From Flavobacteriaceae bacterium (GTDB lineage Bacteria; Bacteroidota; Bacteroidia; Flavobacteriales; Flavobacteriaceae), in contig CANHEA010000002.1 in the NCBI GenBank assembly GCA_947459635.1, positions 1 through 64,000 of the forward strand: a stretch of 64,000 nt of DNA. Reading direction: 5' to 3'. The notes beneath the pieces were generated by a model, which was not told the origin of the DNA, searched no databases, and saw nothing but the letters and a program-made list of their open reading frames with translations. Positions 1-64,000 of this stretch are shown piece by piece (the first letter of the stretch is position 1; the number at the start of each line of letters is the position of its first letter). The translations under genes and the position numbers were made by a program.

Positions 1-1
1 A

Positions 2-835
2 ACCATTTCCTTGGAAGGATTCGATGGTCGAATTGAGCCATTTAATGAACTAATTCACTACATCCGACCACATAAAGGTCAAATAGTAACTGCTAAAAGA
101 GTAACAGATTTTTTAGAAGGAAGTCAGATTATTAGTCAAAAAAAGGAGCATGTTCAAGACCCATATTCTTTTAGATGTATTCCGCAAGTGCACGGCGCAT
201 CAAAAGACGCAATTGATTACGCCAAACGGGTCTTTAAAACCGAAATTAATTCTGTTACAGACAATCCCAATATCTTTAGAGAGAGTGATCAAATTATTTC
301 TGGAGGAAATTTTCATGGTCAACCATTGGCTATTGCTTTGGATTTCTTAGCCATTGCACTTGCTGAATTGGGTAGTATTTCAGAAAGAAGAACTTATCAA
401 TTGATTAGTGGAACCAGAGGATTACCGGCATTTCTTGTGGACAATCCAGGTTTAAATTCTGGATTTATGATTCCACAATATACCGCAGCAAGTATCGCTA
501 GTCAGAATAAACAATTAGCGACGCCGGCAAGTGTAGATAGCATCGTGTCATCGAATGGACAAGAAGATCACGTTAGCATGGGCGCAAATGCCGCAACAAA
601 ATGTTTGCGCGTAATGGAGAATTTAGAGCGTATTTTAGCTATTGAACTGATGAACGCCTCTCAAGCAGTTGAGTTTAGAAGGCCGCTTCAATCTAGCGAT
701 TTTATTGAGTTGTTTCTTAAGTCGTATCGTGAAGAAGTTCCTTTGGTTAAAGAAGACCGAATTTTGCACTATGATATCGAAAATTCGATTGCTTTTTTGA
801 ACAGTTTTATCTTGGATGAAAGTGTTCTTGAGTAA
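2..835 (+). CDS. hutH: HAL/PAL/TAL-family aromatic amino acid (histidine) ammonia-lyase, C-terminal part, 5' truncated by window
   Basis: Frame is open to the window edge. Motifs PQVHGASKDAI, SVTDNPNIF, GGNFHGQPLA and QEDHVSMGANAA are typical of the HAL/PAL family. The MIO-forming region lies outside the window. Confidence 0.85.
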   Translation, partial: TISLEGFDGRIEPFNELIHYIRPHKGQIVTAKRVTDFLEGSQIISQKKEHVQDPYSFRCIPQVHGASKDAIDYAKRVFKTEINSVTDNPNIFRESDQIISGGNFHGQPLAIALDFLAIALAELGSISERRTYQLISGTRGLPAFLVDNPGLNSGFMIPQYTAASIASQNKQLATPASVDSIVSSNGQEDHVSMGANAATKCLRVMENLERILAIELMNASQAVEFRRPLQSSDFIELFLKSYREEVPLVKEDRILHYDIENSIAFLNSFILDESVLE

Positions 836-838
836 ATT

Positions 839-1363
839 CTAATTCCCCAGATTGCCCAAAGTTTTATGGATTTTTCGCTTGTGATGTGTTTGACGTAGCA
901 TGTCGTTTCCAGAAATGATACTGATATTACCATCAACTTCGAACATCGCTAGCTTTACATCTTTAAAATATTCAACGCCGTGTTCACGCATGGCTTCCTG
1001 TAACTCTTCTGATGTAATTCCCAAACCAGCCAGCGTTTTGAATTCAATCTTACCATCATGAATTAGTATTTGAGGTTTATCATTTACAAGGTCGCCGATG
1101 AATTTAATTCTTAAAATAAACTTCTTGAAAATGTAGTTCATAACGAAAAGGGAAAATGCCGCGGCAATTCCACCTGTTAACGTAGTATTGGCTCCTACCA
1201 TTGCATTTTGAACCGAGTTGCTTATTAATAGCACCAAGATAATATCGGCTGAATTTAATTGTGATAATTCTTTTTTGCCGAAAATACGTAATGCAATAAC
1301 CATAAAAAGGTATACTACAACAGAACGAACGACAACATCCAAATAGGAATTCATATAGACCAA
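839..1363 (-). CDS. DUF421 (YetF-like) membrane protein
   Basis: N-terminal TM helices, 'ALRIFGKKELSQLNSADIILVLLISNSVQNAMVG' and a C-terminal 'LLIHDGKI..E.L..G..EELQEAMREHGV' domain. Confidence 0.85.
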   Translation of the reverse strand: MVYMNSYLDVVVRSVVVYLFMVIALRIFGKKELSQLNSADIILVLLISNSVQNAMVGANTTLTGGIAAAFSLFVMNYIFKKFILRIKFIGDLVNDKPQILIHDGKIEFKTLAGLGITSEELQEAMREHGVEYFKDVKLAMFEVDGNISIISGNDMLRQTHHKRKIHKTLGNLGN

Positions 1364-2209
1364 TTATATTTTTCTAAGCAACATTGTAGTATGCATGCAC
1401 GAGTACAGATCAGAGAGGTTGGTGCAGTTCCAATCTTTATTGACCATTTTCGCAATTACTCTTGATTTGTAAGCATCATTTAGTGGAAGTAAATTAAGGA
1501 ATACTCCATATTTACTTTTACCAAGAACACCTCTCATTTCTTCAATTTTGAAGTTGGTGTTGATTTTATTCAAAACTGCTTTGGTAAAGGGCCATTCCCA
1601 ATCTTTATCACTTTGAAATGGTCTGTACAACGTTCTAAGAACCTTTATTGGAAAGCTAGTTTCAAGCGGATCGTACGAAATGATCACACCGTTTGTGCTA
1701 AGTTTTTCTTTTAGTTTAGAAACAAGTACGTCGAAGTTTTCAAAATGATGCAAAACACCATATGCGTATATAATATCAAAATTATTATGATGAAATTCTG
1801 GAGAAAGAAAATCAACCGCAATGGCTTTTGCATTAGGACAATTTTCATTTTCTATCCTTTTTTGAAGACTTCCAATAGCCACATCACTCAAATCAATGCC
1901 AATATATTCTTTCGCATTTTTCGCCATATAGAGCGAAAGTGCATTTCCGCGTAAACATCCTAAATCTAAAACTTTTTTATTACTTAAATCTCCAAGCCAA
2001 ACTTTATGCTCGTCATATACGCGATCTTTGATATCAAATTTGCTTCGAAAATTACTTAGTGCTCCGTTTCGAAAACCAAACCATAATGTCGATACAAAAT
2101 TGGTTTTAGCTTTACTATCTGAATTATAAAACTCTTTTTGCCTTTTGTTTATTTCAAGAATATCTTCTGTGCTTTTCATAGGAAATAATAAGTTGATGCT
2201 ATTTTGCAA
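1364..2209 (-). CDS. class I SAM-dependent methyltransferase
   Basis: 'KVLDLGCLRGNALSLYMA' motif I and 'FDIIYAYGVLHHF'. Confidence 0.8.
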   Translation of the reverse strand: MQNSINLLFPMKSTEDILEINKRQKEFYNSDSKAKTNFVSTLWFGFRNGALSNFRSKFDIKDRVYDEHKVWLGDLSNKKVLDLGCLRGNALSLYMAKNAKEYIGIDLSDVAIGSLQKRIENENCPNAKAIAVDFLSPEFHHNNFDIIYAYGVLHHFENFDVLVSKLKEKLSTNGVIISYDPLETSFPIKVLRTLYRPFQSDKDWEWPFTKAVLNKINTNFKIEEMRGVLGKSKYGVFLNLLPLNDAYKSRVIAKMVNKDWNCTNLSDLYSCMHTTMLLRKI

Positions 2210-2215
2210 ATGTAA

Positions 2216-3598
2216 TTATATTGGCGCGTTATTTAGCTTAAAATTTTTTTCAATTGCGCGAATCATTTCGCCAGCAATGTCTTTGTTTGTGGCGTTCTCA
2301 ATGCCTTCCAAACCTGGAGACGAATTAACTTCTAGCAATAAAGGACCTTTAGAAGATCGGATAATATCGACGCCCGCAACTCTTAAATCCATTGCTTTAG
2401 CAGCCTTGACGGCAATTTTCTTTTCTTCTGCTGTGGGTTTAATGACGGAGGCGGTTCCACCTAAATGAATGTTCGCTCGAAACTCTCCTGGTAAAGCTTC
2501 CCTTTGTATAGCAGCCACTACTTTTCCATCTATGACAAAGCAACGAATATCTTTTCCATTGGCTTCTTTGATAAATTCTTGGACTAATATATTGGCATTT
2601 AGACTTTTAAAAGCATTAATTACACTTTCTGCCGCTTTTTTTGTTTCAGCAATCACCACACCTTTTCCTTGAGTTCCTTCAAGTAATTTTACAATTAATG
2701 GCGGACCACCAACCATTTTAATTAAGTCATCTGTATCTAAAGGGGAATTTGCAAATCCAGTTGTAGGAATTTCAATCCCGTGATTTAACAAAAGCTGCAA
2801 CGAAAACAATTTATCTCTCGATTGTGTAATCGCAGTTGAAGAATTTAAACAAAAGACCTTTAATGCTTCAAACTGTCTTGTCAAAGCGCAACCGTAAAAT
2901 GTAATACTTGGGCGAATACGTGGAATAATGGCATCAAATTCATTTAGAATTTTACCTCCACGATAGTGTATTTGCGGTTTCGTGGCATCCAATTTCATAT
3001 AACACTCCTTGATATTCAAAAAGTGCATTTCGTGCCCACGCATTTCACCAGCATCCATAATACGCTTATTGCTGTATAATTCAGGGTTACTCGCTAAAAG
3101 TCCAATGCGAAGTCCGGTAGCTGCTTTTTCGGAATCCTTATAAATTTCTTTTAAATTGTCAGATGTCGACTGACCTAATAGATAGAGTTGTTCTGGGTCT
3201 ACAAGCACTCTGCCGCTCATAGCTTCTCTTCCTAAAAGCATTCTAAATCCCATTGAATCTCTGTTGGTCAGCGTCATTTCGATCGTCCAACTAGCGTTTC
3301 CGATGTCCAATGTTGTTTGGATTACATAGCGTTGTTCTCGAAATCCACTTGAACTTTTTACATATCTCTTGTCTACTAATGGAGCCTCACAATGAAGAAT
3401 TGTTTTCAAGTTATTTTGAATTGGATTAATATCAAACTTTACCCAATTGGCGCCATCTTTTAGGAATGGTGATATATTTATAGCGTGAAGCGCTGAAGTC
3501 TTTGCTCCTGAATCTACACGAGCTTTTATCTTGGGGATTCCTAGGTCTGGAAAAGAAAACCATTCTTCACTTCCAAAAATTACTTTGTTTAGGGACAT
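2216..3598 (-). CDS. rimK: Fusion of RimB-like retropepsin/'ATP-dependent zinc protease' domain with RimK-family ATP-grasp glutamate ligase
   Basis: N-terminal '[15 protein letters not shown]...MLLGREAM' (PF05618-like). C-terminal RimK ATP-grasp '[11 protein letters not shown]', '[19 protein letters not shown]', '[14 protein letters not shown]'. Confidence 0.85.
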
Positions 3599-3654
3599 GA
3601 GTTAAAATAAAAATAAGTTTCGAAAGTAATCATTATTACTTAGCGCCAAAATAA

Positions 3655-3690
3655 TAAACAAAAAAAAACCTACTATTTAGTAGGTTTTTC
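3655..3690 (-). terminator. Intrinsic terminator at the 3' end of clpC
   Basis: AACCTACT-attt-AGTAGGTT hairpin with an A-run on + (U-run on -), overlapping the last codons of clpC. Confidence 0.65.
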
Positions 3691-6216
3691 TGCTTTTTGA
3701 ACTTTCACTGTGAGCTCTTGCAAACTTTCGTCCAAATCCATAAAGATTTCATCTCCAGAAAGTAGTTTAGAGGTAATGATTTCCTCCGCTAAGGCATCTT
3801 CAACATATTTCTGAATCGCTCTTTTTAATGGTCGAGCACCAAATTGACGATCGAAACCTTTTTCTGCTATAAATGCTTTGGCTTTATCGGAAAGACTTAA
3901 TTGATATCCTAATTCAGCAACACGAGCATATAATTTTTTCAATTCGATTTCAATAATCAAATCGATATCTTCTTTTTCTAAAGCATTGAAAACAATAACA
4001 TCATCAATTCTGTTTAAGAATTCCGGAGCGAAGGTTTTCTTCAAGGCATTTTCAATGATGCTTTTCGAATTATCGTCAGCTTGAGCAATCTTGGCTGCGG
4101 TTCCGAAACCAACACCTTGTCCGAAATCTTTTAATTGTCTGGCGCCAACATTCGATGTCATGATTACAATTGTATTCTTAAAATCGATTTTTCTTCCCAA
4201 ACTATCAGTTAAATAGCCGTCGTCTAAAACTTGCAAAAGCATGTTAAAAACATCTGGATGCGCTTTTTCAATTTCATCTAAAAGAACTACACAATAAGGT
4301 TTTCTTCTGACTTTCTCAGTCAATTGACCACCTTCTTCATACCCTACATATCCTGGAGGTGCTCCAACTAGTCTCGAGATGGAGAATTTCTCCATATATT
4401 CACTCATGTCAATTCTAATCAAAGCGTCTTCAGAATCGAAAAGTTCTTTCGCCAAAACTTTGGCTAATTGCGTTTTTCCAACACCAGTTTGACCAAGGAA
4501 AATAAATGAGCCAATTGGTTTGTTTGGATCTTTCAGTCCAGCTCTGTTTCTTTGAATAGAACGCGCAATTTTTAACACTGCGTCTTTTTGTCCAATAACT
4601 TTATTTTCAATAAGTTCCGGAAGTTTAGCTAATTTGTTGCTTTCCGTTTGAGCGATACGATTTACCGGGATTCCAGTCATCATCGAAACGACATCAGCAA
4701 CATTATCTTCTGTCACTACAATTCGATTACTCTTAGAATCTTCTTCCCATTGCTCTTGCGCGATTGCTAAATCTTTTTCAATCCGTTTCTCATCATCGCG
4801 AAGTTTTGCTGCTTCTTCATATTTCTGTTTTTTTACGACAGAGTTCTTCGATTCACGAACTTCTTCCAATTGTCTTTCTAATTCCAAAATTTGTTTTGGA
4901 ACTTCAATATTGGTAATGTGAACTCGAGAACCTGCCTCGTCAAGAGCATCAATTGCTTTGTCTGGTAGGAATCGTTCCGACATGTATCTGTTGGTCAATT
5001 TTACACAAGCTTCAATTGCTTCTGGAGTATAATTAACATTATGATGGTCTTCGTATTTATTTTTGATGTTATTCAATATGGTAATTGTTTCCTCCACAGA
5101 AGTAGGTTCCACAATAATCTTTTGAAAACGTCTTTCTAAGGCGCCATCTTTTTCTATGTATTGACGGTACTCATCTAATGTAGTAGCTCCGATACATTGT
5201 ATTTCACCTCGCGCTAATGCAGGTTTAAACATATTAGACGCATCTAATGAACCTGTTGCTCCACCAGCACCAACGATAGTGTGAATTTCGTCAATGAAAA
5301 GAATGATATCATCATTTTTCTCTAATTCATTCATCACGGCTTTCATTCGTTCTTCAAACTGTCCTCTGTATTTAGTTCCAGCAACTAAGCTCGCTAGATC
5401 TAAGGTCACAACTCTTTTGTTAAACAAAATGCGAGATACTTTCTTTTGTGTAATACGCAAGGCTAAACCTTCTGCAATGGCTGATTTTCCAACTCCTGGT
5501 TCACCAATCAAAAGTGGATTGTTCTTTTTTCGACGGCTTAAGATCTGAGAAACTCTTTCTATTTCTTTCTCACGACCTACGACAGGGTCGAGTTTTCCTT
5601 CTTCGGCCATTTCTGTTAGGTCGCGTCCAAAATTATCTAAAACAGGTGTTTTAGACTTTTTATTTGATTTATTGGCAGGATTATTAAAGCTTCCTTCCTT
5701 TAGACTGTCATCTTGACCTGAATCCTCATTAAAAGACTCATTTTTTGGCAAGTTTTCTAGGTAATTATCTTCGTTCGGTGTCATGTTAAGATATTGTTCT
5801 TTAGCTAGATCATAATCTATTTTAAGTTTATTTAATAGCTTGGTTGTTGGATCATTTTCATTTCTTAAAATACATAATAACAAATGAGCAGTACTGATAG
5901 ACGTACTTTGAAAAACTTTGGCTTCCAAAAAAGTAGTTTTTAAGGCGCGTTCTGCTTGTCTCGTTAAGTGTAAGTTTTTCTTTTCGTTACTAACGGTTAC
6001 GTTAGGATTGGCGGGGCTTAAGATTTCAACTTTTCTACGTAAATGGTCAAGATCAACGGATAAGTTATTTAAGATGGTTATCGCTTTGCCATTTCCATCT
6101 CTTAAAATCCCAAGCATAAGATGTTCTGTACCAATAAAATCATGACCTAATCGCAAGGCTTCTTCTTTACTGTAGGTAATTACATCTTTGACTCTAGGTG
6201 AAAAATTATCATCCAT
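3673..6216 (-). CDS. clpC: ATP-dependent Clp protease ATP-binding subunit ClpC
   Basis: Clp_N repeats. Two AAA+ modules with '[13 protein letters not shown]' and '[12 protein letters not shown]', a UVR-like coiled coil and '[10 protein letters not shown]'. Confidence 0.95.
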
Positions 6217-6474
6217 AAATATAGGTTTGGTTGTGTAAATTTAGTGAATATCGAGCTTCAAACAAAAACCGTTCCTTACAAAATCTACTGTCAGCTAATA
6301 GACAAAAAAAAACTAAAAAAAATTAGGTGTCCAGAATTAACTTATTAACCGAAAATAGCACTCATTTTGTTAATAAATCAAGGAAAATTCTACCTGTTTT
6401 TGACCTTAAAATAGTCGAGAAAGGTTATATTAGCAAGATTTTTTTAAACAATATAATTTTAAAATAAATAGAAT

Positions 6475-9099
6475 ATGTCAGACGGAGAAAAGTTAATCCC
6501 TATTAACATTGAAGATGAAATGAAATCAGCTTACATCGACTATTCGATGTCGGTAATTGTATCAAGAGCACTTCCAGATGTTAGAGACGGCTTGAAACCT
6601 GTACACCGTAGAGTTTTATATGGAATGTATGATTTAGGAGTTTTTTCAAATAGAGCTCACAAGAAATCCGCAAGAATTGTTGGAGAAGTTTTAGGAAAGT
6701 ATCATCCTCATGGAGATACATCTGTTTATGATGCCATGGTCCGTATGGCGCAAGAATGGAGTTTGCGTTATTTACTAATTGACGGACAAGGTAATTTCGG
6801 TTCAGTTGACGGCGATAGTCCTGCAGCGATGCGATATACCGAAGCCAGAATGAAAAAAATGTCTGAGGACATCATGGCCGATATCGACAAGGAAACTGTT
6901 GATTTTCAGTTGAACTTTGACGATACGCTCTACGAGCCTAAAGTGATGCCAACAAGAGTTCCAAATCTTTTGATTAATGGTGCTTCTGGAATTGCAGTAG
7001 GTATGGCTACCAATATGGCGCCACACAATTTGACAGAAGTAGTTGACGGAACTTTGGCATATATCGACAATAATGATATCGAAATTGACGAATTAATCAA
7101 TCATATCAAAGCTCCTGATTTTCCAACAGGAGGTGTAATTTATGGTTACGAGGGAGTTCGCGAAGCTTTCAAAACAGGACGCGGTAGAATTGTAATGCGT
7201 GCTAAGGTTGCTTTTGAAGAAGTAGACGGTAGAGAATCGATTATCGTTACCGAAATTCCATATCAAGTCAACAAAGCCGAAATGATCAAGAAAACGGCGG
7301 ATTTAGTCAATGATAAAAAAATAGAGGGAATTGCGAACATTCGTGACGAATCGGATCGAAATGGAATGCGTATCGTATACATTTTAAAACGTGATGCTGT
7401 TGCTAATGTTGTTTTGAATACTTTATACAAATTTACCCAACTTCAATCTTCATTCAGTGTGAACAATATCGCACTAGTAAAAGGAAGACCTCAGATGTTG
7501 AATCTAAAAGATTTGATTCACTATTTTGTGGAGCATCGTCATGATGTTGTGGTTAGAAGAACGCAATTCGATTTAAGAAAAGCGGAAGAAAGAGCACACA
7601 TCTTAGAAGGTTTAATTATTGCGTCTGACAATATCGACGAAGTAATTGCCTTAATCAGAGGTTCTAAAAATACCGAAGAAGCTCGTGAAAAATTGATGGA
7701 GCGTTTCAAACTTTCCGATATTCAATCAAGAGCGATTGTTGAAATGCGTTTGCGTCAATTAACTGGTCTTGAACAAGATAAGTTAAGAGCGGAGTATGAG
7801 GAGATCATGAAATTAATAGAAGAATTGAAAGCTTTATTAGCAAGTAAAGAACTTCGTATGGAATTGATCAAAACCGAATTGATTGAAATCAGAGATAAAT
7901 ACGGTGACGAAAGACGTTCAACAATTGAATATTCTGGTGGTGACGTAAGTATTGAAGATTTGATAGCAGATGAAAACGTAGTAATTACTATTTCACACGC
8001 CGGATATATCAAACGTACAAATTTGACCGAATACAAAACTCAAAATAGAGGAGGAGTTGGACAGAAAAGCGCCGGAACAAGAGATCAAGATTTCCTTGAA
8101 CATATGTACGTAGCGACCAATCACCAATACATGATGTTCTTTACGCAAAAAGGAAAATGTTTCTGGATGCGTGTCTACGAAATTCCGGAAGGAAACAAAA
8201 CGGCAAAAGGACGTGCTTTACAAAACTTAATCAACATCGAAAGTGACGATAAAGTAAAAGCGTTTATCTGTACACAAGATCTAAAAGATAAAGAATACAC
8301 CAATAGTCATAATCTGGTTATGGTTACCAAAAAAGGACAGGTGAAGAAAACTTCTTTAGAGAAATACGCTAAACCTCGTGTGAATGGTGTTGCGGCAATT
8401 ACAATTCGCGAAGGAGATGAATTACTAGAAGCCAAACTAACGAACGGTGAAAGCCAAATTATTGTTGCGGTAAAATCTGGAAAATTAGTTCGATTTGAAG
8501 AAACGAAAACCAGACCAATGGGAAGAACAGCATCTGGAGTTCGCGGTATTACACTAAAAGATGATACTGATGAAGTAATCGGAATGGTTACCGTAAATGA
8601 TATGAGCAGCGAAATTCTAGTGGTTGCAGAAAACGGTTACGGAAAACGCTCAAGCCTTGACGATTATAGAATTACGAATCGTGGTGGTAAAGGTGTGAAA
8701 ACACTTAATATTACAGAGAAAACAGGAAAACTAATCTCTATCAATGCGGTTACTGACAACGATGATTTGATGATTATTAATAAATCAGGTTTGACAATCA
8801 GAATGGCTGTAGAAGATCTTCGTGTTATGGGAAGAGCTACGCAAGGAGTGAAGTTGATCAATATCAAAGGAAATGATTCTATTGCGGCAGTTACGAAAGT
8901 AATGAAAGACGACGTCGCTGAAGTTGTTTTGGATGAGGATGGCAACGTCATTGAAGACACAGCAATCGAAAGAGTTAAACCAGTTCTAGAAATTCTCGAA
9001 GATGACGGAGCCGCTGACGATGATGAAGATGACGACGATGAAGAAGTCATTGAGGATGATGAAAGCGACGATGACGCTGATGAGACAGACGAAGAATAA
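6475..9099 (+). CDS. gyrA: DNA gyrase subunit A
   Basis: '[33 protein letters not shown]', catalytic '[10 protein letters not shown]', C-terminal beta-pinwheel repeats and a very acidic C-terminal tail. Confidence 0.97.
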
Positions 9100-9107
9100 A
9101 TAGTGAA

Positions 9108-9147
9108 GTGCATTTCAATCGACATTCGATTGAAGTGCATTTTTTTT
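9108..9147 (+). terminator. Intrinsic terminator after gyrA
   Basis: GTGCATTTCAATCGA-cat-TCGATTGAAGTGCAT, a 15-bp stem with G-U pairs, followed by T8. Confidence 0.8.
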
Positions 9148-9176
9148 AAACTAAATATCAATTAAAATCAATATAA

Positions 9177-10460
9177 ATGAAAAGTAAATATGTAGTTCTC
9201 ACAGCAGCTTTACTAGTATCGATGAGTAATTTCGCTCAGAAAGATCAAATTAAAGCAGCTGAAAAAGCCTTGAAAAACGGCAACAGCGCAGAAGCGGTTT
9301 CAACATTAGCACAAGCTGAATCTACCATTGGTGCGGCAACAGATGCTGAAAAAGCGCAATTCTATTTTGTGAAAGGAAATGCCCATTTGGATATGGCAAC
9401 TAAGAAGATGGATTTGGCGAAAAATTTATCGGCGGCAGCCAAAGCATATCAAGAAGTACTTTCTGTTGAAAAAGCTTCTGGGAAATCTAAATATACCACG
9501 CAGGTGCAATCGTCTATCGCGGATATTAAAAATCAATTGATTAACGGAGCGGTAGATGCTGGAAATGCAAAAGACTACAAGACAGCTTCTAAGTTACTTT
9601 ACCAATCTTATGAATTGGACAAAACTGATCAGGAGAAGTTGTATTACGCGGGAAATTATGCCTTAAATGGAGAAGATTATGACACCGCACTTTCTTATTA
9701 TGAAGATTTAAAAAAACAGAATTACTCTGGAGAGGGAACTGGGTACTATGCAAAGAATGTGCTTAATGAACAAGAGGAGTTTTTTGGCGCCACTGCAGCG
9801 TCGAAGACGGACCGAGACACCAAAGTTCGATTGAAATTGTATACGAATCCTAGAGATGAGAAAATTCCATCAAAGAGAGGGGAAATACTAAAAAACATTG
9901 CGCTAATATTAGTGCAACAAGGTAAAGTTGATCAAGCCAAACAAGCACTAGCAGACGCCAGAACTGCTAATCCTGATGATATATCAATTGCTATGACTGA
10001 GGCTAATGTTTATTTGGAGTTGAATGATTTTACAAACTACAAAAAAATTGTTGCGGAAGTATTAGAAAAGAACCCAAATGATGCTGATTTGTTATATAAT
10101 TTAGGAGTTATTGCCTCTAAAACGAATGCTGTAGAAGCTGAAGGCTATTATAAAAGAGCCATCGAAAGCAAACCAGATTTCACTAATGCCTACCTAAATC
10201 TTGCCATTCTAAAATTGGATGCTGACAAGAAAATCATTGAGGAAATGAATAAGTTAGGGACTTCAGAAAAAGATAATAAGAGATATGAGGTACTTAAGAA
10301 ACAAAGAGGCGACATGTTCAATTCCGCTTTGCCGTACTTGGAAAAAGCATTTGAATTAGATCCGAAAAACGAAGACGTTGGTACAACATTACTTAACGTT
10401 TACGGCGCACTTGAAATGACCGACAAGAAAAAAGCGCTAAAAGCAAAGCTCGGAAAATAA
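9177..10460 (+). CDS. Secreted/periplasmic tetratricopeptide repeat protein
   Basis: N-terminal signal peptide and repeated TPR units ('DADLLYNLGVIASKTNAVEAEGYYKRAIESKPDFTNAYLNLAIL'). Confidence 0.85.
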   Translation: MKSKYVVLTAALLVSMSNFAQKDQIKAAEKALKNGNSAEAVSTLAQAESTIGAATDAEKAQFYFVKGNAHLDMATKKMDLAKNLSAAAKAYQEVLSVEKASGKSKYTTQVQSSIADIKNQLINGAVDAGNAKDYKTASKLLYQSYELDKTDQEKLYYAGNYALNGEDYDTALSYYEDLKKQNYSGEGTGYYAKNVLNEQEEFFGATAASKTDRDTKVRLKLYTNPRDEKIPSKRGEILKNIALILVQQGKVDQAKQALADARTANPDDISIAMTEANVYLELNDFTNYKKIVAEVLEKNPNDADLLYNLGVIASKTNAVEAEGYYKRAIESKPDFTNAYLNLAILKLDADKKIIEEMNKLGTSEKDNKRYEVLKKQRGDMFNSALPYLEKAFELDPKNEDVGTTLLNVYGALEMTDKKKALKAKLGK

Positions 10461-10478
10461 TAAAGTTTAGTGTTACAC

Positions 10479-10513
10479 AAAAAAAGCCTGTCAAAATCGA
10501 CAGGCTTTTTTTA
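10479..10513. terminator. Bidirectional intrinsic terminator between convergent genes
   Basis: A-run, GCCTGTC-aaaatc-GACAGGC, T-run. Confidence 0.85.
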
Positions 10514-11272
10514 TATCATCTTCTTAATCACACGCAGTTTGTGTGTATGTCGATTGGTTTCAGCGTTATAAATACCCAAGTGATCTAATCTATCAATACG
10601 CACTTTTCCACTAGAATGAATGATGTAATTGTTGTCCATGATAATCCCTACGTGTATTATCTTTCCTTCCTCATTATCAAAAAACGCTAAATCACCAGGT
10701 TCACTTTCTTCAATAAAACTCAAAGCATCGCCTTCTGTCGCTTGCTGAGAAGCATCTCTTTTCAAACGGTAGCCATTCAGTTTATATACCATTTGCGTAA
10801 AACCAGAACAATCAATACCAAATGGTGTTTTTCCTCCCCATAAATACGGCGCATTCAAGTACATAAATGCGGTATTAATCAAATTAGATTTTGGCTTAAT
10901 CCCGCTAATTTTCATTCCTTCAAAATCAAAACTAGCCGTATTAATCTCGCTATGGTTCAAAAAGGATAACGAAGCTCCAAGTGGAATTGGCATTAATAAA
11001 TTATTGGGAGAAGTGATATACTCAACTAAATCTGAATTTAATACAATGGCGTCTTCAGACAACTGTTTGTAATCAACTTCCGTAATACTTTGAAATTGCT
11101 TGGCATCAATCCATCCTTCATAACCGTCATATTGCAACTTGATTTTTGCCCATTGTTGATGCTGCTCCAGCACCTCGAAATGTTCTCCAAATAACACTTG
11201 AGAAACAATTTCGCTTCTGTCACTCGAATCGGCACGTAATGGGATAATCGCTAAATTACAGATTCCAAACAT
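10511..11272 (-). CDS. SH3-domain / NlpC-P60 family C40 cysteine peptidase
   Basis: 'TPFGIDCSGFTQMVYKLNG..LKRDASQQA' and 'EPGDLAFFDNEEGKIIHVGI'. The start is revised to the internal Met at 11272 because the longer ORF runs into an intergenic repeat element. Confidence 0.85.
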   Translation of the reverse strand: MFGICNLAIIPLRADSSDRSEIVSQVLFGEHFEVLEQHQQWAKIKLQYDGYEGWIDAKQFQSITEVDYKQLSEDAIVLNSDLVEYITSPNNLLMPIPLGASLSFLNHSEINTASFDFEGMKISGIKPKSNLINTAFMYLNAPYLWGGKTPFGIDCSGFTQMVYKLNGYRLKRDASQQATEGDALSFIEESEPGDLAFFDNEEGKIIHVGIIMDNNYIIHSSGKVRIDRLDHLGIYNAETNRHTHKLRVIKKMI

Positions 11273-11311
11273 TCTTTTTATCTTGGATTTAAAATAATGA
11301 ATTTTGATTTT

Positions 11312-11375
11312 GGTAGCTATTTCCCGCTTTCCGCAGTATCTCTCCGAGGATACTTGCTGCAATCGGGGCTAGGGC
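11312..11375 (+). repeat. Dispersed structured intergenic element, copy B
   Basis: GGTAGCTATTTCCCGCT...TATCTC/GAGGATA...AATCGGGGCTAGGGC. Ends are shared with three other copies in the window. Confidence 0.8.
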
Positions 11376-11431
11376 AACAGACTATTAAAGTCGCCCATCT
11401 AAGAATCAAAATGCATCATTCACAATATTTT

Positions 11432-12610
11432 TTAGTTGCGTTCAATTACAATTGCCGAAGCACCGCCACCGCCATTGCAAATAGCCGCAGCACCAATCTT
11501 AGCATTGTTTTGTTGCAACACATTCATCAAAGTAATGATAATTCTAACACCAGAACAACCTAGTGGGTGTCCCAACGAAACGGCACCACCATTTACGTTT
11601 ACTTTATTATTGTCTAGTCCTAAAATCTGCGCATTAGCCAAACCAACAACAGAAAACGCTTCATTAAACTCAAAGAAATCAACATCAGCCAATGACAATC
11701 CAGCTTTATCTAAAGCTTTGGGAAGCGCTTTGGCTGGTGCAGTGGTAAACCATTTTGGCTCTTGAGCGGCATCAGCGTAACTCACGATTGTAGCAATTGG
11801 CTTTAAACCCATTGCTGCCGCTTTTTCTTCGCTCATCAAAATCACAGCACCAGCACCGTCATTAATTGTGGAAGCATTGGCAGCAGTAACTGTTCCTTCT
11901 TTTGTAAAGGCAGGATTTAACGATGGAATCTTATCTAATTTAACGTTGGTGTATTCTTCGTCTTTTGTGACCATAACGGGTTCACCACGTCTTTGCGGTA
12001 CAGCAACTGGAACCACTTCATTGTCAAATTTTCCAGCGTCCCACGCTTTTGATGAACGCTCGTAGGATTGCACTGCAAAAGCATCTTGCTGTTCCCGTGT
12101 AATTTTATATTCGCTTGCACATAAGTCAGCAGAAACCCCCATGGCATTATTATCATAGGCGTCTTGTAGTCCGTCTTTTTGCATACCATCAACCATCGAA
12201 GTTGGTCCAAATTTTACCCCATTTCTCAAATGCACGTAGTGTGGAATCATACTCATGTTTTCCATACCGCCAGCAACAATGATTTCAGCATCACCAGCCA
12301 TAATCGATTGTGCACCTAACATTACTGCTTTCATTCCAGAAGCGCAAACTTTATTGACCGTTGTGGCAATAACAGAATTTGGCAATCCCGCATATAACGC
12401 CGCTTGACGAGCCGGAGCTTGACCGACACCTGCTTGAACTACATTTCCCATGATTACTTCGTCAACTAAATTGGGGTCCAAGTTGATTTTATCTAAAGCT
12501 CCCTTAATAGCTGCTGCACCCAAATGTGGCGCACTAACAGTTGACAAAGCGCCCATGAAACTTCCAATTGGAGTTCTAGCTGCTGAAACGATAACTACTT
12601 TTTTATTCAT
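11432..12610 (-). CDS. acetyl-CoA C-acyltransferase (thiolase)
   Basis: 'VNKVCASGMKAVMLGAQSI', 'NVNGGAVSLGHPLGCSGVRI' and 'AAICNGGGGASAIVIER'. Confidence 0.95.
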   Translation of the reverse strand: MNKKVVIVSAARTPIGSFMGALSTVSAPHLGAAAIKGALDKINLDPNLVDEVIMGNVVQAGVGQAPARQAALYAGLPNSVIATTVNKVCASGMKAVMLGAQSIMAGDAEIIVAGGMENMSMIPHYVHLRNGVKFGPTSMVDGMQKDGLQDAYDNNAMGVSADLCASEYKITREQQDAFAVQSYERSSKAWDAGKFDNEVVPVAVPQRRGEPVMVTKDEEYTNVKLDKIPSLNPAFTKEGTVTAANASTINDGAGAVILMSEEKAAAMGLKPIATIVSYADAAQEPKWFTTAPAKALPKALDKAGLSLADVDFFEFNEAFSVVGLANAQILGLDNNKVNVNGGAVSLGHPLGCSGVRIIITLMNVLQQNNAKIGAAAICNGGGGASAIVIERN

Positions 12611-12842
12611 GATAGTGATGAAGTTTATTTAATTCGATGCGAATTTAATCATTTTCAAGAAATACTAAATTACATTTCCGATATTATTGAGGTTTGATTT
12701 ATAATGCTGGTATATTTTGTCCATTGCTGGACTAAAAGTCCACTATTTTTCTAATTCTTAGAGTTAAAAGTTACTCTCAGAAATAGCTATACATTTGATT
12801 GTTAATGTTTTTAATTTTGAACAAAAAAAAACATTCTAATAA

Positions 12843-12874
12843 TTTGTAAAATATAGAATAGAAAGTTACATTTG
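12843..12874 (+). promoter_or_regulatory. Bacteroidota-type promoter for the tRNA cluster
   Basis: TTTG - 20 nt - TACATTTG, about 35 nt upstream of tRNA-Ser. Matches the TTG / TAnnTTTG consensus. Confidence 0.7.
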
Positions 12875-12908
12875 CAACCGCTTAAATGTGCACACGTTCT
12901 TTAAGTTT

Positions 12909-12995
12909 GGAGAGTTGCCTGAGTGGCCGAAAGGACATGTTTGCTAAACATGCGTATGGGAAACTGTACCAAGGGTTCGAATCCCTTACTCTCCG
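12909..12995 (+). tRNA. tRNA-Ser(GCT)
   Basis: Cloverleaf with acceptor GGAGAGT/ACTCTCC, long variable arm, anticodon loop TTGCTAA and T-loop GGTTCGAATCC. Confidence 0.95.
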
Positions 12996-13008
12996 CTTTT
13001 TTTACGCT

Positions 13009-13083
13009 CGGGGTGTAGCGTAGCCCGGTTATCGCGCCTGCTTTGGGAGCAGGAGGCCGCAGGTTCGAATCCTGCCACCCCGA
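13009..13083 (+). tRNA. tRNA-Pro(TGG)
   Basis: Acceptor CGGGGTG/CACCCCG, anticodon loop TTTGGGA and T-arm GGTTCGAATCC. Confidence 0.95.
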
Positions 13084-13120
13084 CAATCAAACTTTTCCAT
13101 TTAAGTTTTAAAAGAAAAAT

Positions 13121-13194
<74 letters not shown>

Positions 13195-13195
13195 C

Positions 13196-13226
13196 AAAAA
13201 GCCTTTCGTAATGAAAGGCTTTTTTG
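13196..13226 (+). terminator. Intrinsic terminator of the tRNA cluster
   Basis: AAAAAGCCTTTC-gtaat-GAAAGGCTTTTTT. Confidence 0.85.
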
Positions 13227-13250
13227 TTTTTATCTATTTTGGAAACAAGA

Positions 13251-13281
13251 AAAAGGCTGTAATGATAATTTACAGCCTTTC
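13251..13281 (-). terminator. Intrinsic terminator downstream of the DUF4397 gene
   Basis: AAAGGCTGTAA...TTTACAGCCTTT hairpin. Confidence 0.65.
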
Positions 13282-13299
13282 ATATATTAATTCTAAACG

Positions 13300-15009
13300 T
13301 TAATTCTTACTTACTATAAATTTCTGTTTGAATGGTTTGTTGTCAATCAATAAGTCTAGAACATAAAGACCATTAGAAAGTGTCGAAACATCGATGCTAT
13401 TTTCTACTTTGGTCATTGATTTAACGGCACGTCCACTGACATCTATAATTTGCCCAGAAACACTATCGAATGAAAATGGAATACTAATATTTAATATTTC
13501 AGAGGCTGGATTTGGAGAAATTGCAACCGTTGCAAAGTCAAAACTTTCAGAACTTAGAGGTATTGCTGGTAATGCTATCATGTCACCTCCTGAAGGCAAT
13601 GCAACCCAAAGACCAAAAGCAGCTCCGCCACTGTTATTAGCTGGATTTAGAAATCCACTAGCAACAACAGTTAGTGCTGTACCTTGTAAATTTAGGGTAG
13701 CCAATGGTGCGCTGTATCTCGCAACCGTAACAGTTCCAGTAGCATCTTTAACATCTAAAACATAGTCAGCCGTTGGTAGTTCCAAATAAGCTGAATTGAA
13801 ATTTGGAAAGGAAATATCATCCACAACAGTTCCAGCTGGAATACTTGACTCTACTACATCAACAGTAGGAGCATCAGTAGAACCATGGTTTACTAATACG
13901 TCTGTATTTGCTGCACTAGAAGCAGTTTCTCTTCCTTGGGCGAAAACGGATAGTCCGAAAGGTTGTGCTGGAGCATATCCAGTTGCACTAACAATTCCAT
14001 TTGCAACGACAACATAAGTTTCCCCTGCAGTCAACGTTGGTGCAATGTTGTATATACTTTCTGCTGCTGATGTACTTGTACTTGGCGCAATATCAATTTG
14101 AATCGGTGTTCCCGCTGGAGCATCTATAAATGGGGTTGCGGTTCTAAAGGCGAAATCATTCAATAAAAGAGCACCATTCAAATAAACGTCTACCAACGCT
14201 GCCGCTGCATCCGCAGAATTATGAATAACTTGAACTCTAGCTGTGGTTGGAGGCGTTACTAAAGGCAACGGAATTAATGCTCCTCCAGAAGGAAGCGCAA
14301 CATATAATCCGAAAGCAGGTCCATCGCTATTTTGACTTGGATCTAAAAAACCACTTGCTACAACAGTCAATGCAACTCCTTGCAAATTTAAAGTAGCTAA
14401 TGGTGCAGCATAAGTAGCAACTGTTACAGAACCTGTAGCATCCTGCACCGCTAACGTGTAGTCAGCCGTTGGCAATTCAAGATAAGATGAACTGAAATCA
14501 GGAAATGAAATATCGTCAATTACTGTTCCTGCTGGGATACTAACTTCAGCAACGTCAACCGTTGGAGCATCCGTGGAACCATGATGCACCAGAACATCTG
14601 TAGTAGTTGCGCTAGACGCGGTTTCTCTTCCAGAGGCAAAAACAGCTAATCCGAATGGTTGGGTTGGTGTATATCCACTAGCACTAACAATTCCGTCAGC
14701 AACAACGGCATAGGTTTCTCCAGGAGTCAATGTTGGAGCGATGCTGTAGATACTCTCTGCAGCAGAGGTACTTGTGCCTGGGGCAATATCAATTTGAATT
14801 GGAACGCCAGCAGGCGCGTCTATAAATGGCGTTGCGGTTCTGAAAGCAAAATTGTCAAGCAGAAGGTTTCCATTCAAATAAACATCGACTGACGCCGCTG
14901 CGGCATCGGCTGAATTGTGAATTACTTGCACTCTAGCAGTTTGAGCAAGAGTCACTTGTGCGCCAAAAAAAGCGGCGCCGATAATAAATAGTTGAGTAAA
15001 CTTTTTCAT
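13300..15009 (-). CDS. DUF4397 domain protein (two repeats) with T9SS type A C-terminal sorting domain
   Basis: Signal peptide, two ~228-aa repeats starting 'ARVQVIHNSADAAAA.VDVYLNG', and C-term 'ISPNPASEILNISIPF...GLYVLDLLIDNKPFKQKFIVSKN'. Confidence 0.88.
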   Translation of the reverse strand: MKKFTQLFIIGAAFFGAQVTLAQTARVQVIHNSADAAAASVDVYLNGNLLLDNFAFRTATPFIDAPAGVPIQIDIAPGTSTSAAESIYSIAPTLTPGETYAVVADGIVSASGYTPTQPFGLAVFASGRETASSATTTDVLVHHGSTDAPTVDVAEVSIPAGTVIDDISFPDFSSSYLELPTADYTLAVQDATGSVTVATYAAPLATLNLQGVALTVVASGFLDPSQNSDGPAFGLYVALPSGGALIPLPLVTPPTTARVQVIHNSADAAAALVDVYLNGALLLNDFAFRTATPFIDAPAGTPIQIDIAPSTSTSAAESIYNIAPTLTAGETYVVVANGIVSATGYAPAQPFGLSVFAQGRETASSAANTDVLVNHGSTDAPTVDVVESSIPAGTVVDDISFPNFNSAYLELPTADYVLDVKDATGTVTVARYSAPLATLNLQGTALTVVASGFLNPANNSGGAAFGLWVALPSGGDMIALPAIPLSSESFDFATVAISPNPASEILNISIPFSFDSVSGQIIDVSGRAVKSMTKVENSIDVSTLSNGLYVLDLLIDNKPFKQKFIVSKN

Positions 15010-15294
15010 AAATGTTTGTTTTTAAATTTTAAGCCAAATATAGTTTAGCCTTTTTTAATATTTATTAAACAAAATTGTGTTTGTGTTTTTTTTAACCTTT
15101 GTTAACGATTGTCATATCATTGATTTTCAGATATTAATGATTTCTACTACATAAATTATTTCTCTTGACAACACGAGAAATAGTATTACTATTAAACAAG
15201 ATTAAAAGAAATTCTAAAAATTATTAAGAAGTGCAGTGTAACAGCATCTTTTGGCTTACTGGATTTCGTTACTTTGAAAAAGTTTACCAAAAAA

Positions 15295-15328
15295 AAAGGC
15301 CGTAACTAAATAAGTTACAGCCTTTAAA
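15295..15328 (-). terminator. Intrinsic terminator downstream of the four-repeat DUF4397 gene
   Basis: AAAGGCCGTAACT-aaata-AGTTACAGCCTTT. Confidence 0.65.
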
Positions 15329-15345
15329 AAATTAAGTAATTTAGA

Positions 15346-18300
15346 TTATCGCACTTTGTCTACTATAAACTTCTGCTTGAATGATTTGTTGTCAATGGTC
15401 AAATCTAGTACATACATTCCGCTTGCCAAATCTGAGACATCAAGCGTATTGTCTATTTGCTTAATAGGCTTTACAGATCTGCCGCTCATGTCTACTATGT
15501 TTCCAGAAATTAGACTAAATGTAAACGGTATCTGTAGTTGTAATTTCTCAGCAACTGGATTTGGAGAAATTGAAATCGAACTACTTCCAAAAATCTCGGT
15601 ACCAAGAGGAGCAGCTGGTAACTCAATCAAATCGCCTCCGCCAGATAGCGCCATCCATAACCCAAATTCGGCGCCATTGCTATTTTGGTCTGGATTCAAG
15701 AAGCCACTGGCAACTACAGTAATGGCTTGACCTTGTAAATTCAAACTCTCAAGAGGAGCCACGTAAGATGCTACTGTTGATGTTCCAGCAGAATCTCTAA
15801 CGTCTATGTTATAATTTGACGTCGGCAATTCTACATACCCCGCCGCAAAATTACCAAACGAAATATCATCAACGAGCGTTTCGTCAGGAATGCCGACTTT
15901 TACAATATCTACCGTTGGCGCATCTGTCGCTCCATGATTTATCAGAATATCTGTATTTGAACTGTTTGAAGCAGTTTCTCTTACTTGCGCCAAAACAGAC
16001 AATCCAAAAGGTTGACTAGGGGTGTATCCTGTGCCACTTACAATTCCATTTGCAACAATGATATAGGTTTCATTTTGCATCAGCGTAGTAGTGGTGGTGT
16101 ATATACTTTCAGCGACTGAAGTACTTGTACTTGGCGCAATATTGATTTGTATTGGAGTTTCAGCCGGCGCATCAATAAACGGTGTAGCGGTTCTAAATGC
16201 AAAATTATCAAGCAAAAGTGTACCATTCAAATAAACGTCAACCACAGCTGCTGCCGAATCTGCTGAATTATGTATGATTTGCACTCGAGCTGTAGGCGGA
16301 GGAGGTATTACCAATGGCAATGGAATTAGATTTCCACCGCTCGCCAAAGCAACCCATAATCCGAATTCAGGTCCATTGCTATTTTGACTCGGTTGAATAA
16401 AACCGCTAGCCACAACAGTTATTGCTTGTCCTTGCAAACTTAATGTTGATAATGGCGCGGAATAAGTAGCAACCACCGCTGTTCCCGACGCATCTCTAAC
16501 GTCTAAAGTATAGTCTGCAGTTGGCAACTCTAAATAAGCTGAATTGAAATTTGGAAACGAAATATCATTTACAATCGTCCCCGCAGGAATGCTAGTTTCG
16601 ACAACATCTACTGTTGGAGCATCTGTGGATCCATGATTTACTAAAATATCTGTATTAGAACTATTCGAAGCAGTTTCTCTTCCTTGAGCAAAGACTGACA
16701 ATCCAAATGGTTGACTAGGTGTATATCCTGTCGCACTAACAATTCCGTTTGCAACAATTATATATTTTTCATTTTGTGTTAAAGTAGTAGTGGTGTTGTA
16801 AATACTTTCAGCTACTGACGTACTTGTACTTGGAGCAATATCTATTTGTATTGGAGTTTCAGCCGGCGCATCAATAAAAGGTGTTGCAGTTCTAAATGCA
16901 AAATCATCTAATAAAAGTGTGCCATTCAAATAAACATCAACCAACGCTGCTGCTGCATCTGATGAATTGTGAATGATTTGCACTCGCGCTGATGGCGGTG
17001 GTGGAATAAACGTTAATGGTATTAAATTACCGCCCATATTACTCGCAACCCACAATCCAAAAGCGGGACCATTACTATTTTGAGTCGGATTTAAGAAACC
17101 ACTTGCTACAACCGTAATCGCATTTCCACCTAAATTTAAAGCATCGAAATGTGCTTCGTAGCTAGCAACTACATTGGTTCCGGACGCATTTCTAACATCC
17201 AAAGTATAATCTGCTGTCGGTAACGAAACATATCCTGAATTGAAATTTGGATAAAAAATATTATCGACAATAGTTCCAGCAGGAACACTGGTTTCTACAA
17301 TATCAACCACTGGCGCATCTGGTGAACCATGATTAATTAATACATCTGTGTTAGAAGCGTTAGAAGCCGTTTCTCTTCCTTGATCATAAATAGATAGCGC
17401 GAATGGCTGGCTTGGCGTATATCCACTTGGGCTAATAATTCCATTGGCCACAATAATATACTCGCCGCCAACATTTAAAGTTGTAGTCAAATTGTAAATA
17501 CTATCCGCCACTGAGGTACTGTTACTTGGTGCAATGTCAATAGAAATAGGCGTTCCAGCACTTAAATCCAGGAATGGTGTAGCAGTTCTGAACGCAAAAT
17601 CATCTAAAACCAAACCACCATCAATGTAAACATCTACAAGTGAAGCAGCTAGATCAGGTGCATTATGAATTATTTGAACTCTAGCATATTGAGATAATCC
17701 TAATGGAATTAAGTTACCACCTGCTGGTAAAGCAACCCACAATCCAAACGAAGGACCATTACTGTTTTGAGAAGGGTTGACAAAACCGCTTGCCACTATT
17801 GTAATCGCTTGTCCCTGTAATCCCAGTCCTTGTAGCAAAACATCGTAGGAAGCTACTACGGTATTTCCCGTTTGATCAGTCACATCTATTGTGTAATTTC
17901 CGGTCGTTACTTCAATGTAATTGGAATTGAAGGTTGGATAGTAAATATTATCAACAAGTGTTTCTAATGGGAGCGTAGTCGTATTAACGATATCATAAGT
18001 TGGAGCATCTGTAGCGCCATGGCACACCAGAAGATCAGTATTGCTAGCATTGTTAGCAATTTCGCGACCTTGACTATAAATCGTTAGTTCAAATGGTTGA
18101 AATGGTAAATATCCTGTCGGACTTATCAACCCGTTAGCAATAACAATGTAGGTCTCATTGGCAACAAAGGCAGTTACAATATTGTAAATACTCTCTGCAC
18201 TTGAAGTACTGTTACTTGGCGCCACGTCAATCGTTAATGGAATTCCTGCTGGGACATCCATAAATGGAGTTGCAGTCCTAAAGGCAAAATCTTCGTGCAA

Positions 18301-18447
18301 TAATGTACCATTAACATAAATATCAACAAGTGCAGTTGCTGCATCGGCTGAATTATGGATGATTTGCACACGAGCTGTCTGCGATAATGCAAAATTGCCA
18401 AATAGCAGCAAGAATGCAAAAATCAAATAGTTAGTAAATCTTTTCAT
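15346..18447 (-). CDS. DUF4397 domain protein (four repeats) with T9SS type A C-terminal sorting domain
   Basis: Four ~230-aa repeats each beginning 'ARVQIIHN(S/A)' and C-term 'ISPNPVAEKLQLQIPF...GMYVLDLTIDNKSFKQKFIVDK'. Start revised to MKRFTNYLIFAFLLLFG (signal peptide). Confidence 0.88.
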   Translation of the reverse strand: MKRFTNYLIFAFLLLFGNFALSQTARVQIIHNSADAATALVDIYVNGTLLHEDFAFRTATPFMDVPAGIPLTIDVAPSNSTSSAESIYNIVTAFVANETYIVIANGLISPTGYLPFQPFELTIYSQGREIANNASNTDLLVCHGATDAPTYDIVNTTTLPLETLVDNIYYPTFNSNYIEVTTGNYTIDVTDQTGNTVVASYDVLLQGLGLQGQAITIVASGFVNPSQNSNGPSFGLWVALPAGGNLIPLGLSQYARVQIIHNAPDLAASLVDVYIDGGLVLDDFAFRTATPFLDLSAGTPISIDIAPSNSTSVADSIYNLTTTLNVGGEYIIVANGIISPSGYTPSQPFALSIYDQGRETASNASNTDVLINHGSPDAPVVDIVETSVPAGTIVDNIFYPNFNSGYVSLPTADYTLDVRNASGTNVVASYEAHFDALNLGGNAITVVASGFLNPTQNSNGPAFGLWVASNMGGNLIPLTFIPPPPSARVQIIHNSSDAAAALVDVYLNGTLLLDDFAFRTATPFIDAPAETPIQIDIAPSTSTSVAESIYNTTTTLTQNEKYIIVANGIVSATGYTPSQPFGLSVFAQGRETASNSSNTDILVNHGSTDAPTVDVVETSIPAGTIVNDISFPNFNSAYLELPTADYTLDVRDASGTAVVATYSAPLSTLSLQGQAITVVASGFIQPSQNSNGPEFGLWVALASGGNLIPLPLVIPPPPTARVQIIHNSADSAAAVVDVYLNGTLLLDNFAFRTATPFIDAPAETPIQINIAPSTSTSVAESIYTTTTTLMQNETYIIVANGIVSGTGYTPSQPFGLSVLAQVRETASNSSNTDILINHGATDAPTVDIVKVGIPDETLVDDISFGNFAAGYVELPTSNYNIDVRDSAGTSTVASYVAPLESLNLQGQAITVVASGFLNPDQNSNGAEFGLWMALSGGGDLIELPAAPLGTEIFGSSSISISPNPVAEKLQLQIPFTFSLISGNIVDMSGRSVKPIKQIDNTLDVSDLASGMYVLDLTIDNKSFKQKFIVDKVR
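15610..18375 (-). repeat. Four tandem intragenic ~690-700 bp repeats encoding DUF4397 units
   Basis: Repeat starts near 18375, 17690, 16990 and 16290 (each 'gcac[tA]cGcGCT...' = ARVQIIH on the minus strand). Spacing is near-constant. Confidence 0.8.
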
Positions 18448-18682
18448 ATGTTTTTTGTTTATTTTGACGGTCAAAAATAGCTAACTTATTTTAAAAAAAA
18501 TCATCAATATTGTATTTAAACTTTTTTTAACTGCTGTAAAAAAAGCATGTGATTTAGAATAGTCAAAAAGCGCTAAACTCCCGTAAATCCAAGAAAAAAC
18601 ACCAATAAATGACAGTTTTACTATTAAACGAATGCTAAAAATCAAAATTATTTCTAATAAGCAAACCTAAAAAAATAATTTC

Positions 18683-19489
18683 TTGCAATTCCAGGTTTTT
18701 AAAATCGATTATATTGTCTTAATTTGTGTTTCAAATTGTACCAAAATGAATGTCAAATATCTCGTTTTTTTTCAAATCTGCCTTTTGTTTTTTGTTAGTT
18801 GTGCCACTAAGCAACCTCTAATAGAAAAAAAACAAAATTTGAATGTCTCTGAAATTACTAATATCGACAACAAAAGTGCGGAAATTGTTTTAAAGGAAGA
18901 TCTTAAAGAAGCTGCATCTTCTTCAAAAGATATCAACATTAAAGACACTACATTCGTCAATTTAAAAGACTTTAGTGCTGATTTTGTCTACAATATGAAG
19001 TACGCCACAACAGCTAATTTTTTGCAAGCTAAAGTGTATGATTGTGAAGCGTGCTATCTTCGATATAAAACTGTCAAGTCGCTTATCAGTGCAAACGAGA
19101 AATTTCTAAAAAAAGGCTATCGAATTATGCTTTTCGATTGCTATCGGCCGTTGTCTATTCAGAAGAAAATGTGGGAAATTGTTTCTAATCCAAATTATGT
19201 TGCAGATCCGAAGAAGGGTTCCATTCACAATAGAGGAGGAGCCGTCGACATCGGTTTGGTTGATAAGGACGGAAAGGAGCTAGACATGGGAACTTCTTTT
19301 GATCATTTTGGTATTGAAGCCAGCCACGATTTCGATCAATTGTCTGACGAAATCAAAGCCAACCGAAAATTGCTGAGAAGAATCATGACGCAAAATAATT
19401 TTAGAATCTTCGAAAGTGAGTGGTGGCACTACAATCTCAAAAACGCGCAAAAAGATCCCATTTCTAATTTTAAATGGAAATGCGATTAG
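18683..19489 (+). CDS. D-alanyl-D-alanine dipeptidase (VanX-like, peptidase M15 family) lipoprotein
   Basis: 'SADFVYNMKYATTANFLQAKVYDCEACYLRYKT', 'DCYRPLSIQKKMWEIV', 'SIHNRGGAVDIGLVDKDG' and 'ESEWWHYNL'. N-term is a lipoprotein signal (FVSCATK). Confidence 0.88.
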   Translation: MQFQVFKIDYIVLICVSNCTKMNVKYLVFFQICLLFFVSCATKQPLIEKKQNLNVSEITNIDNKSAEIVLKEDLKEAASSSKDINIKDTTFVNLKDFSADFVYNMKYATTANFLQAKVYDCEACYLRYKTVKSLISANEKFLKKGYRIMLFDCYRPLSIQKKMWEIVSNPNYVADPKKGSIHNRGGAVDIGLVDKDGKELDMGTSFDHFGIEASHDFDQLSDEIKANRKLLRRIMTQNNFRIFESEWWHYNLKNAQKDPISNFKWKCD

Positions 19490-20061
19490 TTTTTTGCTTC
19501 AAGACAATGTAAGTAATTGATAAAGTAAGATTCAGGCTCGTATACTTCGTTATTCAACTCAGATTTGAATTCTCTCTTAAAAATATAATCACTTGCGTCT
19601 GTAGAAAACTTAATTCTAATAAAAGAAACGGCAGAATTCTTCAATTCGACGTAATCCATTTTGGAAATACTAAAATAGCCCGTCAAGATTCTATTGTTCA
19701 GCCCTTTGTCGTCACGAACTAAAGTGCCGCAGCTTTCTTCATTGACAAAAGACAGCGTTACTATTTTGTTATTGGCCAGTTGCACGTATATCTTTGAACT
19801 TTTATCAAAGCATTTAATCTTGATAAAATCTGCACTTTTTTCAATCAACTGGAGATTAAATAAGGGCTTTTCATCAGCCAAAATAAAAGAAGCAAAAAGG
19901 AAAGTCGAGTTACCCGCAAAGTTTTTTTCATATAACAAATATTCTTTTGTCGTCTTGTAGCTACCCAAGGAATCAACAACATTAGTCGAAAAATCGCAAG
20001 GTTTCTGGGCATAGCCACAAAAAACAAATAAGAAAGTAATCGTGCTAAAAAAGTATTTCAT
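19486..20061 (-). CDS. Hypothetical secreted protein
   Basis: Signal-peptide-like N-terminus, intact ORF. No family recognised. Confidence 0.65.
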   Translation of the reverse strand: MKYFFSTITFLFVFCGYAQKPCDFSTNVVDSLGSYKTTKEYLLYEKNFAGNSTFLFASFILADEKPLFNLQLIEKSADFIKIKCFDKSSKIYVQLANNKIVTLSFVNEESCGTLVRDDKGLNNRILTGYFSISKMDYVELKNSAVSFIRIKFSTDASDYIFKREFKSELNNEVYEPESYFINYLHCLEAKN

Positions 20062-20068
20062 TGTCTAT

Positions 20069-21247
20069 TTAGATTTTGCTGCAAAGTAAAACTATTTTGT
20101 TATTATTTAGGTCTGTTGTAAAAAAACAGTAGAGACTGCCGCCTTCGCGAATCTTCCATTTTTTACGAATATCCTCAACTGAGTCTGGAAAGTTTCTGGT
20201 GGTCACATTTGCTTTTTTTCCTTCTAGAGTGGCTTTCATTTCTTTCTTTTGATAGGGTAGCACTGCGTTTACCTTAAAACTACGACCAGGAAAAGGAATC
20301 AGTTTTTCTGAAGTATATAAATGGGAATTAACATGCAATTTATTAATACCAAACCGTGCACTTACTTCTGCAAAACCTCCTGACTTCATGATGGCGGCGT
20401 TGGGTTCATAAAGATAAGTTTCAGGCGGACCATAGGAAGCTAAATGATCGTTACTATTCCACTCAAAAGAGAACTGTTCTGAATCTTCCTTTTTAAGATT
20501 GATGGTGTCTATTTCGATAGTGGATAAGTAATTCCTGGAGATTTCCCACAGCACTTCTTTGACTTCATTATCAACAGCAACTACATGAACGCTTTTTACA
20601 AATTTCAATTCATTGAGACCAGCAGTAATATCTAAGATTGGCGCTGTTTTTATTAATATGTTATCTGAAAATCTAAAGTAAAAATCTAACAATTCCGGCA
20701 CATTCGGCAGACAGTCTTGCAGCATAAATACTTTGCCCTTATGGTCATTTCTTCGTGAGGGATCAATATAAATCCAATCATATTTTTGTCCGAAGTCGAT
20801 GAGGATTTGTGCGCTATCTCCGGTGAAACATTTTATATTATGAGCAAGCAATTGCTCAAAATTATGTTGTACGACGACAGATAGATCTTGATTCACTTCA
20901 CAATGTACCACTGAGTCAAATTGTTTCGAAAAATAAAAACAATCTACACCAAAGCCGCCAGTCAAGTCGATTATGGAAGAACCAGCGACTAAACTTGCTT
21001 TATAAGCTGCAGTTTTTTCAGAGGAAGTTTGCTCAATTGAGATCTTAGTTGGATAAACTATCTTGTCGGCAGAAAACCAAGTTGGTAATTTGTCTTTTGC
21101 CTTTTGCCTGCTTTCAATTTGTGATAGAATTTCGCTCCAAGCCACAGCTGGAAAAGGATTTTTCATCAACGCCAATTTCGAAATAGCAGCAGTTGAATTT
21201 ACTTTGATGAATGCTTGGATCTCAGTTTGCAGAATATCAAATTGCAA
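20069..21247 (-). CDS. THUMP-like / class I SAM-dependent methyltransferase
   Basis: 'IIDLTGGFGVDCFYFSKQF', 'DWIYIDPSRRNDHKGKVFML' and C-term 'FPDSVEDIRKKWKIREGGSLYCFFTT'. Confidence 0.85.
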   Translation of the reverse strand: MQFDILQTEIQAFIKVNSTAAISKLALMKNPFPAVAWSEILSQIESRQKAKDKLPTWFSADKIVYPTKISIEQTSSEKTAAYKASLVAGSSIIDLTGGFGVDCFYFSKQFDSVVHCEVNQDLSVVVQHNFEQLLAHNIKCFTGDSAQILIDFGQKYDWIYIDPSRRNDHKGKVFMLQDCLPNVPELLDFYFRFSDNILIKTAPILDITAGLNELKFVKSVHVVAVDNEVKEVLWEISRNYLSTIEIDTINLKKEDSEQFSFEWNSNDHLASYGPPETYLYEPNAAIMKSGGFAEVSARFGINKLHVNSHLYTSEKLIPFPGRSFKVNAVLPYQKKEMKATLEGKKANVTTRNFPDSVEDIRKKWKIREGGSLYCFFTTDLNNNKIVLLCSKI

Positions 21248-21249
21248 GG

Positions 21250-22341
21250 CTAAATGTTTTTGGTCAACAATTGGATGACAATATTATTCGGGAAAAATTC
21301 TTTTCCGACTACTTTCAGAATGGTATAGATTGGAACTGCGATGATCATACCAACAATTCCCGATAGGAAGCCTGCAATGAGGATGACTAAGAAAATTTCT
21401 AAAGGATGTGAACTGACGCTTTTCGAAAAAATGATGGGTTGCGATATGTTGTTATCGATCAGCTGAACAATCCAAAATCCAATCATGACATAAATAGTTG
21501 TGGGAAGAATTACACTTTGAAAATCAGCGCCTAAATGACTAATCATCGTCAAAATAGCGGCCATTACTGACGCGATTAGTGGACCAAGATATGGCACGAT
21601 GTTTAAAATTGCACACAGAAAAGCAATGACAATCGCATTTTCGATTCCGAAGATGAGTAGGACAATCAGATACAGTACGAAAACAATAAAAAGTTGTATC
21701 AAAAGTCCAATGAAGTACCGAGACAATAAGTGATTGATTTTATCTAATGAATTTAAAATCTGTGTTTCATGGCTATCTGGGATGACTTTTTTAAATGCGA
21801 TGACAAACAACAATCGATCTTTTAAAAAGAAAAAGGTAATGAACAAAACCGCCACTAATCCAATCCCAAAGCTACTGATGAAATTAATAACCGCATTCAG
21901 AAAATTTGGAATAAAATCAAAGCTAATCAAAGAAGACAATTTCGTTTGGTCAAAAACAATTTTTGAATCGATGTTGTGCCCTTCAAGAAAAACAGCAATT
22001 TGTTCCAAAAGATCTTGAATGTCTTTTTCAATTTCCGCAGTGTTCAATAGCGATAGGTTCTGACCCTGATTAAGAATCAAAGGAACAAATAAGGATATCA
22101 GTCCAAAAAGTAATAAGACAAAAACTGTTATTGTTCCAATCGTAGCAAAAAGATGATTGAATTTCAGTCTTTTTTTGAAGAAGTCTAAAATGGGACTTCC
22201 AATCAATGTAGTGATTAGGGCTACGACTAGATAGACAATAACTGTTTGAATTTCGTACAAGAGATATAGTAATGCACCAACTCCAACCAAAATTCCCACC
22301 GCCTTAACTATTCCTAATGCTATATTTCTAGAAGTTACCAT
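21250..22341 (-). CDS. AI-2E family transporter (PerM-like)
   Basis: Multi-TM with 'ILNIVPYLGPLIASVMAAIL' and 'SVSSHPLEIFLVILIAGFLSGIVGMIIAVPIYTILK'. Confidence 0.9.
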   Translation of the reverse strand: MVTSRNIALGIVKAVGILVGVGALLYLLYEIQTVIVYLVVALITTLIGSPILDFFKKRLKFNHLFATIGTITVFVLLLFGLISLFVPLILNQGQNLSLLNTAEIEKDIQDLLEQIAVFLEGHNIDSKIVFDQTKLSSLISFDFIPNFLNAVINFISSFGIGLVAVLFITFFFLKDRLLFVIAFKKVIPDSHETQILNSLDKINHLLSRYFIGLLIQLFIVFVLYLIVLLIFGIENAIVIAFLCAILNIVPYLGPLIASVMAAILTMISHLGADFQSVILPTTIYVMIGFWIVQLIDNNISQPIIFSKSVSSHPLEIFLVILIAGFLSGIVGMIIAVPIYTILKVVGKEFFPNNIVIQLLTKNI

Positions 22342-22365
22342 GTTTTTTTTATCTAGGTATAAAGA

Positions 22366-22402
22366 TAAAAAAAAACTCGTCTTTAAAACGAGTTCTTTTA
22401 TC
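22366..22402 (-). terminator. Intrinsic terminator for the downstream minus-strand protease gene
   Basis: AAAACTCGT-ctttaaa-ACGAGTT with flanking A/T runs. Confidence 0.6.
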
Positions 22403-22415
22403 TATGTGTTAAAAT

Positions 22416-23363
22416 CTAAATTCCGAAGCCAGCCCTTGCTCCACCACTAATAAAGATTGCGGCCATTCTGCTTTTTTGTCCATTTGAAAACATATACATT
22501 GCACGGTCATCGGTATAATCCATATAGTTCATTGTCATTTCTACCGGTGTTCCAGTACAAGTGCTATAATGAGGGAAAGTAGGAGCACCGTAATTCGCGG
22601 TATTGTGCGTAGGCGTATCCGAAACTAAATCACTACCGCAAGTGGCATCACCCCATATGTGACGTAAATTCATCCAATGACCAATTTCGTGTGTGGCAGT
22701 TCTGCCCAAATTATAGGGATAGTTTGCCGTACCAGATAAACCAAAATATCGCGAATCAATCACCACACCGTCGGTTGTAGAAGATCCACCAGGAAACTGA
22801 GCATATCCTAAAATCCCCTGTCCAATGGTACATACCCAAAGATTAAGATTGGTTGACGGTGAAGTAGGTGCAATGCCACCTTTTACCGTTTTCTTCATAG
22901 CGTCGTTTGTACCCCAAGAAGTTTTCGTAGTTGATTTACGAACTACTGATACTAACTCAAATGATATTCCAACATTCGCAGCAACTCCCGAGAATAAAGA
23001 GGGAACATTAGCAAAGTCTGAGTTAGTTGCATTAAAATCTCTATTCAATACATCAATTTGTGATTGTATTTGGGTTGCTGATATGTTTTCCGCTGTCGTC
23101 TTATATAAGACATTCACAACAACAGGAATCACAACTTTTCCATTCACTAATCGACCTTGTGAGACCGCTTGTTCCGTAAAAGATTCAATTTGATTTCTTC
23201 GTAATGCAAAACCTGGATCTGCTTTTAACTGGGCTTCATACACTTCCTGCGTGGCACAAAGTCTTTTTGCTGCAGGTGCACTTGCTGTCGTTGCATTATC
23301 ATCCTCGTTTTGACAGGAGAACAGTAAAAGAACAGCCGAACCTAATACTAATATTTTTTTCAT
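22416..23363 (-). CDS. Zinc metalloprotease lipoprotein, pappalysin-like (M43)
   Basis: 'ATHEIGHWMNLRHIWGD' (HExxHxxxLxH), 'CTGTPVEMTMNYMDYTDDRAMYMFSNGQKSRM' Met-turn region, and lipobox LLFSCQ. Confidence 0.9.
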   Translation of the reverse strand: MKKILVLGSAVLLLFSCQNEDDNATTASAPAAKRLCATQEVYEAQLKADPGFALRRNQIESFTEQAVSQGRLVNGKVVIPVVVNVLYKTTAENISATQIQSQIDVLNRDFNATNSDFANVPSLFSGVAANVGISFELVSVVRKSTTKTSWGTNDAMKKTVKGGIAPTSPSTNLNLWVCTIGQGILGYAQFPGGSSTTDGVVIDSRYFGLSGTANYPYNLGRTATHEIGHWMNLRHIWGDATCGSDLVSDTPTHNTANYGAPTFPHYSTCTGTPVEMTMNYMDYTDDRAMYMFSNGQKSRMAAIFISGGARAGFGI

Positions 23364-23502
23364 CTTAGCTTAATTAATAGTTTAATAATTATTCAAAGTT
23401 GAAACAAAATTAATCATTAATAACTAAAACTACCTGTGATTTATTAACAAATGTATTAAGAAAGATATAAATTGATGCAATAACCTCAGATTACTGATTG
23501 CT

Positions 23503-24141
23503 CTAATTATTGAAAATATAATTTAGAATGTTAGCACCCATTTTTAGTGCTTTTAGACGAACTTCAGCGGGATCATTATGTACTTCTGAATCTTCCCAAC
23601 CATCTCCTAAGTCTGTTTCAAAAGTGTACAAAAGTACCAAACGCGAATCAACAAAAATTCCAAAAGCTTGAGGTCTTTTGCCGTCATGTTCGTGAATTTT
23701 AGGAACCCCACTAGGAAAAGAATAAGGCTTTTGAAAAATAGGGTGATTGGCTGGAATTTCAACAAGGTCATTATTCGGCATGAGTTTCTTAATTTCTTTT
23801 CGAATAAATTCATCCATTCCGTAGTTATCATCAATATGTAAAAAACCACCGGATGTTAGGTATTTTCTTAGGTTTAATTGATCAGTATCACTAAACACCA
23901 CATTTCCATGTCCGGTCATATGAACAAAAGGATAGGAAAAAAGATCCGGACTACTGGGTTCTACAAGTCCAGGTTTTGTCTTGATTCTAGTCCCAATGTT
24001 TTGATTGCAAAATTTTATCAAATTGGGTAATGAGGTTGGATTAGCGTACCAATCTCCACCGCCACTATATTTTAGCAATGCAATTTCCTGTGCTGAGCAG
24101 AGGTTCAAAAACAAAAGAAAAATAAATACAAGTTTCTTCAT
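23503..24141 (-). CDS. DUF4159 domain protein
   Basis: 'YSGGGDWYANPTSLPNLIKFCNQNIGTRI' and 'GGFLHIDDNYGMDEFIRKEIKKLMP'. Confidence 0.85.
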   Translation of the reverse strand: MKKLVFIFLLFLNLCSAQEIALLKYSGGGDWYANPTSLPNLIKFCNQNIGTRIKTKPGLVEPSSPDLFSYPFVHMTGHGNVVFSDTDQLNLRKYLTSGGFLHIDDNYGMDEFIRKEIKKLMPNNDLVEIPANHPIFQKPYSFPSGVPKIHEHDGKRPQAFGIFVDSRLVLLYTFETDLGDGWEDSEVHNDPAEVRLKALKMGANILNYIFNN

Positions 24142-24148
24142 AAGTCAA

Positions 24149-25921
24149 TTACTCTTTAACTATCTTGATTGTTTTGATTCCGTTAGCCGCGTTTATTCTT
24201 AAAAAATACAAACCATTTGGCCATTGTGAAATCATCAATTTGGTTTCTTTCTCGTTTGGATTGACAGCGAATATTTCTTGCCCAATAGCATTTGAAATTT
24301 GAATGGATTGAATTACATTTTGGCACGAAATACTGACCGATTCGTTCGCTGGATTTGGAAAAACATGAAAAGAACTATCCGAAAAATCTACAGCATTCAA
24401 AACCAGATGTACTGTTACCGCGAATCGATTAGAATTGATATTTCTACTTTCACAACCGTTTCTTGTATCTGTTGCATAGTATGTCGTATTATCTTCTAAT
24501 AACGTAGAAGGTGCTAGCATATTTCCTCCAGTATCTGCGTCATACCACGATATGTTTTCTCCTATGATTACAAGATCTGCTATTGTCTGGCCAGCAGTAA
24601 AGTTCTGTAAACTATCACCAGTTGGTGGAGCTGTTGGTGGAACGACTAACAATTGGAATGATTTAATGTAGCGACAACCTGTTTGCACATTTTCTTGAAT
24701 TGCAACATAAATCGTCTTGTTCTCCGTAAAGGGATAAGCAGATATGTCAACAATATTATTTAACGTGCCGTTCACTGCGTCCGTATAATTTTCATAATAG
24801 GTAACAGTAAAGTCTGATGGATTTAGCGTTCCTGATAAAATGATATTTGTGTTAGGGCTCATATCAGCAACATATACAAAAGGAGCTTGCGTACAATAGA
24901 AAAAATCTTGAGGCTCGATAAGGCCGGGGTTGGGAACTATTAGTTCATTAACGGTATTCGATTCTAGTATAGTAGCAGTACTCCCGCAAGTTAAGAACGA
25001 TGCTTTCACTTTATAGGAATCATTTGAAGAAGGGCACGCTGTATAAGTATTATTTACCGCACCTAAGATTGCAACGTCGTTATCATACCATTGCAACACT
25101 GCAGGCAATTCATTGCCATTGGGTGAAATTCTCCAAGCTTCATTCGAAGTCGACCAAGTTCCAGAATTTCTGCCAGGTGGTGTATAAGCAATGGTTCCAT
25201 CTTGATTCTGAATTCCGACTAGACCTAATCCGCCATTCCAAACAGAACATGCAGACCTGTTTTTGATATTAATATCTATAATGTTTGTAGTTTCGTGAAG
25301 CACAATCTGAGAAGATTGCAATCCTACCGAACTATTGCATTGAAATTGTGGTAATTCATTAAAATTGATGACAAAAACCCTGTTGGGAGCCACATTTACA
25401 CCAGTGTCGAGAACGTAATAATTTACATTTTGAACAGCAGGATTGTTTACTGGAGGCGCTTGAATATTCGTGTCTTGGTAAACGCCATAAATAGCATTTC
25501 GAATCGGGAAAGTTGTATTTGGAATGGTTTGAGAAAAACTCCAAGGACAAAATCCAAAGACTGCGTTATTCACGACATCAAAAGTTACTACGCCATTTGT
25601 TCCAACTAGGATTGTGTTGTAACAATTTTCAAAAAAATTAAAAGAAAAGGGTAAAGAGAATGCCGTACCCCAATAATCATCGCCGGTTGGTGGTATGATC
25701 GCACCACCAGTAAATGGAAACGAAGGATTGTAAGAAATACTGCTAACGGCGTATGAAGATGTAGACCTCAAGGTTGGTACATTTGCCACAAGTTCAGTAC
25801 AGCCGCCATTGGAACAAATAAGAGATGGACTTTCAATAGTCACATTGGCTAATGGTGCATTTTGAGCTGATGTGCACAAGCTGAAAGCCAATAGATGAAT
25901 TAAAAAAAAATAACCTTTCAT
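24149..25921 (-). CDS. Large secreted protein with T9SS type A sorting domain
   Basis: Signal peptide and C-term 'FHVFPNPANESVSISCQN...GLYFLRINAANGIKTIKIVKE'. Confidence 0.85.
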   Translation of the reverse strand: MKGYFFLIHLLAFSLCTSAQNAPLANVTIESPSLICSNGGCTELVANVPTLRSTSSYAVSSISYNPSFPFTGGAIIPPTGDDYWGTAFSLPFSFNFFENCYNTILVGTNGVVTFDVVNNAVFGFCPWSFSQTIPNTTFPIRNAIYGVYQDTNIQAPPVNNPAVQNVNYYVLDTGVNVAPNRVFVINFNELPQFQCNSSVGLQSSQIVLHETTNIIDINIKNRSACSVWNGGLGLVGIQNQDGTIAYTPPGRNSGTWSTSNEAWRISPNGNELPAVLQWYDNDVAILGAVNNTYTACPSSNDSYKVKASFLTCGSTATILESNTVNELIVPNPGLIEPQDFFYCTQAPFVYVADMSPNTNIILSGTLNPSDFTVTYYENYTDAVNGTLNNIVDISAYPFTENKTIYVAIQENVQTGCRYIKSFQLLVVPPTAPPTGDSLQNFTAGQTIADLVIIGENISWYDADTGGNMLAPSTLLEDNTTYYATDTRNGCESRNINSNRFAVTVHLVLNAVDFSDSSFHVFPNPANESVSISCQNVIQSIQISNAIGQEIFAVNPNEKETKLMISQWPNGLYFLRINAANGIKTIKIVKE

Positions 25922-25935
25922 ATTTTCTCAATTAT

Positions 25936-26643
25936 TTAGATTTCATTTATAAAAACCACACTATGACAGGCCACAATTGCTGCGGTTTCTGTTCTTAGTC
26001 TGGTATGACCCAAAGATACTGGAATAAATTGGCTATCTAAAGCCAATTGAATTTCTTTCACACTAAAATCACCTTCAGGTCCAATCAAAATCGTGGAATT
26101 GGTTTTGGGCAGCAATACTTCTTTAAGTAGCGTTTTCTCAGTCTCTTCGCAATGCGCAATAAACAATTGTCCGGAAAATTCTTGTTTTAAAAAATCTTTG
26201 AAAATGATGGGTTCATTCAATTTCGGTAAGTAATACTGATTGGATTGCTTCATTGCTGCCACAATGATTTTTTCAAAACGTTCGTTCTTAATAAATTTAC
26301 GTTCGGAATGTTCACAGATGATAGGTGTAATTTCGGATACACCAATTTCGGTTGCTTTTTCTAAAAACCATTCAAATCGATCATTCATTTTAGTCGGAGC
26401 AACTGCTAAATGCAGATGAAAGGGAAGCCTCTTTGACTTTTCAAAACTTACTATTGCAACCGTGCATTTTGATTCGATTGCTAAGATAATTTTTGTTGTA
26501 AATAAAAAACCTAAACCATTAGTAACAAATAGTATATCTCCATCTTTTTTCCGAAGTACTTTAACAATATGTTTGCTTTCTTCCTTATCAAAAGTAAAGT
26601 CAATGGTGTGTTCAGAAATGGATGAATTGTAAAATAATTGCAT
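25936..26643 (-). CDS. rsmE: 16S rRNA (uracil(1498)-N(3))-methyltransferase
   Basis: 'HIVKVLRKKDGD', 'EKATEIGVSEITPIICEHSER', 'ILIGPEGDFS' and 'VSLGHTRLRTETAAI'. Confidence 0.95.
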   Translation of the reverse strand: MQLFYNSSISEHTIDFTFDKEESKHIVKVLRKKDGDILFVTNGLGFLFTTKIILAIESKCTVAIVSFEKSKRLPFHLHLAVAPTKMNDRFEWFLEKATEIGVSEITPIICEHSERKFIKNERFEKIIVAAMKQSNQYYLPKLNEPIIFKDFLKQEFSGQLFIAHCEETEKTLLKEVLLPKTNSTILIGPEGDFSVKEIQLALDSQFIPVSLGHTRLRTETAAIVACHSVVFINEI

Positions 26644-26645
26644 AT

Positions 26646-27680
26646 TTAAAATGAGATTCTAGCTTTAGAAACTACTGTACTAGTTTCAAAATTATCAGTC
26701 AAAAACTTTTGGTAACCAACGATTCCAATCATAGCGGCGTTGTCAGTCGTGTATTCAAATTTAGGAATAAAGGTTTTCCAACCGAATTGCTGCTCCGCCG
26801 CCTTCAATGTATTACGGATTCCAGAGTTAGCCGAAACGCCACCTCCAATGGCAACCTGATTTATTCCCGTTTCCTTTACCGCTAACTTTAGTTTTTCCAT
26901 CAATATTTCAATAATGGTATGTTGAATCGATGCACAAATATCATCTATATTTTCAGCAATAAAATCAGGGTTTTCCGCAGTCTTCTTTTGAATAAAATAT
27001 AAAATCGCAGTTTTTAACCCCGAAAAACTAAAATCTAGATGAGGCACTTTTGGTTTTGTGAAAGAAAATGCCAACGGATTCCCATTTTGAGCGTGCTTAT
27101 CTACTAAAGGTCCGCCAGGATAGGGCAGACCCAAAATTTTCGCACTCTTATCAAAAGCTTCGCCTACGGCATCATCTGTCGTTTCTCCAATGATTTCCAT
27201 ATCAAAAAAATCGTTCACTTTCACTATTTGCGTATGACCACCCGAAATAGTTAATGCTAAAAAGGGAAATGTAGGTTTATCAAATCCAGTTTCGTCAATA
27301 AAATGCGCCAAGATATGCGCTTGCATGTGATTGACAGCAATTAGTGGAATTCCCAAGCCGATGGCCATTGATTTGGCAAATGAACTTCCTACTAGTAAAG
27401 ACCCCATCAATCCAGGTCCTTGTGTAAAAGCAATCGCGCTAAGTTGTTCTTTGTGAATCCCAGCTTTTTTTAAAGCGACATCAATTACCGGAACAATATT
27501 GAGTTGATGGGCACGTGAAGCCAATTCAGGTACCACGCCACCAAATTCATTATGAATTAACTGATTAGCAACAACATTAGACAGTACTTTGTCGTTTTGA
27601 AGTACAGCTGCAGCAGTGTCGTCACAAGAACTTTCAATTGCTAAAATAAAAACTGGTTTATCTGGCATAAATACTTGCAA
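26646..27680 (-). CDS. tsaD: tRNA N6-adenosine threonylcarbamoyltransferase
   Basis: 'ILAIESSCDDTAAAV', 'VNHMQAHILAHF', 'LTISGGHTQIV' and 'AIGGGVSANSGIR'. Confidence 0.97.
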   Translation of the reverse strand: MQVFMPDKPVFILAIESSCDDTAAAVLQNDKVLSNVVANQLIHNEFGGVVPELASRAHQLNIVPVIDVALKKAGIHKEQLSAIAFTQGPGLMGSLLVGSSFAKSMAIGLGIPLIAVNHMQAHILAHFIDETGFDKPTFPFLALTISGGHTQIVKVNDFFDMEIIGETTDDAVGEAFDKSAKILGLPYPGGPLVDKHAQNGNPLAFSFTKPKVPHLDFSFSGLKTAILYFIQKKTAENPDFIAENIDDICASIQHTIIEILMEKLKLAVKETGINQVAIGGGVSANSGIRNTLKAAEQQFGWKTFIPKFEYTTDNAAMIGIVGYQKFLTDNFETSTVVSKARISF

Positions 27681-27800
27681 TTTTTAAATAATATTTGATC
27701 AAATCCTATCAAAATATTCTATTTTTACAGCGACGCCAAAATTAGCCTTTTTTTATCAATGGCAATTGATTCTCATTGGTAAATAGTAAATTAAATCTTA

Positions 27801-30800
27801 ATTAAAGAATCAGGTATCAAAAGAGTTAAAAAAATACTTCTACGCTTATTGCTTTTACTACTGCTACTTCTTTTAGTACTTGGTATTGCTTTGACTTTGC
27901 CGGAAGTGCAAACTAGAATTGCGCAATACGCCACCGAAAAAATCAATAAAGAGTACAAAACCGATATTCAAATCGAACAAATTGCAATGACCATTTATGG
28001 TGGTGTCAAGCTAAAGAAAGTGTTTATCAAAGATCATCACAAAGACACTTTGATCTACGCCAATCGAATCACCACCAGCATTCTCGACCTAAACAAACTA
28101 ATCAATGGTAAGTTAATTTTCGGTAATATTAGAATAGATCGATTGCTCCTGAATATGAAAACGTATAAAGGCGAAAATGACTCTAATCTCAATTTGTTTA
28201 TCGCTCGATTTGACGACGGAAAACCTTCTTCTGGTAAATTTCTTTTTACCTCCAAAAAGATCAACTTGGCGAAAAGCAGATTGGTCGTTATTGATGAAAA
28301 TCGTGAGGTTCCTAAGGACGTTGATTTTACAAAGCTCAATGCACAACTCACCGATTTTAAGATCAAAGGTCCAAATGTGACCTCCAATATCGAAAAAATG
28401 TCCTTTCAAGATCATCGAGGTTTATTTGTCAAAAATTTAAAATCAAAATTCAGTTATACCAAAAAGCAAATTCTGCTCAACGATTTAGCTATTCTAACTG
28501 TTGGCTCGTACTTTCAAGGAAATGCCGCGTTAACCTACAAGCGAGAAGATTTTAGCGATTTTAATAATAAGGTGCATTTTGATATCGTAGTTAATAAAGC
28601 GTCCCTGGCCACTAATGATATTTTCTATTTCTATAATGAAATCGGGAAAAACCAGAAATTTTCTTTGAAAGCGCATATTACTGGTACGTTGAATGACCTG
28701 ACTGCAAAAAACATGAATTTGATCGATACCAAAAACTCGCAAATTGTTGGAAACGTCAATTTTAAAAACCTTTTTGGAAAATCCAATCAACCTTTCTATA
28801 TGAAAGGAAATTTTACCAAAGTCGCTTCTAATTACAAAAACTTAATCAAGTTATTGCCGAATGTATTGGGAACTAAACTGCCTTCGTCCTTAGATAAATT
28901 TGGTAATTTTAATATTCGTGGAAAGGCTGAAATAACAACCAAAACGATAGTAACGGACTTTTATATGACCACGGCGTTGGGTAATATTCAATCAGATTTG
29001 AGCATGAATAATATCGACAATATCGACAATGCCAATTATAAAGGAAATGTCATTTTAGAAGAATTTAATATCGGTTCTTTTTTAAATGAAAAACAATTGG
29101 GAAAAGTAACGCTGAATATTGATGTTGATGGACAAGGATTCAAGCAAAAAAACCTAAACACTACTTTTTCAGGGGATATTTATAAAATCCGATACAATGA
29201 TTATACTTATACCAAAGTAATTGTAGATGGAAAATTTAAAAACCCAATTTTCACTGGGAAAGTCTTTATCAACGATCCCAATTTGTTCATGGATTTTAAA
29301 GGACTGGTTAATTTAAGCAAGAAAGATATTGCGTATAATTTTCAAACCACGATCGATTATGCCAATTTGCGTCAATTAAATTTCGTTAAGAATGATTCTA
29401 TTGCGGTGCTAAAAGGGGAAGTGAACCTCAATATACTTGGCAATAATTTGGATGACTTAAAGGGAGATGTGCATTTTGGACAAACGTCCTATCAGAATAG
29501 CAAAAACAACTATTATTTTGATGAGTTTTCTTTGCATTCTAGTTTTGACGCAGAAAACGTGAGAACCATTTCCATCGAGTCACCAGATATCATTCAGGGA
29601 AAGGTTGTCGGTAAATTTAAGATTGGTCTGTTGAAAAAAATGTTAGAAAACTCCGCGGGAAGCTTATATGCCAATTACTCTAGAAATCCCATTCAAAAAG
29701 GCCAATATTTGAAGTTTGATTTTAGCATCGACAGCAAAATTATTGAGGTCTTTTATCCTGGCGTTGATATAGGAAAGGACACGAAAATGCGTGGTGCAAT
29801 CGATTCTGATACGGATGATTTTAAGTTCAATTTTTCTTCACCGGCAATCAAAGCTTACGGAAATACTTTTGATAATATTAAAGTCGACATCGACAATAAA
29901 AACCCACTATATAACGCCTATATTTCGTTAGACTCTATCAAAACAAAGTATTACAAAGCACGAGATTTTAGTTTAATTAATATTACAACGAAAGATACGT
30001 TGTTCTTGCGAACTGAATTTAAAGGCGGTGATAATGGTAAAGATGCCTTTTCTTTAAATTTCTATCACACCATTGATGCGGCAAGAAAAAACGTTGTTGG
30101 TATTCAAAAATCCGAGCTGATGTTCAATGATTTTCTTTGGTATTTGAATGAAAATGAGAACGACAATAATAAGATTGTTTTCGATAAGAAGTTTCAAGAA
30201 TTTAATGTAAACGATATTGTATTATCGCACGAAAATCAGAAAGTGCAGATTGCAGGCGATTTATTGGGCAAAACCTACAAAGACTTAAGCGTTAACTTTA
30301 CCGAAGTTCAATTGGATAAACTCCTACCGAAATTAGATCGATTTAAGCTTAATGGAGCTCTGAATGGTGTTGCACATCTAAAGCAAATCGATGCCATTTA
30401 TCAACCTACTTCATCACTAAAAATAAACAATTTAGAAGTGAACGACGTTGCCTTAGGCAATATGAATTTAGATATTAAAGGAAATGAGAATTTTCAAAAA
30501 TTTTATCTAAATTCTTCTATAGAAAATGAAAACGTTGAATCTTTTACTGCCGACGGAAGTTTTGATATAATTGATGACAAAACGGAAGTCGATCTCAATC
30601 TAAATTTTAATGATTTCAACTTAGGAATTTTAAGTTCCTTTGGAGGCACTGTAATTAGCAATATCAGAGGATTTGCATCGGGTCGAGCCAATATTTCTGG
30701 TAGTTTGCAAAATATTGATGTCAACGGACGACTTTTTGTAGACAATGCAGGCTTAGGAATTCCTTATTTAAATACCGATTATAAAATAGGAAACAAAGCC

Positions 30801-32309
30801 ATTGTCGATGTTACAGAAAGAAAGTTTATCATTCGTAACGCTGAGATTGAAGATACAAAATATCATACTGTTGGTAGGTTAGATGGAAGTATTATTCACA
30901 CCAATTTTTCGGATTGGAATCTCGACTTAAATCTAAGTTCAAGTAGAATTCTAGCGCTAGATACTAAAGACAGCGAAGATGCGGCTTACTTTGGAACCGC
31001 TTTTATGGACGGTCAAGCGACTATCACCGGGCCAATCAATAAACTATTTATCAAAGTAGATGGAAAATCGGAAAAAGGAACAGCAATCAAAATACCGATA
31101 AATGATGCTGAAGCTACTGGAGACAATAATTATATTCATTTTGTCACTGCAAGTGAAAAGCAGAATATCGATAAGGGAATTACCGACAAAGTGAAGAAAT
31201 ATGATGGGGTTGAATTGGAGTTTAATTTTGATATTACACCAGAGGCCGAAATAGAGATTATCCTCGATCGAAATTCTGGTCATGGAATGAAAGGCAAAGG
31301 ATTCGGGTCGCTTTTATTTAAAATAAACACGCTCGGAAAGTTTAATATGTGGGGTGACTTTCAAGCATACGAAGGTACCTATAACTTCAAATATGGCGGT
31401 ATCATCAACAAACAGTTCTCTATCAAAAAAGGTGGGTCTGTCGTTTGGGAAGGAGATCCAATGAGAGCCATTCTAAACCTCGAGGCAGTCTATAAAACTA
31501 CAGCCAATCCCGCATTGTTAATTGAAAACCCATCATTCAACAAAAAAGTTGATGTGGAAGTTGTCATCGGAATCAAAGGAAATCTGAGCAATCCGAGCCC
31601 GGAATTTACGATCAATTTCCCAACAGTTAGCTCTGTCCTCAAATCTGAAATCCAAACCAAACTAGACGACAAAGATGTGCGGCAAAAACAAGCCTTAATA
31701 CTATTGTCTACAGGTAATTTCTTAAGCCCAGATGGAATCAATCAAACTTCTATTACGAATAACCTATATGAAAAGGTTGGTGATATTTTCGGTTCGATTC
31801 TGAATAATGACGGCGACAAAATTACGGTTGGAGTCGATTTGGTGTCGGCAGATCGAAATCCTGGAAGAGAGACCGACGGACGAGTAGGTGTAACAGTTAC
31901 CACCAAAGTAAACGAAAGAATTAGCATTAATGGAAAACTCGGCGTTCCGGTTGGAGGAGTCAATGAGTCTGCGATAGTTGGAGATGTTGAAGTGCAATAC
32001 AGAGTTAATGACGATGGGACGTTAAGCTTACACGTATTTAATAAGGAAAATGACATTAATTATATTGGACAAGGAATCGGATACACGCAAGGAATTGGGT
32101 TGAATTACCAAGTTGATTTTACCACCTTCAAACAACTTCTTCACAAGATATTTAAAAATCAAAAGATTGAATTGGCTCCCAAAAAAGCAGCCAAGACTAC
32201 CGACGATTCTAATATACTTCCAGATTATATCAATTTCGATAACAAAGAAAAAGAGAAAGAAAAGAAACCTGAGAAAGTAAATTCTGAGGCGGTTCCAACC
32301 GAAGATTAA
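27801..32309 (+). CDS. tamB: Translocation/assembly module TamB-family AsmA-like protein (DUF490)
   Basis: N-terminal TM segment, very long beta-rich repeat protein, and C-term 'WGDFQAYEGTYNFKYGGIINKQFSIKKGGSVVWEGDPMRAILNLEAVY' DUF490 signature. The N-terminal start is uncertain: the ORF is open from 27795 and contains no ATG/GTG before the TM segment. Confidence 0.88.
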   Translation: MKESGIKRVKKILLRLLLLLLLLLLVLGIALTLPEVQTRIAQYATEKINKEYKTDIQIEQIAMTIYGGVKLKKVFIKDHHKDTLIYANRITTSILDLNKLINGKLIFGNIRIDRLLLNMKTYKGENDSNLNLFIARFDDGKPSSGKFLFTSKKINLAKSRLVVIDENREVPKDVDFTKLNAQLTDFKIKGPNVTSNIEKMSFQDHRGLFVKNLKSKFSYTKKQILLNDLAILTVGSYFQGNAALTYKREDFSDFNNKVHFDIVVNKASLATNDIFYFYNEIGKNQKFSLKAHITGTLNDLTAKNMNLIDTKNSQIVGNVNFKNLFGKSNQPFYMKGNFTKVASNYKNLIKLLPNVLGTKLPSSLDKFGNFNIRGKAEITTKTIVTDFYMTTALGNIQSDLSMNNIDNIDNANYKGNVILEEFNIGSFLNEKQLGKVTLNIDVDGQGFKQKNLNTTFSGDIYKIRYNDYTYTKVIVDGKFKNPIFTGKVFINDPNLFMDFKGLVNLSKKDIAYNFQTTIDYANLRQLNFVKNDSIAVLKGEVNLNILGNNLDDLKGDVHFGQTSYQNSKNNYYFDEFSLHSSFDAENVRTISIESPDIIQGKVVGKFKIGLLKKMLENSAGSLYANYSRNPIQKGQYLKFDFSIDSKIIEVFYPGVDIGKDTKMRGAIDSDTDDFKFNFSSPAIKAYGNTFDNIKVDIDNKNPLYNAYISLDSIKTKYYKARDFSLINITTKDTLFLRTEFKGGDNGKDAFSLNFYHTIDAARKNVVGIQKSELMFNDFLWYLNENENDNNKIVFDKKFQEFNVNDIVLSHENQKVQIAGDLLGKTYKDLSVNFTEVQLDKLLPKLDRFKLNGALNGVAHLKQIDAIYQPTSSLKINNLEVNDVALGNMNLDIKGNENFQKFYLNSSIENENVESFTADGSFDIIDDKTEVDLNLNFNDFNLGILSSFGGTVISNIRGFASGRANISGSLQNIDVNGRLFVDNAGLGIPYLNTDYKIGNKAIVDVTERKFIIRNAEIEDTKYHTVGRLDGSIIHTNFSDWNLDLNLSSSRILALDTKDSEDAAYFGTAFMDGQATITGPINKLFIKVDGKSEKGTAIKIPINDAEATGDNNYIHFVTASEKQNIDKGITDKVKKYDGVELEFNFDITPEAEIEIILDRNSGHGMKGKGFGSLLFKINTLGKFNMWGDFQAYEGTYNFKYGGIINKQFSIKKGGSVVWEGDPMRAILNLEAVYKTTANPALLIENPSFNKKVDVEVVIGIKGNLSNPSPEFTINFPTVSSVLKSEIQTKLDDKDVRQKQALILLSTGNFLSPDGINQTSITNNLYEKVGDIFGSILNNDGDKITVGVDLVSADRNPGRETDGRVGVTVTTKVNERISINGKLGVPVGGVNESAIVGDVEVQYRVNDDGTLSLHVFNKENDINYIGQGIGYTQGIGLNYQVDFTTFKQLLHKIFKNQKIELAPKKAAKTTDDSNILPDYINFDNKEKEKEKKPEKVNSEAVPTED

Positions 32310-32464
32310 GCAATTGGGCTTTCCTTTAATTGTCAAAACCAACGCTTCATAACTAAAAACTTATTAACGAAAACGATTGAATTTTGAGAATACTAACAAA
32401 GTATCCAAAATCGTGGTCTTTTTGTGTAAGATGTTTGCTAATTTTACATTTTAATTGTCTAAAA

Positions 32465-33451
32465 ATGTTAAAAATCATAAAAAAGATAGGAGTGCTAACT
32501 TCAGGTGGAGATTCTCCAGGTATGAATGCAGCCATCCGATCAGTAGTCCGAACTTGTGCTTATCATAATGTGGAATGTATTGGTATTTATAGAGGATATC
32601 AAGGCATGATTGAAGGCGACTTCAAGGAAATGGGACCACGAAGTGTAAATAATATCGTCAATAAAGGCGGGACTATCCTTAAATCTGCTCGTTCTAAAGA
32701 ATTCATGACTGCCGAGGGCAGAAAGAAAGCCTATGATCACCTGAAGGCTGCCAATGTAGATGCTTTAGTGGTTATTGGTGGAGACGGAAGTTTTACTGGA
32801 GCGGAAGTGTTTAACAATGAATACAATTTTCCAGTAATGGGAATTCCGGGAACCATTGATAATGATATCTATGGAACCAGCCATACGTTAGGATACGACA
32901 CCGCATTAAATACTGTAGTGGAAGTTATCGACAAAATCCGAGACACGGCCAGTTCACACAACCGATTATTTTTTGTCGAAGTTATGGGGCGAGATGCTGG
33001 TCATATCGCATTAAACGCAGGGATTGGAGCTGGAGCAGAAGAAATATTAATTCCAGAAGAAGACCTTGGTTTAGAAAGATTATTAGATTCTTTGAAAAAG
33101 AGTAAGGCTTCTGGAAAATCTTCTAGTATTGTGGTCATTGCTGAAGGTGACAAAATCGGAAAGAATGTTTTTGAATTGAAAGACTACGTAGAAGCCAATC
33201 TTCCTGAATACGACGTTCGTGTTTCCGTTTTGGGACACATGCAACGAGGCGGCGCACCATCTTGTTTTGATAGAGTATTAGCCAGTCGTCTTGGCGTAAA
33301 AGCGGTCGAATCTTTATTGGAAGGGAAATCTAATTTTATGGTTGGATTGTTGAATGACAAAGTTTCATTGACACCTTTAGAACAAGCCATTAAAGGTCAC
33401 ACAGAAATAGATCGTGAATTACTGCGCGTGTCCGACATCATGTCGACCTAA
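32465..33451 (+). CDS. pfkA: 6-phosphofructokinase
   Basis: 'IGVLTSGGDSPGMNAAIRSVV', 'GGDGSFTGA', 'GIPGTIDNDIYGTSHTLGYDTA' and 'GHMQRGGAPSCFDRVLASRLG'. Start set to the internal ATG. Confidence 0.97.
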   Translation: MLKIIKKIGVLTSGGDSPGMNAAIRSVVRTCAYHNVECIGIYRGYQGMIEGDFKEMGPRSVNNIVNKGGTILKSARSKEFMTAEGRKKAYDHLKAANVDALVVIGGDGSFTGAEVFNNEYNFPVMGIPGTIDNDIYGTSHTLGYDTALNTVVEVIDKIRDTASSHNRLFFVEVMGRDAGHIALNAGIGAGAEEILIPEEDLGLERLLDSLKKSKASGKSSSIVVIAEGDKIGKNVFELKDYVEANLPEYDVRVSVLGHMQRGGAPSCFDRVLASRLGVKAVESLLEGKSNFMVGLLNDKVSLTPLEQAIKGHTEIDRELLRVSDIMST

Positions 33452-33466
33452 AAAAATAATAACTAG

Positions 33467-34537
<1,071 letters not shown>

Positions 34538-34551
34538 TATATTATATTTAC

Positions 34552-34585
34552 AAAGTCCCATTTTCATCAATGGGACTTTTATTTT
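34552..34585 (+). terminator. Intrinsic terminator after gap
   Basis: AAAGTCCCA-ttttcatcaa-TGGGACTTTT. Confidence 0.85.
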
Positions 34586-34587
34586 TA

Positions 34588-34667
34588 GGAGCTATTTCCC
34601 GCTTTTCACTAAATCTTTTGCGCCGAACGCCGGCCCAAAAGGATATCGTTACAATCGGGGCTAGGAC
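34588..34667 (+). repeat. Dispersed structured intergenic element, copy A
   Basis: (T)AGGAGCTATTTCCCGCT..ATCTTTTG/CAAAAGGAT..CAATCGGGGCTAGGA. Confidence 0.85.
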
Positions 34668-34777
34668 CCAGACTTTAAGACGGAATGATTTTTAGATCAT
34701 AGGATTGAATCTTCCAGTTTAAATTCAATAATTACATAATCTTAAGATTTTACAGTCTTAAATTCTAATATTCTAAT

Positions 34778-35629
34778 ATGAAACTACTCGTAGACAGCGG
34801 CTCCACCAAAGCCGATTGGATTGCCATCGATGAAGCAGGAAAGGTGCTTTTTACCACGCAAACCCTGGGTTTAAATCCAGAAGTTTTAACGAAAGAAGAA
34901 ATTATTCATCGCCTTGATGACAAATTTGATATTTCTCACAACAAGGACAAAGCCAGTCATTTGTTCTTCTATGGAGCCGGTTGCGGGACCGATAGAATGA
35001 AGGAGTTCCTAACCCAGGTATTTATAGAATATTTTAGTAAAGCCGCCGTTACTGTTCATGAAGATACTTACGCTGCAGTCTACGCAACGACTCCAAAAGA
35101 CGAGAAAGCCATTGTTTGTATCCTAGGGACTGGTTCAAATTGTAGTTATTTTGACGGAAAAATATTGCATCAAAAAGTACAATCCTTAGGTTATATCGCC
35201 ATGGATGATTGCTCCGGAAACAGATTTGGAAGACATATGTTGCGAGGCTATTATTTCAAAAAAATGCCAATCGAATTAGCCAAAGAATTTGAAGAAGAAT
35301 ACAATGTAGATCCAGATTACATCAAGAACAATCTCTATAAAGAACCAAATCCAAATGCATACTTAGCCACATTTGCCAAGTTCCTCATCAAGCACAAAGA
35401 CAATCCCTATTGCCAAAATATTATTCACGCGGAGATGAAAGATTTCGCAGAAAATTATATCATGCAGTTTGATAATTGTCGCGATGTGTTAGTTCATTTT
35501 GTTGGTTCAATTGCGTTCTACTTGAAAGACGAGCTCGAAGAAGTTTTGGAAAAGTATGATATTAAAGTAGGTAATGTTCTCCGCCGACCAATAGACGGTT
35601 TGATTGCTTATCATATCTTAAACAAATAA
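34778..35629 (+). CDS. BadF/BadG/BcrA/BcrD-type ATPase, probable N-acetylglucosamine kinase
   Basis: 'LLVDSGSTKADWIAID', 'VCILGTGSNCSYFDG' and 'MDDCSGNRFGRHML'. Confidence 0.85.
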   Translation: MKLLVDSGSTKADWIAIDEAGKVLFTTQTLGLNPEVLTKEEIIHRLDDKFDISHNKDKASHLFFYGAGCGTDRMKEFLTQVFIEYFSKAAVTVHEDTYAAVYATTPKDEKAIVCILGTGSNCSYFDGKILHQKVQSLGYIAMDDCSGNRFGRHMLRGYYFKKMPIELAKEFEEEYNVDPDYIKNNLYKEPNPNAYLATFAKFLIKHKDNPYCQNIIHAEMKDFAENYIMQFDNCRDVLVHFVGSIAFYLKDELEEVLEKYDIKVGNVLRRPIDGLIAYHILNK

Positions 35630-35636
35630 CATCATC

Positions 35637-36011
35637 ATGGAAATTGCCATCATCGCACACGACAGAATGAAAGCTGATATGGTGCAGTTCTTAAATAAGA
35701 ACAAAGCAATTTTACATCAAGAACATATCAAGTTGATTGCGACTGGAACTACTGGCGGACAAGCTGAAAATGCAGGTTTCAAAGTCAAAAGAATGTTATC
35801 AGGTCCAATGGGTGGTGACGCCCAAATTGCTGCTAGAGTAGCAGAGGGAAAAACCAAAATGGTACTGTTCTTTAAAGATCCGAATTCAAGTCACCCACAC
35901 GAAGTAGATATCAATATGTTGATTCGTGTTTGTGATGTGCATAATGTACCTTTAGCCACCAACGAAGCGACAGCGCAATTATTACTCAATGCTATCGCGT
36001 TGCCATCATAG
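35637..36011 (+). CDS. mgsA: Methylglyoxal synthase
   Basis: 'IAIIAHDRMKADMVQFL', 'LIATGTTGG', 'MLSGPMGGDAQIAARVAEG' and 'FKDPNSSHPHEVDINMLIRVCDVHNVPLATNEATA'. Confidence 0.96.
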   Translation: MEIAIIAHDRMKADMVQFLNKNKAILHQEHIKLIATGTTGGQAENAGFKVKRMLSGPMGGDAQIAARVAEGKTKMVLFFKDPNSSHPHEVDINMLIRVCDVHNVPLATNEATAQLLLNAIALPS

Positions 36012-36372
36012 CAATTTCTATATTAACGAACTTAGGCAAAGCTGCCACTTGAACCGTTTCTCTTGCAGGAGCGGTTTCTTCATTAAAATACTTACTGTAG
36101 ACAGCATTGATTCTTGCAAAATCATGCATATTGGTAATAAAAATGGTAGTCTTAAATACATTTTCAAAAGTCATTTCTGCTGCTTCCAAAAGTGCTTTTA
36201 AGTTTTGCATCACTTGTTCTGTTTCTGCTTCGATGTCATCTAAGACCAATTCCATAGTTGAGGGATTCAGAGCAATTTGTCCTGAAGTATACAAAGTATC
36301 GCCTAATATCACAGCTTGGCTATAAGGCCCGATGGGTGCAGGCGCATTTTTGGTATAAATGATTTTTTTCAT
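35992..36372 (-). CDS. ridA: RidA family reactive intermediate/imine deaminase
   Basis: 'APAPIGPYSQAVILGDTLYTSGQIALNP' and 'PARETVQVAALPKFVNIEIAMMA'. Confidence 0.95.
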   Translation of the reverse strand: MKKIIYTKNAPAPIGPYSQAVILGDTLYTSGQIALNPSTMELVLDDIEAETEQVMQNLKALLEAAEMTFENVFKTTIFITNMHDFARINAVYSKYFNEETAPARETVQVAALPKFVNIEIAMMATR

Positions 36373-36391
36373 GTGACGAATATTTTTTTTG

Positions 36392-39118
36392 TTATCTTAA
36401 AACTCGATCCGGAATTGTTCTTTTTTCCCACTTGATATCACTTAACACGCCAGACTTGATACCAATAAAGAAACTCCAAAAAGCGTTGGTTCCGTATGGC
36501 GTCCAACTAAAATCCATTCGCCAGCTCAACAAGTCACGAGAGAAACGAAACTGCGTAAAAGTTACACCCTTTTGCACAAGATCATATCCTGTAGAAACAC
36601 CTACTTTCCATTTGGGCGCCAGATCAGAATTTACAGACATCATGACAGAATTTCCAGAAATTTCTTTTTCTCGACGATTATTTGAATAAGTCAACTGATA
36701 GGCAAAAGTAATATCCCACGGCAATTCATAATTGTAGAACCCTTTAAAATCATCCTTTTCTTTGTTGGCATCATCACCAAACTGGTTTGACCTTCGGTCA
36801 CTAAAATCTGTATTCGTTCCGAACAAATCATCTTGTCTACCACCATTTCGAACCCCTTGATCATTTTTCTTTTGGGTGCCATCAGAAGCAAAATCTTTGT
36901 TACTTAGAGAATAATTTACAGTCATATTGGCGCTAGTCATTCGAAATAAGCTTCCGCCGTTATCAATATTGAAAGTGTTAAAAGCCCTTCCTGAATTATC
37001 AATGGCATACGGATTTAAGGTTGTGCCGAAATTGACATTCATTTTATTTTTAAAGAAAGCTGTACCACCGCTAACACGCAGCGGTGCCCACTTTAGAGAG
37101 TCGGCTGTGATATCATAACTTGTCGATAGATTAAGATTATTAAGTAACATGACCTTTCTAGGTTCTGTTTTCGTGGTATCTCTATCAGTAACTTTGGCTT
37201 CAAACGTATTGCTCAAACTAAAGCCAACACTGCTCGAAATGTCTTTGCCTGGAGCACCAAAGATCCCTTGTTCAAATCGAGTATATTCTTTAACCATGGT
37301 GCCACTTCCGTCGGCCGCATAAGTATCATAATATTGCTTAAAACTTGGTGTATAGCTATACGATATAGACGGTCTCATTACATGTCGTATTGCCTGTATC
37401 TTTTTTGTCTCACTAAATTTAAAAGTCCCGTAAATAGTAGTACCAACACTAGAAGAAAAAGAATAGGTCCGGAATGCATCAAACTTATTGACGTCCGCAA
37501 CTTCTTCTTTATTTTTAAGTACATCAAAACTTTTTCGAATCGTTTTTAAGTACCATACTTCTTCATAATTGACAGAAGTAGTGGAACTAAAATACTTAAA
37601 AATTTTAAAATTGGTGCTCAATGGAATACTGTGCTGAAAACCAATCTTAGCATCTTTAAACATCTGTGGCTTGAAAAATAAAGAATCTGTGGTGGCTATT
37701 CTATTTTCTCCTCGAAGATTATATTGCAAATTGACATTTTTAATAAATCCTTTCTTTACACCATCCTTTGGAGCAAAAGGAAAAATACGATCAACACTTA
37801 GTTGTAGTGTCGGTAACGTCATATTTATTTGCTGTGTATTGGTGTTTTGCGAATGAGTAGCAGTCAGCGACATGTTAACCTGAGGAACCGAATTAAATGT
37901 TTTTGAGTAAGAAATAGATGAACTTAAGTTATTGTTCAAACTGGAACCCACATTCACTTGGTTAGCGGACTGTCTATAATAGACGCTACTTCCAAAATTG
38001 ACCGAGGCAGAAAAACGAGAATTTGGACTTGCCTTGGAATCTTGCGAGTGAGACCATTGAATATTATAAATATTGGTTTTCGCATAATCTGGAAAACCTC
38101 TCTCGCTATTGATGAGGTTTTCAAAACGAAAATTGAGATTGCCCCGGAAGAAATACCTTTTCGCATAACTCGACTCCATGCGTGTGGCATAACTACCATT
38201 GGTATAATAATCACCCATAAGGGTCAAATCATAATAGTCACTCAATGCCAAGTAATAACCTCCATTTTGCAAAGAATACCCGCGATCTCTGGTGTCATTC
38301 CAAGTAGGAATTATTAAGCCCGATTGACTCGTTTCTGACATCGGGAAAAAAGCAAATGGTAGCGCGAGTGGTGTTGGCACATCAGCAATAACCATGTTGG
38401 TTAAACCAGTTACCACTTTTTTTCCTGGAACCAATTTCAGGCGGCTCGTTCTAAAGTAGTATTCTGGATCTTCAATATCTTCTGCGGTAGTAAAACGGGC
38501 GCCCTTAAGGAAATATACGGAATCATTAACCCTTTTAGATATTTCAGCGCGAACTTTGAATTCTCCTTGTTCAGTTCTTGAATTCCAAATTAATGCTTTT
38601 TTCGTCTTATAATTAAATCGTATTGAATCTGGTTCTACAACATTAGCACCTTGTTTAAAATTAGGGTACTGTGTATAATTTCCAGTCGAATCTTTAATTC
38701 GGCCTGCGTATACTTCATTCTTTTCGTAATCAAAAACAATGATTCCAGACTTTAACTCAATATCTTGATAATATAATTCAGCCTTGTCATATAAAGTGAT
38801 TAGCTTTTTCTTTTGGTCTAATTTTGTATAAGACTCCGCTTTATACTTTATCTTTCCCTCTAAAACCGACTTCTTTGGCTTAATACTGTCAGTTTTTACG
38901 CTATCAGCAATTTTTCCAATTTCATTAATCGAAATAACGGTGCTGTCTTTTGCTGTCTTTGCTGGGAATGAGGCTGTTTTTTTATCCAGCTCTTGCCCAT
39001 AACCTTTACTGATTCCAATTGTTAGAAAGATGGCTGATAAAACGATATGAAATAAGTTTGTATGCAAAGGTTTTAATGCTATTTTTGTAAAAATATGGCT
39101 TAATTTTTGACGCCCCAA
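36392..39118 (-). CDS. lptD: LPS-assembly protein LptD (Bacteroidota type)
   Basis: OstA-like N-terminal domain, large beta-barrel, 'ALPFAFFPMSETSQSGLIIPTW'. TTG start; a downstream alternative start is possible. Confidence 0.85.
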   Translation of the reverse strand: MGRQKLSHIFTKIALKPLHTNLFHIVLSAIFLTIGISKGYGQELDKKTASFPAKTAKDSTVISINEIGKIADSVKTDSIKPKKSVLEGKIKYKAESYTKLDQKKKLITLYDKAELYYQDIELKSGIIVFDYEKNEVYAGRIKDSTGNYTQYPNFKQGANVVEPDSIRFNYKTKKALIWNSRTEQGEFKVRAEISKRVNDSVYFLKGARFTTAEDIEDPEYYFRTSRLKLVPGKKVVTGLTNMVIADVPTPLALPFAFFPMSETSQSGLIIPTWNDTRDRGYSLQNGGYYLALSDYYDLTLMGDYYTNGSYATRMESSYAKRYFFRGNLNFRFENLINSERGFPDYAKTNIYNIQWSHSQDSKASPNSRFSASVNFGSSVYYRQSANQVNVGSSLNNNLSSSISYSKTFNSVPQVNMSLTATHSQNTNTQQINMTLPTLQLSVDRIFPFAPKDGVKKGFIKNVNLQYNLRGENRIATTDSLFFKPQMFKDAKIGFQHSIPLSTNFKIFKYFSSTTSVNYEEVWYLKTIRKSFDVLKNKEEVADVNKFDAFRTYSFSSSVGTTIYGTFKFSETKKIQAIRHVMRPSISYSYTPSFKQYYDTYAADGSGTMVKEYTRFEQGIFGAPGKDISSSVGFSLSNTFEAKVTDRDTTKTEPRKVMLLNNLNLSTSYDITADSLKWAPLRVSGGTAFFKNKMNVNFGTTLNPYAIDNSGRAFNTFNIDNGGSLFRMTSANMTVNYSLSNKDFASDGTQKKNDQGVRNGGRQDDLFGTNTDFSDRRSNQFGDDANKEKDDFKGFYNYELPWDITFAYQLTYSNNRREKEISGNSVMMSVNSDLAPKWKVGVSTGYDLVQKGVTFTQFRFSRDLLSWRMDFSWTPYGTNAFWSFFIGIKSGVLSDIKWEKRTIPDRVLR

Positions 39119-39204
39119 ACTTAATGATTATTTTCCGTCAAAAATAAGTATAATAAAAAATTAAACACTTAACATTATTACAAAAATTAACATTTATCGA
39201 TACT

Positions 39205-40353
39205 ATGCGTATGCCACATAAATTCAAGTATTTTTCCTTATTTTTCATTTTTGTATTTTCTCTTTCTTCTTATTCGCAATCTTCTGGTAAATTTAAAGTT
39301 ACACTCGACGCTGGTCATGGTGCTCATGATTTTGGCGCTATCTATCACGGACATATTGAAAAAAATATCACTTTAGCAATAGTGCTCAAAGTCGGAAAGA
39401 TTTTGGAAGCTAACCCAAATATTGAAGTAAATTATACGCGAAAGACAGATGTTTTTATTGAACTTGTAGAACGTTCTAGTATTGCCAACAGGGTAGATTC
39501 TAACATATTTGTTTCTATTCATTGTAATGCCAATAAGAATACAGCAGCAGACGGTTGTGAGACTTACGTCATGGGACTTAACAAAAACGCCTCTAACCTT
39601 GCGGTTGCCAAAAGTGAAAATGCTGTAATTACATTGGAGAAAGACTACAAACAAAAGTATGAAGGTTTTGACCCGAATAATCCAAGTTCAATGATCGGTT
39701 TAACGTTAATGCAAGAAGAATATCTTGAAAATAGTATTTCGCTAGCCAGCAAGATTCAAGATCAATTCGCTGGATTAAATAAGAAAACACGAGGCGTAAA
39801 GCAAGCGCCATTCATGGTTTTGCATAAAGCTTACATGCCAAGAGTCTTGATTGAGACTGGATTTATTTCAAATCCAACTGAGGGAGCAATGCTCGACTCC
39901 GAAGATGGCCAACAAGACATCGCGCAAGCCATCGCCAACGCCATCATTAGCTATAAAAAAGAGTATTTCGGAAGCAATAGTAGTGACGTAATTGAAAAAC
40001 CCTCTAAGAAAATGACTGAGGAACCAAAGAAAGAAGAAGTTACCGTTGCGAAGTCTGATAGCGCTATAAATAAGCCAGAGCCTAAATCAGAAAGTGGGAA
40101 CGTCGTTTTTAAAGTTCAAATTGCTGCAGCGAATAAAAAATTAGATTTGATTCCCTCAAATTTTAAAGGACTAAACAATGTGCAATCGACCACAGATAAT
40201 GGACAATTGTATAAATACACTTACGGCGAAACTTCTGATTATGATGCTGCAAAGAAGTTTTTAGAAGAAGCCAAATCAAAGGGATATAGCTCTGCATATC
40301 TGATTGCGTTTAAAGACGGAAAGAAAATTAGTGTTCAAGATGCCTTGAAATAA
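39205..40353 (+). CDS. N-acetylmuramoyl-L-alanine amidase (Amidase_3) with C-terminal SPOR-like domain
   Basis: 'VTLDAGHGAHDFGAIYHGHIEKNI', 'FVSIHCNANKN' and 'PRVLIETGFISNPTE'. C-terminal 'VVFKVQIAAANKKLDL...DAAKKFLEEAKSKGYSSAYLIAFKDG'. Confidence 0.92.
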   Translation: MRMPHKFKYFSLFFIFVFSLSSYSQSSGKFKVTLDAGHGAHDFGAIYHGHIEKNITLAIVLKVGKILEANPNIEVNYTRKTDVFIELVERSSIANRVDSNIFVSIHCNANKNTAADGCETYVMGLNKNASNLAVAKSENAVITLEKDYKQKYEGFDPNNPSSMIGLTLMQEEYLENSISLASKIQDQFAGLNKKTRGVKQAPFMVLHKAYMPRVLIETGFISNPTEGAMLDSEDGQQDIAQAIANAIISYKKEYFGSNSSDVIEKPSKKMTEEPKKEEVTVAKSDSAINKPEPKSESGNVVFKVQIAAANKKLDLIPSNFKGLNNVQSTTDNGQLYKYTYGETSDYDAAKKFLEEAKSKGYSSAYLIAFKDGKKISVQDALK

Positions 40354-40402
40354 TATCTTGAGGTGTACTATTTTATTTTAAATTTGTTTAAATATCAAAA
40401 TT

Positions 40403-41356
40403 TTGAAAATTACAAGAGAAATTAAGACCGCCATACTTGCTATAGCATCTATTTTACTATTTATTTGGGGATATAGCTTCCTAAAAGGAAAAGACTTATT
40501 AGCTGATTATACTACACTTTATGTCGAATATGATAATGTGGAAGGATTGGGGAAATCTGCAGCAGTAACGCTCAATGGTTTATCAATTGGAAAAGTAAAC
40601 GGAATCAAATTTTCTGATAACACCGGAAAGCTAATGGTTGAACTTCAAATCAAATCTGATTTTCCTATTTCGAAATCGAGCGTGGCAACCATCTATGATC
40701 CAGGATTAATCGGAGGGAAACAAATTATGATTGTGCCGAATCTTAATGATAAAGAAATAGCAAAATCTGGTTCAAGATTGATGGGAAATATTAAACCTGG
40801 ATTGACTGATTTGGTTGGAGAAAAACTGGCGCCTTTACAAGCGAAATTAGACAAAGTGTTGTTAAATGCAGATCAATTAATTTCTGGAATCAATAATGTA
40901 CTGGATAAAAAAGGGCAACAAGACCTCAAGAAATCATTAGCAGAACTAAGTGAAACCATGGTTCAGTTTCACAAAGCATCCGAAAGCATGAATGGACTCA
41001 TAGACAATAACAAAAGCAACATTACTGGTATTGTTTCAGATTTTCATAAGACTTCAACAAATTTAGCTAAGATGTCAGATTCCTTAAACAAAGCAGATTT
41101 AGGGAAAACTGTTAAAGATCTCCAAGCAACCTTGCAAAAAGTAGATCATATGTTAGCAGATATGAACGCTGGCAAAGGTACAGCCGGTAAAATGTTAAAA
41201 GATGAAGCCCTCTACAATAATCTTAGTCAAACTTCTAAGGAACTAGAATTGTTATTACAAGACGTGAGACTGAACCCAACAAGATACGTTAATGTTTCGC
41301 TTTTCGGTAAAAAGAATAAACCTTACGTAGCGCCTTCCAATTCAAATACTAAGTAA
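40403..41356 (+). CDS. MlaD/MCE-family protein (outer-membrane lipid asymmetry)
   Basis: TM anchor followed by MCE 'DYTTLYVEYDNVEGLGKSAAVTLNGLSIGKVNGIKF...PGLIGGKQIMIVP'. TTG start. Confidence 0.9.
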   Translation: MKITREIKTAILAIASILLFIWGYSFLKGKDLLADYTTLYVEYDNVEGLGKSAAVTLNGLSIGKVNGIKFSDNTGKLMVELQIKSDFPISKSSVATIYDPGLIGGKQIMIVPNLNDKEIAKSGSRLMGNIKPGLTDLVGEKLAPLQAKLDKVLLNADQLISGINNVLDKKGQQDLKKSLAELSETMVQFHKASESMNGLIDNNKSNITGIVSDFHKTSTNLAKMSDSLNKADLGKTVKDLQATLQKVDHMLADMNAGKGTAGKMLKDEALYNNLSQTSKELELLLQDVRLNPTRYVNVSLFGKKNKPYVAPSNSNTK

Positions 41357-41367
41357 AAATACAAAGT

Positions 41368-42702
41368 ATGCAATATTTAGACAATTTGTTTTTTGCCATA
41401 ATTCTCGCCATTGGTGTGTCTTATTTTGTAAAGAATGTAAAGAAGATCATTCGCAATATCAAATTAGGTCAAGACATTGATCGTTCTGATCGTTCTTCTG
41501 ATCGATGGAGAAACATGGCCATGATTGCATTAGGTCAATCCAAAATGGTGAAACGTCCAATCGCTGGATTCTTACATATCATCGTATACGTTGGTTTTGT
41601 TATCATCAATATCGAAGTTCTAGAAATTATTATTGATGGATTGTTCGGAACACACCGTGTTTTCTCCTTTCTTGGAACATTGTACGATATATTAATAGGC
41701 TCATTTGAAATTCTAGCATTGCTAGTTTTAATCGCAGTAATTGTTTTCCTAGTTCGCAGAAATATCATCAAATTAAGAAGATTTGTAAGTTCAGATCTAA
41801 AAGGTTGGCCAAAAAGTGATGCGAATTATATTTTGTATTTTGAAATTGTATTGATGTCTCTTTTTCTATTGATGAATGCCGCGGATTTTCATTTGCAACA
41901 TATTCCTGGCGGTTTTGGACATTATGAGCAAGCGGGCTCCTTTCCAATCTCGCACTTGATTGCACCTTTCTTTAATGGAATGAATCCAACATCTGTAGCC
42001 TTTTTTGAAAGAATCTTTTGGTGGTTGCATATCACTGGAATCTTAGTCTTCTTAAATTATTTATATTTTTCCAAACATTTACACATACTCTTAGCATTTC
42101 CGAATACGTATTTCGCGGACCTAAATCCAAAAGGACAGTTCGACAATCTAGCATCTGTTACTAATGAAGTAAAATTGATGATGGATCCCAATGCAGATCC
42201 ATACGCCGCCGCTCCAGTCGATGAAAATGCAACTCCAGCTAAATTTGGAGCTAGTGATGTACAAGATCTCAATTGGGTGCAATTACTGAATGCTTATACG
42301 TGTACTGAATGCGGTCGATGTACTTCATCTTGCCCAGCCAATCAAACAGGTAAAAAACTATCTCCTCGTAAAATCATGATGGATACAAGAGATAGATTAG
42401 AGGAAGTGGGTAAAAATATTGACGCAAATAATGGTATTTTTGTGCCCGATAATAAAATGCTACTCAATGACTATATTACTGCAGAAGAGCTGTGGGCATG
42501 TACGTCTTGTAATGCATGTGTTGAAGAATGTCCAGTGAATATTAGTCCTCTTTCAATCATTATGGATATGCGACGTTATTTAGTAATGGAACAAAGCGCA
42601 GCACCAATGTCACTTAATGCAATGATGACGAATATCGAAAATAATGGTGCGCCATGGCAATACAATCAGCAAGACCGATTGAATTGGAAGAATGAAAATT
42701 AA
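41368..42702 (+). CDS. Membrane (Fe-S)-binding oxidoreductase subunit, HdrC/D-like with two 4Fe-4S clusters
   Basis: Multi-TM nitrate-reductase-gamma-like region, then 'CTECGRCTSSCPA' and 'CTSCNACVEECPVN'. Confidence 0.9.
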   Translation: MQYLDNLFFAIILAIGVSYFVKNVKKIIRNIKLGQDIDRSDRSSDRWRNMAMIALGQSKMVKRPIAGFLHIIVYVGFVIINIEVLEIIIDGLFGTHRVFSFLGTLYDILIGSFEILALLVLIAVIVFLVRRNIIKLRRFVSSDLKGWPKSDANYILYFEIVLMSLFLLMNAADFHLQHIPGGFGHYEQAGSFPISHLIAPFFNGMNPTSVAFFERIFWWLHITGILVFLNYLYFSKHLHILLAFPNTYFADLNPKGQFDNLASVTNEVKLMMDPNADPYAAAPVDENATPAKFGASDVQDLNWVQLLNAYTCTECGRCTSSCPANQTGKKLSPRKIMMDTRDRLEEVGKNIDANNGIFVPDNKMLLNDYITAEELWACTSCNACVEECPVNISPLSIIMDMRRYLVMEQSAAPMSLNAMMTNIENNGAPWQYNQQDRLNWKNEN

Positions 42703-42789
42703 TATATAATAAAATAAAAATTCTCTTATAGGTGAGGTTAAGGGTGTTTTTAATCAATTTTGGCAAAATAAATTAGAAACAAAACGAAA

Positions 42790-43236
42790 ATGAAAACAGA
42801 AGATTTAGACAAGCAGTTAATCGCTGCTACAGAAAATGGACATACGATTAGTCCAATTCTACCTGAGGGAATTAAGAATTATTTGATTGATATTGATGGA
42901 ACCGTATGCGATGATATTCCGAACGAAGAGCCGGAAAGAATGTTAACCGCGGACGTTTATCCAGATGCTTTGGTAACTCTAAATAAATGGTACGACGAAG
43001 GACACATTATATTCTTTTTTACTTCACGAACAGAAGCGCACAGAGAATATACTGAAATTTGGTTAAAGAAACACGGATTCAAATACCACGGTATTTTATT
43101 CGGAAAACCTAGAGGAGGAAATTACCATTGGATCGACAATCATTTAGTAAAAGCAACCCGTTATAGAGGAAAGTTTACGGATTTGATTGAAAAAGAAGTA
43201 ACTATTCAAGTATTCGATGACGGAAAACACGAATAA
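42790..43236 (+). CDS. HAD-like phosphatase-fold protein
   Basis: 'YLIDIDGTVCDDIPNEEPERM' (DxDGT), 'HIIFFFTSRTEAHREYTEIWLKKHGF' and 'WIDNHL'. Confidence 0.75.
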   Translation: MKTEDLDKQLIAATENGHTISPILPEGIKNYLIDIDGTVCDDIPNEEPERMLTADVYPDALVTLNKWYDEGHIIFFFTSRTEAHREYTEIWLKKHGFKYHGILFGKPRGGNYHWIDNHLVKATRYRGKFTDLIEKEVTIQVFDDGKHE

Positions 43237-43241
43237 AGTGG

Positions 43242-43356
43242 CTGAGTAACTGAGTGCCTGAGTGCCTTAGTATTACAGCTACTGAAAAAGAATAGCATAT
43301 TTTAAAGTATAAACTGTTGCTCAGCGACTTAGGTTCTCAGCAACTCAGTAACTAAG
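43242..43356. repeat. Inverted pair of CTNAG octamer arrays (4 + 5 units, exact 8-bp period)
   Basis: CT positions 43242/43250/43258/43266 (CTGAGTAA CTGAGTGC CTGAGTGC CTTAGTAT) and 43320/43328/43336/43344/43352 (CTCAGCGA CTTAGGTT CTCAGCAA CTCAGTAA CTAAG). Confidence 0.85.
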
Positions 43357-43359
43357 ATT

Positions 43360-44151
43360 ATGGCAGAGCAATTATCAGTACCAACCATGGCCGAACTATT
43401 AGCTCAAGGCAAACAACCGGAAGTATTATTTTGGGTTGGATGCGCTGGGAGTTTTGATGATCGAGCAAAGAAAATTACAAAAGCGTTTGTTCGAATTCTG
43501 AATCGAGCTAATGTAGAATTTGCCGTTTTAGGTACTGAGGAAAGTTGCACTGGTGATCCCGCAAAACGGGCAGGAAATGAGTTCTTGTTCCAGATGCAGG
43601 CGATGATGAATATTGAAGTCTTAAATGCTTATGAAGCTAAGAAGATCGTTACTGCCTGTCCACATTGCTTTAATACGCTTAAAAACGAATACCCTGAATT
43701 GGGAGGGAAATACGAAGTTGTGCATCATACTGAATATCTAAAATCTCTTTTAGATTCTGGTAGATTAACCATCGAAGGTGGACAATTCAAAGGAAAAAGA
43801 ATCACATTCCACGATCCATGCTATTTAGGACGTGCGAATAATATTTATGAAGCACCACGCGATCTAATTCAAAAATTAGACGCGGAATTGGTTGAAATGA
43901 AACGTTCTAAAGCCAATGGTTTGTGTTGTGGTGCTGGTGGCGCACAGATGTTCAAAGATGCTGAACCTGGAAATAAAGAAGTCAACATCGAAAGAACCGA
44001 AGACGCGCTCGAAACACAACCTCAAATTATTGCTGCAGGATGTCCGTTTTGCAATACGATGCTTACTGATGGTGTGAAAAACAAAGAGCGAGAAAGTGAT
44101 GTGAAAGTAATGGACATCGCAGAATTAATTGCCAATGCGCAGGATTTATAA
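43360..44151 (+). CDS. (Fe-S)-binding protein with two CCG domains (heterodisulfide-reductase-like)
   Basis: 'FWVGCAGSFDDRAKKI', 'TACPHCFNTLKNEYPELGG', 'FHDPCYLGRANN', 'GLCCGAGGAQMF' and 'IAAGCPFCNTMLTDG'. Confidence 0.92.
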   Translation: MAEQLSVPTMAELLAQGKQPEVLFWVGCAGSFDDRAKKITKAFVRILNRANVEFAVLGTEESCTGDPAKRAGNEFLFQMQAMMNIEVLNAYEAKKIVTACPHCFNTLKNEYPELGGKYEVVHHTEYLKSLLDSGRLTIEGGQFKGKRITFHDPCYLGRANNIYEAPRDLIQKLDAELVEMKRSKANGLCCGAGGAQMFKDAEPGNKEVNIERTEDALETQPQIIAAGCPFCNTMLTDGVKNKERESDVKVMDIAELIANAQDL

Positions 44152-44182
44152 AACGTAAATCCAATCATTTAAATCAAAAACC

Positions 44183-44665
44183 ATGTACGTTCCTTTTGAA
44201 AATTTGCCCGTCGAATCCAAAATTTGGATTTATCAATCCAATAGAAGATTTACTGACGACGAACTCAATGCAATCGAAGTCGATTTGAGATCTTTTGTCG
44301 ATTCATGGGCAGCGCACGGAACAAGTCTAGAAGCTTCTTATTTATTGATGTACAATCGTTTTATTATTCTTGCGGTCAATCAAGATATTCAAATGGCAAC
44401 AGGCTGCTCGATTGATAAGTCGGTTTCCTTCATTCAAGAAATAGAACAAAAACACGAAGTTGATTTACTTGATAAAATGAACGTTACCTTCAAACTAGGG
44501 GAGCACATTGCACACAAACCACTCATTGATTTCAAGAAAATGGCCAAAGACAAAGCTGTTTCCGAAAACACCATTGTCTTCAATAATTTGGTTAATACCA
44601 TCGAAGAATGGAATGACAATTGGGAAGTTCCCGCAAAAGATAGCTGGCACAGCCGCTTCTTTTAA
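44183..44665 (+). CDS. Conserved protein of unknown function (no Walker motifs)
   Basis: Intact ORF 'MYVPFENLPVESKIWIYQSNR...' placed directly after the Fe-S gene. Family seen in Bacteroidota. Confidence 0.7.
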   Translation: MYVPFENLPVESKIWIYQSNRRFTDDELNAIEVDLRSFVDSWAAHGTSLEASYLLMYNRFIILAVNQDIQMATGCSIDKSVSFIQEIEQKHEVDLLDKMNVTFKLGEHIAHKPLIDFKKMAKDKAVSENTIVFNNLVNTIEEWNDNWEVPAKDSWHSRFF

Positions 44666-44676
44666 TTTTTTTAAGG

Positions 44677-47652
44677 ATGAATAAGTCACTTCTCAAGCTA
44701 TTATTTTTCGGCAGCTTCCTTCTTATAGGATGCGCCAGCAAAAAAGCACCAATAACGACAATTCCAACACCTATAGTGCCTGTTCCAAAACCTGTCGTCG
44801 AGAACTTTTTGGGAGACTTTGATTCAGAAATTCAAAAGAAATGGGTTGATAGTATTTATAATACGATGACTTTTGATGAAAAAATCGGGCAGTTATTTAT
44901 GGTTTCTGCTTATTCTAATAAAGATTCGGTGCACGTTAATGCCATCAATAAATTAATACAAGAAAGCAAAGTTGGTGGACTTATCTTCTTTCAAGGCGGG
45001 CCTGTTCGTCAAGCATTATTAACAAATCGTTTTCAATCAAGATCGAGAATTCCACTATTAATCGGAATTGATGCAGAATGGGGATTAGGCATGCGGCTCG
45101 ACTCGACTTATCGCTATCCTTGGAATATGACTTTGGGTGCCATTCAAAATAAGAAATTATTAGAAAAAGTTGGTACGCAAATGGGCGAGGAGAACAAACG
45201 AATTGGTGTTCATTTCAATTTTGCGCCAGTGGTTGACATCAATACCAATCCGAAGAATCCTATCATTGGTTTCCGTTCCTTTGGAGAAGACAAAGTAAAT
45301 GTTGCGGAAAGTGCTTCCGCGCTAATGAAAGGCTATCAAAGCATGGGATTATTGGCAACTGGAAAACATTTTCCAGGTCATGGCGATACAGAAGTCGATT
45401 CGCATCATTCACTTCCAACGATTACATTTTCGAAAGAACGGCTTGAAGACGTAGAACTATATCCCTACAGAAAACTATTTGCAGAGGGTCTGGCATCAGT
45501 AATGGTGGCACATCTTAATGTACCAAGTTTAGAGCCTCGCGAAAACATTCCGTCTTCGGTCTCGCATAACATTATCACCGATTTGCTAAAAAACGAAATG
45601 GGTTTTAATGGACTCATATTTACTGATGCGCTGAATATGAAAGCAGCGGCGAACTTCAGAGCACCAGGTGAAATCGATTTAGAAGCTTTTCTTGCTGGAA
45701 ATGACATTTTGCTTTGTCCCGAAAATGTTCCTGTTGCAGCAGAAAAATTATGTATGGCGTACCAAGACAGCATGATTTCGGATGAAAGATTGGCTTACTC
45801 GGTCAAGAAAATCCTGAAGTACAAATACAAAGCGGGACTTAATTCCTATAAACCTATTCCCATTCCAAATCTATATTCAGATTTGAATCCAGGAAAGAAT
45901 GATGTTTTGCAATACGAACTCTATGAAAATGCGATTACAGTGCTGAAGAATCAAGACGATATTCTACCACTGAAAAACCTCGCAAACGAGAAAATTGCCT
46001 ACGTGAAATTAGGCGACGATGTCAACAGTGCTTTCCTTTCGACACTCAAAAAATATACGAATGTAGTTGAAATTAAAGATGAAGATATCGATTGCTTAAC
46101 GGATGAATTGGTTTTGTATTCTAAGGTTATCGTTGGCTTTCATAAGTCCGATAAAGCATGGAAAAGTCATGCATTCACCGATAAAGAATTATTTTGGTTA
46201 TCTGAAATAGCCAAGAATAATGTGACGATTTTGGATGTTTTTACGAAACCTTATTCTTTAATTCCTGTTCAGTATTTTGATGATATTGAAGGCGTTGTAG
46301 TTTCTTATCAAAATAGCGACATCGCGCAAACAGTTTCAGCGGAACTACTTTTTGGTGGCATTGAATCCAAAGGTAAGTTGCCAGTTTCTATCAATGCAAC
46401 TTTTAAAGCTGGTGATGGACTGACAACCCAAAAATCGAATCGTTTGGGTTTTGCATTACCAGAAAATGTCGGCATGGATTCTGCAAAACTGGCCAAAATT
46501 GAAAGCTATGCCAATTATGCCATAAACAAAAAGATGACCCCCGGAATACAAGTACTTGTGGCAAGAAAGGGAAAGGTTATTTATCAAAGGTCATTTGGTT
46601 ATTTTACGTATGAAAATAAAACTAAAGTAAATAACGAAACGGTTTACGATATCGCCTCATTAACGAAGATTATTGCTACGCTTCCTAATGTGATGCAGCA
46701 ATATGATTCTCAAAAAATCAATATGCAGACCACTTTGGGAGAACTATTGCCAATCTTTAAAAATTCAGACAAACAAGACATTCCTTTTAAGGATTTGTTG
46801 TCCCATTACGCGCGTCTTCAAGCCTGGATTCCATTCTATAAAATGACCTTGGATAGTGCTAAAAATCCGTTGCCAAAATATTATAGAAAAATCGCTAACG
46901 ACCAGTTTTCAAAGCAAGTAGCGGATAGTTTGTTTATGAGAAATGACTATCATGACTCCATTATGAAGATGATTGTCGATAGCAAATTGCTTCCAAAAAA
47001 AGAATACAAATACAGCGATTTTACATTTATCATTCTAAAAGATTATTTAGAAAAAGTAACTGGCAAAAAACTAGAAGTGTTGGTTAAAGAACAATTTTAT
47101 CAATCATTGGGAATGAACAACACTGCTTTCAATCCGCTGAATTATTCCTTCGAAAAAGAGGATATTCCGCCGACTGAAATCGACACGTATTTCCGTCATC
47201 AATTGATCCAAGGTTACGTTCATGATATGGAAGCTGCCATGGAAGGCGGAGTAGGCGGGCATGCAGGGATCTTTTCGAATGCAATGGATATTGCCAAAAT
47301 GATGCAAATGTATTTACAAAAAGGGAATTATGGTGGTCAGCAATACTTCTCTGAAAAAACATTTACTGATTTTAATACCTGTTATTTCTGTGCTGAAGGC
47401 AATAGACGAGGCATTGGCTTTGACAAACCTCAAGCAGCAGGAACTGCAGGACCAACTTGTGGTTGCGCTTCTTTAACAAGTTTTGGACATACCGGTTTCA
47501 CTGGAACTATGGCATGGGCTGATCCAGAGGAAGAATTAATCTATGTGTTTTTATCAAATCGAACCTATCCAGAATCTACTATCAATACATTATCTAAAGA
47601 AAATATTCGAGAAGATATTCAGAAAGTCATTTATGAAGCGATTATTCGCTAA
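44677..47652 (+). CDS. GH3 beta-N-acetylhexosaminidase fused to a serine-type beta-lactamase/transpeptidase-fold domain, lipoprotein
   Basis: Lipobox 'LIGCASK', GH3 'GKHFPGHGDTEVDSHHSLP' and 'FNGLIFTDALNMKA'. C-terminal half has 'YDIASLTKIIATLP' (SxxK) and 'GHTGFTGTMAWADP'. Confidence 0.92.
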   Translation: MNKSLLKLLFFGSFLLIGCASKKAPITTIPTPIVPVPKPVVENFLGDFDSEIQKKWVDSIYNTMTFDEKIGQLFMVSAYSNKDSVHVNAINKLIQESKVGGLIFFQGGPVRQALLTNRFQSRSRIPLLIGIDAEWGLGMRLDSTYRYPWNMTLGAIQNKKLLEKVGTQMGEENKRIGVHFNFAPVVDINTNPKNPIIGFRSFGEDKVNVAESASALMKGYQSMGLLATGKHFPGHGDTEVDSHHSLPTITFSKERLEDVELYPYRKLFAEGLASVMVAHLNVPSLEPRENIPSSVSHNIITDLLKNEMGFNGLIFTDALNMKAAANFRAPGEIDLEAFLAGNDILLCPENVPVAAEKLCMAYQDSMISDERLAYSVKKILKYKYKAGLNSYKPIPIPNLYSDLNPGKNDVLQYELYENAITVLKNQDDILPLKNLANEKIAYVKLGDDVNSAFLSTLKKYTNVVEIKDEDIDCLTDELVLYSKVIVGFHKSDKAWKSHAFTDKELFWLSEIAKNNVTILDVFTKPYSLIPVQYFDDIEGVVVSYQNSDIAQTVSAELLFGGIESKGKLPVSINATFKAGDGLTTQKSNRLGFALPENVGMDSAKLAKIESYANYAINKKMTPGIQVLVARKGKVIYQRSFGYFTYENKTKVNNETVYDIASLTKIIATLPNVMQQYDSQKINMQTTLGELLPIFKNSDKQDIPFKDLLSHYARLQAWIPFYKMTLDSAKNPLPKYYRKIANDQFSKQVADSLFMRNDYHDSIMKMIVDSKLLPKKEYKYSDFTFIILKDYLEKVTGKKLEVLVKEQFYQSLGMNNTAFNPLNYSFEKEDIPPTEIDTYFRHQLIQGYVHDMEAAMEGGVGGHAGIFSNAMDIAKMMQMYLQKGNYGGQQYFSEKTFTDFNTCYFCAEGNRRGIGFDKPQAAGTAGPTCGCASLTSFGHTGFTGTMAWADPEEELIYVFLSNRTYPESTINTLSKENIREDIQKVIYEAIIR

Positions 47653-47687
47653 ATTTGAATTTGATAGTATTCACTTTAAAACACTTA

Positions 47688-47715
47688 TTTGTTGCAATAA
47701 AATAATTTACATTTG
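47688..47715 (+). promoter_or_regulatory. Bacteroidota-type promoter
   Basis: TTTG - 16 nt - TACATTTG upstream of the FN3-like lipoprotein gene. Confidence 0.5.
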
Positions 47716-47735
47716 CTAAAAACTAATTCACTTTT

Positions 47736-48740
47736 ATGAGAAAATATTGTACTTCAGCCGTTTATTTTTTGTTCATTTTTACCTTACTTGTTTCATCCTG
47801 TAGTACAGATGGTGATTCGAATGTCCCAAATGAAGTTGGACCACTAGCAATCACAACGACAGAAGCTACACTTATTAACTTAACAACTGCGACTGTAGGT
47901 GGAAAATTATTATCAACTGGAGGTGGAACTATTATCTCTCGCGGTGTATGTTATTCAACAGAACCAAGTCCAACGATTGAAGATACAAAGATTTCTAAAC
48001 CTGGAAATTTGGGAACGTTTACTTGTCAATTGAGTGGTCTTACAGCTAACACGCAGTACTATGTACGTGCTTATGCTTCGAATGTTTCTGGACTTGCTTA
48101 CGGTCAAGAAATCACATTTACGACAACCTCAGAATTAGTTTCCGCTCCAATTATTACGACAACAGATGCATCGGAAATTACGGAAACATCAGCTATTAGC
48201 GGTGGAAATGTTATTTCAGCAGGAGGATCTGAAATTATTTCTAGGGGTATTTGTTGGGCAACAACTGAAAATCCAAGTATACTCAATAATGTGATTGAAG
48301 CTGCAGGTTCTACCGGAACTTTCACTACGTCTTTAATTGGATTAAACCCAGAAACAACTTACTATGTGCGCGCCTATGCAACCAATAGTGTCGGCACCAG
48401 CTATGGGAATCAAATTTCTTTTGTTACTACAATTGAATCTGCAATTGATTTGCCAGTAGTGATGACTACTGAACCGTTCGAAATCCTTGAAACCTCTGCA
48501 ATCAGCGGCGGTGATGTTACCTCTATTGGAGGTGGACCAATTACGGCACGTGGAATTTGTTGGTCGACAACTCAAAGCCCAACGACTGCTGATAACGTTG
48601 TTCCTGATTCAGGATCTAGCGGTCCATTTGAGAGTGACATAACTGGTTTGTCTTCTGGTACTGAATATTTTGTGCGGGCTTTTGCTACAAATGCTGGAGG
48701 AACTTCATATGGTGAGGAGTTTTCGTTTACGACAAATTAG
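47736..48740 (+). CDS. Lipoprotein with three fibronectin type III-like repeats
   Basis: Lipobox 'LVSSCST'. Three ~95-aa repeats 'TT(E/D)A..I..TSAISGG.V.S.GG..I.SRGICW(A/S)T...YYVRAYATN..GTSYG..ISF.T'. Confidence 0.82.
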   Translation: MRKYCTSAVYFLFIFTLLVSSCSTDGDSNVPNEVGPLAITTTEATLINLTTATVGGKLLSTGGGTIISRGVCYSTEPSPTIEDTKISKPGNLGTFTCQLSGLTANTQYYVRAYASNVSGLAYGQEITFTTTSELVSAPIITTTDASEITETSAISGGNVISAGGSEIISRGICWATTENPSILNNVIEAAGSTGTFTTSLIGLNPETTYYVRAYATNSVGTSYGNQISFVTTIESAIDLPVVMTTEPFEILETSAISGGDVTSIGGGPITARGICWSTTQSPTTADNVVPDSGSSGPFESDITGLSSGTEYFVRAFATNAGGTSYGEEFSFTTN

Positions 48741-48809
48741 ATTAAAAGCACGGTAAATTTTGATTTGTGAGCACATCGTAATTTCGCTTAATAATTTTAT
48801 TTTATATAA

Positions 48810-49232
48810 ATGAAGCAATACCAACTTTTCGCTCTAATATCAATGCTGTTTGCTGGCTTAACCTCCGTAATAGCGAAAGCTGGACTAAAAAACGTGGCAA
48901 GTGATACTGGAATTGCAGTGAGGACATCATTCGTTTTTATCTTAATCTGGCTCAATGTTTTTGTGTTTAATAATGTAAAAGATTTTAGCAATCTTACACA
49001 AAAAGACATACTGTTATTGGGTATTTCAGGAGTAACCACTTCACTTTCTTGGATTTTTTATTACAAAGCAATTAAAATCGGCAATGTGTCTGAAGTGGCA
49101 CTCATTGACAAAGGAAGTATTGTCATTACATTATTGCTTTCCATTTTTTTTCTGAAGGAAATCTTCACCTGGAAAATGGCGCTTGGCGGTTGTATGATTA
49201 TCGGCGGTTTGCTTGTGTTAACGCTCAAATAA
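48810..49232 (+). CDS. EamA-family (half-size) transporter
   Basis: 'SMLFAGLTSVIAKAGLKNV' and 'LGISGVTTSLSWIFYYKAIKIGNVSEVALIDKGSIVITLLLSIFFLKE'. Confidence 0.88.
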   Translation: MKQYQLFALISMLFAGLTSVIAKAGLKNVASDTGIAVRTSFVFILIWLNVFVFNNVKDFSNLTQKDILLLGISGVTTSLSWIFYYKAIKIGNVSEVALIDKGSIVITLLLSIFFLKEIFTWKMALGGCMIIGGLLVLTLK

Positions 49233-49296
49233 TTAACGTAACATTTAGGATTGCACTTCGCTATTTTTACTAAATTCGTTCTACTAAAAATCATCT

Positions 49297-50430
49297 ATGA
49301 AAATAGCTATTGTTTGTTATCCAACTTTTGGTGGAAGTGGCGTGGTCGCTACAGAACTTGGATTAGAGTTAGCGCGACGCGGGCATGAAATTCATTTTAT
49401 TACGTATAGCCAACCTGTTCGACTGGCACTTTTAAATCCAAATGTTCACTATCATGAAGTAAATGTTCCGGAATATCCACTGTTTCACTACCAACCATAC
49501 GAATTGGCCTTGTCAAGCAAATTGGTAGATATGGTCAAACTATATAAGATCGAACTCTTACACGTACATTACGCCATTCCGCATGCCTACGCAGGCTATA
49601 TGGCAAAACAAATGTTGAAAGAAGAAGGTATTGATATTCCGATGGTCACGACGTTACATGGCACCGACATCACGCTAGTTGGAAATCATCCGTTTTATAA
49701 GCCAGCCGTAACATTCAGTATCAACAAATCCGATGTCGTAACTTCTGTCTCCGAAAGTTTAAGACAAGAAACGCTAAAACTCTTTAATATTACCAATGAA
49801 ATTGAAGTTATTCCTAATTTTATTGAACTGAACAAAATCATCGACGACGCTACTATACCTTGCTACCGCTCCGTAATCGCCAAAGAAAGCGAACGCGTTA
49901 TCACGCACATTAGCAATTTTAGAAAAGTGAAAAGAATTCCAGACGTCATAAAAATTTTCTATAAAATTCAACAGCAAATTCCTGCTAAATTGATGATGGT
50001 TGGTGATGGACCAGAAAAGGAAAAAGCAGAAAGACTTTGCCACGAATTAGGGATTCAAGACAAAGTGATTTTCTTTGGAAACAGCAATGAGATTGACCGT
50101 ATTCTAAGCTATTCAGATTTATTCTTATTGCCGTCAGAAACCGAAAGTTTTGGATTGGCTGCTCTAGAAGCAATGGCTTTAAGTGTGCCAGTAATTTCTA
50201 GTAATTCTGGCGGATTGCCGGAGGTAAATTTTGACGGCGTATCTGGTTATCTAAGTGACGTTGGAGATATTGAAAACATGGCGGAAAATGCAATCAAAAT
50301 TCTACTAAGCGACGACACGCTAAACAAATTCAAAACAAACGCTTTGCTAACCGCAAAACAATTCGATATTCAAAACATTTTGCCATTGTATGAGGAACTT
50401 TATCTAAGAGCAATCAGCATTTATGCTTAA
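49297..50430 (+). CDS. bshA: N-acetyl-alpha-D-glucosaminyl L-malate synthase
   Basis: 'YPTFGGSGVVATELGLELARRGHEIHFITYSQPVRL', 'VTTLHGTDITLVGNHPFYKP' and 'LLPSETESFGLAALEAMA'. Confidence 0.93.
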   Translation: MKIAIVCYPTFGGSGVVATELGLELARRGHEIHFITYSQPVRLALLNPNVHYHEVNVPEYPLFHYQPYELALSSKLVDMVKLYKIELLHVHYAIPHAYAGYMAKQMLKEEGIDIPMVTTLHGTDITLVGNHPFYKPAVTFSINKSDVVTSVSESLRQETLKLFNITNEIEVIPNFIELNKIIDDATIPCYRSVIAKESERVITHISNFRKVKRIPDVIKIFYKIQQQIPAKLMMVGDGPEKEKAERLCHELGIQDKVIFFGNSNEIDRILSYSDLFLLPSETESFGLAALEAMALSVPVISSNSGGLPEVNFDGVSGYLSDVGDIENMAENAIKILLSDDTLNKFKTNALLTAKQFDIQNILPLYEELYLRAISIYA

Positions 50431-50443
50431 ACTAAATTCTGCA

Positions 50444-50872
50444 ATGAAAAAGGCGATAACATCATTTTTATTTCTCTTTCTAATATCTTGTAGTACAAGT
50501 CATAAGACTATTGAATCAAAACCTTTGTATGAAATTTTGACGTCCCAAGAAGACGGCGGTGCAACCATTCGCTTTTTTGAAATACTGTCGGAGGAACGCG
50601 AAATCAAAATGCTTCAGAACGATGCGTTTTTGAAAAATAAAATCAATGCAGATGATACCAAAACTGCCAACTTTATCATCTTAAATATGGGTGAAAAAAC
50701 TACACTCGGCTACACCATTTCAATTCAAAATGTGGAAGAAACACCTTTAAAAATTATTATAACAACCGAAGACAACGAGCCGAAATCCAAACAAACAGAA
50801 GAAAAGGAAGTGTTCTATTACCCGTACACCATTGTAAAGGTAAATTCTAAAAAGGAAATTGTTATTCAATAA
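50444..50872 (+). CDS. Hypothetical lipoprotein (protease-complex/inhibitor-like unknown)
   Basis: Lipobox 'LISCSTS'. No family recognised. Start set to internal ATG. Confidence 0.65.
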   Translation: MKKAITSFLFLFLISCSTSHKTIESKPLYEILTSQEDGGATIRFFEILSEEREIKMLQNDAFLKNKINADDTKTANFIILNMGEKTTLGYTISIQNVEETPLKIIITTEDNEPKSKQTEEKEVFYYPYTIVKVNSKKEIVIQ

Positions 50873-50873
50873 A

Positions 50874-50897
50874 AAATCCACTATTTCTAGTGGATCT
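50874..50897. terminator. Hairpin between convergent genes
   Basis: ATCCACTA-tttc-TAGTGGAT preceded by an A-run and followed by a T-rich stretch. Confidence 0.6.
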
Positions 50898-50919
50898 TTC
50901 TTTAATATCTTGTCAATAA

Positions 50920-51402
50920 TTAGAACTGATAACGCACCGAAATAGCAATGTCAGAACCATAGCTGTTTTCGTAGTAGCCACTTCCACCAAACTCTGGTCG
51001 GAAATCTAGCGACAATAATAGTGGAATGTCAAAATCATATTCAACACCAATATCTCCTGCAGCAAAAACAAAAGTGCCACTATCGCTAAAGCCATTCTTG
51101 TTGTATCGCCATGAACCTAATCCAGCGCCACCGCCCGCATACCAATTGAAATTACCATCAATATTCCAAACCCATTGATAAAGTGCAGTCAATTTAGTTG
51201 CGTCTACGTTCTTGCTATTTCTCCATCCTAAGTTACCTTCTAAACGATTTGAATCTCCAATGGCTCTTTGATACGAAACTTCCGCACCAAAACCATCGTT
51301 ATCACCCAATCTCAAACCCAAAGCATTCTCCGAAATTTTTTGCGCTTGACTTGTTAAAACAAAACCTATAAATAAGGATACCGTAATAAATAATTTTTTC
51401 AT
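50920..51402 (-). CDS. Small outer-membrane beta-barrel-like protein
   Basis: Signal peptide 'MKKLFITVSLFIGFVLTSQAQ', alternating strands, C-terminal 'DIAISVRYQF'. Confidence 0.75.
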   Translation of the reverse strand: MKKLFITVSLFIGFVLTSQAQKISENALGLRLGDNDGFGAEVSYQRAIGDSNRLEGNLGWRNSKNVDATKLTALYQWVWNIDGNFNWYAGGGAGLGSWRYNKNGFSDSGTFVFAAGDIGVEYDFDIPLLLSLDFRPEFGGSGYYENSYGSDIAISVRYQF

Positions 51403-51493
51403 TTGCTTACATTTTAGTTGTTGCAAATTTAAACATTAAAAACGGCAAATAATTGTATCGATGAGTAAAAAAAATTACCACAATCATTTTACT

Positions 51494-52357
51494 TTAATAA
51501 GAATTGATTTGCTTCGAAAAAACGATTGACGCCACTATTTGTTGGCTAATATTCGTTTCCATTTCTAACAAATCATCTTCCTCCGTATAATTACATTCGC
51601 TATAACGATACAATTTCCAACGTTTGGAATGATACTCCAAAGCGGTCAAATTCTCCACCCAATCGCCAGAATTCAAATACGTTGTTGCGCCATTTTTATT
51701 TGATTTCTGAACGATTTTTGGCTCATGAATATGCCCACAAATGACATAATCATACTGCTTCTCAATCGCCAAATCTGTTGCTGTGGTTTCGAAATCCGAG
51801 ATGTGTTTCACCGCTTTCTTTACGCTTGCTTTAATCTTTTTAGAAAAAGAATAGGGCTCTTTCCCCATTTTATGCAAACACCAATTCACAAATCGATTGA
51901 TTAAAATCAAGTAGTCATAACCCAATCCACCCAATTTGGCAATCCATTTTGAATGTTGTACCGAAACGTCAAAAACGTCTCCATGAAAAATCCATGCTTT
52001 CTTGTCATCTAAATCTAAAACGAGCTTATCTACAATAGAAAATCCTCCCATCGTCGTGTCGCTAAACTTTCGAAGCAATTCATCATGATTTCCCGTTATG
52101 TAGTAAATTTTGGTTCCTTTACTCGCCAAACTAATAATCTTCTTGATTACCTTCAGATGAACAGCCGGAAAGTACGATTTTCTAAACTGCCAAATGTCGA
52201 TGATATCACCATTTAGCACTAATGTTTTGGGCTTGATTGAATTGAGATAGTTCAACAATTCTTTTGCGTGACTTCCAAATGTTCCCAAGTGAACATCAGA
52301 AATAACAACGAGTTCTACTTTTCTTTTTTTCAAAATAAGTGATTTGAAGTTTAGCAA
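51494..52357 (-). CDS. Metallophosphoesterase, UDP-2,3-diacylglucosamine diphosphatase (LpxH)-like
   Basis: 'VVISDVHLGTFGSHA', 'LVLNGDIIDIWQ', 'YYITGNHDE' and 'YVICGHIHEPKI'. Confidence 0.88.
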   Translation of the reverse strand: MLNFKSLILKKRKVELVVISDVHLGTFGSHAKELLNYLNSIKPKTLVLNGDIIDIWQFRKSYFPAVHLKVIKKIISLASKGTKIYYITGNHDELLRKFSDTTMGGFSIVDKLVLDLDDKKAWIFHGDVFDVSVQHSKWIAKLGGLGYDYLILINRFVNWCLHKMGKEPYSFSKKIKASVKKAVKHISDFETTATDLAIEKQYDYVICGHIHEPKIVQKSNKNGATTYLNSGDWVENLTALEYHSKRWKLYRYSECNYTEEDDLLEMETNISQQIVASIVFSKQINSY

Positions 52358-52526
52358 ATTAAGCTACTTACTATTAACTCTTCGCCATTCATATGTTAAG
52401 AAACTGTAGTAAAATAAGGACTAAAATTAAATTTCTATTAACCGAAACAACTTCAATTGAAGAAGAATTTCCTTCAGACTTTCAATTTTTGAACTAAAAT
52501 GTTACATTTGTTTAAAACCAATCTAG

Positions 52527-53597
52527 ATGGCAGGAAATAGTTACGGTACACTTTTCAAACTCACGACTTTTGGAGAATCCCATGGCGAAGCACTCGGCGG
52601 CATCATTGACGGTTGTCCACCTAATATTTTGCTTGATTTTGTCGCCATCCAATTCGAAATGTCCAGAAGAAAACCAGGACAATCCGCCATAGTAACACAA
52701 CGCAAAGAAGACGATGACGTACAATTCCTTTCCGGAATCTTCGAAGGCAAAACAACAGGAACGCCCATCGGTTTCATCATCCCAAATACCAACCAAAAAT
52801 CAGAGGATTATTCGCATATCAAAGACACTTATCGCCCAAGCCACGCCGATTATGTCTACGAGAAAAAATATGGAATTCGCGACTATCGCGGCGGCGGAAG
52901 AAGTTCAGCGCGCGAAACGGCATGTCGTGTGGTAGCTGGAGCCATTGCAAAACAAGTGCTGCACCATATCAAAATCAATGCTTTCGTTTCTTCAGTCGGA
53001 GAAATCTTTATCGATAAACCTTATCAACAACTCGATTTTTCTCAAACCGAAAACAACGCCGTTCGCTGTCCAGATCCTGAAACTGCCACGAGAATGGAAG
53101 AACATATCAAAGAAATTCGCAAACAAGGCGATACTGTTGGCGGAACGGTCACTTGCGTGATTCAAAATGTACCGATCGGATTGGGTGAGCCAGTTTTCGA
53201 TAAACTTCATGCTGAATTGGGAAAAGCGATGCTTTCTATCAATGCGGTGAAAGGTTTCGAATACGGTAGCGGCTTCTGCGGCGCCAGAATGAAAGGCAGC
53301 GAACACAACGATTTGTATTTACCCGACGGGACCACCAAAACCAATCTTTCTGGCGGTATTCAAGGTGGAATTTCAAACGGAATGGACATCTACTTTCGAG
53401 TGGCGTTCAAACCCGTCGCGACACTCATTCAAAAACAAGAAACATTAGACAATCAAGGAAATATCGTCGAAATGCAAGGCAAAGGTCGTCATGATCCGTG
53501 CGTGGTCCCGCGAGCTGTTCCCATCGTCGAGGCCATGGCGGCAATAGTTCTAGCTGATTTTTATTTGCTCAACAAAAGATATAATAATAATGTTTAG
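52527..53597 (+). CDS. aroC: Chorismate synthase
   Basis: '[22 protein letters not shown]', '[15 protein letters not shown]', '[23 protein letters not shown]' and '[18 protein letters not shown]'. Confidence 0.97.
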
Positions 53598-53702
53598 GAG
53601 CTGCTTCCTGCTGTTCGCTCTATCTTTTGCGCCACACGAGTGAAGCGAACTGACGAAGTATACCATGGCACAAAAGGATGCCGCTACCATCAGGGCTAGG
53701 GC
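53597..53702 (+). repeat. Dispersed structured intergenic element, copy C
   Basis: (TA)GGAGCTGCTTCCTGCT..ATCTTTTGCGCC/GGCACAAAAGGAT..CATCAGGGCTAGGGC. Begins in the aroC TAG stop codon. Confidence 0.85.
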
Positions 53703-53743
53703 ATTTGATTTCTTAACAAAACTATCTTGTAATAATTTAAAAT

Positions 53744-55000
53744 ATGACATCAACCGAAACTCAAAAAAAATCCATCCTCTCCAACCTAACTACGCAAATT
53801 CTGATTGCCATGTTTGTTGGGGCAATCCTCGGAATTATCATCCACAACAATTGGACGGAAGAGGCTGCCAAAGAATTTAGTGGCTATATCAAGCTGTTGG
53901 CAACCATTTTCATTAGACTCGTTCAAATGATAATTGCGCCTTTGGTATTCACTACTTTGGTCGTTGGAATTGCCAAGTTAGGTGATATCAAAGCTGTGGG
54001 AAGAATAGGAGGTAAGGCACTGGGTTGGTTCTTTTCCGCTTCGCTGATCTCCTTGTTGATTGGTATGTTTTGGGTCAATATTTTACAACCTGGTGTAGGA
54101 TTGCATCTGTCTGATGTGGACTTATCCGCCGCTTCCGAAGTTACGGATAAGACGCAAAATTTCTCCGCACAAAACTTTGTAGAACACATAATCCCGAAAA
54201 GTATTGTCGAAGCCATGGCGACCAATGAAATTTTACAAATTGTTATCTTTTCTATTTTCTTTGGATTAGCTGCAGCATCTATTGGAGACTTTGCAAAACC
54301 TGTAGTGAGTGCGTTAGACAAAACATCTCACATCGTTTTGAAAATGGTAAATTATGTGATGAAGTTCGCACCAATTGGTGTTTTCGGAGCCATAGCTGGG
54401 GTATTTGCCGTACGAGATTTTAATGAATTACTTTTGACTTACGCCAAGTACTTTGGATCTTTCTTGGTTGGAGTGACGTCCCTCTGGGCTTTTCTATTGA
54501 TTATAGGATTTCTATTTTTAGGCAAACGAATGAAAACATTATTGCAACATATTGTGAGTCCATTGATTATTGCTTTCGGAACAACAAGCAGCGAAGCCGT
54601 TTTCCCCAAATTGACAGAGGAACTAGAACGATTTGGCGTCAAAGACAAAATTGTTTCCTTTATGCTCCCTTTGGGCTATTCCTTCAACTTAGACGGAAGC
54701 ATGATGTATATGACCTTTGCTAGCATTTTCATAGCTCAAGCCTACGGAATAGATTTGTCTTTGGGAACACAACTCACGATGCTTTTGGTCTTGATGCTAA
54801 CAAGCAAAGGAATTGCAGGTGTTCCAAGAGCCAGTTTGGTTGTTGTCGCTGCCACTTGCGGTATGTTCAAAATTCCCATAGAAGGCATTGCATTAATATT
54901 ACCAATTGACCATTTTTGCGATATGTTTAGAAGTGCCACAAATGTACTAGGTAATGCTTTGGCAACTTCTGTTGTCGGGAAATGGGAAAAGGAAGATTAG
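53744..55000 (+). CDS. Dicarboxylate/amino acid:cation symporter (DAACS family)
   Basis: 'FIRLVQMIIAPLVFTTLVVGIAKLGD', 'AFGTTSSEAVFPKL', 'PLGYSFNLDGSMMYMTFASIFIAQ' and 'SKGIAGVPRAS'. Confidence 0.95.
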   Translation: MTSTETQKKSILSNLTTQILIAMFVGAILGIIIHNNWTEEAAKEFSGYIKLLATIFIRLVQMIIAPLVFTTLVVGIAKLGDIKAVGRIGGKALGWFFSASLISLLIGMFWVNILQPGVGLHLSDVDLSAASEVTDKTQNFSAQNFVEHIIPKSIVEAMATNEILQIVIFSIFFGLAAASIGDFAKPVVSALDKTSHIVLKMVNYVMKFAPIGVFGAIAGVFAVRDFNELLLTYAKYFGSFLVGVTSLWAFLLIIGFLFLGKRMKTLLQHIVSPLIIAFGTTSSEAVFPKLTEELERFGVKDKIVSFMLPLGYSFNLDGSMMYMTFASIFIAQAYGIDLSLGTQLTMLLVLMLTSKGIAGVPRASLVVVAATCGMFKIPIEGIALILPIDHFCDMFRSATNVLGNALATSVVGKWEKED

Positions 55001-55052
55001 GTTAGAAAACATTTTCAATTATATTTACATTATTAATCTCAAAACTATATTT

Positions 55053-56156
55053 ATGAAAAGAATTTTACTATCACTTGTTGTTTTAACTTCTATTTGCGAT
55101 GCGTCAAGCCAAATACTGCAATCAGAAAATTTTGACTCATTACCAATTGGTGCAGTAGGAACTGATGCAACAGGCACCATTCCAACTAACAACTTTTTTA
55201 CGCTGTCAACAAACTATGATTTAGACCCATTAGCCGCAACGACAGGTACAAATGCAGGGCCAGGAAATTTCCAAATTGCTGATTACGGGGACGGTCATGG
55301 AACTGTATTGCAAATTGAAGGAACCAATGGAGACAAAGGTCGAAGAAATATGTGGTCCGGAGGTTTGGCAGACCAGTGGGCTTTTAGAGACCCTGCTAAT
55401 GATCGTATTCAAGTTGAATTTGATTTGTTTACCGGAGCAGGTGGCGGAGATAGCAACAATACCAAAGGATTGTACATTTACGATGCTACGACAAATACAT
55501 CTTCTCTTAAAATCTTGGGAGGTTTTGTATTCAATACTAAAACGCTAATCCTTCAAGGAATCGGCTATTATACAAGTGCTACAGCTCCAATTGCCAACTA
55601 TGGTTTTTTCTTAGGAACTGGAGGAACAAATCTTGTTTTACCAGCCAATCAATGGGTTAGACTTACTGTGAGTTTTAATAAAACTAGCGGGCAAATTGTA
55701 TGGAAAGGACCATCGTTCCTAGGTCAAGTTGTGGGAGCAGCGGCTGGTGTAGATCCGGACAAAGTGGCTTTTATTTCCAGAAGTGGATCTGCAGCAGCCA
55801 CAGGAACTACGGCAGCGATTGTCAACGCAGCGGCAACCACTGCAGGATTCTTTGATAATTTGCTAGTTACGGCGACCAATATTGACTTGTTGGGTGTAAA
55901 TGAAATTGCCGCCGCTGACCTTTCAGTTTCTGTGTTTCCAAATCCAGCAAAAGATCATATCAATATTTCTAGTACTATAAATAATGGGATTAACGCTGTA
56001 ACTTTGACCGATATCAATGGTAGAGATGTAAAGCAAGAATCATTTGAGAGTGCCGCTGATGCTGTGATTGATATTACAGATGTTGCGACAGGAATTTACA
56101 TGATGAAAATAGATACGGAAACGACATCTATTGTAAAGAAAATTATTAAAAACTAA
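55053..56156 (+). CDS. Secreted protein with T9SS type A sorting domain
   Basis: Signal peptide at revised ATG (MKRILLSLVVLTSICDASSQ) and C-term 'VSVFPNPAKDHINISS...GIYMMKIDTETTSIVKKIIKN'. Confidence 0.85.
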   Translation: MKRILLSLVVLTSICDASSQILQSENFDSLPIGAVGTDATGTIPTNNFFTLSTNYDLDPLAATTGTNAGPGNFQIADYGDGHGTVLQIEGTNGDKGRRNMWSGGLADQWAFRDPANDRIQVEFDLFTGAGGGDSNNTKGLYIYDATTNTSSLKILGGFVFNTKTLILQGIGYYTSATAPIANYGFFLGTGGTNLVLPANQWVRLTVSFNKTSGQIVWKGPSFLGQVVGAAAGVDPDKVAFISRSGSAAATGTTAAIVNAAATTAGFFDNLLVTATNIDLLGVNEIAAADLSVSVFPNPAKDHINISSTINNGINAVTLTDINGRDVKQESFESAADAVIDITDVATGIYMMKIDTETTSIVKKIIKN

Positions 56157-56173
56157 TTTCTTCATTGCCAAAT

Positions 56174-56208
56174 AAAAAAGACGCCCTTAAAATCAGGGCG
56201 TTTTTTAT
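56174..56208. terminator. Bidirectional intrinsic terminator
   Basis: AAAAAAGACGCCCT-taaaatc-AGGGCGTTTTTT. Confidence 0.85.
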
Positions 56209-56621
56209 TGCAAAAATTTAGCTTCTAATGCTGCAGTAGGCACCAAGCATACGTCTTTTTTCCCGTGCCATTTATACCGATTCTTGGCAACGTAATCATA
56301 AATCAAGTTCCGAAATCCAGTTGGAATAATTCTAAAGATAGTGCCTAAATGAAATATACCGCCCAAACCTCGTGCAATTTGAAGCGCGGCATTCGACTTA
56401 TAATAGTACGCAACTCCCGGTTGATACAATACTACCGAATCTATATTCTTAGCATTAATGCCGATATGAGCTATAATCTTTTGTCCCAATTCCGACTGTA
56501 GAGACACGAATCGAAATACATCATCCTTGTCATACTTAATAACGAATTGCACCGATGCCTCGCATAAGTTGCACAGACCGTCAAACAAAATGATTTTCTT
56601 TCCTGCTGGTAAGTCTAACAT
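56205..56621 (-). CDS. Thiol-disulfide oxidoreductase DCC family (DUF393)
   Basis: 'IILFDGLCNLCEASVQFVIKYD' (CxxC) and 'FRNLIYDYVAKNRYKWHG'. Confidence 0.92.
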   Translation of the reverse strand: MLDLPAGKKIILFDGLCNLCEASVQFVIKYDKDDVFRFVSLQSELGQKIIAHIGINAKNIDSVVLYQPGVAYYYKSNAALQIARGLGGIFHLGTIFRIIPTGFRNLIYDYVAKNRYKWHGKKDVCLVPTAALEAKFLQ

Positions 56622-56624
56622 TCC

Positions 56625-58793
56625 TTATTTTTTTGATTCTACAAATTCCAAGACATCAACGCTAACAGTGGAGGTAAACACTCCATAATTGACCGTCGCT
56701 TTATTCTTTTCAATTTTGTCAATACTGCCAATGGCCTTACCGTCAAACATGCGAACACGATCGCCGACTTTTAGTACAGGCTTGGGTTTTTCAACTACAG
56801 TCTTCGCTTTGAGTTTCTTTTCCTTTTTCTCCGTTCTTATTTGTTCTACTTGAACAGTAACTTCTTTTAGTATTTCTTTCTTTTGAACTTCCTTTATTTT
56901 GGTTTCCTTGACAGTGGCTTTCTTACGCTTAGAATTTTCAATCTCGACAATCTTAAGAAACTCGCCGATGAGTTCCTTTTTGTTTTTTGAATTGAAATAT
57001 TTTTCAGCAATATCGTCAATTTTTTGTCCCATGTAAATCAAACGCTGGTTGCTATCGTATAACTCTTGGTAGCTTTCCAATTTCTGTTTGATTTTGGTAT
57101 TGATCACTGCCATTTTTGAACTTTCCTCTCGTGCTTTCGACTCTTCCTCTTTTAAATTCTGTGACGTTTTCTCCAATTTGGAACGTTCTTTTTGAAGGGT
57201 TGCAATAGTCTTGTCGAAGCGAACTTTTCCTACTTCAATCTTCTTTTTGGCACGATTTATCAAACCAAAGGGGATTCCATTTTTCTGTGCCACTTCAAAT
57301 GTAAACGAACTTCCCGCTTGACCAATCACCAATTTGTAAATGGGCTCCAACGATTTTTCGTCAAAAAGCATGTTGGCATTTACGGCAAAAGGCAATTCAT
57401 TAGCTAATATTTTCAGGTTTGAATAGTGTGTAGTTATAATCCCAAATGCTTCCCGATGATAGAATTCTTCTAAGAAAATCTCCGCCAATGCGCCACCTAA
57501 TTCTGGGTCGGAACCAGTTCCGAATTCATCAATAAGAAACAGTGTTTTTGCATTGCACTTCTTCAGAAAATAATTCATGTTCTTCAATCGGTAGCTATAA
57601 GTACTTAGATGATTTTCAATAGATTGATTATCTCCAATGTCCGTTAAAATACGGTCAAAAAGAAACGTTTCGCTGCGTTCGTGAACAGGAATTAGCATTC
57701 CGGATTGTAGCATTAATTGCAACAATCCAACGGTTTTTAATGAAATTGTTTTTCCACCGGCATTGGGTCCAGAAATGACAATGATTCGCTTCTGGTGATG
57801 TAATTCAAAGGTCTGCGGATACGTAACTTCATTTAATTCTTTATTATTCAAATACAGAATCGGATGATAAGCTTCCTTAAAGTACAGTTTCCGTTCGTCA
57901 TTTATCTTTGGCAAAATAGAATTGGTACGGAGCGCATATTTTGCCTTAGCTGCGACAACATCAATATCACTTAGAAATTCTTGGTATTGAACTAATAGTG
58001 GTAGAAAAGTGCGAACACTGTTGGTCAATTGTTTTAGTATCCTCGTAATTTCTTCTGTTTCTTCGTATTCTAAATTGCTTAATTCACGTGAATACTTCAA
58101 AGTCGTCTCTGGTTCAATGTACGCAATGCTTCCCGTTTTTGAACTTCCTAAAATAGAACCTTTCACTTTACGACGATACATCGCTAGCACTGCTAATACG
58201 CGTCGATTTTGCACAAAACTTTCCCGAATTTCATCTAAGTAGCCGAGGCCATTATACTGTGTCAGCGCCATACCAAAACTCTGGTTGACTTTTCCTCGAA
58301 CCACATTCATGTTTCTCCTAATCTCTAATAAATCTGGCGACGCATTGTCTTTGATTTCGCCATATTTGTCAACAACATCGTCTATGAGATTAACAATCGC
58401 TTTGGTAATTTCTATCGCCGAAGATTTTGAATATAAGTTGGGGTAATACTCCTCAAATTTCTTTAAGAACAACAACAAAGTATTTGCTGTTTCTGATATC
58501 GATGCGATTTTTCTGAAGCTGGAGAGTTCAAGAAAACTATCTTCAATACCCAGAAACCTAATTTCGTTCGTGATGGCATCAAAACCGTGATTTGGAATCG
58601 CATTATTATTTTCGAAAGAAGACAAGTATTCTGAAGTTTGAAGTAAGGCACGCATCAAATCGTCCTTTTCTTTAAAAGGAATAATCTGTAAAGATTTTTG
58701 TTTACCAAGTTCAGTATTGCAAAGTATCGACAACGATTCTAATATGGTTGGGAACTGTAAATCTTGTAAGGTCTTTGGGGTAATACTAATCAT
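56625..58793 (-). CDS. mutS2: MutS2-family protein (Smr-less C-terminus)
   Basis: 'VISGPNAGGKTISLKTVGLLQLM' Walker A, 'LFLIDEFGTGSDPELGGALAE', 'VRMFDGKAIGSIDKIEKNKATVNYG'. The final residues contain no visible Smr domain. Confidence 0.9.
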   Translation of the reverse strand: MISITPKTLQDLQFPTILESLSILCNTELGKQKSLQIIPFKEKDDLMRALLQTSEYLSSFENNNAIPNHGFDAITNEIRFLGIEDSFLELSSFRKIASISETANTLLLFLKKFEEYYPNLYSKSSAIEITKAIVNLIDDVVDKYGEIKDNASPDLLEIRRNMNVVRGKVNQSFGMALTQYNGLGYLDEIRESFVQNRRVLAVLAMYRRKVKGSILGSSKTGSIAYIEPETTLKYSRELSNLEYEETEEITRILKQLTNSVRTFLPLLVQYQEFLSDIDVVAAKAKYALRTNSILPKINDERKLYFKEAYHPILYLNNKELNEVTYPQTFELHHQKRIIVISGPNAGGKTISLKTVGLLQLMLQSGMLIPVHERSETFLFDRILTDIGDNQSIENHLSTYSYRLKNMNYFLKKCNAKTLFLIDEFGTGSDPELGGALAEIFLEEFYHREAFGIITTHYSNLKILANELPFAVNANMLFDEKSLEPIYKLVIGQAGSSFTFEVAQKNGIPFGLINRAKKKIEVGKVRFDKTIATLQKERSKLEKTSQNLKEEESKAREESSKMAVINTKIKQKLESYQELYDSNQRLIYMGQKIDDIAEKYFNSKNKKELIGEFLKIVEIENSKRKKATVKETKIKEVQKKEILKEVTVQVEQIRTEKKEKKLKAKTVVEKPKPVLKVGDRVRMFDGKAIGSIDKIEKNKATVNYGVFTSTVSVDVLEFVESKK

Positions 58794-58903
58794 TTTCTGT
58801 TTTCAGTTGCAAGGATTCAAAGTTACAAAGTTCATTGGTTAATTCCATTACCTTTTTGTCGAGTTTATGAAAATCTTTACGAACTTTGTTGGAAACTCAA
58901 ACC

Positions 58904-59575
58904 ATGGAAATTCCCGAGTCTTGGCGGTCATTTTTAGAAGAAGAAATACGAAAACCCTATTTTCGTGATTTAGAAAATCTTGTTGAAAAGGAATACCAAG
59001 AGCATATTTGTTTCCCTCCAAAAGACTTGATTTTTGCTGCTTTTGAAAAATGTAACTTTGATAATTTGAAAGTGATCATTATTGGACAAGATCCGTATCA
59101 TGGCGTAGGAGAGGCAAATGGTTCGTGCTTTTCCGTGAATGATGGCGTTGCGATTCCACCTTCGCTTCGAAATATCTTTCGAGAAATTAGTAACGATTTG
59201 GATACAATAATGCAACCCACGTCTGGCAATTTAGAACATTGGGCAGCACAAGGAGTCTTGCTTTTGAATGCGACCTTAACAGTTCGAAAGGACCAACCCA
59301 ATAGTCACAAACATTTGAATTGGCAACGTTTCACGGATGCCGTTATTGAAAAAATAGCTTCTGAAAGAGAGGACCTTGTGTTTTTGTTGTGGGGCGGATT
59401 CGCGCAAAAGAAAGGAGCAAAAATTGACCAGAATAAGCATTTGGTTCTAACCTCTGGTCATCCGTCACCTTTGAGTGCCAATCAAGGAAAATGGTTTGGG
59501 AACAAACATTTTAGTACAACAAATGTTTACTTACAATCTCACCATAAGATCCCAGTAGTTTGGTTTACGGTGTAA
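58904..59575 (+). CDS. ung: Uracil-DNA glycosylase
   Basis: 'VIIIGQDPYHGVGEANGSCFSV', 'GVLLLNATLTVRKDQPNSH', 'FLLWGGFAQKKG' and 'VLTSGHPSPLSA'. Confidence 0.97.
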   Translation: MEIPESWRSFLEEEIRKPYFRDLENLVEKEYQEHICFPPKDLIFAAFEKCNFDNLKVIIIGQDPYHGVGEANGSCFSVNDGVAIPPSLRNIFREISNDLDTIMQPTSGNLEHWAAQGVLLLNATLTVRKDQPNSHKHLNWQRFTDAVIEKIASEREDLVFLLWGGFAQKKGAKIDQNKHLVLTSGHPSPLSANQGKWFGNKHFSTTNVYLQSHHKIPVVWFTV

Positions 59576-60155
59576 CTGTAAATTTATAGTAGCCAGTACC
59601 ATTTAAAACTGCCGTTGGGGATTCTATATTTACAGATAAATTATTGCCAATACTTTCTGAACGAAACTCAATTAAGTTTGTTGCAAAGCTATTATATCCA
59701 AAACTAAAACGGTAATTTCCAGGATTTAGCGTTTGAATACTTGCATTATATCTATAATAATTTGTTGATGGATTAAATACAAAACTTCCAACGACAAACG
59801 AACCAATTTCAGATTCGCCCACAACTGTCGTTACATTTTCGGATGTAAACTCAATAAAATCCCAAGTTCCGTCTGTGTTTTCTTTTTCTAGTTCATAGGA
59901 AAAAATCAATTTTGTAGCACCACCTGTGGTTTTGTAAATATCAAGTAGATTTGACATATTTTGGGTGGGCAAGAATCTTGGTATCGAATCATTTATGGAA
60001 ATGGTTTGACCTTCTCGAACAAATGAATTCACATCAATTAAATCAGGAACAGTAACAAACACGTCATTATAAAATTCGCTGTCTTTATTAGAGCAGTCTG
60101 CTGCCATCAAAAGTGTAGCCATCGCTACGAAGAAAAAGTATTTTATCGTTTTCAT
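59565..60155 (-). CDS. Hypothetical lipoprotein
   Basis: Signal/lipobox 'LLMAADCSNKD'. Paired with the following membrane protein gene. Confidence 0.7.
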   Translation of the reverse strand: MKTIKYFFFVAMATLLMAADCSNKDSEFYNDVFVTVPDLIDVNSFVREGQTISINDSIPRFLPTQNMSNLLDIYKTTGGATKLIFSYELEKENTDGTWDFIEFTSENVTTVVGESEIGSFVVGSFVFNPSTNYYRYNASIQTLNPGNYRFSFGYNSFATNLIEFRSESIGNNLSVNIESPTAVLNGTGYYKFTVTP

Positions 60156-60164
60156 AAACTTGTA

Positions 60165-60740
60165 TTAAAATCTGTAACTTACGCCTAGTCCCACTCTTGA
60201 AATAATATCTAGACTCTTTTCTTTATTCAATAAATTAGAGCCAAAGCCTACCAAAAATTCAATTCCGATTTGATCTTTAATATAATATTTATAACCTACT
60301 GCTGCTCCCAATGCAAGATCAGTAAATTTACTTTTTGCTACAGCGTAATAATTATTGTCGGCCGCATCAGTCAAAAGGACAATTTCTCTAAAATCACCGC
60401 CATTGATATCGGCAAAGATTTCTGCAAAATAAAAGCTGCGTTGCCCTTGCGATAGATTATACCGCACAAAAGGAATTATTTCGTACTTCGTAAAATTGTT
60501 GATATTTCCTGCATCAAAATCGTCACGCAGCTTTTTGTTATTCGAAAAAACACCACTAACACCAACAGAATAGTTCTTGGTCAAAAAACGCTCATACGTT
60601 ATATTAAACTTGTTCATCACTGTAGCCAAAACATCTACGCGTATTTCATTCTTTCTTGAATATAACGGCGATTTCGGAATAGAGTCTTGCGCTTGCACCA
60701 ACTGAATACTGAACAGCAGTAATAGAAGTAATTTCTTCAT
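60165..60740 (-). CDS. Outer-membrane beta-barrel protein (DUF3575-like)
   Basis: Signal peptide, 'NEIRVDVLATVMNKFNITYERFL', 'VGYKYYIKDQIGIEFLVGFG' and C-terminal 'GVSYRF'. Confidence 0.75.
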   Translation of the reverse strand: MKKLLLLLLFSIQLVQAQDSIPKSPLYSRKNEIRVDVLATVMNKFNITYERFLTKNYSVGVSGVFSNNKKLRDDFDAGNINNFTKYEIIPFVRYNLSQGQRSFYFAEIFADINGGDFREIVLLTDAADNNYYAVAKSKFTDLALGAAVGYKYYIKDQIGIEFLVGFGSNLLNKEKSLDIISRVGLGVSYRF

Positions 60741-60806
60741 AATTTGAAATTGAATTATTGTCGCTAAGGTATAAAAACGAAATGAATTTTGCTTACAGTA
60801 ATTTGA

Positions 60807-61739
60807 CTAGTTAAAAGTAAGCGCTCCCAAAATTTCTTCAGACATAAACGGACCGCCTGGATAGGTAGCAGTATAATCGAGGTTGAGCCAGATTTGACCC
60901 CGTTCGTCAATGTGATAATGAATGGTTTTTCCTTTACTTTCCTCCACAAACAGTACTTTTTTAATCAGAAAGTTGACAATCTCTAGATCAGGTTTTTTTC
61001 CAATCCAAATCTCTGGATAAATGTGACCACCCGTGTGTATTAACCTTGGCGTTCCTCCAATCGATTTGATACAAGCCGCCATCAGAATCGAATGATCATC
61101 ACAATCCCCTGAAAAATAGCGTAGTGACTCGGTGGCATTGGCAATATAATCTTTGCCTTTGGGATCACTTACGTAGTTCCAACGTGAATTGATTTCCTTA
61201 AAAACGGCAAAACATTGAATAATCGTCCGATAATTGGCATAGCCACGCACTTCTTTAAAATCCTTCAACGTCGCGCTTAGCGCAAAATCGCGCACTTTGG
61301 GGTTCTCAAACTCGATGGCATCGATAATTTTTGATTTGTTAGGAAATGGAAGTAACTTCGAGATAATTATGTCTTGTGGATTTGGACTATCATTCATGGC
61401 ATAAACCATAAATTGATAATCTTCAATCACGCTTTTAAATCCATATTTACCGGAAAAAGAACCGTAAACCAGCGCAATACAATATAAGCCAATGCACACA
61501 ATGATAATCGTTCGCATCAAGCGCAAGACCAATTGAATAACAGTCAAAATGACGATGAAAAGCAAAATACGATCGAGTTGAAAGGGCCAATTCGGATCGA
61601 CGATATTTTGGTGAATAATGATAAATATCGGAATAGCAATCAAAATATTCAAAGCAAAAATTATCACAGTATCCCAAGGTTTTCTAACCTGAAGCTTTTG
61701 CTTTATTTTTTGAATAGAATATAATGTATTTCTGATCAT
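60807..61739 (-). CDS. Membrane protein with transglutaminase-like domain
   Basis: Three N-terminal TM segments. 'RYFSGDCDDHSILMAACIKSIGGTPRLIHTGGHIYPEIWIG' (Cys/His/Asp-type core). Confidence 0.85.
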   Translation of the reverse strand: MIRNTLYSIQKIKQKLQVRKPWDTVIIFALNILIAIPIFIIIHQNIVDPNWPFQLDRILLFIVILTVIQLVLRLMRTIIIVCIGLYCIALVYGSFSGKYGFKSVIEDYQFMVYAMNDSPNPQDIIISKLLPFPNKSKIIDAIEFENPKVRDFALSATLKDFKEVRGYANYRTIIQCFAVFKEINSRWNYVSDPKGKDYIANATESLRYFSGDCDDHSILMAACIKSIGGTPRLIHTGGHIYPEIWIGKKPDLEIVNFLIKKVLFVEESKGKTIHYHIDERGQIWLNLDYTATYPGGPFMSEEILGALTFN

Positions 61740-61758
61740 GACTGCTTAAAAAGTAAAA

Positions 61759-62610
61759 CTAAATCGTTTTAACTATTTCAGCAAAAGTACCTTTTTTATT
61801 GATAAGGGCGAGATTCAAAAGTTGATTTTGTACCTTGTTTAACACTTCCTCTTGAAGTTGATTTTGAGACCAATGTGTCAGCGAAAGCCATTCTTGAATA
61901 TCCGCGATTTCCAGATTGTAGCGCGACGCTAACAGCTTATCAATGTTGGAAATCTCCTTGAATGCTTGGGTTTTCTTGTTGATGATTGCGAGTAAGTCTG
62001 CAATCGTCGAAGCGTGATTTTCTAGCACTTCATCTCGCACCGCAATCACAAAACAAGGCCAAGGTGTCGGGCAATCGCCCAATCTTCTAAAAATGCCTTG
62101 ATCGACCAAAGGTTTGGTCATAAAGTGTTCCCACATAAAGTAGTCCGATTTTCCGGCTGTCAATGATTCAACGGCTCCATCGATTGTATTGACAATTTCG
62201 AATTGTAAATCAGCGGTTTTCCAACCATTTTGCTCTGCGTTCACATACGCCATCAATTGAGAACCGGAACCTATTCTAGAAATGGCAACTTTTGCGTCTT
62301 GAAGATCCGAAATTGTTTTGAATTTTGAATTTGCAGCAACATGAATACCCCAAAGCAAAGGCGAGTCCACATACACTTGAACAATCTTCGATGGATTCCC
62401 ACCAACGATATCTTTGACCATTCCTTCAGTCAATATCACGGCAATATCTGTTTCGCCAGAGCGCAACATTTGACAGAGTCTACCAGTTCCTTCGGGCACA
62501 TCGGTCCATTGCAAATCGATGTTGGCTACAGCAAATTCGCCATGCTCTAAACAAAGATGCCAAGGCAAATTAAAATGTTCTGGAACGCCAGCAATTTTGA
62601 GGGTTGTCAT
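61759..62610 (-). CDS. ABC transporter substrate-binding-like protein (NMT1/THI5-like), no signal peptide
   Basis: 'LKIAGVPEHFNLPWHLCLEHGEFAVANIDLQWTDVPEGTGRLCQMLRSGETDIAVILTEG', typical of periplasmic-binding-protein-like families. Confidence 0.8.
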   Translation of the reverse strand: MTTLKIAGVPEHFNLPWHLCLEHGEFAVANIDLQWTDVPEGTGRLCQMLRSGETDIAVILTEGMVKDIVGGNPSKIVQVYVDSPLLWGIHVAANSKFKTISDLQDAKVAISRIGSGSQLMAYVNAEQNGWKTADLQFEIVNTIDGAVESLTAGKSDYFMWEHFMTKPLVDQGIFRRLGDCPTPWPCFVIAVRDEVLENHASTIADLLAIINKKTQAFKEISNIDKLLASRYNLEIADIQEWLSLTHWSQNQLQEEVLNKVQNQLLNLALINKKGTFAEIVKTI

Positions 62611-62631
62611 TGTTCGGTTGTGAGTTGTAAG

Positions 62632-63162
62632 TTATCGGTTTGTATTTTGGATTTCATACCAATTACATAGGATTCCATCATTTAGGAATTGTCCATTTTG
62701 TTGCATGCCTATTTTTTGTAAAATTCTATTTGAACCTTGATTTTCACTGTGGGCAACAGCATAGACTGTAGCCACTTTCATTTCATTAAAAGCGTAGTCG
62801 AGCCAAGCTTTTGCTGCTTCAAAACCATATCCTTTTCCCCAATAATCTTCTGCGAATCGATAGCCGATATCGTAAAAATTGACATGATTATTTTCAGGTT
62901 CGACGATAAATTTTAGTCCAGCCCAACCGATAATTTCACCGGTTTCAATAATTTCAACCACGAATCGACCGATTCCGTTGTCTTGATATTGCTTTTGAAT
63001 GGCTGCAATATATTGATCGCATTGCGCTATTGTGGTTAAAGGTTTATTTCCTAAATATTGGTGCACACTTGGATTTGAATCCATCCTAAACATAGCCTCG
63101 TTATCTGACGCTACAAATGGTCTCAGTAAAAGCCTTTCTGTTTTTATGGTAAAAAGCATCAT
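62632..63162 (-). CDS. GNAT family N-acetyltransferase (RimJ-like)
   Basis: 'TERLLLRPFVASDNEAMF', 'IIGWAGLKFI', 'GYRFAEDYWGKGYGFEAAKAWLDYAF' and 'VHSENQGSNRILQKIGM'-like. Confidence 0.92.
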   Translation of the reverse strand: MMLFTIKTERLLLRPFVASDNEAMFRMDSNPSVHQYLGNKPLTTIAQCDQYIAAIQKQYQDNGIGRFVVEIIETGEIIGWAGLKFIVEPENNHVNFYDIGYRFAEDYWGKGYGFEAAKAWLDYAFNEMKVATVYAVAHSENQGSNRILQKIGMQQNGQFLNDGILCNWYEIQNTNR

Positions 63163-63196
63163 TTTGAATTATATCAATATTTGTTTGGAAGAAAAA

Positions 63197-63307
63197 GCCC
63201 TAGCCCCGTTAGCAGTGTAAATCCTTTTTTGTTTAATGTGAAGCAACTCGAATGCACTCGGTGTGACAAAACAAAAAAGATTGGAACGGATAGCGGGAAC
63301 AAGCTCC
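63197..63307 (-). repeat. Dispersed structured intergenic element, copy D (minus orientation)
   Basis: Minus-strand reading: GGAGCTTGTTCCCGCTATCCGTTCCAATCTTTTTTGTTT...AAACAAAAAAGGATT...AACGGGGCTAGGGC. Begins in the TAG stop codon of the upstream nucleoside phosphorylase gene. Confidence 0.85.
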
Positions 63308-64000
63308 TATTGCTTCGCCAATTTATCTAAAGTGTACGCTATCAAAGCATCGACGGCTTTGTATGGATCTTCGCTGAAAGTTCCCGAAGCACGGTTGGCG
63401 ATGATGGCGTTGAGCGACAAACATTGGTGTCCGAGCAATGAACCGAGTCCATAGATGGCAGCGGTTTCCATTTCGAGATTCGTGATTCTCGTTCCGTTGG
63501 TTTTGAAATTATCCATCTTATTATTCAGATTTTCATCTTGAATGTTCAGACGAAGCACGCGACCTTGTGGACCGTAGAATCCGCCAGCAGTTGCTGTGAT
63601 TCCTTTGTGCATCTGTGGACTTTCGATGATCTTTTCTAATTTCTCGCTGCAGGCAATTACGTAAGGTCGACCTTTTTTTGCATCCCAATTGGTGTGCGTA
63701 ATGAATTCATTTTCCATTTGTTGATTGGAAATTTCGTCGATCAAATAGGAGCGGAGCATGTTATCGAGACCCAAGCCAAAAGTAGACATCACAAAACTAT
63801 CTACGGGAATATCGGCTTGCAACGAACCTGAAGTACCGATTCTGATGATGTTGAGCGAGGTTAGCGCTTCTTTTGGTTTTCTGGTTTCTAGATTGATGTT
63901 GACCAAAGCGTCTAGTTCATTCATCACGATATCGATGTTGTCTGGACCGATTCCTGTTGACATGACGGTAATACGTTTGCCTTTGTAGATTCCGGTTTGC
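63307..64000 (-). CDS. Nucleoside phosphorylase (purine/uridine phosphorylase family), 5' truncated by window
   Basis: 'TVMSTGIGPDNIDIVMNELDALVNI', 'NIIRIGTSGSLQADIPVDSFVMS' and 'RITNLEMETAAIYGLGSLLGHQCLSLNAIIANRASGTF'. Frame is open to the window edge. Confidence 0.92.
   Translation of the reverse strand, partial: QTGIYKGKRITVMSTGIGPDNIDIVMNELDALVNINLETRKPKEALTSLNIIRIGTSGSLQADIPVDSFVMSTFGLGLDNMLRSYLIDEISNQQMENEFITHTNWDAKKGRPYVIACSEKLEKIIESPQMHKGITATAGGFYGPQGRVLRLNIQDENLNNKMDNFKTNGTRITNLEMETAAIYGLGSLLGHQCLSLNAIIANRASGTFSEDPYKAVDALIAYTLDKLAKQ

Follow-up and report, generated by a model that had tools for sequence, protein, structure and literature searches.

Four Flavo-1 copies in the window

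The gap gene for glyceraldehyde-3-phosphate dehydrogenase (33533-34537, plus strand; PF00044/PF02800) and a gene for a BadF/BadG-type ATPase (34778-35629, plus strand; PF01869) flank an intergenic repeat, copy A, which is one of four look-alike sequences in the window, i.e., the 64,000-nucleotide stretch of Flavobacteriaceae DNA analyzed here. A hairpin and T-tract resembling an intrinsic terminator of gap (34552-34587, plus strand) abut copy A. The element body (TAGCCCCGATTG...AGCGGGAAATAGCTCC) lies on the minus strand at 34588-34663 and matches RF01705 at 34591-34666. Read on this strand, copy A has a left arm of the form TAGCCC[p1]GAT[p2]GnARYG..ATC (34642-34663), a conserved bulged C (34641), a variable apical stem-loop (TTTTG...CAAAA; 34616-34640) whose loop is swapped between copies in relatives, and a right arm, GATTTAGTGAAAAGCGGGA (34597-34615). 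Two covarying pairs join the arms, namely p1-q1 at 34657/34600 and p2-q2 at 34653/34604. The 3' end is oligo-A (TAAAAATA; 34580-34587), which is the T-tract of the plus strand.

Comparison with Rfam 15 using cmscan placed all four sequences in an already known family, Flavo-1 (RF01705). Copies A, D (63197-63307, plus strand; match at 63198-63304) and C (53597-53702, minus strand; match at 53600-53701) scored 70.0, 67.5, and 64.8 bits, respectively, all above the gathering score of 42 bits. Copy B (11313-11375, minus strand), a minimal element with both arms intact and a very short apical stem, scored 36.0 bits, just under the gathering score, with an E-value of 1.8e-6 in 201 nt. The right end of copy C provides the TAG at which the chorismate synthase gene (52527-53597) stops, and that of copy D overlaps the stop codon of the gene at 63307-63963 (minus strand). 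Elsewhere in the window, three tRNA genes are clustered at 12909-13194 (plus strand).

The initial annotation had described four copies at these positions with shared ends, a variable stem, and a single bulged base, all of which are present, and the compensatory switch that it saw in copy C (CCCG/CGGG to CCTG/CAGG) is real. Its consensus for the shared ends captured the sharing but contained small errors: copy B starts with GGTAGC rather than TAGGAGC, copy A ends in GGGGCTAGGAC, and copy D has CTAACGGGGC. It was mistaken in assigning the element to no named family. Flavo-1 was first catalogued in 2010 by Weinberg et al. as a Bacteroidetes motif, with ratings of 'y' for RNA, 'n' for cis-regulatory, and 'n' for switch (PMC2864571), and Rfam-based tallies of 'small RNAs' place it among the more abundant families (PMC9029176). 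The Rfam entry, a 76-position model of type 'Gene; sRNA', agrees with the copies described here in strand, arms, pairing, and taxon. Beyond that entry, these copies are numerous, occupy fixed slots, exchange their loops, and have an oligo-A end as well as a weak upstream extension; there is also a long form of ~150 nt, with an apical domain that is an insert to the model.

Abundance and taxonomic range

Flavo-1 is a dispersed, intergenic, non-coding structured repeat. The window's own genome (G000, a 2.68 Mb draft) contains at least 145 matches, which is a lower bound since 150 of 792 candidates were scored. A pattern for the left arm matched 115 times in this genome, and 0 times when the pattern was read backwards. 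Flavo-1 was present in 35 of 37 genomes of the same genus (G000 included), with anywhere from 1 match to more than 65, and had zero matches in G018 and G020. It also occurred in five genomes from other families of the order, spread over three families, and in 0 of 14 control genomes. The genomes were drafts or MAGs, and the genes around elements were simple ORF calls. Four of the Flavobacterium contigs (L249, L259, L268, and L315) belong to public MAGs that are mislabelled, being titled Rhizobium sp., Bifidobacterium breve, or Candidatus Nitrotoga.

Fold, covariation, and folding strand

On the Rfam strand, Flavo-1 is one long hairpin in which conserved A.G/G.A mismatches fall between isolated Watson-Crick pairs. 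Further up lie a bulged C and then the apex, which is either a variable stem-loop or the second conserved domain of the long form. We analyzed pairing in 50 short copies from a single genome, that of the window, comprising 900 pair cells. The named pairs formed in 97.9% of cells versus 86.5% after shuffling, and the covariation score was 0.359 versus 0.133, with none of 500 shuffles matching it. Shifting the partner columns by 1-3 positions left only 38-53% of cells paired.

All four Watson-Crick pairs were used at two positions among 168 copies from two genomes. At p1-q1 (CCC[p1]GAT..AGC[q1]GGA) the counts were 71 T-A, 63 C-G, 20 A-T, and 8 G-C, and at p2-q2 they were 65 A-T, 54 G-C, 40 T-A, and 6 C-G. 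Conserved purine mismatches separate the isolated pairs: within 5'-ARYG-3'/5'-ARYG-3', A opposes G in 154 of the 168 copies and G opposes A in 146 of 168, and the A facing G after p2 is retained in 167 of 168. The bulged C, which is the unpaired G on the strand read by the initial annotation, persists in 161 of 168. Pairing, covariation, and bulge retention support the earlier claim that this is a selected folded element rather than chance. Genome-wide loss of the stem or bulged base, named in advance as contrary evidence, was looked for and did not occur.

The strand originally proposed to fold was the wrong one. The Rfam matches, the asymmetry between G-U and A-C, and the G.A mismatches all favor the opposite strand, which is minus for copies A, B, and C and plus for copy D. 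Across apical stem positions 1-8 of the Rfam strand, G-U outnumbered A-C by 53 to 11, or about 5:1, and the pooled ratio was 57:13 (P about 1e-7). Because such asymmetry is not expected of a cruciform, it argues that a single strand, the Rfam one, is the molecule that folds. The other strand would hold C.U and A.C mismatches in place of the conserved purine mismatches.

Copies of ~150 nt also occur; these contain a second conserved domain at the apex, AnAGC-GACC-NNN-GGAA-GCTCnT, which the RF01705 model handles as an insert. Within the genus, this motif lay between Flavo-1 arms in 32 of 33 instances examined, at fixed distances to the arms of about 57-61 and 53-55 nt. Twenty long copies shared a common fold of 39 pairs, 25 of which had changes on both sides. 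Pairing occurred in 91.5% of cells versus 73.6% after shuffling (0 of 500 shuffles matched), with covariation of 0.478 versus 0.151, and fell to 45-56% when partners were slid, although both controls are somewhat flattering because the structure was derived from the same alignment. The long form was found at 1-18 copies per genome in 16 of 37 genomes searched, including L356 (2861, plus), L357 (2680, plus), L358 (2533, plus), L360 (999, minus), and L361 (2100, plus) in G036, as well as L352 (1035, plus) and L353 (986, plus) in G000.

Element ends and gene context

The conserved span of Flavo-1 extends from about TGCCC-TAGCCC to AGCTYC-TAAAAA (also written AGCTCC-TAAAAA). An oligo-A run after the element was enriched across every gene context, and its length peaked, at a mean of 5.6 A versus 2.2 in control sequence, where the following gene has its start facing the element. 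We rejected the idea that this run is merely the borrowed T-tract of a neighboring terminator, since it was strongest where no terminator is expected. The ends also do not suit an integron attC site: TAGCCC and AGCTCC lack the GTT of the R' core (GTTRRRY), and the copies are dispersed rather than in arrays.

Flavo-1 could act within the UTRs of adjacent genes, either in cis-regulation or in RNA stability, or it could be a transcription terminator. Genes whose 3' end faces the right end of the element often stop beside it (within 10 nt in 30 of 58 cases), the stop codon sometimes being built from the element's own TAG, as with copies C and D, and there was no comparable crowding of stop codons at the left end. 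However, divergent gaps were as frequent as convergent ones in G000 (20 and 16, in addition to 69 co-directional), with no clear orientation bias. Among the co-directional copies, 40 were antisense and 29 sense, which does not amount to a preference (P = 0.23). An intrinsic terminator was rejected given that neither strand has a T-tract after the hairpin, the Rfam strand having the A-run and the other strand GGGCA. No neighboring gene family recurred beyond common paralogues, and on this evidence a role in the expression of adjacent genes is unlikely. We also found no replication-strand bias, and hence none towards the lagging strand, in two complete genomes, G036 and G065, which weakens the case for a role in replication-coupled single-stranded DNA.

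Evolution in place and loop exchange

Paired bases change together while the fold is kept, and copies are inherited at fixed slots. When 30 loci from G015 were compared with 30 from G065, about 12 slots were shared, with coding flanks that are mostly 83-97% identical. In the ten pairs that could be parsed, arms were 0.88-0.98 identical, whereas the non-coding flanks (26-70 nt upstream and 15-65 nt downstream) were 0.50-0.91 identical, mostly 0.50-0.75. That the arms are more conserved than the adjacent flanks implies they are held in place by selection. No arm pair was broken at p1, p2, R, or Y in these ten comparisons. L396 and L445 carry the same loop; over ~80 nt, one pair has switched fully from T-A to C-G, a second from A-T to C-G, and a single other base differs. 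L399 and L430 differ by a change from AC/GT to GT/AC.

Apical loops were often exchanged whole between copies of one genome. For example, the loop CTTTTGTGGTGGGGTTCACCACAAAA was present in four G065 slots having differing p1/p2 arm states, and the G015 orthologues of these slots carry other loops. Loops of ~50 nt occurred in 53 of 168 copies (about a third) and frequently contain a further palindromic repeat of the form GCCCCTCGACTGCGCTCGGGGTGACA; they were seen, for example, in copies C and D (53597-53702 and 63197-63307), L041, L047, and L051. In a separate subtype, comprising L399, L401, L403, and L409 of G015 and their G065 orthologues, ~35 additional nt separate the right arm from the terminal GCTCC (GGGACTGAACGT...TTCTGCTCC), and there is a conserved upstream block.

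Slot sharing between genomes was judged from BLAST anchors. For G000 and G001, whose flanks are ~75% identical, about 30 of 112 copies lay in the same gene gap in G001 with the same orientation and a similar distance, a count that omits one further pair in opposite orientation. Copies sharing a slot were no more alike than random copies (identity of 0.72 versus 0.74). The p2 position differed in 20 of 27 parsed slots and was still Watson-Crick in 19 of those 20.

We traced the slot of copy A, which follows the gap terminator, via the BadF/BadG-type ATPase gene in 80 species, giving 109 orthologous loci of which 106 were placed in a tree. The slot was occupied in about 16 species or loci of 106, which clustered on the tree and included F. 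branchiophilum and F. lotistagni. Elsewhere there was only a short gap, mostly with a hairpin terminator. Occupancy labels on the gene tree required 8 changes versus 15 when shuffled, and one of the 8 may stem from an unlabelled duplicate record (L259). These changes imply that losses, repeat gains, or both have happened at this slot.

Since slot copies resemble random copies and the tree needs several gains or losses, what distant species share could be a preferred insertion site (a T-tract or stop codon) that was hit more than once, and not an inherited copy. In a rival account, Flavo-1 would be an old and inert mobile repeat, with new copies entering its slots over and over, such that its structure mirrors recent activity and not selection in place; related species with different subtypes at the copy A slot (L116 and L255) fit this account. 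However, closer pairs inherit their arms, and sometimes a whole loop, in place while the flanks diverge (L396/L445, L399/L430, L407/L423, and L261/L263/L264), which makes general refilling an improbable explanation. Most of the evidence bearing on mobility indicates old copies that were inherited in place.

Search for a mobilizer

The initial annotation had proposed that the element might be mobile. Its dispersed copies lend this indirect support, but no mobilizer was found, nor any clear target duplication or recent burst. The median copy was 76% identical to its nearest neighbor of the same length. With regard to the terminal inverted repeats and target-site duplications that mark a MITE or other DNA transposon derivative, the two element ends differ from one another, and direct repeats averaged 4.9 nt versus 4.5 nt in shuffled sequence, a slight excess at most. 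Viral contigs held no exact matches to the left arm. We rejected an autonomous, ORF-bearing version of kilobase length after reading 16 stretches of G000 and G036 with unlisted left arms, in which a right arm lay 26-140 nt from each genuine left arm.

A more specific proposal is that a RAYT/Y1 (HUH) transposase uses Flavo-1, in the form of a single-stranded hairpin, as its REP-like substrate. REP/BIME sequences associated with RAYT are, like Flavo-1, intergenic, present in high copy, strand-specific, and folded into an imperfect hairpin with conserved mismatches. The bulge of Flavo-1 fits this proposal as well, as does a TAG just 5' of the hairpin foot, resembling the REP beside RAYT genes in these genomes (TAGCGCGGAT...). 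In place of the GTAG of RAYT systems there is a conserved TAG, usually preceded by C or T. Flavo-1 differs from REP/BIME in being larger and more complex, and no RAYT association was found for it. The RAYT genes of G000 and G036 adjoin their own, different REP. Y1 presence does not match Flavo-1 presence either: G004, G029, and G030 are rich in Flavo-1 without a Y1 gene, and G018 has a Y1 gene without Flavo-1. Scanning 20 Y1 loci uncovered 3 Flavo-1 copies nearby, which is about background. With no association in the window's own genome, a search of 60 genomes, or these 20 loci, we rejected RAYT/Y1 as the mobilizer and hold it quite unlikely that Flavo-1 is such a substrate.

Two observations were made in the course of this search. 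The REP of Flavobacterium RAYT genes (L031, 1-800; L327, 2983-4566), TAGCGCGGATTTGCAATCCGTGCCC, is unrelated to Flavo-1 apart from a similar TAGC..GGAT start. L326 (3210-6024) contains two near-identical IS200-type Y1 transposase genes with a Flavo-1 left arm behind each; the first copy is interrupted past that arm, apparently through a nested insertion with duplication.

Interpretation

Rfam's label of 'Gene; sRNA' implies that every copy encodes a small RNA acting in trans. The RNA-like fold, G-U tolerance, and strong covariation are compatible with this label, but there are at least 145 dispersed copies and the upstream flank logos displayed neither a consensus promoter nor a promoter-like block. 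In addition, RNA-seq of F. psychrophilum matched Flavo-1 indistinctly in sense or antisense, with many copies outside of transcripts (PMC9723704). We therefore judge the sRNA gene to be very unlikely. Least probable is a SINE-like retroposon, in which reverse transcriptase copies a structured A-tailed RNA into DNA, as the RNA-like fold and intrinsic oligo-A (even where no terminator is expected) are countered by target-site duplications at no more than a slight excess, the lack of a clear recent burst, and the absence of ORF-bearing long copies from the stretches checked.

The explanation we consider best, though with only about even confidence, is that Flavo-1 is an old, non-autonomous, cis-acting structured repeat kept in place as a folded strand that a putative factor reads. 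It would have spread long ago, probably once, through a putative enzyme recognizing the folded single strand. Its upkeep today would be mostly purifying selection on the fold, because a putative trans-acting factor would bind the folded strand, whether as single-stranded DNA or as a passing transcript. Flavo-1 would then serve as a structure in cis and would not encode a trans-acting small RNA. The data establish the family, the folding strand, the fold, the dispersal, and the conservation in place; the reader of the fold and the original mobilizer are inferred, as neither a binding factor nor a mobilizing enzyme was found.

The ERIC and BOX repeats of enterobacteria and streptococci are old, structured, intergenic sequences of about 100-150 bp with no coding capacity. 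Flavo-1 is similar to them in its size, structure, intergenic location, lack of coding capacity, and age. Unlike them, it has many separate covariations at isolated pairs and swapped apical loops. Tentatively, Flavo-1 may be what can be seen of a system of strand-specific hairpin docking sites that spans the chromosome, every site being selected where it stands and read by a putative structure-specific factor, although we regard this broader reading as doubtful. Its modules would be the outer arms of Watson-Crick and G.A pairs, the exchangeable apical loops, and the AGC-GACC-NNN-GGAA-GCT domain of the long form, evolving via coordinated pair switching and loop conversion. To our knowledge, this combination of features occurs in no known class of bacterial repeat.

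What is new here is the folding strand, pair switching in place, fixed slots, loop swaps, and the second domain of the long form, together with the finding that neither RAYT transposases nor viral contigs, nor the replication strand or gene orientation, showed an association with it. These results suggest that calling Flavo-1 an sRNA is misleading and makes the number of sRNAs in Flavobacteria look too high. The folding strand and usable element ends (TGCCC-TAGCCC ... AGCTCC-TAAAAA) are now available, and the unmodelled long form could serve as bait for a binding protein. The named species pairs allow loss, loop exchange, and compensatory switching to be watched.

Follow-up and report, generated by a model that had tools for sequence, protein, structure and literature searches.

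The intervening sequences (IVSs) of 23S rRNA are hairpins that combine an inverted-repeat stem with an S23 ORF and are cut out by RNase III (PMC4990558). The protein involved, IVP, is homologous to Avd (PMC10053308). For dispersed palindromes, a REP survey includes two Flavobacterium genomes, and its text makes no mention of tandem arrays (PMC12306157).

The array described here lies in a 64,000-nt stretch of DNA, which was analysed as a whole and is called the window below. We consider positions 43242-43356 to be, on balance, probably an ORF-less copy of a dispersed IVS-like hairpin element whose fuller copies carry IVP. As in the 23S IVSs with an S23 ORF of Coxiella and Leptospira (PMC4990558), the terminal arms are inverted and able to form a long stem, the fuller copies enclose an S23/IVP (PF05635) ORF, and the total length is similar, about 430-480 nt. 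In contrast to the IVSs, these elements occur many times per genome and are placed between protein genes, and their arms are arrays of 7-9 nt element-specific words. Because the window element is located between two protein genes, outside 23S rRNA, it is termed IVS-like and not an IVS; no S23/IVP ORF is present in its loop, and a related copy (G000:C4:50339-50801) has one. Like REP/BIME with RAYT (TnpA_REP), the arrays are dispersed intergenic palindromic DNA; unlike them, they show no RAYT dependence, have periodic octamer arms abutting coding sequence and go with a different protein. The likeness to the DGR factor Avd lies in IVP, which is an Avd relative by sub-threshold matches to NF033474 and PF22296 (PMC10053308). 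The short copies also resemble MITEs in being ORF-less, terminally inverted and multi-copy, with a putative fuller partner, but neither a target-site duplication nor a transposase was identified here, and the word varies from element to element. The features of the locus are listed in Table 1.

Table 1. Array and flanking genes at the window locus (positions of the 64,000-nt stretch)
Feature	Position	Strand	Description	Evidence
Left arm	43242..43270	+	CTGAG-TAA-CTGAG-TGC-CTGAG-TGC-CTTAG, 8-nt period	Direct sequence and phase count
Loop	43271..43319	.	49 nt, AT-rich, without ORF, sequence not conserved among copies	
Right arm	43320..43356	+	CTCAG-CGA-CTTAG-GTT-CTCAG-CAA-CTCAG-TAA-CTAAG, 8-nt period, inverted relative to left arm	Sequence, phase, RNA fold
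Upstream gene	42790..43236	+	148 aa HAD-superfamily phosphatase-like protein	Pfam LNS2_PITM1-3 2.8e-7; sub-threshold Acid_phosphat_B
Downstream gene	43360..44151	+	CCG-domain (Cysteine-rich, Fe-S oxidoreductase type) protein, 263 aa	PF02754 8.5e-33

By direct count, the window array consists of four plus five CTNAG units in perfect 8-nt phase, arranged as inverted arms. The CT dinucleotides fall exactly where the first-pass annotation had placed them, at 43242, 43250, 43258 and 43266 and at 43320, 43328, 43336, 43344 and 43352, and the sequence bears out its description of the left arm as mostly CTGAG and the right arm as mostly CTCAG, with CTTAG/CTAAG variants. The same holds for the hairpin that it drew around an AT-rich loop of about 50 nt: the loop measures 49 nt, and the RNA of the + strand, which is the coding strand of both flanking genes, folds at -41.8 kcal/mol with the left arm paired to the right arm (z = -4.6; 0 shuffles equally stable). 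The fold of the minus-strand RNA has z = -3.0. Apart from the two arms, no run of at least two phased CTNAG units occurs in the 64 kb, and in 100 dinucleotide-Markov shuffles of the window two phased units in a row occurred 44 times, and three or more never. A repeat-finding search misses the window array because its spacers are degenerate. With Rfam covariance models, no match was found at 43242-43356, and only tRNAs and three Flavo-1 RNAs were matched in the window. The Flavo-1 RNA (RF01705; 34591-34666 and 53600-53701 on the minus strand, 63198-63304 on the plus strand) is another dispersed repeat of these genomes and is unrelated to the array in sequence.

The source genome (G000; 2.68 Mb in 148 contigs, 85% complete) contains 80 matches to (CTNAGNNN)x3, compared with 0 for the reversed control, and one homogeneous array, (CTGAGTTT)7. 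Among 199 sampled Flavobacterium genomes, x4 arrays were found in 91, at 1 to 226 per genome, and many genomes of 99-100% completeness have none. The preferred variants differ, being CTGAG/CTCAG in the source genome and CTAAG/CTTAG in G006 and G015. Thus the search through genome and genus that the first-pass annotation had proposed reveals a widely recurring pattern, and its alternative of a one-off random repeat fails because of this recurrence. In a contig scan, the matches with named records belong to Flavobacterium species; unrelated bacteria were also matched and were not counted as the same element, and viral contigs gave just 90 stretches among 2.9 million contigs.

In paired elements, a CTRAG array forms the left side and a CTYAG array the right, with ~6 to 430 nt of unconserved spacer between them. 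For 55 arrays in three genomes, the median distance from the outer edge to coding sequence is 7 nt; if arrays are placed at random in the same gaps, 69 nt is expected, and the lowest value from 2000 simulations is 41 nt. Arrays at the 3' side of a gene have a median of 3.5 nt and at times overlap the stop codon, and those at the 5' side have a median of 12 nt. The number of units per array peaks at 5 (28/55) and 4 (18/55). Most arrays (44/55) are flanked by codirectional genes, and divergent gaps are under-represented. The window copy fits the placement of the family, since its left arm starts 5 nt past the stop codon of the HAD-like gene and its right arm stops 3 nt short of the start codon of the CCG-domain gene. 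What had been suggested as a structured leader is indeed structured; the hairpin is an intercistronic one, with its arms set against the upstream stop and the downstream start codon.

Within an element, the two arms form a matched pair. Across 51 distinct CTNAG pairs, true partners agree at the variable positions with an identity of 0.657, versus 0.535 +/- 0.017 for permuted ones (0/300 as high), and in G015 the two edges of the same gap are far more complementary than edges of different gaps (95th percentile 17.9 vs 8.8). In many gaps, inverted arrays built from further words are present, and their periods are 7, 8 or 9. The NNN spacers of the window arms are weakly complementary (0.46 identity at variable positions; family mean 0.66, shuffled mean 0.535). 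Pairing of these spacers was considered as the basis of the array and rejected, being weak in the window copy and significant only across the family. In positions 1-800 kb of G015:C1, non-periodic REP-like palindromes (TTGTCATTTCGACGAAGGAGAAATC and GCTGAGCGAAGTCGAAG types) were also observed; they tend to mid-gap, and the periodic arms abut genes.

The HAD-like and CCG-domain genes are host genes outside the element, and the latter is conserved in 31/31 sampled genus genomes. In the relatives, the orthologous gaps are unrelated in sequence to the window gap and hold other sequences or other words. For example, in G013, whose CCG protein is 96% identical, the arms in the gap repeat a TTAGATT-type word with period 7, and in G024 and G016 the gap is only 6-7 nt long. 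The orthologous gaps are without the window element, yet they are too diverged to reveal a junction in an empty-allele or target-site duplication comparison. One convergent gap holds a bare terminator in G004, a terminator within CTNAG arms in G015, a terminator within CAAAG/CTTTG arms in G006 (flanking protein 99% identical), and CTNAG arms around a 5-nt loop in G008. According to the comparisons at these two loci, arms come and go, and the word can differ in close relatives. The convergent gap further indicates that host sequence can lie within arms and that arms can change their word without moving, a behaviour unexpected under simple cut-and-paste. A change of word was also seen at an IVP gene upstream of an NdpA-like gene (MINLFNTHI...), a locus shared by many Flavobacterium (e.g. 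L383, L387, L415): the arm word is CTAAG in most, and CAAAG in G015, G067, G136 and G198.

To our knowledge, S23/IVP ('four helix bundle') and GxxExxY proteins have no settled function, though both are common in these genomes. One CTGAG pair of the source genome, the above copy at G000:C4:50339-50801 (locus L035), encloses an ORF of 119-128 aa that is an S23/IVP gene (PF05635 1e-41, TIGR02436), with matches to the Avd models below the cut-offs (NF033474 1.8e-5, PF22296 8e-7). This copy uses the same CTGAG word as the window array, and its arms pair over the full 481-nt RNA (z = -4.8). Since most CTNAG pairs enclose no IVP ORF, the link of the short copies to IVP consists only in word and design.

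PF05635 is present in 195/199 genus genomes in 1-17 copies each. We scored the flanks of 47 IVP genes, which are most of the copies listed for ten genomes; these genomes were picked before flank scoring, in several cases on account of their repeat words. Inverted arms surround 44, 36 and 29 of the 47 at scores of at least 12, 14 and 16, compared with 29, 13 and 10 of 666 ordinary G015 genes (4.4% at the lowest score; Fisher P 8e-47, 7e-40 and 6e-31, respectively). Non-cognate flanks, in which different IVP genes are paired, reach 5.8%, 3.0% and 1.8%. At a score of at least 12, the controls gave 5/111 genes of similar size and 12/424 source-genome genes, and the top scorer among these 424 is the IVP gene. 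In other Bacteroidota, arms were found at 54% of IVP genes at a score of at least 14, versus 3.6% for non-cognate flanks. Several matches from searches with two rarer words (CATCG, TAGC, period 7) lie directly beside IVP genes, though in G134 some TAGC arrays are without a neighbouring IVP. At locus L413 (G161:C1:73500-78500), two tandem IVP genes (75743 and 76288) have long homogeneous (CATCGAA)n between and flanking them, an arrangement that looks like recent amplification.

The words around IVP genes are very diverse (CTAAG, CAAAG, TAGCTTT, AAGGGAAA, TTAGACTTC, AGTGATT, GTTGTAT and others), and each is common to both arms of its element and specific to that element. Non-syntenic IVP pairs have matching arms (score of at least 12) in 0-0.4% of cases at <45% protein identity, 1.2% at 45-55%, 20% at 55-65% and 2/4 at >65%; these pairs are not independent, because locus L476 supplies many of them, and the top bin holds just four. 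Such co-travel of word and ORF agrees in direction with arms that would be either a part of the element or a target recognised by IVP. IVP is not the sole protein associated with arrays, since GxxExxY (PF13366) genes are bracketed by similar ones. In Bacteroidota sampled across the phylum, 27/29 GxxExxY genes (L505-L534) have inverted arrays at a score of at least 12, with ACACAGAG/CGCAAAG/CACGGAT-type words. The true-pair signal is less clean here because the elements share words, and non-cognate flanks also score (23%). No PF13366 match was found in the source genome.

Several other explanations were weighed. Chance or simple-repeat slippage has a practically negligible probability. The unit is short, and the homogeneous (CTGAGTTT)7 array demonstrates that slippage is possible; but the shuffles gave no run of three or more units, the source genome has its 80 matches against none in the control, and the spacers are degenerate while the core is conserved, as the first-pass annotation had observed in calling the perfect phase unusual for slippage. 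A REP/BIME-type element, that is, short palindromes mobilised by RAYT (Y1 transposase), fits arrays that are dispersed, intergenic, inverted and present in many copies, and non-periodic REP-like palindromes do exist in these genomes. It is nevertheless very improbable. Y1_Tnp (PF01797) is absent from four array-carrying genomes of 99-100% completeness, with 81 (G004), 123 (G068), 75 (G069) and 15 (G045) x4 arrays, and is common in array-free ones; in addition, the REP-like families keep to mid-gap, while the array arms abut genes. The earlier suggestion of a linked RAYT/TnpA_REP gene is thus unsupported, the domain being dissociated from the arrays in both directions. We also regard as improbable an array of multiple DNA sites bound by a nucleoid or regulatory protein of the host that is unrelated to IVP. 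The nearly palindromic CTNAG, which is also a DdeI-type site, the strict phase and the consistent R-left/Y-right strand preference favour it, but quite different words and periods (7, 8, 9) share the same place and design, and many complete genomes of the genus are array-free.

A more serious competitor, though still an unlikely one, is an operon RNA device that is not mobile. In this case the gap hairpins would be selected for mRNA stabilisation, bidirectional termination or translational coupling, and the word would drift by local duplication and hairpin-templated copying. Arms lying 3-12 nt from stop and start codons, the preference for codirectional gaps with depletion of divergent ones, the likeness of cognate arms, the native terminators bracketed by arms, and the orthologous gaps that retain arms while the word changes all agree with such a device. 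However, it does not account for a single word being found at dozens to hundreds of loci in some genomes and missing from others, for the bracketing of IVP genes in particular, or for the co-travel of word and ORF across non-syntenic loci.

The IVS-like intergenic hairpin element that we prefer is proposed on the basis of the design of the 23S IVSs, the homology of IVP to Avd, and the solved IVP relatives 2gsc and 2rld, which have five chains each. The element would occupy the gap between two genes and be co-transcribed with the operon, its arms pairing as a long imperfect hairpin that would hold the insert away from the adjacent stop and start codons. By analogy with the 23S IVSs, this hairpin may be a substrate of RNase III. 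IVP, which is probably a pentamer and related to Avd, would bind the arms, possibly with one word per protomer; this last hypothesis is suggested by arms that prefer about five words and a protein of five chains. IVP may then help copies to spread, perhaps via RNA, the RNA route being a speculation from the Avd relationship. Among the first-pass suggestions, a palindromic mobile element was in the right direction: the inverted arms are dispersed, and since no insertion with a target duplication was seen, the putative mobility is deduced from this dispersal. A multi-site protein-binding array likewise pointed the right way; IVP, a protein absent from the first-pass suggestions, goes with such arrays and may recognise their words.

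A broader reading, which is possible and put forward tentatively, is a widespread and hitherto unrecognised class of bacterial selfish elements, in which an IVP gene, or separately a GxxExxY gene, lies between inverted arrays of an element-specific word. A ring-shaped IVP pentamer would read one word per protomer, protein and word would co-evolve with new words arising, and ORF-less copies, the one in the window included, would be tolerated in operon gaps, being insulated as hairpins in the mRNA. In the open-access literature, no paper was found that describes IVP or GxxExxY genes lying between inverted arrays of short words, and an earlier description elsewhere is possible. The enclosure of nearly all sampled IVP genes by such arrays provides a way to explain a large part of the periodic intergenic repeat DNA in Bacteroidota, Flavobacterium included, and connects free-standing elements with the intervening sequences of 23S rRNA. 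It also turns the function of IVP into a testable question, namely whether IVP binds its own arms.
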